A stretch of 48,727 nucleotides of DNA, taken from positions 1 to 48,727 of IMG/VR virus record IMGVR_UViG_3300035698_014302; one strand, written 5' to 3'. The stretch is from a virus. Both the position numbers and the translations under genes were made by a program. Positions 1-48,727 of this stretch are shown piece by piece. The number at the start of each line of letters is the position of its first letter. Within the stretch, counting starts at the first letter, position 1. The notes below the pieces were generated by a model. It had not been told where the DNA came from and did not search any database. It saw only the letters and a list, made by a program, of their open reading frames with translations.

Positions 1-17
1 CAACGGGTTATCCAGTT

Positions 18-329
18 ATGAAAGCAGATTGGGATGGTAGGGATTTTATAGATATGTATAAAGGTATGCCATTTAGGGTAAAACCTCAGTGGCATTCACC
101 AGCTACCATGCCCAACTCCGCCTGCCGTCATGTATGGAAGGATTGGAAGGTTGAAGCGGTACGTTTTGGGGAAAATATAACAGCGGAAATAATGAGAAAA
201 GTGTTGTCTAATTACAAGTATGGTAACGGAATAGCACATATTGTAACCGAATATAAACATTGGTTCACTACAACCTACCCACACCTCAGCATGAATGCCC
301 GGGTGTGGTATTTTGAGAAAGGGGAATGA
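18..329 (+). CDS. Hypothetical protein, possibly 5'-truncated
   Basis: A 103-residue Trp/Tyr-rich soluble protein that I do not recognise. The reading frame stays open upstream to the window edge and no convincing Shine-Dalgarno site precedes the ATG, so the true start may lie outside the window. Its stop overlaps the ATGATG start of the next gene, which suggests an operon running in from the left. Confidence 0.55.
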   Translation: MKADWDGRDFIDMYKGMPFRVKPQWHSPATMPNSACRHVWKDWKVEAVRFGENITAEIMRKVLSNYKYGNGIAHIVTEYKHWFTTTYPHLSMNARVWYFEKGE

Positions 330-733
330 TGAGAAGTAAAAAAGTGTGGCGATATTATTGTGATTATTGTAAAAAGGCTGGTTGTAATAAACATGTGATT
401 GTGCACCATGAGAAATATTGTACGATGAATCCTAATCGTCAATGTAGAATGTGTAAGCTCGTTGAGCAAGAACCAAAATCAGTTGAAGAATTAAAACAAT
501 TGCTACATGTGAAAATAGAAGAAGATGAATGGGGTAATGAGAGTTGTTTGATTGATAAAGAAGATTTGGATGTTTTACGCAGTGCTACTGGTAACTGTCC
601 TGCTTGTATGTTGGCGGCTTTCAGACAAAAAGGAGTACAGGCATACCAATTTGGTTTTGATTTTAAAGAAGCTTGCAAGGACTTTTGGATTGCTTATAAT
701 GATAGTCAAACTGAAGTGGTTCTGATGACTTAG
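326..733 (+). CDS. Cys-rich hypothetical protein, possible zinc-binding
   Basis: 135 residues with several CxxC-type pairs: CDYC near residue 12, CRMC near residue 40 and CPAC near residue 91, plus a His/Cys cluster between them. This suggests one or more structural zinc sites. Translation is coupled to the previous gene (ATGA overlap) and AAAGGGG precedes the start; the second ATG at 329 is equally possible. I do not recognise the family. Confidence 0.6.
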   Translation: MMRSKKVWRYYCDYCKKAGCNKHVIVHHEKYCTMNPNRQCRMCKLVEQEPKSVEELKQLLHVKIEEDEWGNESCLIDKEDLDVLRSATGNCPACMLAAFRQKGVQAYQFGFDFKEACKDFWIAYNDSQTEVVLMT

Positions 734-778
734 GTAAAAAAGTTTAACAGTTTCTGAATCAGTTGAAGAAAGGATAAG

Positions 779-982
779 ATGTTTTATATTACCATTTATA
801 TACTTATTATGATGCTTTTTGTTACTCTTGCAGTTAAAAGCGAGATAAAAGTATGGAACAAAGGAATATCTATTAAAACAGGTAAACCGTGGATACATTT
901 TGATAATGATAGTTGGGGTGGAAGAGGTTACAAGAGTGATGGTTTTTACTGTTGGATTTCCTACCCTTTTATTGACAAATAG
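779..982 (+). CDS. Small single-pass membrane protein
   Basis: 67 residues. The first 20 or so (FYITIYILIMMLFVTLAV) form one hydrophobic helix, followed by a short aromatic, Gly-rich soluble tail. An AAAGGATAAG Shine-Dalgarno precedes the ATG. No family is recognised; a small early-expressed inner-membrane protein is all that can be inferred. Confidence 0.5.
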   Translation: MFYITIYILIMMLFVTLAVKSEIKVWNKGISIKTGKPWIHFDNDSWGGRGYKSDGFYCWISYPFIDK

Positions 983-1010
983 AAAGGATAAAAGCTAAGG
1001 AGGTCGCATT

Positions 1011-1085
1011 ATGACACTTAAAGTAACAGAATCCAAGTTATTTAACAAAACTAGAAAGGGGACTAACAATGCACTCTGTAATTAA
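1011..1085 (+). CDS. Micro-ORF of 24 codons with a strong ribosome binding site
   Basis: Reads MTLKVTESKLFNKTRKGTNN then ALCN and stops inside the start of the next gene. It has one of the best Shine-Dalgarno sites of the arm (AAGGAGGTC, 7-8 bases before ATG). Its last 17 bases overlap the start at 1069 in another frame. It may be a real micropeptide or a leader whose translation controls the next gene. No homologue is recalled. Confidence 0.4.
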   Translation: MTLKVTESKLFNKTRKGTNNALCN

Positions 1086-1500
1086 AGAAGCGGTAGATAA
1101 CTTCTCAGCTAAAAGCATAAGAGCTGAAGGTTGGGAACATGTGATTGAAGAGTTAGAAGAAACAGATGCTAATATGAGGATAGACTTCTGGGCAGACCTG
1201 ATGGTTTCTTATCACATAGACCATGTTAATCAGATTGCACCTATATTAAGAACTCTTTGCTCGAAGTTTGGTAGACCTATCACTAAAACAGTTGACGTTA
1301 ATAGAGGAGTCTTTCACTTCCGCTTTAAGTGTGAACACACGTTTGAGGTAGACTTCTACCTTACAGAAGGTGCTAGCTGTAAGCTAATTGAAAAGGGTAG
1401 TCATATCGAAACAAAAAAGGTTATAGAATATGAGATGGTTTGTACTAATGGAGGTGAAAGAACTATGACAAATGAGGAGATTTGTGATGGCACAGAATGA
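1069..1500 (+). CDS. Hypothetical protein
   Basis: 143 residues, mixed alpha/beta and acidic, with no motif I recognise. The start follows AGAAAGGGG. Its 3' end overlaps the next gene by 14 bases if that gene starts at 1487, in line with the packing of this arm. Confidence 0.6.
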   Translation: MHSVIKEAVDNFSAKSIRAEGWEHVIEELEETDANMRIDFWADLMVSYHIDHVNQIAPILRTLCSKFGRPITKTVDVNRGVFHFRFKCEHTFEVDFYLTEGASCKLIEKGSHIETKKVIEYEMVCTNGGERTMTNEEICDGTE

Positions 1501-1942
1501 GGAAATGAAACGGCTGTTGGTGAGAGATAAGAACAGCCCATCAGGATTTAGACCTGTGGGATTTGAGTGGATTACTACTGTAGAAAACGCCCAAAAAGCT
1601 GGGTGTTGTTCATCTTGGAGACCTAGAACCCCATTGGTAATTCTGCACAGACTTCAAAACGAGCCTGAATGGTGTATGGGTTCACTTACTAACAATTATG
1701 CATGTGATGCTTTTGAACCCGGTATCAAAGTAGGTACTGAGTGGTGGTTCGAGGGGGATGTGTTTGAATTGGGAGAAGGATGTGAGAAAAAACTCATTCT
1801 TGCATATAAACCAGAACTCTTCGGGTGGTATTTTATTGAAGCCGATGACGAATGGGCTATTCCGATGACTCTTATAGCATGGCCAAAACTCAAACACATC
1901 GGCAATATACACGAGGAGACCCCTGATAATGCCTCAAACTAG
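1487..1942 (+). CDS. Hypothetical protein
   Basis: 151 residues from the ATG at 1487 (MAQNEEMKRLL). An in-frame ATG at 1472 would add five residues, but it overlaps the GAGGAG that is correctly spaced for 1487, so 1487 is preferred. Trp- and Pro-rich with no domain recognised. The 3' end overlaps the next gene by 14 bases. Confidence 0.6.
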   Translation: MAQNEEMKRLLVRDKNSPSGFRPVGFEWITTVENAQKAGCCSSWRPRTPLVILHRLQNEPEWCMGSLTNNYACDAFEPGIKVGTEWWFEGDVFELGEGCEKKLILAYKPELFGWYFIEADDEWAIPMTLIAWPKLKHIGNIHEETPDNASN

Positions 1943-2123
1943 AACAATGAGAGTAGAAATGGTCTTCTGTTGCGTTGGTATAGTTCTTAACGATAGGGGA
2001 AGAATAATTGAAGCACCTCCTATGTTTCACTCATGGGAAGGTGCCACATGGGAGAGGTTCTTTACTTATTACGAGAGGAGAGGTAAGATAAAAAGGGTGA
2101 AGGAGCTAAACATCAAGTTTTAA
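1929..2123 (+). CDS. Small hypothetical protein
   Basis: 64 residues, basic at the C-terminus, preceded by GAGGAG and overlapping the end of the upstream gene. It is the last gene before the first operator-like palindrome at 2126, so it probably ends a transcription unit. Function unknown. Confidence 0.55.
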   Translation: MPQTRTMRVEMVFCCVGIVLNDRGRIIEAPPMFHSWEGATWERFFTYYERRGKIKRVKELNIKF

Positions 2124-2125
2124 AA

Positions 2126-2150
2126 CTCGTTAACAATTTGTTAAAGAGAT
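2126..2150. promoter_or_regulatory. Dispersed operator-like palindrome, copy 1
   Basis: 25-bp inverted repeat with core TTAACAATTTGTTAA and flanks CTCG and AGAGAT. It lies between the stop at 2123 and the start at 2166. See the finding on the genome-wide family. Confidence 0.8.
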
Positions 2151-2165
2151 GAAAGGAAAAGAAGT

Positions 2166-2486
2166 ATGAACCAACCAACTTTACACGTCCAAAGTTCCAT
2201 CGATGTAAGAGCCTTAGTAAAAATACTGAGAAAGTTCAATGAGCAAGGCATTTCACACTATAGCTCTTGGAGTCACGTCATTAGGGAATGTATAGAATCA
2301 CTTGCAGGTGATGTTTCTGCTATTAGTATTAAAGACTCCGTTAACTATATTAGAAACGAGGGTTTCTCTGTAAGGCAACTTCATAATAGAGGGGAGGGAA
2401 TAAGAGAGCATATTAAGCTAGAAGGCGATGAAGAAGAACTTGGGAATATAATGGAAGCTATGAGCAAAGCAGAAAAGGAGAAATGA
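2166..2486 (+). CDS. Putative ribbon-helix-helix-like small protein
   Basis: 106 residues. The N-terminal half (a short strand around LHVQSSIDV, then two helices with SHVIRECIESLA at about residues 36-47) resembles the Arc/CopG ribbon-helix-helix layout, and the second half is charged. It starts 15 bases after palindrome copy 1, so it is a candidate for a protein that binds the palindromes and controls itself. The fold is inferred by eye. Shine-Dalgarno is GAAAGGAAAAG. Confidence 0.5.
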   Translation: MNQPTLHVQSSIDVRALVKILRKFNEQGISHYSSWSHVIRECIESLAGDVSAISIKDSVNYIRNEGFSVRQLHNRGEGIREHIKLEGDEEELGNIMEAMSKAEKEK

Positions 2487-2487
2487 T

Positions 2488-2529
2488 ATGCCAGAGCTTC
2501 CTATAGAAATATATAAAGATAAAAAATAA
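2488..2529 (+). CDS. Possible 13-codon micropeptide
   Basis: MPELPIEIYKDKK, preceded by AAAAGGAG with 7-base spacing. It sits between the gene ending at 2486 and the promoter at 2533-2560. Too short to judge from sequence alone; listed because its ribosome binding site is as good as those of its neighbours. Confidence 0.2.
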   Translation: MPELPIEIYKDKK

Positions 2530-2532
2530 TCC

Positions 2533-2560
2533 TTGCATCTAGGGTTCAATGTATTATATT
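2533..2560 (+). promoter_or_regulatory. Sigma70-type promoter
   Basis: TTGCAT (2533-2538), 16-base spacer, TATATT (2555-2560). The preceding AATAATCC is shared with the promoter at 47418-47445, which has the same spacing and the same -10 hexamer. It would drive the zinc-ribbon gene at 2587 and those downstream. Confidence 0.6.
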
Positions 2561-2586
2561 ATATCATTCAGAAAGAGGACGATAAG

Positions 2587-2775
2587 ATGAGCAAGAGAAT
2601 AGGAAATATAGTTATTATTGAGGATGAACCAAACGGTCAGTGTGACCTTTGTGGTAAAATTGATGAACTCCGCCCTTATGGTGCAAATGGTGAGTGTATC
2701 TGCTATGAGTGCGGAATGAAAGATGAGGCTACCACCGATAGAATGATGGATAAGATACTCTTTGGAATTGAATAA
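2587..2775 (+). CDS. Small zinc-ribbon protein
   Basis: 62 residues from ATG 2587, chosen because AAAGAGGAC precedes it; the upstream in-frame ATG at 2533 would lie inside the promoter. Two Cys pairs, CDLC (about residues 19-22) and CYEC (about 39-42), form a typical four-Cys zinc ribbon. Phages often carry such proteins; the partner is unknown. It stands alone between a promoter and palindrome copy 2. Confidence 0.65.
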   Translation: MSKRIGNIVIIEDEPNGQCDLCGKIDELRPYGANGECICYECGMKDEATTDRMMDKILFGIE

Positions 2776-2800
2776 TCTCGTTAACAAATTGTTAACAAGA
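2776..2800. promoter_or_regulatory. Dispersed operator-like palindrome, copy 2
   Basis: Most symmetric copy: flank TCTCG, core TTAACAAATTGTTAA, flank CAAGA. It starts one base after the stop codon of the zinc-ribbon gene and precedes the gene at 2833. Confidence 0.85.
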
Positions 2801-2832
2801 ACAGAACCCATCCAAACCGAGAGGAGAAAACG

Positions 2833-3216
2833 ATGGGAATTATAGTGGAAGCTCCTACTGAAGGTAGGAAAGTCACAGTCGAGAGGGACTTCGGTCCTAC
2901 GGTTGCTGAAAAGGTAGAAAGGTACAGCGAAGAGGTGTGCAACTCTGCACTTAATAGCATCTTCGCTATAAAAATGCAAGCAATCGTAAGGGCAAGGCTC
3001 AAGGCAGTTGATGCTGCGGGCAACCCTAAGTACACCGATGAAGAGGCTATCCAAGCTGGCCTATCTTACGTCCCTCAAAAGACCAGTGCCCGTGGTGCGA
3101 AGAAAGACCCACTTGACGTACTTGCAGAACAAGTGGCAAAAGGCGAAATCTCCAAAAAAGAGCTTATGGACGAGATTGCAGAACGTATCAGGCTCTTGGG
3201 GAGCGAGCCTAAATAG
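2833..3216 (+). CDS. Hypothetical protein, helical
   Basis: 127 residues, mostly helical, with an Ala/Lys-rich middle (TSARGAKKDPLDVLAEQVAK) that may be a linker. GAGGAG precedes the ATG. It is followed by a highly structured, gene-free stretch and then DNA ligase, so an early replication-related role is possible but not shown. Confidence 0.55.
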   Translation: MGIIVEAPTEGRKVTVERDFGPTVAEKVERYSEEVCNSALNSIFAIKMQAIVRARLKAVDAAGNPKYTDEEAIQAGLSYVPQKTSARGAKKDPLDVLAEQVAKGEISKKELMDEIAERIRLLGSEPK

Positions 3217-3227
3217 TTAACAAGCAT

Positions 3228-3322
3228 GTTGAGGGAATTAGCTATAGTTCTTTGTTATGGGGAACTAATGGATTGCTCTCAACAACAAGGTCGGAGGGAC
3301 AATTTTCCAGTCCCCCCGACCT
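3228..3322 (+). ncRNA. Putative structured RNA / 5' leader of the ligase gene
   Basis: Two stacked elements. GTTGAG (3228-3233) pairs with CTCAAC (3278-3283) and encloses TAGTTC (3245-3250)/GAACTA (3262-3267). A second hairpin pairs 3288-3300 with 3310-3322 over 13 positions with one A/C mismatch and a 9-base loop. No U-tract follows, so it is not a classic intrinsic terminator. It lies in the leader of the ligase gene and may be a cis-regulatory RNA, a processing site or a factor-assisted terminator. Confidence 0.5.
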
Positions 3323-3342
3323 ATAAGAAAGGATAAGAAACA

Positions 3343-4191
3343 ATGGCTGAGAGACAAGGAATAATGTTAGCTAAGCCCTTTACTCAAAAGCTCTTTGATA
3401 AAATGCCAGAACGCATATTTTTCCAGCCTAAGATTGACGGCGACAGGATTAAGGCCATTCCTTTAGAGAGTGGCTATAAGCTCGTGTCAAGTAGTGGTAA
3501 GGAGATGCCTTGCCTGCCTCATATAAATAAGGAGCTAGACTCCCTGTTCAAAGACTATACCTTAAGTCTAAAACCTACATTAGATGGCGAAGGTTACGTT
3601 CACGGTATGCCTCAGCAGGACATCCACTCTATTTGCAGTAGGAAAAAGAACCTCCATCCTGACTCTAAGACGATGCAGTACTATATATTTGATATGGTAA
3701 GTGAACTCAATCAGTATGGAAGAACGCAGCTTCTAATTAGATACCTTAGCTATCACAATTACGGTAATATGCTAAAGTTTCTGCCTACCACACTGGCTTC
3801 TAAAGGAGACCTAGACAAGATATTAAGCTCTTATATAGTGGGAGGTTATGAAGGCGCAATAATAAGAGACCCTTCTGCCTCCTACAACTTTGGTAAGCAA
3901 AGCTGCATTCTCAAGCTTAAGCCTACTAAAGAGGCCTCATGCCTTATTGTTGATGTATTTGAGGCTATTAGCAAGGAAGGAAAGCTTAAAGAAATTCTAG
4001 GAGCACTTGAACTCCAAGACTCTCATGGCAGAACATTCTGCTGTGGAGCAGGTTGCCTTACTCACCATCAAAGACTGGAGTATTGGGAGCAGCACACTAT
4101 GCTCTATGGAAAGATAGCTCACATCAAGTACCTTACTTTAACAAAAGATAACATTCCAAGAGAACCAATCTTGCTAAAGATTACAGATTAG
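3343..4191 (+). CDS. ATP-dependent DNA ligase
   Basis: 282 residues with the nucleotidyltransferase motifs in order: motif I K30-IDG-DR with Lys30 as the adenylated residue, motif III-type LDGEGY with Glu83, FDM at about 116, motif IV EGAIIRDP with Glu170, and motif V KLK at 191-193. The C-terminal ~80 residues would be the OB domain. The size matches minimal phage ligases. It seals nicks during phage replication and repair. An mRNA-capping or RNA-ligase relative cannot be fully excluded, but KxDGxR plus the replication context favours DNA ligase. Confidence 0.88.
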   Translation: MAERQGIMLAKPFTQKLFDKMPERIFFQPKIDGDRIKAIPLESGYKLVSSSGKEMPCLPHINKELDSLFKDYTLSLKPTLDGEGYVHGMPQQDIHSICSRKKNLHPDSKTMQYYIFDMVSELNQYGRTQLLIRYLSYHNYGNMLKFLPTTLASKGDLDKILSSYIVGGYEGAIIRDPSASYNFGKQSCILKLKPTKEASCLIVDVFEAISKEGKLKEILGALELQDSHGRTFCCGAGCLTHHQRLEYWEQHTMLYGKIAHIKYLTLTKDNIPREPILLKITD

Positions 4192-4199
4192 GAGGAAAG

Positions 4200-4532
4200 A
4201 TGAATAAGCTCGACCTAACCAACAAACCTTTTATCATTACTTTATGTGGTTCTGTAAAGTTTAGACATCAATTTGAGGAGGCTGCAAAAAGTGAGAGCCT
4301 TAGCGGTAAGATAGTAATCTACCCATCCTTCTTCTCTACAGAAGGTCTCACAGAAGATGAGGAGATATTCCTCTCAAACCTACATAAAAGAAAGATAGAT
4401 ATTTCAGACGAAGTCCTTGTCATTAACCCTAAGGGTTATATAGGTGAGCATACCGCTAACCAAATTAATTATGCCATGAGAAAGGGCCTCCCGGTAAGAT
4501 ACCTCAAGCCTCCAGAGAAAGAAGGTGAGTAG
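4200..4532 (+). CDS. Nucleoside deoxyribosyltransferase-like Rossmann protein
   Basis: 110 residues. The N-terminal strand with LCGSVKF and the later LHKRKIDISDEVLVINPKGY, then GEHTANQINYA and GLPVRYL, match a widespread family usually called nucleoside 2-deoxyribosyltransferase-like. Glu in GEHT is probably catalytic. Members bind nucleosides or nucleotides; the exact reaction here is unknown. It follows the ligase by 8 bases with AGGAGG. It may modify the nucleotide pool or cleave a nucleotide signal. Confidence 0.6.
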   Translation: MNKLDLTNKPFIITLCGSVKFRHQFEEAAKSESLSGKIVIYPSFFSTEGLTEDEEIFLSNLHKRKIDISDEVLVINPKGYIGEHTANQINYAMRKGLPVRYLKPPEKEGE

Positions 4533-4535
4533 CCC

Positions 4536-4871
4536 ATGCCTAAAGTCTTCATAATAAACGACTCTGGACATGACTACTCAGGCGCCCTCAACTTTGGGGA
4601 GCTTGTAGTCCTCACGCAAGGAATAGTAGGAAAGCTCCATGTTACATCTATGTATAGGTCTATGTGTAGATTGTTAGATTCAGAACCAGATGACTATATT
4701 CTAATGTGTGGGCCTTCTATAATGCAGGCAGTTGCTTGCTCTATATTCGCATATAAGCATGGGGGGCTCAACTTGCTGATTTATAAGGCAGGAGAGAAAG
4801 GTGAGAGAGGGCAGGATAAGTATATGTTTAGGAGATTGAACTTAAAGAAAGGAGAAATAACATGCCCCTAA
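4536..4871 (+). CDS. Conserved phage hypothetical protein
   Basis: 111 residues starting MPKVFIINDSGHDYSGA, with later YILMCGPSIMQAVACSIF and LNLLIY. I recall this pattern from conserved phage proteins of unknown function. The alternating strands and helices suggest a small Rossmann-like fold. It overlaps the following nuclease gene by 10 bases, so the two are probably translationally coupled. Confidence 0.6.
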   Translation: MPKVFIINDSGHDYSGALNFGELVVLTQGIVGKLHVTSMYRSMCRLLDSEPDDYILMCGPSIMQAVACSIFAYKHGGLNLLIYKAGEKGERGQDKYMFRRLNLKKGEITCP

Positions 4872-5845
4872 AACCATCAGAGACTTGGAAAGTCCAAGAC
4901 TCAACAAAAGTCCAAAGCTTCATGACTTGCCCTAGGCTCTACTTCTTCACTTATGTCTTAGGTTGGCGTCAGGAAGAGCCAAGCATCCACCTAGTCTTTG
5001 GCCAAGCAGCTCACTATGCTCTCGAAAGGTTCTACCAGCCAGGTAGTAGGCCTGACTTTTCCGTCGAAGCCGCTGCAGAAGCTTACCAAGCATTTCTCGA
5101 CTATTATAGAGAATACTTTCCAGACTATACAGACGAGGAGAACACTCCTAAGAACCCTGCTAATTTTTTCAGAGCCCTTCCCCTTTACATCTCAACATAT
5201 AGGCCTATTGATATATTTGACGTTCTACATACTGAAGTAGCAGGCAGCGTTATGGTGAGTGATAAGAGAAGTATACATTTCAAAGTCGATGTTATTGCTA
5301 GAGGCAGGGAAGAAGGAGTCTTTGTCCTCGAACATAAGACCGGTACTAGGTTCTCCTCCTCTTGGGCTAACAAGTGGACGCAAAAGATGCAGATAGGTAC
5401 TTATACCTACTTGCTCTCTATGATGTATCCTGATGAGCCTACCTATGGTCTTAAAATAAACGGACTATTCATAAAGAGTCCTCCTCAGCTAAAGAAAGAC
5501 GGAACTCCTTACGCTAACTCTACTGATACAGAATTTCATAGGGTTCCTATACAAAAAACTGTTCCTCAACTAGAAGACTGGCTATGGAACGTGAACTTCT
5601 GGCTGGAGTTCATAGAGATTGAGTTTGAGAACTTAGCTGAAGTAGACGAAGACGACGAAGTCATGCACGCTTTTCCAAAGAACACTGAGAGCTGTGATAA
5701 GTACTATGGTTGTCCTTATAGGGACTACTGCTTAGCATGGCTTAATCCTCTTAGGAAGTGCGAACAAATTCCAATGGGGTTTATAGAGGAACACTGGGAT
5801 CCCAGAAGTAAAAGAGAAACTGCAAAGGAGGTAGTTGAGTTATGA
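4862..5845 (+). CDS. PD-(D/E)XK exonuclease with probable Fe-S cluster (RecB/Cas4-like)
   Basis: 327 residues. Active-site signature: His at about 139, Asp143 in KVDVI, Glu157-x-Lys159 in LEHKTG, and the downstream QIGTY (177-181) helix motif. Cys23 (TCPR) plus Cys278, Cys284 and Cys290 reproduce the split four-Cys Fe-S arrangement of AddB/Cas4-type nucleases. Expected to resect DNA ends for recombination with the Sak4-like ATPase two genes downstream. AAAGGAG precedes the ATG and the stop overlaps the next start (ATGA). Confidence 0.85.
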   Translation: MPLKPSETWKVQDSTKVQSFMTCPRLYFFTYVLGWRQEEPSIHLVFGQAAHYALERFYQPGSRPDFSVEAAAEAYQAFLDYYREYFPDYTDEENTPKNPANFFRALPLYISTYRPIDIFDVLHTEVAGSVMVSDKRSIHFKVDVIARGREEGVFVLEHKTGTRFSSSWANKWTQKMQIGTYTYLLSMMYPDEPTYGLKINGLFIKSPPQLKKDGTPYANSTDTEFHRVPIQKTVPQLEDWLWNVNFWLEFIEIEFENLAEVDEDDEVMHAFPKNTESCDKYYGCPYRDYCLAWLNPLRKCEQIPMGFIEEHWDPRSKRETAKEVVEL

Positions 5846-6105
5846 AAGCAACAACACACAAGGAGCTATATTCCGCACCTACTTTTAAGCCCTTTTCATT
5901 AACTATAACCTTTAATAGTACTGATGAGGTCAGAATGATGTGGCATAGACTTAACATGAGCGTCATAGATTTATACAGACTGCCGGTTTGTGATATACCC
6001 TGTACGTATGTAGGTGAAGCATGGAAAGCTCTGAACACTTACGTAAAAGAAAACAATATAACAATAAGAGGCTTAGATGAACGAAAAATCCCAACTAACA
6101 ATTAA
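5842..6105 (+). CDS. Small hypothetical protein in the recombination cluster
   Basis: 87 residues with no recognised motif. It sits between the nuclease (4-base overlap) and the Sak4-like ATPase (29-base overlap), with GGAGG 11 bases before the ATG. Translational coupling implies co-expression with the recombination genes. Confidence 0.55.
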   Translation: MKATTHKELYSAPTFKPFSLTITFNSTDEVRMMWHRLNMSVIDLYRLPVCDIPCTYVGEAWKALNTYVKENNITIRGLDERKIPTNN

Positions 6106-6946
6106 AAGCCATTTTAGAAGATTAAAGGAGGAGTATAATCTCTCCAAATCCAAGTACGCTAACATTCTAGTACTCGGAGATGTAGGAACAGGTAAGACAC
6201 AACTATATGCAACTTGCCCTAAGCCATGTCTCATCGACTCATTTGACCCTAATGGAACGAGCACAGCAGCCCTCCAGCCACTTATCGATAGTGGTGACAT
6301 AATAGTCAGGCGCTTTGAGGACGACGACTGGAATCATCCTCACTCATACCGAGAATGGGAGAAAGATTTCCTCTTGTGGAAACGAAACGGCTGGTTCGAC
6401 CACATTGCTACTTATGGAATAGATAGCGTGACTAATTGGGCTCCTAGTCTTCTCTACCACATGATGGCGTTAGGCAAAGGGAAGAACGTAAGTCCTCATC
6501 CAGGTGCAGCACCTTTCCAGTCTGACTATCTATGGCAACAGCTCCATGCAGGTAACATTCTTAGAAAGGAGATTATGACTTTGCCCTGCCATACCTTAGT
6601 GACAGGTCATCCTCACTACTGGAAAGATGATATAAGTGGCAAGACTATGTTTGGCCTATTAATGTGGGGAAAGATTGCTGACCAAGTTCCTTTGCTATTC
6701 GACGAGAAATACATAATGAAGGTATCTGGCACTAAGCACATGATTCAGACTAAGAATGATGGCGTTGTTCACGCTGAGACTAGAATGGGAGGAACTAAGT
6801 TTGAGAAGCTAATGGAGCCTGATATAAGGGCTCTCTTGAAACTAGCAGGAAAGTCCTGGGAGGACAAGCCTAGAATAGAGGATTTAGAAGATGAACCTTC
6901 AAACACTGTGGATGGTGAAAGGCTCCACACTACTAAACAACCATAA
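6077..6946 (+). CDS. Sak4-like RecA-fold ATPase / single-strand annealing recombinase
   Basis: 289 residues of the AAA_24/Sak4 type. Walker A GDVGTGKT is at residues 34-41, a Walker-B-like segment ending GIDSVT is at about 114-119, and the histidine-containing VTGHPHY follows. The family is a RecA-like core that acts with phage SSBs in annealing or strand exchange. Context supports this: a nuclease upstream and an SSB-like acidic protein downstream. An SD-like AGAGG precedes the ATG. Confidence 0.75.
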   Translation: MNEKSQLTIKSHFRRLKEEYNLSKSKYANILVLGDVGTGKTQLYATCPKPCLIDSFDPNGTSTAALQPLIDSGDIIVRRFEDDDWNHPHSYREWEKDFLLWKRNGWFDHIATYGIDSVTNWAPSLLYHMMALGKGKNVSPHPGAAPFQSDYLWQQLHAGNILRKEIMTLPCHTLVTGHPHYWKDDISGKTMFGLLMWGKIADQVPLLFDEKYIMKVSGTKHMIQTKNDGVVHAETRMGGTKFEKLMEPDIRALLKLAGKSWEDKPRIEDLEDEPSNTVDGERLHTTKQP

Positions 6947-6965
6947 ACATTGAAAGGAGCAAATG

Positions 6966-7229
6966 ATGGGAACAGAAAACATTCCGCTTGCAAGGTCACC
7001 CGCTGCCATAACCGTTCTTGACTTTGCACAAGAAGTCGCAGAAAAATCAGACAGAGCTAATGAAAGGGTAGCTACAGTTATGGATAGTATTGCGGGAGAG
7101 TCTACAGCTCAAGCAGAGATCAGCCCTGATAACGTTCGCACTATCTATAGCTGCCTGCTAGCAATATGCTCCAATCTAGAGAGCATTGCAAACAACACAG
7201 AAAGATTTAAAATTGAAAGGAAAAACTAA
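6966..7229 (+). CDS. Small hypothetical protein
   Basis: 87 residues, helical. ATG 6966 is preferred over 6963 because AAAGGAG is then correctly spaced. The stop overlaps the next start as TAATG, so it is coupled to the DUF669-like gene. Function unknown; probably part of the recombination module. Confidence 0.55.
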   Translation: MGTENIPLARSPAAITVLDFAQEVAEKSDRANERVATVMDSIAGESTAQAEISPDNVRTIYSCLLAICSNLESIANNTERFKIERKN

Positions 7230-7642
7230 TGGCTGACTATGACGACACTTTAATTGAAGACTTAGGTCTTGACGATGACCTTACCATCGAAATTCACCCT
7301 GATGGGGTAGAGCTTACACTACGTATAGTTTCTATGTCCCACTATACCAGCGAGCGGAGTGGAAAGACTTCTCTTGCTGTTGCGTTCGACGACCCCAACA
7401 ACCCTGATACCATTGACGATATACTATGGTATGGTGGGCTGCCTCAGCCAGAAGATACTGTAAAGGTATCTAAGAAGAAAAGGAAGCAAATAAAAACATT
7501 CTATGAGACCTTTGGTATTGACACTTCAGGGCAGGTTGACCCAGTCGCTTGCATAGGCCTCACAGGTGATGCTATCCTTGGCGTAGAGGAGTTCGAGGGC
7601 CGGACGAAAAACAGCGTTAGGAGATTTGTACCAGGCTCGTAA
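7229..7642 (+). CDS. DUF669-like, possible single-stranded-DNA-binding protein
   Basis: 137 residues: acidic N-terminus (ADYDDTLIEDLGLDDD), then a strand-rich middle (LTLRIVSMSHY, SLAVAFDDP) and a KKKRKQIKTFYETFGID helix. This layout resembles the DUF669-type proteins found beside phage recombinases, which are thought to be SSB-like. Position directly after the Sak4-like ATPase supports that. It lacks the usual acidic SSB tail, so the role is inferred. Confidence 0.5.
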   Translation: MADYDDTLIEDLGLDDDLTIEIHPDGVELTLRIVSMSHYTSERSGKTSLAVAFDDPNNPDTIDDILWYGGLPQPEDTVKVSKKKRKQIKTFYETFGIDTSGQVDPVACIGLTGDAILGVEEFEGRTKNSVRRFVPGS

Positions 7643-7650
7643 CATTAAAC

Positions 7651-7710
7651 TGAGGGGTTGCTTTCTCCTTTCACCAGTCATCTTACTGGTTATCCCGAAG
7701 GTGACCTCTC
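7651..7710 (+). other. Predicted RNA hairpin cluster in intergenic leader
   Basis: ACCAGT (7673-7678) pairs with ACTGGT (7685-7690). Alternatively TCACC (7671-7675) pairs with GGTGA (7700-7704), with GAGG (7652-7655)/CCTC (7705-7708) outside. The two inner pairings share bases and are mutually exclusive. There is no U-tract. It lies just upstream of palindrome copy 3, in the leader of the gene at 7800. Confidence 0.35.
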
Positions 7711-7717
7711 ACTTAAA

Positions 7718-7742
7718 TCTTGTTAACAAATTGTTAAAGAGA
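7718..7742. promoter_or_regulatory. Dispersed operator-like palindrome, copy 3
   Basis: Flank TCTTG, core TTAACAAATTGTTAA, flank AGAGA. It precedes the ribbon-helix-helix-like gene at 7800. Confidence 0.8.
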
Positions 7743-7757
7743 TGAGGGAGTTATAGA

Positions 7758-7784
7758 ATGAAAAAGAACACTACTGCCCTCTAA
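7758..7784 (+). CDS. Possible 8-codon leader peptide
   Basis: MKKNTTAL after GAGGGAG, between palindrome copy 3 and the gene at 7800. It may be a chance ORF; a leader or coupling role is possible. Confidence 0.15.
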   Translation: MKKNTTAL

Positions 7785-7799
7785 CCAAAGGAACCACTA

Positions 7800-8063
7800 A
7801 TGCCTGAACCTCGCCACCGAGTTTGTAACATCCCTCTAACTGAGGACCAATACTTCATCCTGCTAAGGTACCTCCCTCATGGAATGAAAGGAAAGGTTTT
7901 TAAGTTTATAGTAAGCGACCTAATTGAGGAGCTAGAACGTGATGCACCCTCATTCCTTACAGAAATCTATACAAGGGAGCTTAAGCTAATGCAATTTATG
8001 AAAGGACAAAAGAATGACAGACCTATCCTCCCTAAAGAAGACGATAGGGGAAAAGACAACTGA
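7800..8063 (+). CDS. Putative ribbon-helix-helix-like phage protein
   Basis: 87 residues. A short strand (RVCNIPLTEDQY), then GMKGKVFKFIVSDLIEELER, matches a recurrent phage family resembling RHH DNA-binding proteins. It lies 57 bases after palindrome copy 3 and is the second such protein next to a copy. It overlaps the next gene by 50 bases. DNA binding is inferred only. Confidence 0.5.
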   Translation: MPEPRHRVCNIPLTEDQYFILLRYLPHGMKGKVFKFIVSDLIEELERDAPSFLTEIYTRELKLMQFMKGQKNDRPILPKEDDRGKDN

Positions 8064-8223
8064 GGAACTCCAGCTCGAACTTGCTGAGACTAGAAGTGCA
8101 CGTAGGAACTTCCCAACTAAGAGGACTTCCGACAAGAAGAAGAAATCAACTGACAAGGCGATAGGAAATGCTTCGGTTGATTCACTTAAAGAACTGCTTA
8201 AAACACTGGAGGAAATGCAGTGA
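8014..8223 (+). CDS. Small basic hypothetical protein
   Basis: 69 residues with a central KRTSDKKKKSTDK stretch between two helices. AAAGGAC precedes the ATG. It overlaps both neighbours (50 bases upstream, GTGA downstream), so it is probably co-translated with the ParB/methyltransferase fusion. Function unknown. Confidence 0.5.
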   Translation: MTDLSSLKKTIGEKTTEELQLELAETRSARRNFPTKRTSDKKKKSTDKAIGNASVDSLKELLKTLEEMQ

Positions 8224-9542
8224 AAGAATCTGTGCTTATGAATCTCCCCTTTGATAAAATCAAGATGGAAGATAGGGAGAGAAAGGTCTACGACGTTGAG
8301 GAACTCCAAGCGGATATAGCAGAGAAAGGTCTAATCCAAACTATAGCAGTGGAAGACCTCGAGGACGGCACCTACCGCGTGGTTGCTGGAGGCCGCAGGC
8401 TCACCGCATGTAGAAACCTATGCTACCCGACTATGCCTTGCAAGGTCTTTCCTCCTCTTGACAACTATGAGAGAAAAGGTATAGAACTAGCAGAGAATAT
8501 TCATAGGGAAGACCTAGCCTACCCTGAAAGGGCCTCTCTTACAAAGCAAGTACACGAGTTGTGGGTAGCCAAGTATGGAGAGAAGAAGGGCGCCAGTCTA
8601 ATTGGCCACTCGGCAAAGGACACTGCTAGGGCCCTCGGTGTATCCTCTATGCAAGTTGGAAGGGAAATAGAACTTGCCACTGCTATAGAGATAATGCCTG
8701 AACTGGCAAATTGCAAGAACAAAAGTGAAGCTATGAAGATGCTAGGGAAAGTGAAGGAGAATTTAATAAGGGAGGAACTAGCAAAACGCTCTGATGAGCT
8801 CCTTTCCAAAACAGGCAAGGACGCTGCTAAGCGAGTACTTATAGATAGCTATATAGTAGGAGACTTCTTTGATAATAAGCTTAAAGCTAAAAGCGCTCAC
8901 TGTATAGAAATAGACTCACCTTATGGTGTAAACCTTAAGTCTCAGAAGCAGGCATCTAAGTACATAACTGAGGGCTACACCGAGATATCTATAAGTGACT
9001 ATCCAGCCTTCCTAAACAAAATAATAAAAGAAAGCTATAGAGTCCTAATGGATGATGGTTGGCTTATCTTCTGGTTTGGTTCTAACCCTTGGCATCATAC
9101 TGTAAAAACAACATTAGAAAAGAACGGCTTTACTATTACGGGGCCTTCCGCTATATGGGTTAAAGGTAGTCAAGCTCAGTGCAACTGGCCTGATAGGTCT
9201 TTAGCAAGTAGCTACGAGCAATTCTTCTATGCTCGCAAAAACAACGCCGTCATTTTCAAACAGGGAAGGCTAAATGTCTTTGACTTCTCCACGGTACCAA
9301 CAGACAGCAAGATTCACCCTACTGAACGTCCAATAGAAATGATGCAGGAAATTCTAATGTGCTTTTGCCCTCCCGCTGGGAGGCTAGTAGTCCCCTGCTG
9401 TGGTAGCGGCAACACCATGATTGCTGCAAGTAATCTAGGAATGCACCCAGTAGGATGGGACATATCTCCTGCTTATAAGGACTACTATATATCAAAGATA
9501 GTTGAGGGAGATTATGGAAACTACAAAAGCTATAAACAATGA
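8220..9542 (+). CDS. ParB-like domain fused to DNA methyltransferase
   Basis: 440 residues from a GTG start (GTGA overlap; GGAGG upstream). Residues 1-110 are a ParB/Srx-type domain: VVAGGRR (54-60) and ENIHRED (92-98). Residues 110-160 have an HTH-like helix pair (ALGVSSMQVGREIELA). Residues 205-440 are an N4/N6 amino-methyltransferase of beta order: motif IV DSPY (232-235; canonical DPPY), HPTERP (366-371), then motif I VPCCGSGNT (391-399; canonical DPFxGSGTT). It probably methylates phage DNA against host restriction; the ParB domain may guide it or bind a nucleotide. Confidence 0.82.
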   Translation: MKESVLMNLPFDKIKMEDRERKVYDVEELQADIAEKGLIQTIAVEDLEDGTYRVVAGGRRLTACRNLCYPTMPCKVFPPLDNYERKGIELAENIHREDLAYPERASLTKQVHELWVAKYGEKKGASLIGHSAKDTARALGVSSMQVGREIELATAIEIMPELANCKNKSEAMKMLGKVKENLIREELAKRSDELLSKTGKDAAKRVLIDSYIVGDFFDNKLKAKSAHCIEIDSPYGVNLKSQKQASKYITEGYTEISISDYPAFLNKIIKESYRVLMDDGWLIFWFGSNPWHHTVKTTLEKNGFTITGPSAIWVKGSQAQCNWPDRSLASSYEQFFYARKNNAVIFKQGRLNVFDFSTVPTDSKIHPTERPIEMMQEILMCFCPPAGRLVVPCCGSGNTMIAASNLGMHPVGWDISPAYKDYYISKIVEGDYGNYKSYKQ

Positions 9543-9550
9543 GGGATAGC

Positions 9551-9799
9551 ATGGACACCTTTAGATTCAGCGATAACCTGAATGTTCCACCTGAAGCTTA
9601 TGAAATATTAAGGGAGGTAATACTATTAGGAGCAAGCAAAGGACATGATAAATGGTGGGAGGAGTCCGTAGATGTTCACCTTGACCATGCAAGGAGGCAT
9701 CTAGTTTGTACCGACAGCCAAGTCTCCCACCACTTAAACCACGCATTTACTCGTCTCATGATGGCGGCGGTTATTCAACACAGGAGGAATTCGAAATGA
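9551..9799 (+). CDS. DUF5664-like dATP/dGTP pyrophosphohydrolase-type protein
   Basis: 82 residues from ATG 9551 (GAGGG five bases upstream); the alternative ATG 9539 overlaps the preceding stop as ATGA. The pattern HLDHARRHL ... HHLNHAFTRLMMAAV matches the His-rich helical core of DUF5664, annotated as a phage dATP/dGTP diphosphohydrolase-like (MazG-type) family. It probably tunes the dNTP pool. Confidence 0.6.
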   Translation: MDTFRFSDNLNVPPEAYEILREVILLGASKGHDKWWEESVDVHLDHARRHLVCTDSQVSHHLNHAFTRLMMAAVIQHRRNSK

Positions 9800-9846
9800 T
9801 AAAGATTAAGTTGGACGAGGACCCAATTATCATAAAAGAGGATTAG
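9796..9846 (+). CDS. 16-codon micro-ORF bridging two genes
   Basis: MIKIKLDEDPIIIKED. It overlaps the upstream stop as ATGA, has AGGAGG eight bases upstream, and its stop lies in the AGGAGG of the next gene. This is exactly the coupling used by full genes here, so it is probably translated. Too short for functional prediction. Confidence 0.4.
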   Translation: MIKIKLDEDPIIIKED

Positions 9847-9855
9847 GAGGAACTA

Positions 9856-10125
9856 ATGGGCTTAGAATTTATATTAGAAGTAACAGGTGCAATAGCCATT
9901 GCTATCTGCGCTTCAGCTATTGGAGCTACCATAGCAGCAGTGTTAGGCTTTTGGCTCGGGAGGAATTATGAGTTGAGAAGCGCACGTACAATATCAAAAG
10001 CTAGCGGTGAACCTTACTCGCGTCTGTGGTTCGGCGGTTGTACGCCTGACATTGATGTGGTAGACGATTTAGAAGATGACAAACAGAACAATCAACGAGG
10101 AGAAAATGAACAAGCAGATAACTGA
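9856..10125 (+). CDS. Single-pass membrane protein
   Basis: 89 residues. Residues ~5-33 are hydrophobic and Ala/Gly-rich (VTGAIAIAICASAIGATIAA), followed by a charged cytoplasmic tail ending in an acidic Asn/Glu-rich segment. AGGAGG precedes the ATG. It lies directly before an M15 peptidase gene, so a lysis-related or exclusion role is possible but unproven. Confidence 0.55.
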   Translation: MGLEFILEVTGAIAIAICASAIGATIAAVLGFWLGRNYELRSARTISKASGEPYSRLWFGGCTPDIDVVDDLEDDKQNNQRGENEQADN

Positions 10126-10492
10126 CCACTTTAGCTGGGATGGAGACAAGAATATAATCTGTCCCTGCTGTGGGCGCATTAAGATAACAGACCTTTTCTG
10201 GAGGCATATGGAGCTTCTAGAGCAAGTAAGACTAAACCTAGACGTTCCTATCATTATAACCTCTGGCTACCGCTGTGAAAGTCACAACGCTTATGTAAAA
10301 GGAAGTGATAACTCCTGGCACATGAAGTTTGCCACTGATGTGAGACCTACACGGAGTGGCAACTTTAAAAGCAACCTAGCCGCACTCAAAAGACTTGCTA
10401 TAGAAGCAGGCTTCAAAGGTATAGGTTCCTACGTCTTCTGGATACATTTAGACTTGAGACCAGACATGAAAATTGTTGAGTGGGAGGGATAA
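10106..10492 (+). CDS. M15-family peptidase (D-Ala-D-Ala carboxypeptidase/endolysin type)
   Basis: 128 residues from ATG 10106 (GAGGAG upstream); an upstream in-frame ATG at 10076 lies before that SD site. The order is typical of M15A_3: CPCCGR, then IIITSGYRCESHN, SWHMKFATDV, KGIGSYVFWIHLDLRP. His and Asp of SWH...D and the HLD His are the expected zinc ligands. It cleaves peptidoglycan cross-bridges, probably as the endolysin, although it sits in the early arm. The first zinc motif is one residue shorter than canonical SxHxxGxAxD. Confidence 0.75.
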   Translation: MNKQITDHFSWDGDKNIICPCCGRIKITDLFWRHMELLEQVRLNLDVPIIITSGYRCESHNAYVKGSDNSWHMKFATDVRPTRSGNFKSNLAALKRLAIEAGFKGIGSYVFWIHLDLRPDMKIVEWEG

Positions 10493-10493
10493 G

Positions 10494-10673
10494 ATGACAA
10501 CAAAAGAAGCAATATGCGAGGCCCTTGACAGGCTAGAAGAAAAGCCAGGCCCTATAACAACGCTAATGGATACAGAAGAGAACACTATCTCCATTACCAA
10601 AGACCAGCATGGTGACCTCTATATAACAGTTAGGCACAAAAGAGGCAAAGACCCAAGGGAGAAAAAGAAGTGA
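10494..10673 (+). CDS. Small hypothetical protein
   Basis: 59 residues, basic C-terminus. ATG 10494 is chosen because GGGAGGG precedes it. The stop overlaps the GTG start of the polymerase gene (GTGA), suggesting co-translation. No motif recognised. Confidence 0.5.
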   Translation: MTTKEAICEALDRLEEKPGPITTLMDTEENTISITKDQHGDLYITVRHKRGKDPREKKK

Positions 10674-13096
10674 CCAATCCACCTTATGCTGAAGGCCCTC
10701 TCAAATGTAAAATCTGCTTTATAGGCGAAGCTCCTGGCTATGATGAAGTCCGAGCACAACGTCCCTTCGTTGGACAAGCAGGACAGCTTGCCAACACGCT
10801 CTTTTCTAGAGCAGGTATAATCAGGGCAGAGTGTAGAATTGAGAACGTCCTTCAGTTCCGCCCACCAGGCAACGTTATAACTCCTTATATAGACCTGTCT
10901 AAGAAACCACCTTTTATAAGTGATATAGCCAAGAAGCACATTGCTGAGCTAAAGGAGAGGCTAGAGGAATGTACAGCTAACGTCCTAGTTCCGCTTGGCA
11001 ACGTGCCTTTATATATTTTGACAGGTCTCACTGCTATAACCAAAAGACGTGGTTCTATTCTAAAGTCCCACACTGGCAGGAAAGTAATACCTACAGTACA
11101 TCCAGCAGCAGCCCTCAGGCAGTATGAGTATCGCCACTATATTACTCATGATTTGAAGAGGATAAAGAGGCAAAGCGAGTCGCCTGATGTGAAGCTTCTA
11201 GAACGCTACTTAATCCTTGACCCATCTTTTACAGACGTGATGTGTTATATAGAAAGCTGCTACCAGTGCGAGACTATAGCTTGCGATATTGAGGTGAGCA
11301 GGGAAGAAATCTCCCATGTGAGCCTAGCTAGGTCATCTACCGATGCCATCTGTATACCTTTCTATGAGGGGGGTAAAGAGTACTTCACATTAGAACAGGA
11401 AATAGAAGTATGGCAAGCCTTAGGTAAGCTACTAGGAGATAAGAGCGTAACAATAAGAAACCAGAATATAGGCTTTGACTATACTTTTATGTATGATAAA
11501 CTAGGTATACTGATTAGGCCTATCGAAGATACGATGGTAGCTCAGAAAATAGCCTTCCCAGATTTCCCAAAGGGACTTGACTTTATCACCTCCCTACACT
11601 GCAACGGCGAGCCTTATTATAAAGACGAGGGGAAAAAGTGGCGTGCGGGAATGTTCAAGGACGCCTTAGCTTTTCGCCGTTATAGCGCAATGGACTCGGC
11701 TGTAGTCATGGAAGCCTTTCCTAAGCAGCTCAACGTGCTAAAGCACTTTGGCAACCTTGACACATATGCCCACCAGAGAGACCTAATTGAACCTCTTACC
11801 TTCATGAGCACAAGAGGAATTAGGATGGATATAGAAGGACTGAAGCGAGCTTCAGCTAACGCTACCAAAGATATAGCCAGGCTCCAAGAGGAGCTCAACT
11901 CCATCGTAGGCTTTGAGCTTAATGTTGCTTCGCCTAAGCAAGTGAAAGACTACTTCTATATTAGGAAAGGCCTTAAAGTTTATACCAAACATGGAAGTGC
12001 AATAGTAGACGAGAAGTCACTAAGACGTATTTCTGCAAAAGGCTTCCGTGAGGCAGACATAATACTAGAAATAAGACATCTTAGAAAGATGAAGGGAACC
12101 TACTATGATATTCAGCTAGGCAAAGACAACCGCTTACATTGCTCCTACGACCCAGTAGGAACTAAGCAAGGGAGAATTAGTTCAAGCAAGACTATCTTTG
12201 AACTCGGCGGCAATATGCAAAACCAGCCAGAGGAAATGCTCAAGCTCATGTTGGCTGACCCAGGATACTTAATGATAAACCTAGATTATTCCCAAGCTGA
12301 GAATAGAACTGTGGCTTACATAGCGAACGAGATAAGGATGATTAAGGCGTTTGATGAAGGAGTAGACCTTCATAGACAAACTGCAGGGCTTATATTTGGT
12401 AAACCTATAGAGGATATATCAGATGAGCCAGGGAGTAGTGAACTTAGCGGTGGGAGATTTAGCGAAAGGTTCTGGGGTAAGAAGGCCGACCATGGACTTG
12501 ACTACGACCTTGGATATAAGTCCTTTGCTATCTTGTACCAACTCCTGGAGGCAAACGCAAAGATTATCGTTGAGCGTTACCATACGGTATATCCAGGAAT
12601 TAGAATGTGGCATAGTAGCATCAGGGAACAGCTTTCCAAGAATATGGCGCTTGTTAACTGCCTTGGAAGACACAGACGATTCATGGGAAGATGGGACGAT
12701 GTGCTTTTTAAGGAGGCTTATTCTTTCATCCCTCAGTCTACCGTCGCAGATAAGCTTAACAGAGATGGCCTGTGCTTTGTCTATTATAACCAAGACTTGT
12801 TTGGAGAAGTTGAACTCCTTAATACTAGACACGATTCACTCCTTATACAAGTTCTCATGTCTATAGGTAGTAAAGAAATCTACAACATTATCATGGAGAT
12901 AAAGAGAAGCTTAGAGTCCATAATAAGGTGGAAGGACAGAGAGTTCTCAATCCCAGTAGACTGTAAGTTAGGCTTCACCGCTTATGGTGACATAAAAATT
13001 AAGCATACAGAGTTAGAAGATGAAAGAAAAGTCATAGATAAAATAGAAAGGCTTATCCAAAGCTACAAACAAGGAGAACACAATGGAACAGACTAA
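10670..13096 (+). CDS. Uracil-DNA glycosylase / family A DNA polymerase fusion
   Basis: 808 residues from GTG. Residues ~11-170 are a family 4-like UDG: GEAPG (19-23), PFVGQAG (32-38), HPAAALR (144-150), with Cys13, Cys16, Cys55 and Cys101 as possible Fe-S ligands. Residues ~200-345 are a 3'-5' exonuclease: Asp206/Glu208, Asp270, Tyr338-x3-Asp342. Residues ~370-808 are a PolA domain: motif A DYSQAENR (539-546), motif B Arg600/Lys604 with His608 where E. coli PolI has Phe762 and Tyr612 for Tyr766, motif C HDS (721-723; canonical HDE). No 5'-nuclease domain. This is the phage replicase; the UDG part may remove uracil from template or host DNA. Confidence 0.88.
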   Translation: MTNPPYAEGPLKCKICFIGEAPGYDEVRAQRPFVGQAGQLANTLFSRAGIIRAECRIENVLQFRPPGNVITPYIDLSKKPPFISDIAKKHIAELKERLEECTANVLVPLGNVPLYILTGLTAITKRRGSILKSHTGRKVIPTVHPAAALRQYEYRHYITHDLKRIKRQSESPDVKLLERYLILDPSFTDVMCYIESCYQCETIACDIEVSREEISHVSLARSSTDAICIPFYEGGKEYFTLEQEIEVWQALGKLLGDKSVTIRNQNIGFDYTFMYDKLGILIRPIEDTMVAQKIAFPDFPKGLDFITSLHCNGEPYYKDEGKKWRAGMFKDALAFRRYSAMDSAVVMEAFPKQLNVLKHFGNLDTYAHQRDLIEPLTFMSTRGIRMDIEGLKRASANATKDIARLQEELNSIVGFELNVASPKQVKDYFYIRKGLKVYTKHGSAIVDEKSLRRISAKGFREADIILEIRHLRKMKGTYYDIQLGKDNRLHCSYDPVGTKQGRISSSKTIFELGGNMQNQPEEMLKLMLADPGYLMINLDYSQAENRTVAYIANEIRMIKAFDEGVDLHRQTAGLIFGKPIEDISDEPGSSELSGGRFSERFWGKKADHGLDYDLGYKSFAILYQLLEANAKIIVERYHTVYPGIRMWHSSIREQLSKNMALVNCLGRHRRFMGRWDDVLFKEAYSFIPQSTVADKLNRDGLCFVYYNQDLFGEVELLNTRHDSLLIQVLMSIGSKEIYNIIMEIKRSLESIIRWKDREFSIPVDCKLGFTAYGDIKIKHTELEDERKVIDKIERLIQSYKQGEHNGTD

Positions 13097-13313
13097 ATTA
13101 GAACCGTGCCCTTTCTGTGGTGGCAAGCAAATAAGTTATCACGGTGGGAAGATTAAAGATTGGGAGTGGGTAAAAACAAAGGAGTTAAAAGAAGCTAACT
13201 TCAGCTGGTTAATTCTTGTTTTTAGGTGCAAAGAGTGCAACACAACAGTCCTATTTTACTGCAGGACATATGATGAAGGTATTAAAGCGTGGAACGAAAG
13301 GGCTAATAAGTGA
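13083..13313 (+). CDS. Lar-like zinc-ribbon protein
   Basis: 76 residues. EPCPFCGG at residues 7-14, a second pair CKEC at about 52-55, and the terminal IKAWNERA match the Lar restriction-alleviation family outline. Lar-type proteins modulate type I restriction in some systems; here the role is inferred. It overlaps the polymerase end by 14 bases and the next gene as GTGA. Confidence 0.65.
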   Translation: MEQTKLEPCPFCGGKQISYHGGKIKDWEWVKTKELKEANFSWLILVFRCKECNTTVLFYCRTYDEGIKAWNERANK

Positions 13314-14476
13314 GCCGCCACACAGATAATTGGATTGACACTTATTTAAAATATACAGAGGATACCGAGCCACGAGAGTCATTTAGGAGATGGGCAGCCA
13401 TCTCAGCGATAGCATCTGCCCTTCAGAGAAAGGTCTACCTTCCCCTAGGAATGGAGACTTTCTACCCTAACCTTTATATCGTTCTAGTAGGTCCTCCAGC
13501 CGCACGAAAGGGAACTGCATGGAGACCTGCCAGGAGAATCCTAGATTCCCTTGGTATAAAGATGGCAGCTGATGAGACATCGAAACAGCAGCTAATAATG
13601 CGGCTACAAGAGGCTGAGAACCAACAGGTGGACAAAGAAGGAAACATTCATTTCCATTGCTCTCTAACCATATCTGCAAGTGAGCTAACAGACTTCCTAG
13701 GCTACTCAGACAATGACTTCTTAATCATGCTAAATAAGTGGTACGACTGTGAAGACAAGTTTGAGTATGATACAATTAGACATGGACTAAAAGAAGTAGC
13801 CAACGTGTGGGTAAATATGTTTGGTTGTACAACTCCTGACTTACTACAGCTAGCTATGCCACCAAGTTCTGTAGGTTCTGGCTTTACGTCTAGAACAGTC
13901 TTTGTCTACGAGAATAACAAGGCGAAGATTGTGATATGGCCTAAGGAGAACTTGGAGCTTAGAGAGCTACTACTTCAGGACTTAGGCAGCATATACAACA
14001 TGTGTGGGAGGTTTATCTTTGAGGATGGCATATTACCTATATACGGAGAATGGAGACACATAGGTGAGATGAACCCACCCATTAAAGACCCAAGGCTAAC
14101 TTACTACTTAGAGCGTCGTCACGTTCAGCTCCTTAAACTCTGCATGATTTACTCAGCCTCAAGAGGGGAAGATATGGTTCTCCGAAGGGCAGACTTTGAT
14201 AGAGCTAAAGAAACACTTGAGAAGGCTGAGAAAAAGATGCCTCTTGTGTTTAGAGGCATGGGAGCCAATCCGCTTGGGCGTGTTCAGCTACAGGTAATGA
14301 AAACTATCGGAGATGCCGGAGAGATAAGTCTGAAGGAGCTAATGACTGTTTACCATGATGAGGTTGGTAGAGATGACTTGGGTAAGATATTCCAGACACT
14401 AATAATGATGGGCTTTTGTAAAGTAGATTACCAGAACGGAATAGTTAAATACACTAAGAAGGAGGATGAGAAATGA
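13310..14476 (+). CDS. DUF3987-type ATPase, putative primase/helicase
   Basis: 388 residues from GTG (GTGA overlap). P-loop-like GPPAARKGT at residues 61-69 is the variant seen in phage DUF3987 proteins, where the usual GK[ST] is RKGT. A Walker-B-like region follows at ~110-130 (LTISASELTDFLG), and the C-terminal ~70 residues look like a winged helix. In phages such proteins accompany PolA replicases, suggesting DNA unwinding or primer-related work. No DnaB-type or TOPRIM primase is visible elsewhere in the window. Confidence 0.7.
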   Translation: MSRHTDNWIDTYLKYTEDTEPRESFRRWAAISAIASALQRKVYLPLGMETFYPNLYIVLVGPPAARKGTAWRPARRILDSLGIKMAADETSKQQLIMRLQEAENQQVDKEGNIHFHCSLTISASELTDFLGYSDNDFLIMLNKWYDCEDKFEYDTIRHGLKEVANVWVNMFGCTTPDLLQLAMPPSSVGSGFTSRTVFVYENNKAKIVIWPKENLELRELLLQDLGSIYNMCGRFIFEDGILPIYGEWRHIGEMNPPIKDPRLTYYLERRHVQLLKLCMIYSASRGEDMVLRRADFDRAKETLEKAEKKMPLVFRGMGANPLGRVQLQVMKTIGDAGEISLKELMTVYHDEVGRDDLGKIFQTLIMMGFCKVDYQNGIVKYTKKEDEK

Positions 14477-14727
14477 CTGACATGGTAGACAGAGCAAAAA
14501 TACGTAATGATATAGTTGATGAGGAGCGTCAACAAGAAGCACGATTTGGGGAGCAGAACCACAACAACTTGGAATGGCTCTCTATTTTAGTTGAAGAGGT
14601 AGGGGACGCAGCCATGGCTATGAATGATGGAAAGTGTGCGAGAATGAGGGAAGAGCTCATCCAAGTCGCAGCAGTTTGTGTAACTTGGTTGGATTGTATA
14701 GAGAGAAGGGGAAATGAATCTCTTTAA
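14473..14727 (+). CDS. MazG-like nucleotide pyrophosphohydrolase
   Basis: 84 residues with the helical MazG signature: LEWLSILVEEVGDAAMAMND with the EExxD-type metal site at about residues 41-45, then MREELIQVAAVCVTWLD as the second metal-binding helix. Expected to hydrolyse (d)NTPs to monophosphates. It overlaps the helicase stop as ATGA. Together with the DUF5664-like protein it points to dNTP-pool control. Confidence 0.75.
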   Translation: MTDMVDRAKIRNDIVDEERQQEARFGEQNHNNLEWLSILVEEVGDAAMAMNDGKCARMREELIQVAAVCVTWLDCIERRGNESL

Positions 14728-14731
14728 CAAT
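14719..14731. promoter_or_regulatory. Half-site of the dispersed palindrome
   Basis: TCTCTTTAACAAT matches the left half of copy 5 and then diverges. It overlaps the end of the MazG-like gene and precedes the gene at 14746. Confidence 0.35.
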
Positions 14732-14745
14732 GGAAAGGAGGATAA

Positions 14746-14901
14746 ATGAAGTATCATTGGAGACTAATACCGCTGGACACAGACCAGAGCGTCTTAGAAG
14801 GTCAGGTAAAGGCTTCATCCAAGGATGGAGCCCTGAAAATACTACATGAAGATAAGGGCTTCACACTAAGTATTTGTACTTGGTTGAAAATTACAAAGTA
14901 A
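14746..14901 (+). CDS. Small hypothetical protein (51 aa)
   Basis: Begins MKYHWRLIPLDTDQSVLEGQ and ends with WLKITK. AAAGGAGG lies six bases before the ATG, the best Shine-Dalgarno of this stretch. The N-terminal strand and KDGALKIL helix suggest a small alpha/beta fold. It is the last plus-strand gene before the convergent boundary. Function unknown. Confidence 0.6.
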   Translation: MKYHWRLIPLDTDQSVLEGQVKASSKDGALKILHEDKGFTLSICTWLKITK

Positions 14902-14915
14902 AGAATGAAGCACAA

Positions 14916-14940
14916 TCTTGTTAACAAATTGTTACAGAGA
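14916..14940. promoter_or_regulatory. Dispersed operator-like palindrome, copy 4 (convergent boundary)
   Basis: Flank TCTTG, core TTAACAAATTGTTAC, flank AGAGA. It lies precisely between the last early gene and the stop codon of the last late gene, where opposing transcription meets. Confidence 0.75.
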
Positions 14941-17900
14941 TTAGCGTTCTGCTTCTGCTTCTTTTTCTAAATGAACTCTCGCTATAGACTTAGATTCACT
15001 CACTGCTTGCTCAATGAGTTTCCTCTTAACGTCGTCGCTATGTGTATGCCACCTTTTAGTATGACTCAAGCTCCTTAGCTTCCTATCTAGAAAAGCTGCT
15101 GTCGCTTCCTGATAAGCGCTATATCTTTCGTCTGTAAGCCTCCAGTCGCCAAGGTTTCTAGCAAGTCCACTTACCTGAGCTCCTAGCCTTTTTAACTCAG
15201 CCTTATTCTCTTTCGTAAGCATGTCTTGGACGTTTCTTCCAGCCTTAATAGTTTCCTCCACGACTCTCTGGACATCAGGCGCTCCAGTCCTTTTTGCTCT
15301 TGCTATTCTTTCTAAGTCATCTATCTCTCTATGTTGGCCTCTTATTAGCCTTTGCTCTAACCTGCTCAGCTCATCCCAATCTGCACCATAATACTCACGA
15401 GAAAGCTCGTCCTTTTTATTCTCAACGTCTGACCAAGGAGAAGGCAAATAAGTTTGCACACCTACACCAAGAGTGGACAAAGCAACTGTACTAGCCCCTA
15501 CCAACGACTTAAATATATATCCTCCGTCAAGTCTTTGATATCTAATGGCATCACCTATATCTTGAAAGGTAAAAGGCCCAGCCCTTTTCCACAGTGGGTT
15601 ATCCAGAGCAAACTCAGCCATACTTTTAAGTGTCTTTTCCTCTGGAGGAATAAAAGATTCCTTTATAGACCTAGGTGTAAACTCCTCACCTATCACCGTT
15701 TTCCCTAACCTTAAATCAACTGCAGCACTAGTAGATGGAGCGAGTTTGTTACGCAAGTAGCTAGTAATAACCCTACCTCTTTCAGCTGTGTATATATTTC
15801 CAGTTCCAGTGCCCTTTCTCTCAGCCATAATAAATTGTGTTACCATCCTGGCTATCTGGACGTTACCTCTCCAATAGTCATGCCTAGTATTACCTATCTT
15901 AATCTTGCCGAAGTCAGCAGAACGGGGGTCACCTTCTACCTCAGCTCCACCAAGCTTAGCCATACTAAGAACAGTAAGCCCTGTTCCTACATACCTAACA
16001 AGCCCTCCAGCAACAAGCTTTCGTACGGCTGGAGTTTCAGTAAACAATAACAAGGGCGTCTCAAATATAGACATGCTCCATCTAGGAGCAAAGAAGAGAG
16101 CACTCAACAGTGGGCCTGCAGACTCTAATGCTCCAAGCTCGCCTCTTCCACTGAGTATGTTTACCATACGACCTAGACTTAGCTCGTTCTTTAGCTTATC
16201 TGCGGGAGACAGGTTCCTAAACCACTCGCTTCCTTCCCATCCATCCATAGTATTATCATAGAATGTGCATCTCAAATTGTTAAGGAAAGCAGTATATGCT
16301 CTTTGCGATGCTCTAACTCCAGGAATTATCTCGGCCCACTTTCCATAAGCAGCTTCTTCTCTAGCGGTAATGTCGGAGCCGAGTTCTGCTATAAAGACTC
16401 TACCTCTAGCTCTTCTCGCCGCTTTAGGCCCTGTAGTAAGAGTTTGCTGTATAATAGCTGCGTTCTCTTCACTAAGTAGCGCCTTTATCTGAGCCTCAAA
16501 TGATCCCTTAGCAGCGCCTGGGTCCATTAGCGATAAGATTAGTCCCTGTTTTAAGGTTCCGGAAATGTCCATAGAAGTCCCAAGGGTTCTAGGAGTGTTA
16601 GCCAGCTCTACAATAATGTTGTACGCTTTGTTAGACATCGCCCTCTTCTCCATGAGAGCCTTAGCTATCTCAGGCCCAAACACCATGCTAAGAGCCTTAG
16701 ACCTTTCACCTCTAGGAACAATACCGTGTGTCAGGCTGATTAGTGCGTCAGCCGCATGTGCTCTATGCCAAAGATACATTGGAGCAGCATAAATTCTATT
16801 AAATAAGTAGTCAAGCTGGGACCTAGGCAGTAACAAGGGGTCAATCTCCATCTTTGGCAGCTTCTCTCCAAGAGTACTCCTTAAAGCTTCTCTGTAGCCT
16901 GCCTCACCGTAGCCTGCTCCCCATATCTTGTCTATCTGTAATGTCTTTCTTTGAAGCTCTACATGTGTTAGTTCTTCCAATTCCTTTTTAGCAGGATTAG
17001 TCTGCTTTATAAATGCTAAGAGCTTACCCTCAGGAGTAACTGGCATATCTACAGCCCTAGGCATACCAGGCCAAGGTTGACCCTTAGTAGCCCTTGGATT
17101 AGAACTCATGTATTCCCGAACAAGTTCTATATTAGCATCTATGCCTTTAGTTATATCGAAGGCTGGGTCTCTCTTTTTAGCAAACTTAATAAAGCCTTTC
17201 ATATTTAGGTCGCCGGTAGTGACAGCACCACGAGCAGCATCTTCGCCTACAGAGAACTTAGGCGGGCGTTTGCCTGAGGGAAAGGGAATAATACCCATTC
17301 CTAGAGTTCCACCTTCCGCTTCAACTTTCTTGGCGTGAGCACCAAAGGCTCTTCTGCCTGCATTCTCAAAGCCTCGAGCCCTTAATTCTCCAGGTTGCTT
17401 CTGATATCGGTACCATTCCTCCATACTAGGCCCCCGCCCATATAGTGCTGTTGGGAGTGGATCGGGGAATAACTTATTGGCCTCTTTTTCCCCTAACCTC
17501 TTGTAGTCTATACTATGCCTCAATTCATGGGAGAGTAAGGATGTTATAGTTTTTGTTCTCTGTGCGCCTGGATTTATATATATAACGCCCTCCTTGTAGT
17601 CATACCAGGCAACACTACCCTTTCGGGCCTTAGCCTCAGGACTGCTCCTACCTAAAACTTTAATACTTTTCATTCCCAACGCTGCTAACCTAGGACTCTT
17701 AGCTTGTAGGTACTCCACAGCTGTAGCAACCTTCCTTAAAGCCATCTTGGATACACCTTTAGTTCTTTTAATTTCTGTGCCTCCTACGAAAACAATCCCC
17801 AACTTATAGTCAGCATCACTTATTTCATGTATCTTGGTAAGAAGTTTCCTTGATAGCGCCTTAGCAAACTGCTTTGACTCAGCCTCTAACTTCCTGAATA

Positions 17901-19482
17901 GGCGCTGATTCATAGATTCAGGAAGAGGGATAATACCCATTCCTAAGGTTCCACCCTCATCCTCAATTTTCTTAGCATGAGCACCAAAGGCTCTCCCACC
18001 TGCATCCCCAAAGCCTCGTGCTCTTACCTCACCTGGCTGTGCTCTATACATAGCCCAATCCTTAGATCCACCTCTAGTATTATAGTCAGTATAGGGAAAT
18101 AATTTACTGTAACTCTCTACACCTAACCTCTTGTAGTCTATACTATGCCTCAACTCGTGTGCTATCGTTGACACTAAAGACTTCGTTCTTTGTCCTCCAA
18201 CATATACAAATAGATAAGGGCCTACCGGGTCAAATTTGCCCGATAAGAAGGCACTATACATAGGGTCACCCTTACCAACCACCACAATTTCCCTTGCTCC
18301 CAACTTCATTAACCTGGGGTTCTTGGCATATAAGAACTCTATAGCGGTGCCAACCTTACTAAAGGCCACCCTGGATACACCCTTGGTCTTCCAAACGTTT
18401 GTATCCTTTATTCTAAAATGAGCAGATTTATATTCAGCATCAGTCACTTTACGCAGCTTAGTAGGAAAACCCTTAAAGAAAGCCTCACCTTCCTTAATAA
18501 TCTCCTGAGCAACTTCCTTTTTAGCCTTAGCCATTCCCCACTTCCAGACTCTCCCTGCTTTCCCGCTTGCATACTTAGCAGCCCTGTCTTTCAACCTTGT
18601 CGAGGCTTCTATTACAGCTGCTCCTTTCTCTACAACACTAAGACCTTTAAACCACTTAGATTCAACAAGTGCAGCTCCAGCTCCTGACACCTTAGCAGCA
18701 ATAACAACTTTGCCTACAAACTCTGTGAGTTCAAGCTTAGTCTTAACAAGGCCACCCTTAACCCCAAATAGGTCTGGAAGGCCTTTTCCTGCTCTAAACT
18801 TGTAGTCAATATCTTCCCTCTTTGCAGATACCCCTAGGTTTATCAACTCGTCTGCCAGCAGGTATGTTCCTACACCTGTCAACATGGCAACTGGCGCTGT
18901 TATAAGTCCTGCACCTAAGACGGCAGGAAGGGGAAACTCAACCAAGCCCTCTAAGACCTCTCCAGTTGTAGGCTCACGTACTTCCTCTGTAAACTCCCAC
19001 TTCCTCTTCTCCTCTAACATGAGGGGAGAAAGCTCTGAGTCAGGTATACCCAAGAGATTCTTCTCTGCATAAGGGTCATACAACTTCTCAGGCCCAACAA
19101 GCGTCTCCCTAACCTTCCCACGAGCACGCTCGAAAAGAGACGGCTCCTCAGCTTGCCTAATCTCGGCCTCTCCATGAGGTCGAAGGAAGTCATGAGGGAG
19201 TTCTATCTCTTCTGCAACCCTGGTAGAAATAGCGGGTTCTACCCTAGGGTCGAAAGGGGAAATATCAGCCATGGGTGGGGAAATATCAGCCACGGGTAGA
19301 GTAGGAGCTTCCTCTTTAACCCCAGTAGAAATAGCAGGCTCTGCTCTAGGAATCAAAGGAGAAACTTTAGCCTCAGGTATCTCGTCCCAATGCTGGTCTA
19401 TTATGTTAGCTATTTCTTCAGAAGAAAGCCCATTAGGAACCTCTACCTTTTTGTTACCCTTACCAGGTATTATAAACCTCAT
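14941..19482 (-). CDS. Giant internal virion protein with two HExxH metallopeptidase-like domains
   Basis: 1513 residues. After an acidic, Pro-rich N-terminus come two homologous ~210-residue domains, each with TKGVS, PRL..LG, then HELRH (442-446 and 652-656) and a downstream PGE[VL]RARGF that could supply the third zinc ligand (Glu). This is a zincin-like arrangement. Residues ~1140-1300 (PRWSMSIFETP, DPRSADFGKIKIGNTRHDYW) resemble the LPD38 domain of large polyvalent phage proteins, and the C-terminus is charged and helical. Probably packaged and ejected with DNA. The ATG overlaps the previous stop (ATGA). Confidence 0.75.
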   Translation of the reverse strand: MRFIIPGKGNKKVEVPNGLSSEEIANIIDQHWDEIPEAKVSPLIPRAEPAISTGVKEEAPTLPVADISPPMADISPFDPRVEPAISTRVAEEIELPHDFLRPHGEAEIRQAEEPSLFERARGKVRETLVGPEKLYDPYAEKNLLGIPDSELSPLMLEEKRKWEFTEEVREPTTGEVLEGLVEFPLPAVLGAGLITAPVAMLTGVGTYLLADELINLGVSAKREDIDYKFRAGKGLPDLFGVKGGLVKTKLELTEFVGKVVIAAKVSGAGAALVESKWFKGLSVVEKGAAVIEASTRLKDRAAKYASGKAGRVWKWGMAKAKKEVAQEIIKEGEAFFKGFPTKLRKVTDAEYKSAHFRIKDTNVWKTKGVSRVAFSKVGTAIEFLYAKNPRLMKLGAREIVVVGKGDPMYSAFLSGKFDPVGPYLFVYVGGQRTKSLVSTIAHELRHSIDYKRLGVESYSKLFPYTDYNTRGGSKDWAMYRAQPGEVRARGFGDAGGRAFGAHAKKIEDEGGTLGMGIIPLPESMNQRLFRKLEAESKQFAKALSRKLLTKIHEISDADYKLGIVFVGGTEIKRTKGVSKMALRKVATAVEYLQAKSPRLAALGMKSIKVLGRSSPEAKARKGSVAWYDYKEGVIYINPGAQRTKTITSLLSHELRHSIDYKRLGEKEANKLFPDPLPTALYGRGPSMEEWYRYQKQPGELRARGFENAGRRAFGAHAKKVEAEGGTLGMGIIPFPSGKRPPKFSVGEDAARGAVTTGDLNMKGFIKFAKKRDPAFDITKGIDANIELVREYMSSNPRATKGQPWPGMPRAVDMPVTPEGKLLAFIKQTNPAKKELEELTHVELQRKTLQIDKIWGAGYGEAGYREALRSTLGEKLPKMEIDPLLLPRSQLDYLFNRIYAAPMYLWHRAHAADALISLTHGIVPRGERSKALSMVFGPEIAKALMEKRAMSNKAYNIIVELANTPRTLGTSMDISGTLKQGLILSLMDPGAAKGSFEAQIKALLSEENAAIIQQTLTTGPKAARRARGRVFIAELGSDITAREEAAYGKWAEIIPGVRASQRAYTAFLNNLRCTFYDNTMDGWEGSEWFRNLSPADKLKNELSLGRMVNILSGRGELGALESAGPLLSALFFAPRWSMSIFETPLLLFTETPAVRKLVAGGLVRYVGTGLTVLSMAKLGGAEVEGDPRSADFGKIKIGNTRHDYWRGNVQIARMVTQFIMAERKGTGTGNIYTAERGRVITSYLRNKLAPSTSAAVDLRLGKTVIGEEFTPRSIKESFIPPEEKTLKSMAEFALDNPLWKRAGPFTFQDIGDAIRYQRLDGGYIFKSLVGASTVALSTLGVGVQTYLPSPWSDVENKKDELSREYYGADWDELSRLEQRLIRGQHREIDDLERIARAKRTGAPDVQRVVEETIKAGRNVQDMLTKENKAELKRLGAQVSGLARNLGDWRLTDERYSAYQEATAAFLDRKLRSLSHTKRWHTHSDDVKRKLIEQAVSESKSIARVHLEKEAEAER

Positions 19483-20633
19483 TCTCTAGCCTTTCTCTCT
19501 CTAAGCTCATCTATAGCATCCTGGCCGAAACCAGCTGGGTCTTCATCTATATAGATAAAGCCATGTTCCGTTACAATAGGTATATCTCCTCTATCAACAT
19601 AAGGTTGTGCGAGCTCCATAAAGATTTGCATATAGGCTTTAGACATAGCAGCGGTGTCGGGGTCAAGCTGCCCTGGAGGAAATGCTGCCGCCAACCTTCG
19701 TTTGGTCTCATCGCCTAGCATATCTATAATAGAGTTAATCATATCCTGCTTATCTTTAGGTGTGCCCTCTCGAGGCTTATACATTGCCTTCGTCCGCTTG
19801 TCATCGCTCTCAATCGCAGCCTCCTGCATCCTCTCTTTGCGCTGTCTCTCAAGAGGAGCCTCCCTCTCTTCAAGTTCTACCTCACGCTCCTCAAGGCCTA
19901 TCCTCTTGTCGAACTGTCTCGTCATCTCTTTGACCTGAGTTTCATCTAACCCCTGTTTCATCAGCTTCAGTTCATAGTCCTGGCTATCCTTAATCCTTTT
20001 CAACTTGAGCGTCTCGTTCTCAGTCTGGAGAATATTAATCTCAGAGCGCTGCTCAGGAGAAAGTATAGTAAACTCGTCAGGGTCTAATCTATCACCTGAA
20101 AGTGCTCTAGCCATAGCCTTTTGATAAGCCTGAGCCTGTGACATCTTCTTAACTGCTCCGCCCATTTTAGCTTGCCATCTGTCCTGAAAGCGTCCCATAG
20201 CTGCTTGACCTATATCTCCCATGACGTAAGCTAGACGGTTCCAATCGAAAGGCTTCTTGCCATCCTCCTCAGACATTGGACTGGGCTCAGACATTAGGTT
20301 AGGCTCAGGAGTATAACCCATCATAGCGCTAAAGCCTGGCTCCTGGGTAGGCGCGGTTGAAGGGGCTGCTCCTATATCAGTTCCTAGACCTACAGGCCCT
20401 GGTCTTGTTCCTCTACCAGCCTGAAATCCTAGCCCGAGGTTAGGTAAGCTAGGCGCTCCTGTTTGTCCTAGGTGCCTACCAATACCTGCAAACTGGCTAG
20501 GTAACGCTCTTTGCGAGACTATCTTATCAGCTTGTGGAGCCTTAGCTTTAGGTTTAACTCGAGGAGCTCTAAGCCAAGGGCTTACACGAGTAGCGTCAGC
20601 CGTTGCTGTTCTTCCAAATAGTCTTCTAGGCAT
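19479..20633 (-). CDS. Coiled-coil internal virion protein
   Basis: 384 residues from the ATG at 20633 (GGAG upstream); a longer in-frame start at 20657 would lie inside palindrome copy 5. A basic, Pro/Gly-rich N-terminus is followed by a long charged helical stretch (about residues 190-290; ERQRKERMQEA, LEEREVELEEREA) predicted to be coiled coil. Its place between two giant virion proteins suggests an internal core/ejection component. No enzymatic motif seen. Confidence 0.55.
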   Translation of the reverse strand: MPRRLFGRTATADATRVSPWLRAPRVKPKAKAPQADKIVSQRALPSQFAGIGRHLGQTGAPSLPNLGLGFQAGRGTRPGPVGLGTDIGAAPSTAPTQEPGFSAMMGYTPEPNLMSEPSPMSEEDGKKPFDWNRLAYVMGDIGQAAMGRFQDRWQAKMGGAVKKMSQAQAYQKAMARALSGDRLDPDEFTILSPEQRSEINILQTENETLKLKRIKDSQDYELKLMKQGLDETQVKEMTRQFDKRIGLEEREVELEEREAPLERQRKERMQEAAIESDDKRTKAMYKPREGTPKDKQDMINSIIDMLGDETKRRLAAAFPPGQLDPDTAAMSKAYMQIFMELAQPYVDRGDIPIVTEHGFIYIDEDPAGFGQDAIDELRERKARE

Positions 20634-20645
20634 ATTATTCTCCAG

Positions 20646-20670
20646 TCTCTTTAACAAATTGTTAACAAGA
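20646..20670. promoter_or_regulatory. Dispersed operator-like palindrome, copy 5
   Basis: Flank TCTCT, core TTAACAAATTGTTAA, flank CAAGA. It ends one base before the stop codon of the 1115-residue gene and lies just upstream of the start of the coiled-coil gene. Confidence 0.8.
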
Positions 20671-23600
20671 TTAGCCTTGGTATCCTGCTATAGCACCAGC
20701 AAGAGCACCTACACCAGCTCCTACTGCTGTGCCTACACCAGGCACAGCCATACCAAGTTGTATACCTTCTCCCATTCCAGTTGCCATTCCACCAATCATG
20801 CTTTGAGTCTTACTAGGCTCATCAGGCCCCTTTATAACTGAACCTGTAACAGCACTCAGCACATTTCCTGCCTTTTGGAACAGGTTCATATCCCACATAT
20901 CAGCCTTAGCATCGTACTCAAGATTTTTCTCGTACTGTTCTCCTCTAGCCACTATTACAGCCTTATGCAAATCTCCTAAAAGGTTCGTAGCAGCTCTACT
21001 AGCCTCAAGCTCATAAACCTTCATATTGTGCAGGTTAGCCGTATGAGTATTAACAAAGCTTTGTTTCTCTCTCTTCTCCTCAATTCGTGTGTCAAGAGTT
21101 CCCTTAACATGGTCTCTTAAGGTATCACCAGCAGTTTGCATGTGACCTAGAAAGCTTCTATCAAAGGCGCCTAGTTCCTTATTAGCAACGTCTGAGAAAG
21201 TTCCGAGCTTAGCTGTAAGAACGTCCTTAAAGGCAGCTAGCTTATCCCTACCCATCGTGCTAAATATACTAGCGCTATTACTTTGCTGAGCTAAAAGGTC
21301 AACGTATGTTCTGAGGTACTTGTCAACTAGATCTTTGGTTATACCTGCTTTGCTGTTTCCAGCTTGTTTAGAACTATCAAAGCCAGACTTAAACATACTT
21401 GAAGCAGAGTCAAGCTGAGAACTCACGCTGTTATCGTAAGTTCCTGTATAAGCTCTTCCTAGGTCGGCTGCCAGCTTTTGCCTCAATCCTATTACCTCTT
21501 TAATCAAATCACTATGGACGTTTCCAAAACTAGTTGCCGAGCCCATGCCAGTACTGAAAATTCCAGCTTCAGTGTCTATATGGGAAGTAAGCACTTGGGT
21601 ATATATCTCCATCTGCATCCTACTTAGATTGTTAACCATAGTTTGTCTAAGTCCTATTGCAGCCTGAGTCATTCTGCCTTGAATATCTGAGAGTTGAGTC
21701 CCAGCACCTGTTATGTTTCCATAAAGACTATTATATAGTCCAGTCTCAGCTCCTATAGCTGCTTGAGCATCTCTACTATAGGTGCCCGCCGCATCTTTAT
21801 ATAGACCTATGTACTCAGCAAAGCCTTTCATGTGAGGGTCTATAACCGCCTGAGCGTCCCTACTATACGTACCCATTGCATCCTTACACAAGCCTATATA
21901 CTCGACAAAGCCTCTCATATAAGATTCTATGTACTGTGTAAGAGAAGAGACAAACACACCAGTTATTGCACTAGTACTGTTGTTAGCTATACTAATCATA
22001 TGTGCTTGCTGAGCTTTATACGTTTCTAAATAACTACTCATTACGCCTTTAAAAGTGTCAATATAGACAGGGAAGGCACTAGAGTATAATTGAGTCTCTA
22101 GACCCGCCTGATAATCAAGAATCTTATCTTCAAAGTCAGACTCACGTAGAGCCATTCCTATAATGAAAGCCGAACTATTAACTGCATTAATGTCTGCCAT
22201 TCCACCAGCAAATCTATTAACAGACCTAAGGTGCTCTGACAATGCTCTCCGCCTATATGTAGCTACCGCTTTAGCAATAGGAGCACTCTCAATTATCTCC
22301 TCTGCTGCGGCTATAGCCATAGAAACTGCCGTCTGTGCGCCACCTAATGCGTCCTGTAAAGAGGCCTGAATAAGAGGAGCTACCTCAGGTGCAGCACCTT
22401 CCATTATATCAGCCATAGCAGTCTTAACATTAGTCCTTAACGCAGTCTCTACATCAGCAGAGTCTGCTAAGGCTCTAGACTTAGCATTAACAACAGCATC
22501 TTCCATTGTGAGTTGAGCCGAGGCTAGCGCCTTTCCGTCAACTACATCTGCGTTGCCCCAACCTTTATCGAGCTCTGCAGTTGATAATGTATCTGCATGA
22601 GTTACCGCATTAATTACCGCGCCATTCATTGTAATCTGAGCTGAAGTCAACGCCTTTTCACCAACTGTATCTGCATTGCTCGAACCTTTAGCAAGCTCTG
22701 CAGCCGATAGCGCATCTGCGTGAGTCACCGCATTAGTTGCAGCATCACTCACAACGTCCTGTGAGTTAGTCTGAGAGGCGCCATCAGCTTCAGTATCAAG
22801 CCCTCTTACACTGAGGCCAGCAGACACATTAATGCTAGTCATAGCAGCTTCTCCATCGTCCTTAGCATCGTCATATATATTATCTGACTGAGTCTCTCCA
22901 AGGGCTGAAGCTGCTCCAACCTTAGTATTAATAGCATCTATTACTGTATCACTGCTAATGTCCGCTTGGTCGTCTGCACTTTGCACACGAACTGATGCAT
23001 TAATTGCAGCCTTTGCACCCACACTATCTACCATTTCCTCATTAGTTACTAAAGCAGAACTAGTAGCATCAACAAGGTCACTTATGCCAGTCCCTGCATC
23101 TTCCACTCCGCTCGCAAAAATAACGTCTCCGGCAATCTCTACAATAGCGTCAGCGGCAGTTAGGCTTGTATCCATAGCGGTTGACATAGCGTCAACGTTA
23201 GTTACAGAGTCACTAGCTGCCTGTGTAGTACCAGTAGAAGCATCGTCCTTTGCTTGGCTAGACATAAAAGACATAGAAGACCCTGTACCTATATCATCTC
23301 CACCTACCTCACCTGCCTTCGCAACTGCTTTGTCTATGGCATCTTCGAAGACATCGTCAACATCCGCCTGAGCGTCTACTTCTGTTAGTGCAAATGCGGT
23401 TCTAGAGTCAGACATGCCGCTAGCGGCCTCATCCCTTTCACTTTCTATTAACGAGGAGGACTTAATATCCGCATCGCTTTCAGCTGTAGCCAAAGTATCA
23501 GCCGCAGACGACTCTGCCCTTGTAACTATACTATCCATCAAAGTCTCACCATCAGACTTTGCGGTCATGTAAGCTTGGCTAGCTATCTGTAAAGCCCTAG

Positions 23601-24018
23601 CCATTGAGTCTCCAATTACGTTTGTAAACACTGCATCTACATCTAGCTCTGGCACTTGCCCAGTCTGCTCTGTCTGGGCTAGGTCTAAGTTAGCTCCCCA
23701 GTCAGTCTCGGGGTCTATCTCGTCCACCTTTGTTACATAATCGTTGACGCCATCTTCTATAGCATCTAAGTCATCGCCTGGGTCAAAAGTAGAAACTCCC
23801 TCAAAAGGGTTACCTCCCAGTCCTGTCAAACCACGTTCTAGAATGAATCTAAGAACAGAAGGATTATCCTCATATTCATCAGTTAGACAAGGAAATTGGT
23901 CGGCAGCTACTGCATGCCAGTCATTATTTGAACGAGTATTACCAGCCATAATCAGCCCGTGACCACTCTCCTGATAAGGAGTCATTCCTTGAGCCGAGCC
24001 ACCTCCACTACCAGCCAT
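20671..24018 (-). CDS. Very large Ala/Asp/Ser-rich internal virion protein with internal repeats
   Basis: 1115 residues. Residues ~100-560 are low-complexity and Ala/Asp/Thr-rich. A tandem repeat of about 39 residues (NAVTHAD...STAEL, then ...ALASAQ) lies around residues 425-510. Around residues 700-755 a 27-residue unit with EYIGL.KDA.GTYSRDAQA occurs twice. The C-terminus (GTAVGAGVGALAGAIAGYQG) is Gly/Ala-rich and hydrophobic, as in membrane-penetrating ejection proteins. Probably an internal core protein ejected into the host. TAA of the upstream HNH gene abuts this ATG. Confidence 0.6.
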   Translation of the reverse strand: MAGSGGGSAQGMTPYQESGHGLIMAGNTRSNNDWHAVAADQFPCLTDEYEDNPSVLRFILERGLTGLGGNPFEGVSTFDPGDDLDAIEDGVNDYVTKVDEIDPETDWGANLDLAQTEQTGQVPELDVDAVFTNVIGDSMARALQIASQAYMTAKSDGETLMDSIVTRAESSAADTLATAESDADIKSSSLIESERDEAASGMSDSRTAFALTEVDAQADVDDVFEDAIDKAVAKAGEVGGDDIGTGSSMSFMSSQAKDDASTGTTQAASDSVTNVDAMSTAMDTSLTAADAIVEIAGDVIFASGVEDAGTGISDLVDATSSALVTNEEMVDSVGAKAAINASVRVQSADDQADISSDTVIDAINTKVGAASALGETQSDNIYDDAKDDGEAAMTSINVSAGLSVRGLDTEADGASQTNSQDVVSDAATNAVTHADALSAAELAKGSSNADTVGEKALTSAQITMNGAVINAVTHADTLSTAELDKGWGNADVVDGKALASAQLTMEDAVVNAKSRALADSADVETALRTNVKTAMADIMEGAAPEVAPLIQASLQDALGGAQTAVSMAIAAAEEIIESAPIAKAVATYRRRALSEHLRSVNRFAGGMADINAVNSSAFIIGMALRESDFEDKILDYQAGLETQLYSSAFPVYIDTFKGVMSSYLETYKAQQAHMISIANNSTSAITGVFVSSLTQYIESYMRGFVEYIGLCKDAMGTYSRDAQAVIDPHMKGFAEYIGLYKDAAGTYSRDAQAAIGAETGLYNSLYGNITGAGTQLSDIQGRMTQAAIGLRQTMVNNLSRMQMEIYTQVLTSHIDTEAGIFSTGMGSATSFGNVHSDLIKEVIGLRQKLAADLGRAYTGTYDNSVSSQLDSASSMFKSGFDSSKQAGNSKAGITKDLVDKYLRTYVDLLAQQSNSASIFSTMGRDKLAAFKDVLTAKLGTFSDVANKELGAFDRSFLGHMQTAGDTLRDHVKGTLDTRIEEKREKQSFVNTHTANLHNMKVYELEASRAATNLLGDLHKAVIVARGEQYEKNLEYDAKADMWDMNLFQKAGNVLSAVTGSVIKGPDEPSKTQSMIGGMATGMGEGIQLGMAVPGVGTAVGAGVGALAGAIAGYQG

Positions 24019-24543
24019 TTAATTTACCTCCAATACTGCATCGTTACGCATTTTGGCCATCCTTACTTCTTCATCTCTACAGTTTCTATGGTGCGTTATA
24101 TGATGTGCCCGACATAGCCACCTAACTTCTTGCGGCTTACTATAATCATCGTGGTGGGCATCCACGTTCTCAAGAGTGCCACATACTTCGCACGGCTGTC
24201 TCTTAATCTTTCCACTCCTTATAAGCCAATAGATTACAGCTTTACCATGAAGCTTCTCTGGGTTATTTTTCCTGTATTCCGCTTGAGACTCTGCGTTATA
24301 TACCGCGCCACCTTTCCAGTTGTGATGATTTTCTCCTTGAGGTGTCTCTCTTCCTCGTAGCTCCGATAGAAACATAGGACAGCGATGTATATTATAACGC
24401 TTCATAGCTCCAACAACAGCTCCGTATGTTATTCCTAGCGCCCTTTCTATCTTATAATTGCTGAGAGTATTAATATTATCCCTCAAGAACTGTATATCCT
24501 TGTCAGGCCAAAGATGATAGCTCCTCAACTTTTTACCTCCCAA
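24019..24543 (-). CDS. HNH endonuclease, free-standing homing type
   Basis: 174 residues. The N-terminal ~50 (WPDKDIQFLRDNINTLSNYK, then RALGITYGAVVGAMKR) look like an HTH DNA-binding domain. The HNH core reads CEVCG..ENVDAHHDDYSKP...RWLCRAHH with paired Cys zinc ligands and the catalytic HH. Its location amid virion genes is typical of mobile HNH genes. It overlaps the GNAT gene by 19 bases and abuts the next ATG, so the insertion did not break neighbours. Confidence 0.82.
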   Translation of the reverse strand: MGGKKLRSYHLWPDKDIQFLRDNINTLSNYKIERALGITYGAVVGAMKRYNIHRCPMFLSELRGRETPQGENHHNWKGGAVYNAESQAEYRKNNPEKLHGKAVIYWLIRSGKIKRQPCEVCGTLENVDAHHDDYSKPQEVRWLCRAHHITHHRNCRDEEVRMAKMRNDAVLEVN

Positions 24544-24971
24544 CTTATAAGTGTAACTGATGTATCAGCTCCTAGGCTTTTAGCTACATCAATTATTCTC
24601 TTAACTTTCGTATATGTTATAACCTTAAAACACTTGTTCCCACGGGCATAAGCCATTATCTTATTCATTCCGTCTTTCCATAAGTTATCAGGGATAAAGT
24701 GATACCCTGATAAGCTGTATATTAGTAAGTTCTTCGTGTCAGTAGTCTCTTCTAAAGTGAAGGTAGTTATAATCATTGCATAGATAGTGGCAACATCTTC
24801 ACCTTCCCCTGCTATAACCCAAGCTTGACTTTTATCTAACAGAAGGTTCTCTAACACTTTATTGAACGCTTCTCCTGAAGTCTCCATATGAGGAGATAGT
24901 GTGTAGGCCAAGTGCGCCTTTATATCGTTCCAGTATCTAGATATCTGGTTATTTGTAAGCTTCACCAGCAT
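24525..24971 (-). CDS. GNAT-like acetyltransferase of phage tail region
   Basis: 148 residues. The pattern LLIYSLSGY, then MAYARGNKCFKVITYTKVKR, then AKSLGADTS matches the small GNAT-fold proteins that podovirus-like genomes often encode between tail and internal virion genes. The acetyl-CoA loop is not canonical, so catalysis is uncertain. It overlaps the nozzle-like gene by 23 bases. Confidence 0.55.
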   Translation of the reverse strand: MLVKLTNNQISRYWNDIKAHLAYTLSPHMETSGEAFNKVLENLLLDKSQAWVIAGEGEDVATIYAMIITTFTLEETTDTKNLLIYSLSGYHFIPDNLWKDGMNKIMAYARGNKCFKVITYTKVKRIIDVAKSLGADTSVTLISWEVKS

Positions 24972-26523
24972 GTAAACCTCTTACTGTTCTTCTTCCAGAG
25001 GACTGCCACTTTACGTTTATGTAGTCCAGTTTCATATCGGCATATTTGCTACATTTGACGGCTACCCTAAACTCATTAGCCGTAGCTTGAATACGGGCAA
25101 AACCCATATCATTTACCAGTACCCACGTAGAGCGAGTCCAGCTATCATCTTTGTTATATCTATAATCTACCGCCACATGAGTAGTTGCATCTGTTGTTAC
25201 TTCTATTCCCAACTCAACTGTTGTTATAGTCTTAAGGTCTCTATAGCCAAAGTCTAACACATCAGTAACAGCTATCGGAATTGTACTAGCGTCAGTAGAA
25301 AAGACTCCAAGTAAGGCTCCCTCTACTGTATAAGCACTAGTTACTTGTTGAGGACTTTGGCCTAGACCCGTAGGTGTTAGTACATAACTAAGAGCGTTGT
25401 TTGAGCTATCTTCACCGCTAATTATGTACTCGTTATCCCTCTGATTATAACTTATCACGACCTTCTGGTCTACTAAACCATCAAATACTTCCTCATAGCC
25501 TAGTTTCTGCAGGCTATAGTTCTCGCTACTAATCCTCCAGAGAACCCCAGCTGTATCAAGGAATATATGCGTGGAGTTGTCGCCTCCAACGCAACCTCTA
25601 CCTCCGATGCCAAAGGCTCCCAACTTCCGCAATCCAAAAGTTGGATACGGGTCAGTGACATGAGGCATGAACGCAATACCATCGTCTCCATATACCATAA
25701 CTCCATTTCCTAAAGGTTTAACAACTAGAACTGTTCCTTGCCAAGGCATAGGCATAAAGCCTGCTTCGTTTCGACGCCATAGTTCTAGGAACATACCATC
25801 TCTTGTAGTCCTCTTATCTTCTTTTATAACTCCATCAACCGCCATGTCTGGGAGGAATAGATTCAGAAGGTCTCCTCCTCCTATAGTAGTCCACATTACA
25901 AAGTTAGTGTCTACATCATCTAAAGTCATATCAAGTGTAAAGGGAGCATGTAGAAGCCAGTCATCCCAGATGGCATCCCAACTTGTACTAAAGTAAGAAG
26001 CAGGACTAAACCCTCCCATTATAGCTCTCCCTGGAAAGTCACAACCAGTCTGTATAGCTATAGCATTCTGAACGAACACGTTATTAGTTTCACCAAACAT
26101 GCCCTCTTTATTTGTTTTGACTACTACGCTAGTTCCATTAAATAGCATCCATGAGTCGTAGAAGTCAGCCATATGCCATACGTCTGAGCCAGTAATGCTC
26201 TTAGTTGACGCAGGGTCATTCAGGTCATATGTAGTTACAGCGTCACCCACAGTCCAGTTTGGACTAGCCTCTGTCACAACCTTAAGAGATGTAGCCTCCG
26301 CTAATAGCGTAACTGCCTTACCTCTAAGCATCTGAGCAAAAGGCCAGGTGCTAAACTTAGTAGTTGCAAAAGGGTCACTTACATCAGCACAGGGTCTAAG
26401 TCCCCACTCTCTTGGTTTAAGGAACTTACATTGAGTTAGAAAGTTGAAACCTCTTCCATGCTGGCTGTAAGGTCTAAGTCCCTTCGTCAATGTCTCCTTC
26501 AACGGGAGGTTATATTCTTGCAA
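24949..26523 (-). CDS. Tail nozzle / stabilisation-like structural protein
   Basis: 524 residues, strand-rich, with many W/Y and repeated short Gly-rich turns, consistent with a beta-propeller or stacked sheet. The N-terminus (KETLTKGLRPYSQHGRGF) and its place after the adaptor gene resemble the nozzle/stabilisation proteins (T7 gp12/P22 gp10 role) of short-tailed phages. The assignment rests mainly on order and composition. Confidence 0.5.
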   Translation of the reverse strand: MQEYNLPLKETLTKGLRPYSQHGRGFNFLTQCKFLKPREWGLRPCADVSDPFATTKFSTWPFAQMLRGKAVTLLAEATSLKVVTEASPNWTVGDAVTTYDLNDPASTKSITGSDVWHMADFYDSWMLFNGTSVVVKTNKEGMFGETNNVFVQNAIAIQTGCDFPGRAIMGGFSPASYFSTSWDAIWDDWLLHAPFTLDMTLDDVDTNFVMWTTIGGGDLLNLFLPDMAVDGVIKEDKRTTRDGMFLELWRRNEAGFMPMPWQGTVLVVKPLGNGVMVYGDDGIAFMPHVTDPYPTFGLRKLGAFGIGGRGCVGGDNSTHIFLDTAGVLWRISSENYSLQKLGYEEVFDGLVDQKVVISYNQRDNEYIISGEDSSNNALSYVLTPTGLGQSPQQVTSAYTVEGALLGVFSTDASTIPIAVTDVLDFGYRDLKTITTVELGIEVTTDATTHVAVDYRYNKDDSWTRSTWVLVNDMGFARIQATANEFRVAVKCSKYADMKLDYINVKWQSSGRRTVRGLHAGEAYK

Positions 26524-26541
26524 GTTCTTTCTCCCTTCTCC

Positions 26542-26745
26542 TCATTCGTCCAATGCTTTCTTGTCTGCAAGTTCTTCCCCTAATTTAGAGAACGAAGGAG
26601 GAGCAATTACGTCCTCACGTTCTTCAGTTAGCTTCTTACGCCTCTCGTTCATTTCCTTGGTTAGCCTACGTATCTTCTCTGCTAGAGCTTCTCTTTCCTT
26701 CCTAACCTTTTTGTCACGATAAGGCCTATCTACAAACCTATCCAT
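26542..26745 (-). CDS. Small coiled-coil protein
   Basis: 67 residues, about 45% charged, with a long heptad-like helix (REALAEKIRRLTKEMNERRK). It lies between adaptor and nozzle genes with only a one-base gap to the adaptor stop. Probably a minor virion or assembly factor; family not recognised. Confidence 0.5.
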   Translation of the reverse strand: MDRFVDRPYRDKKVRKEREALAEKIRRLTKEMNERRKKLTEEREDVIAPPSFSKLGEELADKKALDE

Positions 26746-26746
26746 T

Positions 26747-27604
26747 TTAACCCTCCATCTGTAGCTCTTCTGCAGCTATACTTTCTACAAGGTCACTATC
26801 AAAGCCTTGTAGAGTCTTCTGTATAATATTATTAAAGTCGTTATACCCCTGAGTGTTTCTGAAGAAGCCTTCTCTATTTCTAAGACAAGCTAAGATAAGG
26901 AGGTTAGGATAGTTAGTGCTCCAGAAGTTCACATCAGTAGTCTTAGACATTACTAAGGAGTGGAACTTTCCAAACAGCTTAATCTTGCATGATAGATATG
27001 AGCTATCCTCAGCCCAGGTACTTCCTGCACTTGTAGTAAGAACTGACCAATAGTCAGCGTAGTTTGCTCCAGTTATAGGTTTATCATCAGTAGTTGCTGT
27101 ATGTGCAAGAATACACTTATAGTCATTTGAGTCTGTTCCTAGTACAACACTAGCTCCAGTTTCCAAAGGAGGCATACATACAATTCCTTTGTACTTAATA
27201 TCAGCGCCGCTGGAATAGTTCTTTGCGTCTCTGTGTATTATATTAGGAGCCCAATAGGCTAGAAGTCCTGCCGTTGTGCTTCCCTGCTCAGGATACAACG
27301 CAAGCATCTCATCAAGATACTTCTTATCAAGCACGGCTATTTTGCCATCAGTGTCTTCAAACCACACTTGCCTTATAGCCACACACTTTTCAAGGATAGA
27401 AATATTATAAGTATCAGCTATCCACGTTTCCTCATAGAGTCTATCCTCTATATGACCTGTTTCTAAGTCTAAGTCTAAACAGGCACCTTCTATAAAAAAG
27501 TCAGCGCCGTTATCAGTACCCCACTCAACATCTCCGTCAGCAGTGGCTAAGTCAAAATGACCACTCATCTTTATAAACTGCTGTCTAACCCCAAGTAAAT
27601 TCAT
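26747..27604 (-). CDS. Head-to-tail adaptor-like protein
   Basis: 285 residues. The N-terminal helix (NLLGVRQQFIKMSGHFDLA) and the long C-terminal region ending in a helix resemble the adaptor/tail-tubular A class that attaches to the portal (T7 gp11/P22 gp4 role). Position directly after the capsid gene, before the nozzle-like gene, is the expected one. Separated from the capsid gene by a terminator. Confidence 0.55.
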   Translation of the reverse strand: MNLLGVRQQFIKMSGHFDLATADGDVEWGTDNGADFFIEGACLDLDLETGHIEDRLYEETWIADTYNISILEKCVAIRQVWFEDTDGKIAVLDKKYLDEMLALYPEQGSTTAGLLAYWAPNIIHRDAKNYSSGADIKYKGIVCMPPLETGASVVLGTDSNDYKCILAHTATTDDKPITGANYADYWSVLTTSAGSTWAEDSSYLSCKIKLFGKFHSLVMSKTTDVNFWSTNYPNLLILACLRNREGFFRNTQGYNDFNNIIQKTLQGFDSDLVESIAAEELQMEG

Positions 27605-27620
27605 AACTCACCTATTTAAT

Positions 27621-27649
27621 AAAGGCGTGGGCATGAAGCCCACACCCTT
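27621..27649 (-). terminator. Intrinsic terminator after the capsid gene
   Basis: Stem GTGGGC (27627-27632)/GCCCAC (27638-27643) with a 5-base loop, extended by GG/CC and AA/TT past a mismatch. On the minus strand it is followed by TTTATTAAAT. It lies between the capsid stop (27663) and the adaptor start (27604), so it would lower expression of downstream genes relative to capsid. Confidence 0.7.
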
Positions 27650-27662
27650 ATATTACAACAGA

Positions 27663-28982
27663 TTACACAGTATTATCTTTACCAAGGCCGTTCAAATAAC
27701 CCCATGTTTCAGGGAAGTGTGCCTCAAAACCAGCTTCAGTAAGATATTCCTCCTGCTTACCGTCAATTCCTGTACCTCCACCTTTTTCATAGGTAGTGTC
27801 AGGGTAAAAGTTAGTATCGTCTATAAACCGCCATCTGAGATTCTTCGGCTCTATTAAGACCATACTAAAACGGTTAGTTGCCTCGAAAGAGAACATAGGA
27901 TGGGTCTTCATAGTAATTTGTCCAAAAGGAGTTACCCACTCTCTAACATTAGAACCCCAGGTGGTAGTCCTAGGAGTAAGAGAAATCCAGCCTACGTCCT
28001 TAGCAAGTCTCTGGATTCCTAAAAGGGCTCCAGAACCACAGAAGGCTAGTCTCTCATCACTACCATACCGGAATATCTCTTCGAGGTGCTCATCCAACCA
28101 ACGCTCACCTGCTTGCAGCCAGGTCTTGCCTGTATAAGCAGCACCGGTGTCAAGGGTAAAGTCCTCAACAGTCCCGTAGCTTTTAATCCAGGAGATAAGA
28201 CCACGGGTAGCAAACTCCGGCTTGTTGTTAGTGCCTTCAGCAGTTCCACTAGTTGAATAGATAGTACTCCAGAAGAGAGCCTTTTCTATTTCAATAGAGT
28301 GCTGCTCAAGGGCATCTCTCTTAGCCTCATCGTAAGCGTCCACCGTACGAAGCTTAGTGTGCATTAAGGTTCTTGAGAGGTCGAGAGAGTTACGGAAAAT
28401 CTGCGTGTTGTTCTCGAACTCTGTCGGAGACTGAGCGATAGCTGTCGGACGTGTCCCACCCATAGGATTCATGTTACCTATAATGAGAAGCGTATCGGCG
28501 TCGCCCCAGTCTGTAGAAGTCGTGGTATTGTCGTCACCCTCAAGCATCATAATAGAGACGACTGAGCTAGCGCCATTCTGCACTACGTTAATGACTTTAC
28601 CTGTAGTGTCTACATTATAGTCATTTGCGTCTCTCACTAATACTTGGTGGCCAGCTCTAAACATTTTTGAGTCGGCCAAAAGTACATTAGCAAACAGAAC
28701 GTCTCCAGCTGAGCCACTACCTGAGGTATAAGCGCCTGCCAACGAAGAGTCATTATAGAGCCCACTATTCTGAAGCGCTGCCCTTTGAGAAGTTAAGGTT
28801 TTTGTCCACCAATGAAAGTGAGGAGCATCAACCCTCTCCTTTTTCATAAGAGTAGTAAGTCCAGTGAGAGGCGCCATTCCGTTAGGAAAGATTCTCATAA
28901 TTCCAGTCCGCCAACTCTCTGGATACTCGTTAGTTACAAGGTCCTCAGTCGCTCGAAGACCTACAAAATATTCATCAGCCAT
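27663..28982 (-). CDS. Major capsid protein (SU10/DUF5309-like)
   Basis: 439 residues. Features typical of the SU10-type head protein: an N-terminal RVDAPHFHWW segment, a long helix with KRDALEQHSIEIEKALFW, TRGLISWI, GSNVREWVTPFG, ITMKTHPMF and MVLIEPKNLRWR. HK97-fold major capsid protein assembled with the scaffold encoded upstream. Terminator downstream and position in the head cluster agree. Confidence 0.8.
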   Translation of the reverse strand: MADEYFVGLRATEDLVTNEYPESWRTGIMRIFPNGMAPLTGLTTLMKKERVDAPHFHWWTKTLTSQRAALQNSGLYNDSSLAGAYTSGSGSAGDVLFANVLLADSKMFRAGHQVLVRDANDYNVDTTGKVINVVQNGASSVVSIMMLEGDDNTTTSTDWGDADTLLIIGNMNPMGGTRPTAIAQSPTEFENNTQIFRNSLDLSRTLMHTKLRTVDAYDEAKRDALEQHSIEIEKALFWSTIYSTSGTAEGTNNKPEFATRGLISWIKSYGTVEDFTLDTGAAYTGKTWLQAGERWLDEHLEEIFRYGSDERLAFCGSGALLGIQRLAKDVGWISLTPRTTTWGSNVREWVTPFGQITMKTHPMFSFEATNRFSMVLIEPKNLRWRFIDDTNFYPDTTYEKGGGTGIDGKQEEYLTEAGFEAHFPETWGYLNGLGKDNTV

Positions 28983-28986
28983 TATA

Positions 28987-29109
28987 TTACCTCACAAGTT
29001 TTTCAAGTTCACCCTTAAAACCACAATGAGGGCAGTCGTAAGGGACATTGACCAAGATGGCCCTACAATCGGGACATCTATATTCGGTCGGTTCAGTTTT
29101 TTTAGGCAT
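28987..29109 (-). CDS. Small zinc-ribbon protein (40 aa)
   Basis: MPKKTEPTEYRCPDC then 10 residues then CPHCGFKGELEKLVR: two CxxC pairs, CPDC (12-15) and CPHC (26-29). AAGGAG lies nine bases upstream of the ATG. It sits between the beta-helix gene and the capsid gene, four bases before the capsid start. A zinc-bound cementing or assembly factor is possible. Confidence 0.7.
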   Translation of the reverse strand: MPKKTEPTEYRCPDCRAILVNVPYDCPHCGFKGELEKLVR

Positions 29110-29127
29110 TTTCTACACTCCTTAATA

Positions 29128-30117
29128 TTACGTTGGGCTAATGCCATCGCCTGAAGAACCAACGCCAGTACTACCAGCTAAACCAGTTGCGCCAATTACC
29201 TTAATACAAGCACGGGCAGCAGCGTTCCACTCGATAACGCATGAAAAGCTACAATCCTTAAGCTGTATTGCGGCATGATTACAAACTGGACATTCCCAGA
29301 CTTCAAGAAGTTCGTCAGCTTTACCTGCCCACCTATTATAGAAGTAGCACCCATCAAACCTGACAAAGTCTCGAATGGCATCTCCGTCGGCTACCTTCAT
29401 TATACAGTAAGTGTTAACTTCTGCATAACTAAGGAAATCACAATCAACGAACTTTAACTGACTACATATACCATCAAAGAGAACGATAGAATTATCAGCC
29501 GTTCTTTTTGTACTAGTACCTCCCATAGTACAGTTGTAAAACTCGTTTAGGCTACAATCTTCAAGCTTCAACGAATAGTTAGTTGCCTCACCCGCTGTTG
29601 AAGCATAGTTCATACCCTGAAATGTAACATAGTCCCAGCGATTGTAAGGTCCTGTAATCTCAACACAGAAAGCGGTTGCCTCATCAACACCCTGATAGAA
29701 CCGGAGGTTGGAAAAGTGACAACCTCTTGCTGATACTTTAAAGGCATTATACCCAGCAGCAGTCTCGCTGGCAAACAGCCTCGCTCTAGACTGATTCTGC
29801 AATGGTGCGGCATACCCTACAAAGTGAGTGTAGTTCTTTGCCCATTCTAGCGTATCTGTAATAGTTGCGCTCGTCGCACCGGCCAAATACACTAGAGTAT
29901 CATTCTGGTCGGCGGTAAGTTTGGCGTAAGCTTCGTGTATAGTCGAGCAGGCAGTACCGGGAGTTCTTCCCGTCATGCCAGCTGACTCTGCAGGGTTCAT
30001 ATAGATTGTCTTGCCTTGACCAGCAATAACATTACCGGCTGTTAGGATACCATCTATTTCTACGCCCCCAGGCACTACGCTTATGCCACTCCTGCGCAAC
30101 GCTCCTCTAAGTCCCAT
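29128..30117 (-). CDS. Right-handed beta-helix virion protein
   Basis: 329 residues. Repeating strand-turn pattern with Asn/Asp/Cys ladders (LKLEDCSLNEFYNCTMGG, LKFVDCDFLSYAE, VRFDGCYFYNRW, IQLKDCSF) typical of a parallel beta-helix. A CPVC pair near the end may bind metal. Located among head genes, so a head fibre/decoration is as likely as a tail component. Confidence 0.6.
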   Translation of the reverse strand: MGLRGALRRSGISVVPGGVEIDGILTAGNVIAGQGKTIYMNPAESAGMTGRTPGTACSTIHEAYAKLTADQNDTLVYLAGATSATITDTLEWAKNYTHFVGYAAPLQNQSRARLFASETAAGYNAFKVSARGCHFSNLRFYQGVDEATAFCVEITGPYNRWDYVTFQGMNYASTAGEATNYSLKLEDCSLNEFYNCTMGGTSTKRTADNSIVLFDGICSQLKFVDCDFLSYAEVNTYCIMKVADGDAIRDFVRFDGCYFYNRWAGKADELLEVWECPVCNHAAIQLKDCSFSCVIEWNAAARACIKVIGATGLAGSTGVGSSGDGISPT

Positions 30118-30127
30118 AATTTATCTC

Positions 30128-30502
30128 CTAACTGGTATCGCTACCATTAGTAGCAAACCAATGGATGCCGTCGCTAATTAAAACAAAAGCATCGTTTACT
30201 GTGTCCATAGTGATATGAGTAAAATCAGGCTCGTCAACATCACCAAAGTCCTTAACAGTAACATCTACACCGTCATCTTTAACAAGATAAAGGAAAAATA
30301 TCATTCCTCCTGCTAATGCTACTGGAGGCAGATATAACGTAAGGGCATTAGCATTGTCAGTTGTTAGCTCAACACTTCTTATGTCCGTAGTCATCTCGTA
30401 CTCAGTTACTAAAGCACTGCTAGTTACAAAAGCCACCCCCGCTCGAGGGGTTAGACCTGCATTAGCCGTCCTTTGCCCTTGTTGGGCCCCTGGAATATTC
30501 AT
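30128..30502 (-). CDS. Small virion paralogue A (putative head decoration)
   Basis: 124 residues, strand-rich. Begins MNIPGAQQGQRTANAGLTPR, has LPPVALAGGMIFF in the middle and ends VNDAFVLISDGIHWF. Closest to the next paralogue B, with which it shares a nearly identical N-terminus. Fifth of five tandem related genes; see finding. Expected to form a small beta-sandwich on the capsid, but tail attachment is possible. Confidence 0.6.
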   Translation of the reverse strand: MNIPGAQQGQRTANAGLTPRAGVAFVTSSALVTEYEMTTDIRSVELTTDNANALTLYLPPVALAGGMIFFLYLVKDDGVDVTVKDFGDVDEPDFTHITMDTVNDAFVLISDGIHWFATNGSDTS

Positions 30503-30512
30503 AATTTATCTC

Positions 30513-30884
30513 CTAACTGGTATCGCCACCGTTCATTGCGAACCAGTGAATACCATCGCTGGTACAAATAAAGGCGTCGTTTGTTGTGGCTATGGTAACT
30601 GCACTAAAGTCAGCATCATCACCATCATCGTCAATGACAAGATTTCCTCCAGCACCTGTAACGATGTAGAAGAAAAACATCATCCCGCCCGCCTGTGCCA
30701 CTGGAGGTAGAGTCAGCGTAAGGTTCTTACTGCCATCAGTTACCACAACCCAGCTCCTCTGGTCAGTTGTCATATAGACAATCTCATGGTCAGTGCTATC
30801 TCCAGTTTTATAAACGACCCCACCTCTAGGAGTTAAACCAGCGTCAGCAGTTCTTTGTCCCTGCTGGGCTCCTGGAATGTTCAT
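30513..30884 (-). CDS. Small virion paralogue B (putative head decoration)
   Basis: 123 residues. Shares with A the opening MNIPGAQQGQRTA.AGLTPR, the LPPVAQAGGMMFFFY core and the ending NDAFICTSDGIHWFAMNGGDTS, so A and B are a recent duplication with 10 bases between them. It follows palindrome copy 6, which separates the A/B pair from C-E. Confidence 0.6.
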   Translation of the reverse strand: MNIPGAQQGQRTADAGLTPRGGVVYKTGDSTDHEIVYMTTDQRSWVVVTDGSKNLTLTLPPVAQAGGMMFFFYIVTGAGGNLVIDDDGDDADFSAVTIATTNDAFICTSDGIHWFAMNGGDTS

Positions 30885-30901
30885 AATTAAATCCTTTCTA
30901 A

Positions 30902-30926
30902 ACTCGTTAACAATTTGTTAACAAGA
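30902..30926. promoter_or_regulatory. Dispersed operator-like palindrome, copy 6
   Basis: Flank CTCG, core TTAACAATTTGTTAA, flank CAAGA. It lies between paralogues C (stop at 30928) and B (start at 30884). Confidence 0.8.
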
Positions 30927-30927
30927 T

Positions 30928-31266
30928 TTACGACCAATTATAGTTAAGAACGTTCCACTGGAGGCCGTCGCTCCATAGCAGAACGAAATCCCCTGGCTCA
31001 TCCAGGGTTATGTCAGTGTCCGCCCTCAAAAACCCACTATCTATAAGAACGTCTACTTCCTCACTATTTATGAGGACAAACACACTTATAAAGTTTCCTG
31101 GGCTATCTGCGGGTCTAGGCACCTTAATACTGATAGCAGAATCGTTAGAAGTAAGTTCCACGAAGACTGTAACATTCGTCTCGTCAGGTAGCCGTAGGCC
31201 TTTGTTCGTGTGGTAAACTTCCACTGCCCCAACATCCTCGATATACAAACCATCTCTAAGTCTCAT
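30928..31266 (-). CDS. Small virion paralogue C (putative head decoration)
   Basis: 112 residues. More diverged, with IKVPRPADSPGNFISVF in place of the LPPV core and FVLLWSDGLQWNVLN at the end. Overlaps the stop of paralogue D by 4 bases. Same predicted strand order as the others. Confidence 0.55.
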   Translation of the reverse strand: MRLRDGLYIEDVGAVEVYHTNKGLRLPDETNVTVFVELTSNDSAISIKVPRPADSPGNFISVFVLINSEEVDVLIDSGFLRADTDITLDEPGDFVLLWSDGLQWNVLNYNWS

Positions 31267-31601
31267 GTCTGTACTCCTGATAATTCGTACCAGTTATTTC
31301 CATCGCTATATAAAATAGTATAATCGTCAAGTGCTGTCATAGTAACATTGTTTGCAGCTGCCGCATCTGATATGTAGATGTTAGCGCCATCTGCCGAGAG
31401 TGCCTTAAAATCATTAGGGAGAACAGCATCATCGTCACATCTAATAACAAATATTAATCCTGCTACATCTTGTGCTGCTGGTAAGGTCACATCATGTGCG
31501 GCAACCCCTCCTACACTACAAACTGTCATAACTTCTTCAGTTATGGTAGCGTCAGCAGATGCGTAAATTAACTTTCTCACCATTCCGTCATAAGTTTTCA
31601 T
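31263..31601 (-). CDS. Small virion paralogue D (putative head decoration)
   Basis: 112 residues. Core VTLPAAQDVAGLIFVI and end DDYTILYSDGNNWYELSG. Same architecture as its neighbours with low identity, so an older duplicate. Overlaps C by 4 bases. Confidence 0.55.
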   Translation of the reverse strand: MKTYDGMVRKLIYASADATITEEVMTVCSVGGVAAHDVTLPAAQDVAGLIFVIRCDDDAVLPNDFKALSADGANIYISDAAAANNVTMTALDDYTILYSDGNNWYELSGVQT

Positions 31602-31609
31602 CGCTTCCC

Positions 31610-31981
31610 CTATAGATGTGATATATTCTCAGCTATTGGGTGCCAGTGACAACCATCGCTATATAATACTACATACTCACCATTAGCGTCTAGAGAGATA
31701 GAGGGATACATACCGGACATCCCAGCAAGAATGTTTTCAGTTATTATATCAGCAGAGTTCTGCGATATAGTTAGAATATTAGGGTCAGCCGTTGCTGTAC
31801 CAAATATAGTATAAATATGCCCCGCTGCGTCCTTAACAGGCGGAAGTGTTACAGTCTTCGCTGCTGCAAGGGTAGCGTTTACAACTCTGTCGCCTAGTTG
31901 CATAGCATAGGTATCATTTATAGCTATCTCTTGCGTTATCTCGCTAGCCCTTTTAGGAAAGACAATAGTTCTGTTCCTCAT
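31610..31981 (-). CDS. Small virion paralogue E (putative head decoration)
   Basis: 123 residues. Core VTLPPVKDAAGHIYTIF, end EYVVLYSDGCHWHPIAE. First of the five-gene array in transcription order, directly after the scaffold gene (7-base gap). Confidence 0.55.
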   Translation of the reverse strand: MRNRTIVFPKRASEITQEIAINDTYAMQLGDRVVNATLAAAKTVTLPPVKDAAGHIYTIFGTATADPNILTISQNSADIITENILAGMSGMYPSISLDANGEYVVLYSDGCHWHPIAENISHL

Positions 31982-31988
31982 TGTAGCC

Positions 31989-32882
31989 TCACCTTGAATC
32001 CATTAGCTGTTTTATTTCTGCTCCTACACCTGTAGGTTCCTTAGGTTGAGGAGCTCTCTTTCCTGAACCAGGGTTAAAGTTGCCCCTACGTTTCTTCTTT
32101 TTATCACCCTTATTCTGATTAGGAAGAGTCTCACCAGTGCCTAGTCTCCTTCTAACCTCCTTAGCCAAGTTTGTAAAGTGTGTTAGAGGAGGAGTTTCTG
32201 GGTCCTTTTTAACCATCTCATTATAGACATAAGAGACAAACTCCCTTTGAGGAAGCAGGTCTTGATTCTCTACAAAGAACTGGTCTGCTTGCCTGTATGT
32301 TGCAACCTCGTCCTGGACTAACCTAGTTATAACAGGTGGAAGGCTCTTGTAAACATGCTCGAGGGCTTTATTAGCTGCCACGCTTGCAGTCTTATTAAGC
32401 GTTGCATTTATCTTACTTGCGTCATTAAAGAGTTCCTCAAGGTCGTCGTCCTTTCCTATGAACTCATCTTCTAGAACAAGAGTTGGTGCCTTATCTTCCT
32501 CTATCTCATCAGGTTCTGTTCCCCTTCCAGAGACCTCATTTAGTTGCTGTCGAAGTAACTCGTTCTGCTTAAGCAAAGCCTCCATCTGTACCTCTTGAGG
32601 TGTTTTCTCACTATCTACCTCACCTTCGTCCTCAGTCTCTTCATCACCTTTGTCTTCTTCACCCTTTTCACTTGCCTCCTCTGAATCTCCCTCAGTTTCC
32701 TCAGTCTCCTTGTCTTCTTCCCAAGAAACATCCTCTTCCTCGCCAGCTCCTTGCTCTTTGCCTTCCTGCTCTTTGGTTTCCTCATTAGACAGGCCCTCCT
32801 CTTTCTCTTCTTGAGGAGATTCCTCCTTGGACTTACTTCCCAGTAAGCTTCCTACTTGTTCTCCAATGTCATGAAGGTTCAT
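31989..32882 (-). CDS. Capsid scaffolding protein
   Basis: 297 residues. The first ~110 are extremely acidic (Glu-rich), the centre has a coiled-coil-like helix (MEALLKQNELLRQQLNEV), and the C-terminal tail is basic (KGDKKKKRRGNF). Acidic/helical body with a basic capsid-binding tail, placed between portal and capsid genes, is the usual scaffold layout. Confidence 0.75.
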   Translation of the reverse strand: MNLHDIGEQVGSLLGSKSKEESPQEEKEEGLSNEETKEQEGKEQGAGEEEDVSWEEDKETEETEGDSEEASEKGEEDKGDEETEDEGEVDSEKTPQEVQMEALLKQNELLRQQLNEVSGRGTEPDEIEEDKAPTLVLEDEFIGKDDDLEELFNDASKINATLNKTASVAANKALEHVYKSLPPVITRLVQDEVATYRQADQFFVENQDLLPQREFVSYVYNEMVKKDPETPPLTHFTNLAKEVRRRLGTGETLPNQNKGDKKKKRRGNFNPGSGKRAPQPKEPTGVGAEIKQLMDSR

Positions 32883-33093
32883 CTGACTCCTCTCCTTCGG
32901 TTTTAATACTGTTAATTAAAGTATCAGGCATTTCTAGCGTGCTCCTAATAGCAAAACACTGACCTTGTAAATACGAAATCTCATTTCTATCGTGACCTTC
33001 TCCAAGCCTTTCAAACTCGTCTCTTGCTTTAATCAGCTCAAGTATCAACTGTTCCTTTACGTCTTGCCATACCTTGTTATCCTTAAAGTCCAT
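32869..33093 (-). CDS. Small hypothetical protein between portal and scaffold
   Basis: 74 residues from the ATG at 33093, preferred because AGGAG lies five bases upstream. A start at 33192 (107 residues) would overlap the portal end by 35 bases without a good ribosome site. Helical protein with the pattern DVKEQLILELIKARDEFERL and LQGQCFAIRSTLEMP seen in small head-gene proteins of many phages. Function unknown. Confidence 0.55.
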   Translation of the reverse strand: MDFKDNKVWQDVKEQLILELIKARDEFERLGEGHDRNEISYLQGQCFAIRSTLEMPDTLINSIKTEGEESDEPS

Positions 33094-33157
33094 TATCTCC
33101 TGTCTGGTAGACTTCAAGGGTATCTCACCACCTGTCTTTTCCAACTCATTAAATAAC

Positions 33158-35137
33158 TTAACCCATTCCAATAGCTTCCTCCATAGGTACAAGGTTTCCA
33201 GCTTGAGCCTGAGCGGCTACCTCCTCATCAGGTAACACTGAGGCCTGTATGTTTCTCTTTTTAAATCTGTGTAAGTTTCTAGCTCCTGAAATCCTAGCCC
33301 AGTGCTCAAAGATTCTAGTCACGTCAAACTGCTCTAACAGAGCAGGTTGGGAAGCTATAACTTGAAGCATAGCCATCCAGGCCTGAGGGTCACCACTAGT
33401 AGGAAGTGTAGCATCATGAGTTACTACGTTATACTTGATTAAGATATCAAGAGCTCCTACCATTACTCTATCCTTAGCATCTCCATATTCTTCCCTTAGT
33501 CTCTCCTCGTACTCACCAACTATAGAGACATACTGCTCTTGTGACATGAACTGCTGAGTATGTGAAGCATACATTTCGGCTAGAGGATTTATAGCCTGCA
33601 AGCCAGCAATTAGAGCTTGCTTCTCTAACCTAGAAAGTGCACCACCTTGCCTTCCTTGAAACTCTGTTGCGCTGATTCTCTCCTTCTTAGCTGCAACGCC
33701 ACCCTGCAAAACATCCTCGGCACCAGAGACCCTATCTAACAGCTGCGCTATTACTCCAGACTCTCTAATATGAGCTGAGGTAACATCAGTAACTTTAAGC
33801 TGCTCTATTACGTCGGCAACGCCTCTTCCCCAAACAGCCCTTCTTGTTCTAATTACTTTGCCGGGCTTTGGTGTGAGGAGGTCGTTGACGTTAATAGACT
33901 TAGGGTCAACCACGAACATATCGTGGATTGCCCTACGGACATTTTGAATGTGCGAATTATAAAGGAAGTTTATAAGAGTCTGCAATCCATAAATAGTCTC
34001 AAGCTTAGATATAGGCGTAACTGAATAGCCATCGTACTCAGGAGAGCATATAACAACAGGAAACATGTTGTGGTCTAAGTCTACTGGATGAGCAGAGGTT
34101 ATTACCTGGTCTCCTGTTAAGGCAAAAGCCCACTTCTCTGGATATCTACCTTTCCCTATAGCGGGCCCCTGGTCTCCACGAGTCCTCCATTCACTTGGGA
34201 TAAGGTCTATATACATATAGATAGTATCCATACGAGAAGTGTGGCTGTGGTATCCTTCAGCATTAGAAGACACACCATACTTATCTCTTTTAGAGTTATC
34301 CTGTGCTAGCGTACTCCTTCCGTCTATATGAGCTAAATACTTAGCATTAAATACATTAGAATCATAAGCTTCCCTACCTAGTAGCTCTGTTCTACTCTCT
34401 ATCCTAATCCAACCTACGTATTCACCTCTCTGAATATCCTGAATAGGATGATTAGGGTCGGGGAGGAAGTTATAAGGGTCTATGTTATGAAGTTCATTGC
34501 CCTCAAACTTCACATCCTCGACCCTATCTACAATATCTTCGTAGCCAGTAAATCTATTAAGCATTACTGAGAAAATACCCTGTTTCCTCTTCTGCCTTTT
34601 CCACCCCATCTTCTGTGACCAAATAGGAGCTACAGCACCAAAGCCATAGGCAAGCGCATCTCTGAACATTGTATGAAGTTGAATACCCATACCACTTTTT
34701 CTGGTCTGCAGCTCTATTATTTTCTCTAAAAGAATGCCACCTAAAACATCCTCATCAGTAAAGCCCTCATAGCGGAAGATTGGCTCTTCTAGGAAGGCTA
34801 TAACGAGATATGTGAGGAGTGTATCTATAGTGGCATAAGAAAGGGGAACGACCATAGATACCGACTTTGTCTCGTCCTGAGACCGCAAGGTCTCCTCGGC
34901 ATCTGATAGAGGAATGAAAGACGTTAGAGTCTCATCTACCTTATTCCAACTGGGAAACCTTGCAGATATAGCAGCCCGACTCTCCTGAGCTCGATATAAG
35001 ATTTCACCTTTTAAAAACTCGTGCATTTCGCTTCCGGGTCTTAAGTCCATATTAAGAGGATAAGAGTACTTATATCTGGCATCTAGTACACTAGCATTTA
35101 AAGTCTGCTTCGGATATGGATTCAATATATTCGGCAT
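33158..35137 (-). CDS. Portal protein
   Basis: 659 residues. An N-terminal wing region with EFLKGEILYRAQESRAAISA is followed by SMVVPLSYATIDTLLTYL and a central stem/clip with LETIYGLQTLINFLYNSHIQ and RRAIHDMFVVDP, as in portals of podovirus-like phages. Forms the dodecameric DNA gate. Lies between large terminase and scaffold, as expected. Palindrome copy 7 precedes it. Confidence 0.8.
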   Translation of the reverse strand: MPNILNPYPKQTLNASVLDARYKYSYPLNMDLRPGSEMHEFLKGEILYRAQESRAAISARFPSWNKVDETLTSFIPLSDAEETLRSQDETKSVSMVVPLSYATIDTLLTYLVIAFLEEPIFRYEGFTDEDVLGGILLEKIIELQTRKSGMGIQLHTMFRDALAYGFGAVAPIWSQKMGWKRQKRKQGIFSVMLNRFTGYEDIVDRVEDVKFEGNELHNIDPYNFLPDPNHPIQDIQRGEYVGWIRIESRTELLGREAYDSNVFNAKYLAHIDGRSTLAQDNSKRDKYGVSSNAEGYHSHTSRMDTIYMYIDLIPSEWRTRGDQGPAIGKGRYPEKWAFALTGDQVITSAHPVDLDHNMFPVVICSPEYDGYSVTPISKLETIYGLQTLINFLYNSHIQNVRRAIHDMFVVDPKSINVNDLLTPKPGKVIRTRRAVWGRGVADVIEQLKVTDVTSAHIRESGVIAQLLDRVSGAEDVLQGGVAAKKERISATEFQGRQGGALSRLEKQALIAGLQAINPLAEMYASHTQQFMSQEQYVSIVGEYEERLREEYGDAKDRVMVGALDILIKYNVVTHDATLPTSGDPQAWMAMLQVIASQPALLEQFDVTRIFEHWARISGARNLHRFKKRNIQASVLPDEEVAAQAQAGNLVPMEEAIGMG

Positions 35138-35153
35138 CTATTACCTCGTTATA

Positions 35154-35178
35154 TCTCGTTAACAAATTGTTAAAGAGA
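35154..35178. promoter_or_regulatory. Dispersed operator-like palindrome, copy 7
   Basis: Flank TCTCG, core TTAACAAATTGTTAA, flank AGAGA. It lies exactly between the terminase stop and the portal start. Confidence 0.85.
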
Positions 35179-36690
35179 TTAAATATAAATAGGAACCTCA
35201 AGTCCCGGCTCGTTCTCAATCTCCTTATATTCTTTTTCTATCTCTTCAGGAGTCTCTCCGCCCTCAGGTGTAAAGTAGCGTTCTCCTTCTTCTAACACAT
35301 AAACTATTCCAGACGCAGCGTCTATCTCATCCCACTCGCTAGGCTTAGGCCACTGAAGCAGGTTCTTCTCAAGCGACATACAGGAAGTCCTGTTATGGAA
35401 AACATGACCGCCTCTATACCAGGGAATTAAGCCTGCACTTCTTTTAGCCCCTCTTTTACCTTCTCTAGGATTTACCTCTATTATTATGTAATTGACTCCT
35501 CTAGCGTGCATAGCATTTCTAAGAGGAAACGTAATATACTCATGGAGGGCTGTAACTTCAGGAGCGAGAACCAAGGCACCTAGTCTCTCAGCCATATCTA
35601 GCATTTCATTATATAGCTGGTCTGGGGTCAACTGCTCCTTAACTACATCTCTAATCCACATCTTGTGCTTTCTAACATTTACAGTGATACCTACAACAGC
35701 AGTTTTAGCGCTTCCCTTTTTCATAGTCTTAGCAGGGTCAGAGAGAATAATACTCTCTGAATCTGAGCTATGTAAGTCTGGGTCGTCTTCGTTATAATCT
35801 TTAAAGTACTCAGGCTTAAACCCTTGCTCGTCAAGAGCAATAGGAATATTACGAAACTCCCTATAGAATATATCACTTTGGCCTGCATCCTTAAACTCCT
35901 TATATATAGAGTAACACTGCTCATTAGATATATGCTCAGGCCAATTCGAGACAAAGTCATCGTCGCACAGTTCGAGTTTAATCCTACGCCAGTCAGGGTA
36001 CTTTTCCTCGTCTAGCAAATTGGCTAGCAAAGAGTCTTCATGGAGAATAGTTCCTATTACTATGATACGCCATTTAGGGTCACTCATCTCAACGCTATTC
36101 TTAACAGCAGATAAGAACCATTTCTTTAACTTTTCCCTTCTCTCCTCACTCTCAACTGCCTCGTCGTCTTCCAAGTCGTCAACTATATAGAGGTCAGGCC
36201 TATAATTACCAAACTGTCTACCTCGAATCTGCTGTCCAGCACCACGAGGCATTACCTTAATACCAGTAGAAGTTACCCACTCAAGTGTAGAGAAGGAGCC
36301 TTGACCAAAGCCAGAAGTTCTAATAGGCCCAAATACAGGGAGCAAGTCTTCATTACTTAAGAGCTCCATCTTAAGGTTCTCGGAGAACTCTATAGCGCTA
36401 CTACCAGTAGAGGAGATAGGTATGATATAGTGCCTGTCTCGAAAAACTATCTTTTTTGCTGGGTAAGCCTTATTAATAATTGAAGTCTTTCCCCAACCTC
36501 TAGGCATGGCTATAACTAGCTTTTGAATACGCTCGTCGTCTAAGAGCTTAAAGACATCAGCATGACCTTTAGAGAAAGGCTTATAAAAGGTCTTAGGCAT
36601 AAAGACCTTACAGAACATTGCCGTGTGCTTATAACACTCGTAGAGGATTTCCTCAGTTTCTTTATCTATTCCTTCGGGTATGTAAGGCAT
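35179..36690 (-). CDS. Terminase large subunit
   Basis: About 503 residues from ATG 36690, which overlaps the upstream stop as TAATG; the in-frame ATG 36708 would add six residues. Walker A PRGWGKTS at about 63-70 and Walker B LYIVDD with LEDDE at about 167-176. The C-terminal RNase-H-like nuclease includes ILSDPAKT (first acidic residue), LAPEVTAL and DEIDAASGI near the end. ATP-driven packaging motor and headful/cos nuclease. Confidence 0.9.
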   Translation of the reverse strand: MPYIPEGIDKETEEILYECYKHTAMFCKVFMPKTFYKPFSKGHADVFKLLDDERIQKLVIAMPRGWGKTSIINKAYPAKKIVFRDRHYIIPISSTGSSAIEFSENLKMELLSNEDLLPVFGPIRTSGFGQGSFSTLEWVTSTGIKVMPRGAGQQIRGRQFGNYRPDLYIVDDLEDDEAVESEERREKLKKWFLSAVKNSVEMSDPKWRIIVIGTILHEDSLLANLLDEEKYPDWRRIKLELCDDDFVSNWPEHISNEQCYSIYKEFKDAGQSDIFYREFRNIPIALDEQGFKPEYFKDYNEDDPDLHSSDSESIILSDPAKTMKKGSAKTAVVGITVNVRKHKMWIRDVVKEQLTPDQLYNEMLDMAERLGALVLAPEVTALHEYITFPLRNAMHARGVNYIIIEVNPREGKRGAKRSAGLIPWYRGGHVFHNRTSCMSLEKNLLQWPKPSEWDEIDAASGIVYVLEEGERYFTPEGGETPEEIEKEYKEIENEPGLEVPIYI

Positions 36691-36998
36691 TAGACAGTAT
36701 GCTCCCATCCTATCCCGTCGGTGATAGTAACTAATATAGAGATAATCCTATCTGATACAGTGTCGCCTACAAAAGCAACAGGGTCTGTGTCGCCCACCTG
36801 ATAAGGTGGACCTCCAGAAGCAAGTATCTTGTCCAGGGTGATAGCTACCTCGTTAGCGGCTACACCCTGAGCTAAAAGCTGTGTAGAGGTTTGGCTTGCC
36901 GCCTCGTTCAGCGATACCAGTTGGTTTACTAACTGCTGAACTTCCCGCAGTTTAGCCCTTCTAGTAGCCAACAGTTGTGTAGTAGTCGTAAATGCCAT
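36690..36998 (-). CDS. Hypothetical protein upstream of large terminase
   Basis: 102 residues. A helical N-terminal half (RRAKLREVQQLVNQLVSLNE) and a C-terminal part with GDTDPVAFVG and DGIGWEHTV. It sits where a small terminase is often found but lacks an HTH; the better TerS candidate is at 46251-46772. The ending resembles a short virion beta module. Role uncertain. Confidence 0.5.
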   Translation of the reverse strand: MAFTTTTQLLATRRAKLREVQQLVNQLVSLNEAASQTSTQLLAQGVAANEVAITLDKILASGGPPYQVGDTDPVAFVGDTVSDRIISILVTITDGIGWEHTV

Positions 36999-37013
36999 CT
37001 TTGATTCCTCCTA

Positions 37014-38282
37014 TTAATGAACAAACTTAAGTAAGGCTCTCTCATCTTTTCCGCCACTATCGAGGAAAGTTCCTCTAGCTAAAGTATCCGAGTTTTGTGG
37101 CCTTATTCTTATAAGTGAATCAGTTCCAGTAGTTACACTTGTATCTTTAGTATCGTCAGTCTCATCACCTACCGTGATAAAGGTAGCTACATTGCTCTGG
37201 TTATCAAACTCTGCATCGTGCTGAGCTTTGCTTCTTATCGTGTCAGATATTCTAATCTCGTCTAGAGTACCAGTTAAATGACTGCCACCATAATTGAACC
37301 CAAAGTATAGGTTGTGTGTGGATTCTGGTTCTGTAACAGACAGAACACCATTACCGGCAGCTGTAATAGTTAAAGACTCATCGTTCTTATTAATATAGAG
37401 CTCAATGGTGTCTCCACCATAAACTACCTGGCAATAGTGCCAAGTGGCTTCTAAGCAATTAGTACTTCCGCAAAATCTGATTTTAGTGCCACTAGTATCA
37501 GTTCCCCGAAATTCTATCTTCCCTGTAGGGTTCCTAAATGTAGTAAAGCCGCCCTCATAGCCTTTGTCCACGTATGCATGAACATATCCAGTAGACCTAC
37601 GAAACCAAAAACTAATAGTCTTCGTTGCTGACATAAGAGCTACGTCATGAGGCGTTATTATCTTATGCTCACTCGCTGCCTCAAAGCCCTGACCATAGTC
37701 TATTCTTCCAGCGCACTGAGCAGGCCCACCAGCTTCTGACTTCGTTCCTACTAAAACGTTACTTGTACTATCTTTTACGTGCTCATTATCAGGGTTATCG
37801 TACATATGCCAGACACCAAGATAGTTATCATCCCAAACGCTTTGACTTCCATAAGCTTCACCTACAGCTGGCTGTGTGTATGTAGGAGAGTTGTAATACA
37901 TATAGATAATAGTGTCCTCAGAAGCAGAAACTGACGGCACTTTAACCCAGCCATAAAGGACTCCAGTATCACCAGAGTCTATATATCTCTCAATCTCAAA
38001 TGGGAGCCTTGTAGTATCATCCGAAAGATAAAACATCATATCTTGACCGTCTGCTCTAAGATGCTCCTTATCAAAGTCAGATACGTAAATGTAAAGAGGA
38101 AAGTTCGTCAAAGTGCTACTTACCTTAGTATGGTCTATAGTGATAGTTCTTCTATTGCTAAAGGCATAACCTACTACAGTAGTAGACCTACTCGCACGTT
38201 CCCTGACAACTATTGTATGGTTAGCGTCTTTTAGCTCTCTAGTAGTACTAGTAAGAGCTGTTATGTCATCTGAGATTCTCAT
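37014..38282 (-). CDS. DUF2341 + LamG-like adhesion protein
   Basis: 422 residues. Residues ~50-135 carry the DUF2341 pattern (LTNFPLYIYV ... IIYMYYNSP), and residues ~160-330 a concanavalin-like LamG fold (ISFWFRRS, TWHYCQVVYGGDTIELYINK, GTLDEIRISD). Probably a receptor- or glycan-binding tail/fibre component. Related to the two LamG genes at 39144-40537. Confidence 0.65.
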   Translation of the reverse strand: MRISDDITALTSTTRELKDANHTIVVRERASRSTTVVGYAFSNRRTITIDHTKVSSTLTNFPLYIYVSDFDKEHLRADGQDMMFYLSDDTTRLPFEIERYIDSGDTGVLYGWVKVPSVSASEDTIIYMYYNSPTYTQPAVGEAYGSQSVWDDNYLGVWHMYDNPDNEHVKDSTSNVLVGTKSEAGGPAQCAGRIDYGQGFEAASEHKIITPHDVALMSATKTISFWFRRSTGYVHAYVDKGYEGGFTTFRNPTGKIEFRGTDTSGTKIRFCGSTNCLEATWHYCQVVYGGDTIELYINKNDESLTITAAGNGVLSVTEPESTHNLYFGFNYGGSHLTGTLDEIRISDTIRSKAQHDAEFDNQSNVATFITVGDETDDTKDTSVTTGTDSLIRIRPQNSDTLARGTFLDSGGKDERALLKFVH

Positions 38283-38641
38283 GCGTATGTTACCTCTCTA
38301 CTTAACGTAACATTTCCTTCAATCACACGAAAAACATTGGTAGTCTCATAAGCCTCAACATCGTAGACAGCTCTCGTGAAGCTTAAGGTAGTGGTAACTG
38401 CTGAAGTTACAACTATCTTAAAAACTCCAGTAGCACCAGGCTTTGAAATAACAATAGTAGGAGTTTCACCCTCGGTTGTTAGTAAGGTAGTGCTAGAACT
38501 ATAAGTAGCCCTAACATTCATCCTGAGGGTATAGCCAGATATATCCTTTGCAGTACCAGTAGAGTCTTCCCAACGGAAGTACCGCTCAAAGTTCGAGCCT
38601 TCCTCTATAGTTAAATCCCAACGTCCAGCTAAGTCCATCAT
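38279..38641 (-). CDS. Conserved small phage tail-region protein
   Basis: 120 residues. Pattern GSNFERYFRWEDSTGTAKDI, then SGYTLRMNVRA, then a C-terminal YDVEAYE and VIEGNVTLSREVT. I recall this as a common phage beta-sandwich family near fibre genes. Overlaps the DUF2341 gene by 4 bases. Confidence 0.6.
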   Translation of the reverse strand: MMDLAGRWDLTIEEGSNFERYFRWEDSTGTAKDISGYTLRMNVRATYSSSTTLLTTEGETPTIVISKPGATGVFKIVVTSAVTTTLSFTRAVYDVEAYETTNVFRVIEGNVTLSREVTYA

Positions 38642-38832
38642 TTCCTTCCCAGCAAAGTCTTAATATCAGTCTTTATATCTCCAATATCCTTGGCCATGTT
38701 CTCTATACTAACAACTATTCCAGAGTGCTCTGAGCACTTCCGGCTGTTATTTTTAGGTGTATACCTGTTTAGTGCACCGAAAGCTAAAACACAAGCTCCA
38801 GCTAAAGCTATACCATCTCCAGGTGATAACAT
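38638..38832 (-). CDS. Small membrane protein, possible holin accessory
   Basis: 64 residues. One hydrophobic segment at about 7-22 (GIALAGACVLAFGAL), then a helical tail (IENMAKDIGDIKTDIKTLL). Topology resembles XhlA-like or other lysis-accessory proteins. One of two adjacent membrane proteins forming a possible lysis cassette. Confidence 0.45.
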   Translation of the reverse strand: MLSPGDGIALAGACVLAFGALNRYTPKNNSRKCSEHSGIVVSIENMAKDIGDIKTDIKTLLGRK

Positions 38833-38833
38833 A

Positions 38834-39019
38834 TCACTTGTCCTTCTTTCCAGCTATCTTATAAACCACTGACTTCATAACTGAGATGATAATATCATCA
38901 TACTTGCCAACTGGAATACCAAAGGGCTTCCACGTCTTAGGCGTGAGATAAACAATCTTCTCAAGGATGAAGAAACCAATTAAGAGTAACTTCCAGTTTC
39001 CAACAACAAAGGCTTCCAT
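38834..39019 (-). CDS. Holin-like small membrane protein
   Basis: 61 residues. One clear TM helix (LLLIGFFILEKIVYLTP), a second amphipathic stretch (DDIIISVMKSVVYKIAG) and a basic KKDK end. Size and charge pattern fit holin-like proteins that sit beside tail genes. The peptidase that would partner it is far away at 10106. Confidence 0.5.
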   Translation of the reverse strand: MEAFVVGNWKLLLIGFFILEKIVYLTPKTWKPFGIPVGKYDDIIISVMKSVVYKIAGKKDK

Positions 39020-39028
39020 CGTTTCCTC

Positions 39029-39142
39029 CTACTTCTTTTTAGCAGGGCAAGGCTCTCCTCGAGCTTTTCTCCTGCCTGTTTTTCTAAAAGCGTCCTTGTA
39101 AGGGCCTGTTCCGTCTCTTTTCTTCCTAGTACTTTTACCCAT
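39029..39142 (-). CDS. Small basic DGTGP-motif protein (37 aa)
   Basis: Reads MGKSTRKKRDGTGPYKDAFR then a basic tail with CPAKKK. CGGAG lies about eight bases before ATG 39142; longer in-frame starts lie inside the LamG gene. The KKRDGTGP motif recalls small DUF5320-type proteins. Function unknown. Confidence 0.5.
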   Translation of the reverse strand: MGKSTRKKRDGTGPYKDAFRKTGRRKARGEPCPAKKK

Positions 39143-39143
39143 T

Positions 39144-39872
39144 TTAGACTCCGTAAAGGTTACGAGTAGATTCATAGAAAGCTGCAAACCATGCAGCATT
39201 CTTTTCCTCATTTATAATCTGTATCTGAGGAGATATGTAGCCATTAGCAAATAGCGTGTCGTCTTTTCCTATCTCTATAGCAGCAACACCGTTTTCCATT
39301 GCTACGTAGCTAACTGCATTAAGCTCGGCGTCGGCATTGTCGACGTCTACTCCGTTTATATAAAGGTTAACCCCAGCACTAGTTCCACTACCACTATAAG
39401 AAGCACCTACATGTATCCAGGCCTCCTCATCGCCACTTATATCTGCTGTCTTTCTACCAATATAGCAGTCAGCAACACTCTCATCAAATAGCTGGAAGGA
39501 AAGCATGTCGCTAGCATCGACAAGAAACCGCCACTCGCCAGAGGTGTTATAAACACCCTTCTTTATAATAGGAAACTCAGTTGCATCAGTCATGTTTATC
39601 CACGCTGCAACGCTAAAGGGGTGGTCGCTGCTAGCGATAGTCCTGCCAAAGGAAAGTAGGCTATTGTCAGGGATAGACAGATAGTCTGTCGTGCCATTTA
39701 ACAGAAGTGCATAAATTGTGCTGTTTATAAGCGCCCAGTCACCTGCAGCTAGGCCTCCCTCAAATGAGCCATCAAGGGTGTTTCTACTACTATCATAAAG
39801 AACAGCAGGTAAAGTGCCAGGAGCATTACGCCCATAGACTATAGGTGCAAATATTATTCCAGTTGTTTTCAT
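39144..39872 (-). CDS. LamG/concanavalin-like fibre protein
   Basis: 242 residues. LamG pattern: YLSIPDNSLLSFG, FSVAAWINM, EWRFLVDASDML, AWIHVGASYSG, VNLYINGVDV, AIEIGKDD. Ends with YESTRNLYGV, nearly the same ending as the next paralogue (YQSYGV). Probably carbohydrate-binding fibre tip or accessory. Confidence 0.65.
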   Translation of the reverse strand: MKTTGIIFAPIVYGRNAPGTLPAVLYDSSRNTLDGSFEGGLAAGDWALINSTIYALLLNGTTDYLSIPDNSLLSFGRTIASSDHPFSVAAWINMTDATEFPIIKKGVYNTSGEWRFLVDASDMLSFQLFDESVADCYIGRKTADISGDEEAWIHVGASYSGSGTSAGVNLYINGVDVDNADAELNAVSYVAMENGVAAIEIGKDDTLFANGYISPQIQIINEEKNAAWFAAFYESTRNLYGV

Positions 39873-39874
39873 AT

Positions 39875-40537
39875 TTAAACTCCATAAGATTGGTAAAGGT
39901 TTGCTACTTGACCAGGGTTAAATGGGTAACTGTAAATGCGAATGTCAGCCAGACCGCCATCAAAATGATTAGCGCCTGGAACATCTCGTCCAATTCTAGA
40001 GGGATACTCAATAGTTCCAATAGTGTATGTTGATGCAGCACTGTCTCTCTCAACACCATCTACATACACCTTGTGTGTTCCACCAACACTGTCAACTATG
40101 ATAATAATATGATGCCACTGATTGTTATTTATAACTCCAGTTAAATCTACATATTCATATTTATTATTTCCATCATCATCATATCTCCATCCATAATAAA
40201 ATTTACTGTCAGTAGCAGTATAAATATAAAATCTATTTTTTGTACCTGTGTCTGTGTTTGCAAAAATCCAGTCTGTCCGGCCTCCAAAATTGCTCCACTT
40301 AGCCCAGAAAGAAAAAGTAAACGTTGGGCCTAAAATCTCACCAGTAATTTCAATGCTATCACTATTATCAGCGACAAATAATGTTATGCCATTAGAACGA
40401 CCAAGCCAGTCATTACCAAAAACAGGGGTATTTGCTGGGGTCCCATTATTACTATTTCGGCTCTTATCCCTGAAGTAAGTGCCATCGTAGTTTTCACTAT
40501 TTAAAGGCCAACGACCTAAAATTCCCGTAGACTTCAT
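39875..40537 (-). CDS. LamG/concanavalin-like fibre protein, AT-rich copy
   Basis: 220 residues. LamG pattern: FTFSFWAKWS, DSKFYYGWRYDD, QWHHIIIIVDS, HKVYVDGVERD, FDGGLADIRIY. Its central codons are visibly more AT-rich than those of neighbours, suggesting later acquisition. Overlaps the coiled-coil gene by 4 bases. Confidence 0.65.
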   Translation of the reverse strand: MKSTGILGRWPLNSENYDGTYFRDKSRNSNNGTPANTPVFGNDWLGRSNGITLFVADNSDSIEITGEILGPTFTFSFWAKWSNFGGRTDWIFANTDTGTKNRFYIYTATDSKFYYGWRYDDDGNNKYEYVDLTGVINNNQWHHIIIIVDSVGGTHKVYVDGVERDSAASTYTIGTIEYPSRIGRDVPGANHFDGGLADIRIYSYPFNPGQVANLYQSYGV

Positions 40538-40752
40538 TCCCCCTCCGTCGGGTGAGCATCTTCGTATTCTTGAATAGCAGCAGAGAGAAAGTTAGAATAA
40601 AGATTCATCTCCTCCATATAGGCATCTCCCTGAGTCTTCAATGTCTTCACCTGAGCAGTTAGTGCCTTACCATCTTTAGCAAGATTATCAATCCTGCTTT
40701 GGAGAGCACCCCTACAACTCGTAATCTGTCGATATTCACTATCCGTTAACAT
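40534..40752 (-). CDS. Small coiled-coil protein
   Basis: 72 residues, almost entirely helical (ALQSRIDNLAKDGKALTAQV, YSNFLSAAIQEYE). GGAGG lies seven bases before the ATG. May be a chaperone or connector for the adjoining fibre proteins; family not recognised. Confidence 0.5.
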   Translation of the reverse strand: MLTDSEYRQITSCRGALQSRIDNLAKDGKALTAQVKTLKTQGDAYMEEMNLYSNFLSAAIQEYEDAHPTEGE

Positions 40753-40767
40753 AGTTAACCTCCACTA

Positions 40768-41828
40768 TTAAGCAACAGGTACAACGTTACCGTCACTCGT
40801 TAAGGGTTTCCAAAAGCAATAGAATGTGACTACACCGCCAGTAAGGTTGGCCGTTCCAACAACAGCAATATCTTCACCATCCCCAATTAAGGAGTAGGAA
40901 GTCGAAAGCGTGTCAAACTTCGCAGGGCTGTTATCTACCCACACTGCGTTTGCTGCTTGCATAGCCGTTCCAGCCGTTGCTACTAAAAGCCCGGCAGCTG
41001 ATGTAGCCGTACCTACTGAAGTTGAATCGGCATGATTTGTAAGAACAGTCGTAATATAGCCGACAACATTCACCGCTACCATTCCAGTTACAGTGAAGGC
41101 AGCATAAGAAACTGAACCATCGTAGGTTATTTGCTTTGATACTAGATACCCGTCTCCAAATTGCCTTACCCCATCGCCAAGAGCTTCTAAACTATCAGTT
41201 GTGCGGTCGTAGTTTGCAACATCAGCCTTTGCTAGAATATATCCCATAACTGAGGCATTATCTGTACAAGTTTGGAGGTTAGTAGTTACAGCCTCCTGCA
41301 CTAGCTCGTCAAGGTTATCTGCGTCAATAGCAGCAGTTACATCTGCTTGAACTGCAGCCGCAGCAACAAGGGATGATATGGCTTCAAGAGACATAGTATT
41401 GTCGTCAAAGTCAGCTATCTCACCATCAATAGTAAGCATGCTAGCAAGCCAGCTATCATCAGCTACCCTACTATGGTCGGCATCTGCATGAAGGGCAAAC
41501 AGGACAACGCTCTCATGTAGAATTATTATCTCGTCATCTGCTTCAACATTAGCGGAGAAGGCAGCAGTTGTAAACGTGCCGGTAGAGCTAACGTAGTCAG
41601 TTATCTGCCTACATTCACCTTTCAGGGGCATCACCAAACGTCGTTAGTGTCTTCTAAACAATTACTATGTAGTATTTAGTCGTTAAAGTAATCGTCTCCG
41701 AATCCTTGGAGCGCAGGCACGAGTATGGCAGTAGTACTACCTGTCATATCAGCATCAGTGGTGGCCTTAAACACTCCGCCCGAGACACCTCCTACGCCTC
41801 TATATATCTGCCCGTATATGTGTCCCAT
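40768..41828 (-). pseudogene. Frame-disrupted tail/fibre gene
   Basis: The intact start is ATG 41828 with AAGGAGGG. It reads 50 residues (MGHIYGQIYRGVGGVS ... LQGFGDDYFND) to a stop at 41676. A +1 frame then continues KYYIVIV, the original frame gives EDTNDVW, and a third frame from 41637 continues 289 residues beginning around MPLKGECRQITDYVSSTGTF. Together they match the module in the 1260-residue neighbour (DDTFNDKYWM ... QISDYVSTTGTF). The downstream ORF has no ribosome site and only a TTG/GTG/ATG run. Real decay or sequence error. Confidence 0.6.
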
Positions 41829-41846
41829 CTATAACCCTCCTTACAA

Positions 41847-41871
41847 TCTTGTTAACAATTTGTTAAAGAGA
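41847..41871. promoter_or_regulatory. Dispersed operator-like palindrome, copy 8
   Basis: Flank TCTTG, core TTAACAATTTGTTAA, flank AGAGA. It lies between the stop of the 1260-residue gene and the start of the disrupted gene. Confidence 0.8.
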
Positions 41872-41875
41872 TTAA

Positions 41876-44800
41876 TTAGCTTCCAGCCTTAGCATCGTAG
41901 AAGATCGCATCTACATCAAACGCTGCGGCAGCTATCGTATGCTCTATCGTTATTTTAAATCCGTAACTAGCAGGAAACCCACCAAAGGTAATTGCTGCTG
42001 GGTCGGCCTGCGCATCGTTATACACATTGTTATTATCAGTACTTATTTTACGATAAGTTCCGCCAGATTTCAGCTTAGTATAAACTCTAAACCTGACCTG
42101 GTCTCCGGCAGCCATATTACTGAGGTCTATATAGCCACCAATAAACTCAAACGGAACACCGTCGCTTTCCTCATAAAGTGTCTGTTCAGTTTCGTCTAAG
42201 GTCGTAGTACCAGTATCAGTTTCAGCCATGTCTAGGTTAGCATGAACCTCCTCAACTACCGTGTCTATGGAATTAGCACTAGGCTGAATCTTCTCAAACT
42301 TCGTACCAATCGCAGTAAACACTGCCTCAACAGTTGTTCTTGCAACACCATCAACCGTTGGGGTGAACTCATTAACATCGTTCATTCCCCAGACGCCAAG
42401 GTAATCTTCCCACGCTAACTCCCAATTAGCCCTAGCATCGCCATTGTTGACCTTGATAGACATGGCACCACCGGCTGCTGTGAAATATGATGCTAAGATA
42501 TTAAGAGCAACTTCCATATCAGTTCGTGCAGCGCCCTGAATAGTCGGGTTAAATGTGTTAGCAGCCGTCGCTGCAAATAGACCAGCTATGTTCTGCAGAG
42601 CTGCGTCAAGGCTAGTATTAGCAGTATTATTGATACTAGTATAACCATCGTAGTCGTCGTCGCCTACAAGAGAAGTCACGACTGCTCTTAGGACAGCTGC
42701 TAGACTTATACCATTTGCTGGATTGGCAGCTGCTGGGTAGTTAGCAACTCCACCACCATCGAGAATATCATCAAGATGGTCACAGACCAATTCTAAGGTT
42801 CCCCTTGCAGCGTTATTGACAACCGGGGCAAAAGTGTTAGCAGCATCAATTCCTATAATAGCTGCAAACTTTTGAAGGGCAAGATTAAGACTCGCATTAG
42901 CCGTGTTAGATATATTGGTGTAACCGTCAAAGTCGTCACCACCTACTAACGATGTCAGAATAGCTCTAACAGCACTAGCAAGGCTAACTCCGTTTGCTGG
43001 ATTAGTCGCAGCAGGAAAGGCAGCTATTCCATTAGCACCTCCAAGCATATGATAGAGCTTAATCAAAAACCCACCATTTGCTGACAGGATAACAAAATCA
43101 TCTGCATTAGCAGGAGCCTCAGTCCACTGGTCACTTGCTGCAAAGATAACATTTTTATCAGCACCAACATAGTCGTAGATAGTATGCATCTGGCCTATGC
43201 AAGCACCCTCAGTAAACATAAGCAGGCAGCCGTTATAATGGTCGTTTGTAGCTTCTGTTAAGTTAGTATCGAAGTCAGTAGTTGCAGCGCCAACATCACT
43301 TACAGCACCAGCAACCACTACGGAAGTTCCTATTAGACCCTTAAGGTAGCTTATCGCACTATCTTCATCATTAATAGCAAAAGACCACGTATCAGCTTTG
43401 CTCCCTGTAACATGAGCAGATGTAGTATTAGTTACAGCATCAGTGCTTGGAACTAATCCCTGTCCACCATCTCCAGCGACTATAATATAAGCCACGTTGG
43501 TTGGTGCAACTGTGAAAGGATGTTCAGCATCTAATGTAAACACGCCTGATGTTTCTATAAAGTCTACAATTTTACGAGCCTCAAAAGGCACATCGCCGGC
43601 TATCATAATTAGTATGTCACCGTTGAAATAGTCGTTCTCAAAGGCAGCTCCAGCAGTTGTATCAGCAGGAACGGTTGTTGAGCTAGTCGTCAGTGTACCT
43701 TCATAAATTACTCTAGAACCAAGAATACCCTTTATCAAGCGTTGAACTGAGCTAGTTGTAGCAGTCCTTGTATAGTCAGGCGTGTCAGCTTTACTACCTG
43801 TAGCTTCTGCGGGAACTCTATTAACTACCGAGTCAGTTGCCGGAACCCATGCGATTTGATTCTTGAGTATAACATAAGGAACTGTACCAGGAACTGCGTG
43901 GAAGCCTTTACCTGGATCGAGGGTGAACACATCACCTGTTGAGTCAAAGTTATGAATACATCTAGGCTCATATGCACAAGCTCCAGTTAGTGGCATTATC
44001 AGACAGCCGTCGAAGAAGTTAGATGCCTCAGCTCTACCCGTATCGGCAGGAACTGTTTGACTATCAGTAGTTAGCGTACCACTTGCTATGACATCAAGAC
44101 TGCCTTCTTTTGTTAGGATAACGAAGGCGCTTGTGGTACTAGTAGCAGCAGTCCACTTCCTATTAACACCAACTGAGCTAGTTCCATCAAAGGAAGATAT
44201 AGTCCTTGCCTCACCAGCACTTCCACCTGCTAAAGGAACTATAATAGACCCAATAAGGTCACCGGCACTATAACCACTTAGTCCAGTTGAGACAAGTGTA
44301 CTTGTCGTGCCAGCGCTAGTCGTAACTCCCTCATGGCAAATCATCGTATTGTAAACAGTAGCACCAGAACCATCTTCCTCAAAACCTGTTCCAGCAGCGT
44401 CCACTATCTGCAGTGCCTGTAAGACAGCCTCGTTACGCTCGAAGAGGTTACCATCTATGTCAGCTTCAGCAGCACTTATATAATCGGACTTGAAGCTACC
44501 AACAAGATACTGACCGGCTCCGCCTGCTCCACCAAGGGCGTAAAAGTTATCGAAATCACCCTGGGCAGTTTCATTGGCATCTGTGTTTGCACCATTGAAA
44601 GTCTCTTGATAGAAACTAACCTCATTAGTCATGTAATTGTTGGGATCTTCAATCTGGGTTATGAGTACCCAAGTTTGGTCTGGTTCAGGAAGGAGACTAT
44701 AATAAAGGCGCCAAGTTTGGTCGAGGCGCTCTATTTTGAATGCTATGTCGTTGTCAGTAATGGCACCAGTGTTAACTGTAGCCTCGGCACCATCGTTGAG

Positions 44801-45658
44801 CTTAGAACGAACCTGAACTCTATCAACGCCAGTTCCCTTTTGCCTTTCAACAAAGATGTAGTTAGTAGCGTCATAAGCTGCACTCTTTGAAACCCCAATG
44901 CCGACGGCCTTAGCTGTTGCGCTATCAGTAGTTCCCCATGTACAGGCAACATCCTCTGTAACAACAAAGAAGTCTGCAAATATAGGAAGGGATTTGCTAA
45001 CAGCATAACGGTTAACGCCACCGACGTCGTGACTAGACTTAATATAAAGCTTTCCACTCGTAGTCGAGTTGATGTTAGCGGCACCGCCTGCTGCAGCAGT
45101 AATGTATTCTACATCCCACCGGTCAGTGTTAGCATCTGCATCAAGTACATCAAAAGGGTCTCTATCAAGTTCAGTCCAGTCTGCAACAGGGTTAAGAGTC
45201 TGCTTTAAATCTTCTAGGCGCTGTAGAATAGTTCCATCAGCATTTGCTAAGACATTAGCAGACGAGAACTCATCACTTGCTGTGTCTCGGCCTATAGCAA
45301 CTACGTTCTCATGTAGGATTAGAAGCTCATCACTTTCCTCAACGTTTACTGAGAAGCCTGTCCCAACAAGAGTGAAAGTTCCAGTAGTACTAACGTAGTC
45401 TGAAATCTGAACTATCTCTTCCTCAGGAGCATTGCCAGCGCTATTAGCATTCCTAATAATCTGCATCCAATACTTATCATTGAACGTGTCATCTTCTTGT
45501 CCTGCAAAGTCATGAGAGATAACAGTTGTCCTGCTAGCAGTCATACCAGCATCAGCCATACCTCTCATACCAAGACCTAGAGCCTCAATAACTGAGGCAT
45601 AAGAAATAGGAAAGTTGATTCCTTCCCCTAATATTATAGGCGTATAGTTTATTTTCAT
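41876..45658 (-). CDS. Large modular tail fibre/appendage protein
   Basis: 1260 residues built from repeated beta modules. At least four copies share [DN]xYFNG ... M..G....R.I.D[YF]...(G)VFTL ... AP...Y[VI]IL, at about residues 55-120, 530-600, 640-720 and 770-840. A second repeat family (FPAATNPANGVSLASAVRAI, SLVGGDDFDGYTNI) occurs twice at about 855-1010. The C-terminal ~150 residues form a separate strand-rich domain. Probably a trimeric receptor-binding fibre or large tail appendage. Overlaps the preceding gene by 4 bases. Confidence 0.65.
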   Translation of the reverse strand: MKINYTPIILGEGINFPISYASVIEALGLGMRGMADAGMTASRTTVISHDFAGQEDDTFNDKYWMQIIRNANSAGNAPEEEIVQISDYVSTTGTFTLVGTGFSVNVEESDELLILHENVVAIGRDTASDEFSSANVLANADGTILQRLEDLKQTLNPVADWTELDRDPFDVLDADANTDRWDVEYITAAAGGAANINSTTSGKLYIKSSHDVGGVNRYAVSKSLPIFADFFVVTEDVACTWGTTDSATAKAVGIGVSKSAAYDATNYIFVERQKGTGVDRVQVRSKLNDGAEATVNTGAITDNDIAFKIERLDQTWRLYYSLLPEPDQTWVLITQIEDPNNYMTNEVSFYQETFNGANTDANETAQGDFDNFYALGGAGGAGQYLVGSFKSDYISAAEADIDGNLFERNEAVLQALQIVDAAGTGFEEDGSGATVYNTMICHEGVTTSAGTTSTLVSTGLSGYSAGDLIGSIIVPLAGGSAGEARTISSFDGTSSVGVNRKWTAATSTTSAFVILTKEGSLDVIASGTLTTDSQTVPADTGRAEASNFFDGCLIMPLTGACAYEPRCIHNFDSTGDVFTLDPGKGFHAVPGTVPYVILKNQIAWVPATDSVVNRVPAEATGSKADTPDYTRTATTSSVQRLIKGILGSRVIYEGTLTTSSTTVPADTTAGAAFENDYFNGDILIMIAGDVPFEARKIVDFIETSGVFTLDAEHPFTVAPTNVAYIIVAGDGGQGLVPSTDAVTNTTSAHVTGSKADTWSFAINDEDSAISYLKGLIGTSVVVAGAVSDVGAATTDFDTNLTEATNDHYNGCLLMFTEGACIGQMHTIYDYVGADKNVIFAASDQWTEAPANADDFVILSANGGFLIKLYHMLGGANGIAAFPAATNPANGVSLASAVRAILTSLVGGDDFDGYTNISNTANASLNLALQKFAAIIGIDAANTFAPVVNNAARGTLELVCDHLDDILDGGGVANYPAAANPANGISLAAVLRAVVTSLVGDDDYDGYTSINNTANTSLDAALQNIAGLFAATAANTFNPTIQGAARTDMEVALNILASYFTAAGGAMSIKVNNGDARANWELAWEDYLGVWGMNDVNEFTPTVDGVARTTVEAVFTAIGTKFEKIQPSANSIDTVVEEVHANLDMAETDTGTTTLDETEQTLYEESDGVPFEFIGGYIDLSNMAAGDQVRFRVYTKLKSGGTYRKISTDNNNVYNDAQADPAAITFGGFPASYGFKITIEHTIAAAAFDVDAIFYDAKAGS

Positions 45659-46053
45659 GCTCCTGCCCTCACAATCAAGTCACAAATGGCGTCAGAAGGA
45701 CTTGCACTTTCAGAGACAAAGACGCCTTTGTAATAAGGGAAGACTCCAAGCCTAGTCCATATGATGTGATAAGTGCCATCCGCTGTATAGACAGCATCGC
45801 CTATCTCCATTAGGGGTACAAAATTCGTCCCGTTTGCTGAGCCTTCTATCCTAGCCTTCACCCAGGCATCTACATCAGCAAACGTAAAAGCGAAGGAAAG
45901 ATTAGTAACCCCATGTAACTGAGCAGTATTAGGGTGAATCCTAAGGATATCAAAATCCCCTGGTGCTGCTAGTTGCCCTACACAACCTGTCCCGGTGTTA
46001 TCATAGACAACCTGACCATTTAAGGCCTCAGCTGTCCTTACAAGTGTAGCCAT
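45655..46053 (-). CDS. Hypothetical structural protein
   Basis: 132 residues, strand-rich (LSFAFTFADVDAWVKARIEG, YHIIWTRLGVFPYYKGVF), resembling a small beta-sandwich of tail or head-completion proteins. AGGAGG precedes the ATG. Overlaps the large fibre start by 4 bases, so they are probably made together. Confidence 0.5.
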   Translation of the reverse strand: MATLVRTAEALNGQVVYDNTGTGCVGQLAAPGDFDILRIHPNTAQLHGVTNLSFAFTFADVDAWVKARIEGSANGTNFVPLMEIGDAVYTADGTYHIIWTRLGVFPYYKGVFVSESASPSDAICDLIVRAGA

Positions 46054-46075
46054 TAAGACCTCCTAATTTTCATAA

Positions 46076-46282
46076 CTAACCTTTTAGACTCTTACTTATA
46101 GTCTTAGCCTGCCTAACATGCTCTGCCTTTTTAGTCTTAACCTCACCGGCAAAGGACTTTCCCTTTAAATAACAAATCCTCATATAGCGATTGCCACTGA
46201 GGCTCTTAGTCCTAACCCTTCCACCTTCACTAACGCAGTTTTCAAACTTCTCAGGCACTTTGTACCTCAAACTCAGCTTCAA
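46076..46282 (-). CDS. Small conserved phage hypothetical protein
   Basis: 68 residues, basic: VPEKFENCVSEGGRVRTKSL, then MRICYLKGKSFAGEVKTKK. I recall this pattern from small phage/bacterial proteins of unknown function. Overlaps the putative small terminase by 32 bases. Confidence 0.5.
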   Translation of the reverse strand: MKLSLRYKVPEKFENCVSEGGRVRTKSLSGNRYMRICYLKGKSFAGEVKTKKAEHVRQAKTISKSLKG

Positions 46283-46772
46283 CCATGCCTGCTTTAGCAG
46301 CCTCTATCTGGGCAAGTGCTGCCCTTTCCTTTATTCTATCTAAGATAGTCTCATCAACCATATGAGTATGCTTAACGTTCCCTTGGACAGTTTTGACCTT
46401 AGCGGAAACTTCTTTGCGGTCTAAAGCATCCATTGCTACCCTTACCCTGAGCCCTATATCTGCCTGCTGTCCATTGTTAGCCTTCCCTTCAACCACATCA
46501 TCTAGTAAGTTTAGCCCCTTAACTCCAATATCCAGAATCCTCTTCCCCACATCAACTACCACACTATCCTTTGCAACACTTAGAACTTCTAACTCCTTCT
46601 TATAAAGCTCGCTTCCCGTAACAGCACAGACGTTCTCAGGAGTACAACCCAAATCCTTAGCAATCTCTTTATGCTTAAAGCCCAACGAGTCAAGTCTCTT
46701 CATCTCCTGATGCTTTTCCTTCATCCTCTTTATCTGATATTTTCTTTTATCTACACTAGGAAACCTGCTCAT
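46251..46772 (-). CDS. Putative terminase small subunit (HTH)
   Basis: 173 residues from ATG 46772 (AGGAGG five bases upstream); a longer frame to 46817 lacks a ribosome site. N-terminal HTH at about 24-47 (LDSLGFKHKEIAKDLGCTPE), then an oligomerisation-like region (RILDIGVKGLNLLDDVVEG, LRVRVAMDALDRKEVSAKV) and a C-terminal acidic helix, matching the usual TerS layout. First gene of the late arm and ~9.5 kb from TerL. Another HTH regulator cannot be excluded. Confidence 0.55.
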   Translation of the reverse strand: MSRFPSVDKRKYQIKRMKEKHQEMKRLDSLGFKHKEIAKDLGCTPENVCAVTGSELYKKELEVLSVAKDSVVVDVGKRILDIGVKGLNLLDDVVEGKANNGQQADIGLRVRVAMDALDRKEVSAKVKTVQGNVKHTHMVDETILDRIKERAALAQIEAAKAGMVEAEFEVQSA

Positions 46773-46873
46773 AACTCCTCCTATTATTATGTAATAAATA
46801 TAACATAACCAAACCATCTAAAAACCCAATTTAGCAAAACTAACCAACTAAATCCAATACAATCAAATTGCCA

Positions 46874-46898
46874 TCTCTGTAACAATTTGTTAAAGAGA
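46874..46898. promoter_or_regulatory. Dispersed operator-like palindrome, copy 9
   Basis: Flank TCTC, core TGTAACAATTTGTTAA, flank AGAGA. It lies upstream of the first late gene. Confidence 0.75.
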
Positions 46899-46907
46899 TT
46901 GTTGCTG

Positions 46908-46932
46908 CAACAATAGCAATTTGTTAACAAGA
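46908..46932. promoter_or_regulatory. Dispersed operator-like palindrome, partial copy 10
   Basis: The right half CAATTTGTTAACAAGA is intact and the left half is degenerate. Centre-to-centre distance to copy 9 is 34 bases, about three helical turns. Confidence 0.5.
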
Positions 46933-46999
46933 TGAGATACCAACGAAGTTGGTGTGATTAAAAATAATCCTTTTAAAGTTTGGGAAAATATATGGAAGT

Positions 47000-47110
47000 G
47001 GGAGCCATCCTAGGAGGCTAGGGCGTTCTCCCCTTATGACGGGTTTATCTTACCATTGCAATATCCTCTTTTTCATTGAACCACTAGGTGGGGGGAGAAC
47101 TATTGTTTTA
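47000..47110 (+). ncRNA. Putative structured RNA with alternative stems
   Basis: CCTAG (47009-47013)/CTAGG (47018-47022) with outer GGGAG (47000-47004)/CTCCC (47028-47032). Alternatively GTTCTCCCC (47025-47033) pairs perfectly with GGGGAGAAC (47092-47100), followed by TATTGTTTTATT. The two outer pairings exclude each other, as in attenuators. No gene overlaps it; the transcript start is unknown. Confidence 0.45.
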
Positions 47111-47184
47111 TTCCGTTATTGTAGTTCTGTTATATAAGGGTTATGTTATATTCTGTTGTTGTTATATCCTATTGATGTAATGAG

Positions 47185-47218
47185 CTGTTTATATGTGAAC
47201 ACCTGTTTATATGTGAAC
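47185..47218. repeat. Two direct repeats of CTGTTTATATGTGAAC
   Basis: Exact 16-base units at 47185-47200 and 47203-47218, 18-base period. They lie about 150-180 bases upstream of the -24/-12 promoter, where enhancer-binding activators of sigma54 promoters bind. Confidence 0.7.
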
Positions 47219-47263
47219 TATTGGGCAATGCTAGAAGGATGAACCGGTGCCCTTTGGCATGAA

Positions 47264-47343
47264 TTTGTATTAAAATGACACGTTTGTATTGAAATGGGAC
47301 ATTTATATAGGTGGTACAATTTACACCTAGGTCGTATAAATGT
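47264..47343. repeat. Short direct and inverted repeats upstream of promoters
   Basis: TTTGTATTRAAATG at 47264-47277 and 47283-47296 (19-base period). ACATTTATA (47299-47307) is inverted as TATAAATGT (47335-47343). Between them the near-palindrome AGGTGGTACAATTTACACCT (47309-47328). Iteron- or operator-like. Confidence 0.5.
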
Positions 47344-47367
47344 AATGTTTATAACTAGTTATGATTT

Positions 47368-47385
47368 TTGGCACGAGGTTTGCAA
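47368..47385 (+). promoter_or_regulatory. Sigma54-type (-24/-12) promoter
   Basis: TTGGCACG, four bases, TTGCAA: an exact match to the YTGGCACG-N4-TTGCW consensus with GG and GC at the required spacing. It points toward the genes at 47530 and 47773. No bEBP-like activator is encoded in the window, so host RpoN and a host activator would be needed. Confidence 0.65.
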
Positions 47386-47417
47386 TACATATCATTGAAA
47401 ATAAATTAAAATAATCC

Positions 47418-47445
47418 TTGACAACCAATTGTCATTGATTATATT
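47418..47445 (+). promoter_or_regulatory. Sigma70-type promoter
   Basis: TTGACA (47418-47423), 16-base spacer, TATATT (47440-47445), preceded by AAAATAATCC as in the promoter at 2533. The inverted repeat TGACAA/TTGTCA (47419-47434) overlaps the -35, so an operator is possible. Confidence 0.7.
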
Positions 47446-47493
47446 TAATACAAATGTTCTTTTTACAATTGAATATCGTTACGGGTGATTATC

Positions 47494-47526
47494 CTGTTTC
47501 ATGTTATTTCATGAAACGGAGGTGAT
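47494..47526 (+). promoter_or_regulatory. Hairpin adjoining the ribosome binding site
   Basis: GTTTCATG (47496-47503)/CATGAAAC (47510-47517), loop TTATTT, extended by a T-G and a C-G pair into the GGAGGTGAT Shine-Dalgarno (47518-47526). The stem would pair the first two bases of the ribosome site. Half-sites recall bacterial parS arms. Confidence 0.5.
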
Positions 47527-47529
47527 AGC

Positions 47530-47739
47530 ATGAATTATAAGGTAATCGGTGTGATTATACCCTTAGGTGTTTTCGAGGGAGCCGATGCGGCTATTGAAAA
47601 AGAAACCGAGGGGCACGTTGACGTGATTACAACCGTTCAAGATTTTTTTGAACAACTTTTTGAATGTGAACACGGTGACGTATCAATATTCACAACCATA
47701 AAAAGCGCTCGAAAGGGCAAGCTACCAACCGTATTTTAA
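47530..47739 (+). CDS. Small hypothetical protein, first gene after control region
   Basis: 69 residues: a hydrophobic N-terminal strand (YKVIGVIIPLGVF), then an acidic helix (TTVQDFFEQLFECEHGDV) and a basic end. GGAGG is seven bases before the ATG. As the first gene after the putative early promoters it may be an immediate-early host-takeover protein, but no family is recognised. Confidence 0.55.
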   Translation: MNYKVIGVIIPLGVFEGADAAIEKETEGHVDVITTVQDFFEQLFECEHGDVSIFTTIKSARKGKLPTVF

Positions 47740-47772
47740 TTATATAACGTTCATTGTGAAAGGACTATTAAA

Positions 47773-48336
47773 ATGAAACAGGATATTCAAATATTATCGG
47801 ATGGTCATATTAAGGTGACTCAGAGCATTTTGCCGTCAGGTTCCAAGAAGTGGAATGATAATGCTGATGATGAAGTGTTCTCACAGATTTCACTGACCTT
47901 AACGTTTGATATATCGAAGGTTTGCGGTAATGTGACCTTTGTAGAAGTGTCACCTTTGCTCAAAAAAGCGATGGATAATTATTTCATCGAAGCAAGGGAA
48001 AGCCTGAAAAAAGAAGCAAAGGTAGGCTACGAGAACAAATCTCACAGGGAACAATACGACAGGATGGTTGAATTGGTTCCTGAGTGGGAAACTAAAACCA
48101 TTGTTCTCACTCCGCAAAAGCCTAGTAGAACAGGCGAGGTTACAAGGATTAAAAGGGAAGTGAAAGAAATCCGTGGGCAAAAAGATGACCTGCTTGATAT
48201 GATAGATAGGTTCTCAGGCAAGGTTAAACCTGATAAACTTCTGTCATTATTCCAAGAAGCAAGCGTCATCCCGGCGAATGAGTGGGGTTCTGAGAAGGGT
48301 AAATTCGAGGCAAAGTTGATAAACGCAAGTAAATAA
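47773..48336 (+). CDS. Hypothetical protein
   Basis: 187 residues. An N-terminal strand-rich part (IQILSDGHIKVTQSILPSGS, ISLTLTFDIS) and a helical charged C-terminal half (VTRIKREVKEIRGQKDDLLD). AAAGGA precedes the ATG. No motif recognised. It probably shares the promoters at 47368/47418 and is followed by the palindrome at 48394. Confidence 0.6.
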   Translation: MKQDIQILSDGHIKVTQSILPSGSKKWNDNADDEVFSQISLTLTFDISKVCGNVTFVEVSPLLKKAMDNYFIEARESLKKEAKVGYENKSHREQYDRMVELVPEWETKTIVLTPQKPSRTGEVTRIKREVKEIRGQKDDLLDMIDRFSGKVKPDKLLSLFQEASVIPANEWGSEKGKFEAKLINASK

Positions 48337-48727
48337 CTTGTTACAAAGTAACAACATGATTAAAAGGATAATCACCTAGTTAACGATAATAAACTCGTTA
48401 ACAAATTGTTAAAGAGATATAAAGATTTAGACTGTCAATAAATATCATAATATTATGTTAAATAAATTGTGTAATTCTAACATGATTTCTAACATGATTT
48501 CTATGCTGAGCTTAATGGTGATGCTTAACATAGCACGGCGTATTTGACACATTTTCAAAAATGACGTTGTTCTATCCCCTTTCGCTAATAACTTTAAAAA
48601 GGCTCTTTCTTTAAGGGCTTGTTCTTTAAAAAAAAAAAAAAAAAAAGAGGGGGGGGCAAGGCGGGGTACGATTTGTTTTTTATAGTTGGGAGGTAACGAA
48701 AAGGTTAGAAATAACAACAAAAGTATG
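48337..48727. other. Gene-free right end with repeats and homopolymers
   Basis: TTGTTAC/GTAACAA hairpin (48338-48354), palindrome copy 11 (48394-48417), TTCTAACATGAT twice in tandem (48475-48498), a possible CTATG/CATAG fold (48501-48533), two imperfect GGCT..TTCTTTAA units (48601-48629), then 19 A (48628-48646) and 8 G (48649-48656). No credible gene. The homopolymers may be an assembly artefact. Confidence 0.6.
48394..48417. promoter_or_regulatory. Dispersed operator-like palindrome, copy 11
   Basis: Flank CTCG, core TTAACAAATTGTTAA, flank AGAGA. It follows the last plus-strand gene of the window. Confidence 0.8.

Follow-up and report, generated by a model that had tools for sequence, protein, structure and literature searches.

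T4 gp9, T4 gp10 and CBA120 TSP4 are trimers through which fibres or tailspikes are attached to the virion. Their N-terminal domains are like the fold predicted for two, B and C, of the five tandem proteins described here (A to E), but the T4 and CBA120 proteins belong to the tail or baseplate, carry extra domains and have no sequence match to A-E, which are single-domain proteins encoded near the major capsid protein (MCP) gene. The capsid spike of Pa223 (PDB 9ny6), deposited as three chains under the title capsid spike, resembles B in predicted fold and shows no sequence similarity to the profile of the A-E family. Unlike A-E, it has 295 residues and occurs as a single copy in PaP3, where the gene for the homologue, orf20, comes last in the structural operon rather than next to the MCP gene. 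Streptomyces phage Dennebes (Flowerpowervirus) belongs to a different phage group and was found starting from the sequence of a relative (L070). Its gp38 is a member of the family (family HMM E 5e-13) and is MCP-adjacent like A-E, but it is a single copy directly after the MCP gene, whereas A-E come before it; gp38 is annotated as hypothetical, and in relatives as a minor tail or baseplate wedge protein. The SU10 protein gp10 has the number next to that of the MCP (gp9), and a role as a possible head decoration protein has been proposed for it (PMC9509320). By description it is MCP-adjacent like A-E, but it is predicted to be immunoglobulin-like, unlike the T4 gp9-type prediction made here; the phi29 gp8.5 head fibre and the Epsilon15 minor capsid protein are grouped with SU10 gp10 for this comparison.

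The array under study lies in a 48.7-kb virus record (IMGVR_UViG_3300035698_014302, positions 1 to 48,727), the whole of which is called the window. The nearest relative found is L003 (IMGVR_UViG_3300033388_004806), whose MCP is 75% identical. ORF calls put A-E, of 112-124 residues, consecutively on the minus strand at 30128-31981, and the features of the locus, from the portal to the MCP, are as follows.

33158..35137, minus strand: portal protein, 659 aa (position and homologues in the clade)
31989..32882, minus strand: scaffold-like protein, acidic, 297 aa (role from position and composition)
31610..31981, minus strand: paralogue E, 123 aa (ORF, HMM, L003 orthologue)
31263..31601, minus strand: paralogue D, 112 aa (ORF, HMM, tree)
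30928..31266, minus strand: paralogue C, 112 aa, the most divergent (ORF, HMM, AlphaFold2, Foldseek)
30906-30922, no strand: exact palindrome GTTAACAATTTGTTAAC between C and B (motif scan)
30513..30884, minus strand: paralogue B, 123 aa (ORF, tree, AlphaFold2, Foldseek to trimeric virion proteins)
30128..30502, minus strand: paralogue A, 124 aa (ORF, family HMM, dS and dN against B and L003, leader)
29128..30117, minus strand: 329-aa protein in the slot between scaffold and MCP, with the leader MxxxGxLxRxGI at its start
28987-29109: zinc-ribbon-like ORF (CPDC...CPHCG), 40 aa, directly before the MCP and also in L003
27663..28982, minus strand: MCP of SU10_MCP type (Pfam PF17236, E 1.7e-32; PHROG 1328)

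The order of transcription is E, D, C, B, A, with a 4-nt overlap between the start of C and the end of D; the portal and scaffold-like genes are upstream of the array and the 329-aa, 40-aa and MCP genes are downstream. Sigma-70-type promoter matches in the region show no excess (13 versus 14.1 in shuffles). The 329-aa protein has no match in the databases searched, Pfam and PHROGs included, and its sequence allows the guess that it is a beta-helix. The portal gene of L003 (3129-6170) encodes 1013 residues, versus 659 in the window, and carries an in-frame, intein-like insert beginning CYDKETEVLTSRGWVPF. Elsewhere, the window encodes three Laminin_G_3 (concanavalin-like) proteins upstream of the terminase gene (37014-38282, 39144-39872 and 39875-40537), an 808-aa protein with a uracil-DNA glycosylase domain and a family A DNA polymerase with 3'-5' exonuclease (10670-13096), and a 440-aa protein with a ParB-type N-terminal domain and an N6/N4 DNA methylase domain (8220-9542).

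Smith-Waterman comparison places all ten pairs of A-E above all 500 shuffles, with z from 4.7 to 56 and the lowest value for C-D, and a single family HMM detects each of the five at E about 1e-18 to 1e-26. Since this HMM was seeded with A-E, the pairwise shuffles are the independent test of homology. Shuffles and HMM together rule out chance similarity of the motifs, and with the coordinates they agree with the original prediction of five consecutive homologous genes. The shared motifs given in that prediction stand in part: SDG..W and one P are present in all five, and the longer motifs hold only approximately. The invariant positions of the alignment are M1, one P, S-D-G and W only, and at the claimed central motif C has VPRPADSPGNF and D has LPAAQDVAGLIF.

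The survey of the family took in 73 distinct loci that have a related MCP and a portal in reach. The raw tally between portal and MCP was one member in 61 loci, two in 5, none in 5, four in L003 and five in the window. Inspection mended it at two places, an early MCP start call that masks a member in L032 and a 'two' in L081 that consists of overlapping 67- and 75-aa pieces of one frame-broken gene, giving one member in 63 loci, two in 4, none in 4, four in L003 and five in the window. Five copies are thus unusual, as had been supposed, about 63 of the 73 loci having one and only L003 and the window more than two. L100 has an independent tandem pair (8953-9345 and 9363-9755). In 49 loci the member ends 120 nt or less upstream of the MCP start. 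The related Desulfofustis phage LS06-2018-MD01 has no gene at the corresponding place, and because it and about 4 of the 73 loci are without the gene, the family is not essential to the SU10-type capsid. A-E fit two traits of tailed-phage decoration proteins, being small and encoded among the head genes and being missing from some relatives. A T/P/A-rich C-terminal tail is present in 32 of 80 members, and in six members of 394-507 aa the domain always occupies residues 2-125 with a further body behind it; the C-terminal bodies of the larger members span 270-400 aa.

Searches outside these loci gave little. Pfam and PHROGs returned isolated weak matches only for each of A-E and 68 members; one of these, D to Lys_export (E 0.11), is below the cut-off and was rejected. 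Sequence searches of the PDB gave nothing convincing, the best with profiles being a weak tail spike match (E 0.016), and with B and E as tblastn queries no annotated phage scored better than E 0.05; the weak hits in Gordonia phages carry the annotation minor tail protein. The family domain also occurs in a Microcystis phage, in a 'putative tail fiber protein' (E 3e-8). A plasmid search found no match. In bacterial genomes the MCP turned up once, on a short contig from a Brevinema andersonii bin; this contig is possibly a mis-binned free phage and so is not taken to indicate the host. Judged from these comparisons, A-E belong to an unnamed family that is regularly present across this phage clade and has no convincing sequence match in Pfam, PHROGs or the PDB.

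The gene order of L003 is that of the window, namely E, D, C, a single A/B-type gene, the 329-aa protein and the MCP. Selection on C, D and E is purifying and similar in strength to that on the MCP, with dN of 0.19-0.23 and dS of 1.3-1.9 against their L003 orthologues, versus a dN of 0.19 and a dS of 1.7 for the MCP, and in this they behave like real genes; the E orthologue is 73% identical. In the tree C has a very long branch, D groups with the single-copy members of L012 and L013 (95/88) and E is unplaced; C-E are old, in agreement with the earlier view. Orthologues of C, D and E were found in IMG/VR in L003 only, by short-peptide-pattern scans that distant relatives can escape.

A and B had been regarded as recent duplicates, a view that the present comparison reverses. 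Over the whole gene they differ with a dS of about 1.8, nearly saturated and similar to the MCP dS between the window and L003, and a dN of 0.28. The tree pairs B with the copy in L003 (100/85) and puts A outside this pair (99/92), so that the A/B duplication is probably older than the split of the window from L003, one copy having since been lost in L003. The N-termini of A and B are near-identical, as described, at the protein level (pN 0.06 over the N-terminal 24 codons) but not at the DNA level (pS 0.74), and as the synonymous sites are nearly saturated, this likeness reflects protein selection and not recency. About 25 nt that are identical at the B/A junction and at the A/329-aa junction point towards recency, and may be the product of local exchange or of ribosome-binding-site constraint.

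The N-termini also divide the array. Most single-copy members start with M(S/A)LED..AQHDKVVVDKY or MGLEQNNEQHYREVVDKY, the family consensus being MxLEDxxAQHDKVVVDKY. A and B start with MNIPGAQQGQRT, which was taken by eye as a variant of MxLEDxxAQHDK. C, D and E have nothing resembling the family leader; their three N-termini differ from one another, and each is also present in L003. Gene content across loci shows the stretch from scaffold to MCP to be a replaceable cassette. The slot of L014 holds genes for 187-, 176-, 121- and 310-aa proteins, and those of L004 and L006 hold genes for 200-, 181/182-, 116/117- and 265/266-aa proteins, the third being in each case the family member. The slot of L021 (7569-8989) has no family member and contains genes judged by eye to be glycosyltransferase-like and hexapeptide-repeat acyltransferase-like. 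The second leader, MxxxGxLxRxGI, precedes unrelated bodies in the 329-aa protein of the window and in the slots of L004, L009, L010, L012, L014, L019, L033, L038 and L054, which suggests that this leader may be a shared docking element to which different bodies can be joined.

The exact palindrome between C and B confirms that one operator-like copy separates A/B from C-E, as first proposed. Palindromes of this type (roughly ATCTYGTTAACAAWTTGTTAAMRAGAT) occur at about 11 places in the window (2129, 2780, 7722, 14920, 20650, 30906, 35158, 41851, 46878, 46912 and 48397), where the scan expects 1.8 matches, and are mostly intergenic, many of them immediately before a start codon. The window sequence is absent from L003, which has at the same C/B place CTGTGTAACATTTTGTTATGCAG and three more such sites in the DNA examined, its own palindrome type being CTGYGTAACAWWWTGTTAYRCAG at four places. 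A differing palindrome at the same place implies a regulatory or processing site whose sequence has diverged and whose position has been kept between C-E and the genes for B, A, the 329-aa protein and the MCP. The palindromes are candidate operators of diverged specificity or RNA hairpins, and the site may let A/B track MCP expression and C-E track that of the portal and scaffold.

Fold prediction covered B and C. AlphaFold2 with the family alignment gave pLDDT 82 and pTM 0.71 for B, and pLDDT 84 and pTM 0.76 for C; each alignment included the other protein, so that the two models are not independent. In Foldseek, both models match the tailspike 24qj, CBA120 TSP4 (probability 1.00 for both) and T4 gp9; the Pa223 capsid spike 9ny6 is a further match of the B model (E 1.6e-3, probability 1.00) and T4 gp10 a further match of the C model, and the KP1 baseplate is among the matches. 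TM-scores are moderate (0.48-0.61). From the fourth decade of C on, each of its strands has a single counterpart in B, at an offset of 10 residues. B and C are therefore predicted to share a virion fold of the T4 gp9/gp10 type; unrelated folds, which would have spoken against one family of virion proteins, were not obtained, in models whose alignments shared each other's protein.

The explanation that best fits these observations, to which we give a probability of about 0.6, is that A-E are small trimeric knobs of the T4 gp9/gp10 type on the exterior of the head, as decoration or short spikes. The original prediction of head-associated virion proteins agrees with the synteny with the MCP over 73 loci, the Dennebes member beside its MCP and the predicted fold, from which the location on the head is suggested. 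A-E would be made together with the scaffold and the MCP, and each copy would fold as a small trimeric peg and bind the head; we infer both the trimer and its place on the capsid surface. The A/B leader would serve as a capsid-docking arm, and the C-terminal side would face outward, because relatives carry Thr/Pro-rich tails or large bodies there. Such tails and bodies, like the resemblance to surface-exposed virion spikes, ill fit a transient helper, and it is improbable that A-E are chaperones or scaffold helpers missing from the finished virion, even though their genes adjoin the scaffold gene. As a parallel, SU10, in whose head density the MCP-adjacent and predicted immunoglobulin-like gp10 did not appear (PMC9509320), speaks for an assembly factor and against the head reading. 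The head reading must also reckon with the occurrence of the domain or fold in tail proteins (the Microcystis phage protein, TSP4, T4 gp9 and gp10). The closest solved folds are mostly tail components (TSP4, T4 gp9, T4 gp10 and the KP1 baseplate), and together with the Microcystis phage protein and the minor tail annotation of the weak Gordonia phage matches they speak for a place in the tail or neck, as trimeric adaptors or knobs that would hold, for example, fibres such as the 329-aa protein or the LamG proteins. The place of the genes between scaffold and MCP argues otherwise, as the SU10 adaptor and fibres (gp11-gp13) are encoded downstream of the MCP (PMC9509320); a second phage group, represented by Dennebes, also has its member beside the MCP, and the Pa223 match bears the title of a capsid spike. 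A position in the tail or neck is a rather unlikely reading.

How much the five copies differ in function is a separate question. One copy or none suffices in the relatives, and orthologues of C, D and E come from L003 only, as would be expected if A/B kept the ancestral single-gene role and C-E were duplicated or acquired with little separate function. Against such redundancy stand the dN of C, D and E, which is at the level of the MCP, and the retention in L003 of their separate N-termini and of the gene order, and we hold it to be unlikely. The original prediction had also raised switchable adhesion, through expression of a single copy at a time or recombination between copies. Tandem paralogues with a regulatory palindrome among them could be arranged in this way, but A-E all have the same orientation, one behind another, and no recombinase, reverse transcriptase, invertase or integrase was found by Pfam and PHROGs scans among the window proteins submitted, so that a diversity-generating retroelement (DGR) or phase variation was rejected. 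The nearly saturated synonymous sites of A and B likewise imply no recent exchange in the coding bodies, and a switchable cassette is extremely improbable.

Returning to knobs on the head exterior, for which the original prediction had suggested a mixed or site-specific decoration, we infer a specialisation of the five copies. C, D and E, having no leader and different N-termini, should bind other sites, form heterotrimers with A/B or sit elsewhere on the virion. SU10 heads are prolate and contain six variants of hexamer (PMC9509320), so that non-equivalent sites exist if the head of the window phage is alike. It is conceivable, though doubtful, that A/B dock through their leader on one class of capsomer site, with C-E elsewhere or in defined heterotrimers; the joint picture, a surface patterned from one duplicated fold on a head that may be prolate and SU10-like, is just as speculative.

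The array is an expansion, in tandem, of an unnamed head-associated family that now has a predicted fold and a likely place on the virion, and one phage lineage carries four or five versions of it where others carry one. If the proposed role is true, nature would provide in this lineage a way to test whether decoration proteins that are paralogues share out the non-equivalent sites of a capsid, and the assignments would help the annotation of many environmental phages in which the neighbours of the head genes are 'hypothetical'.
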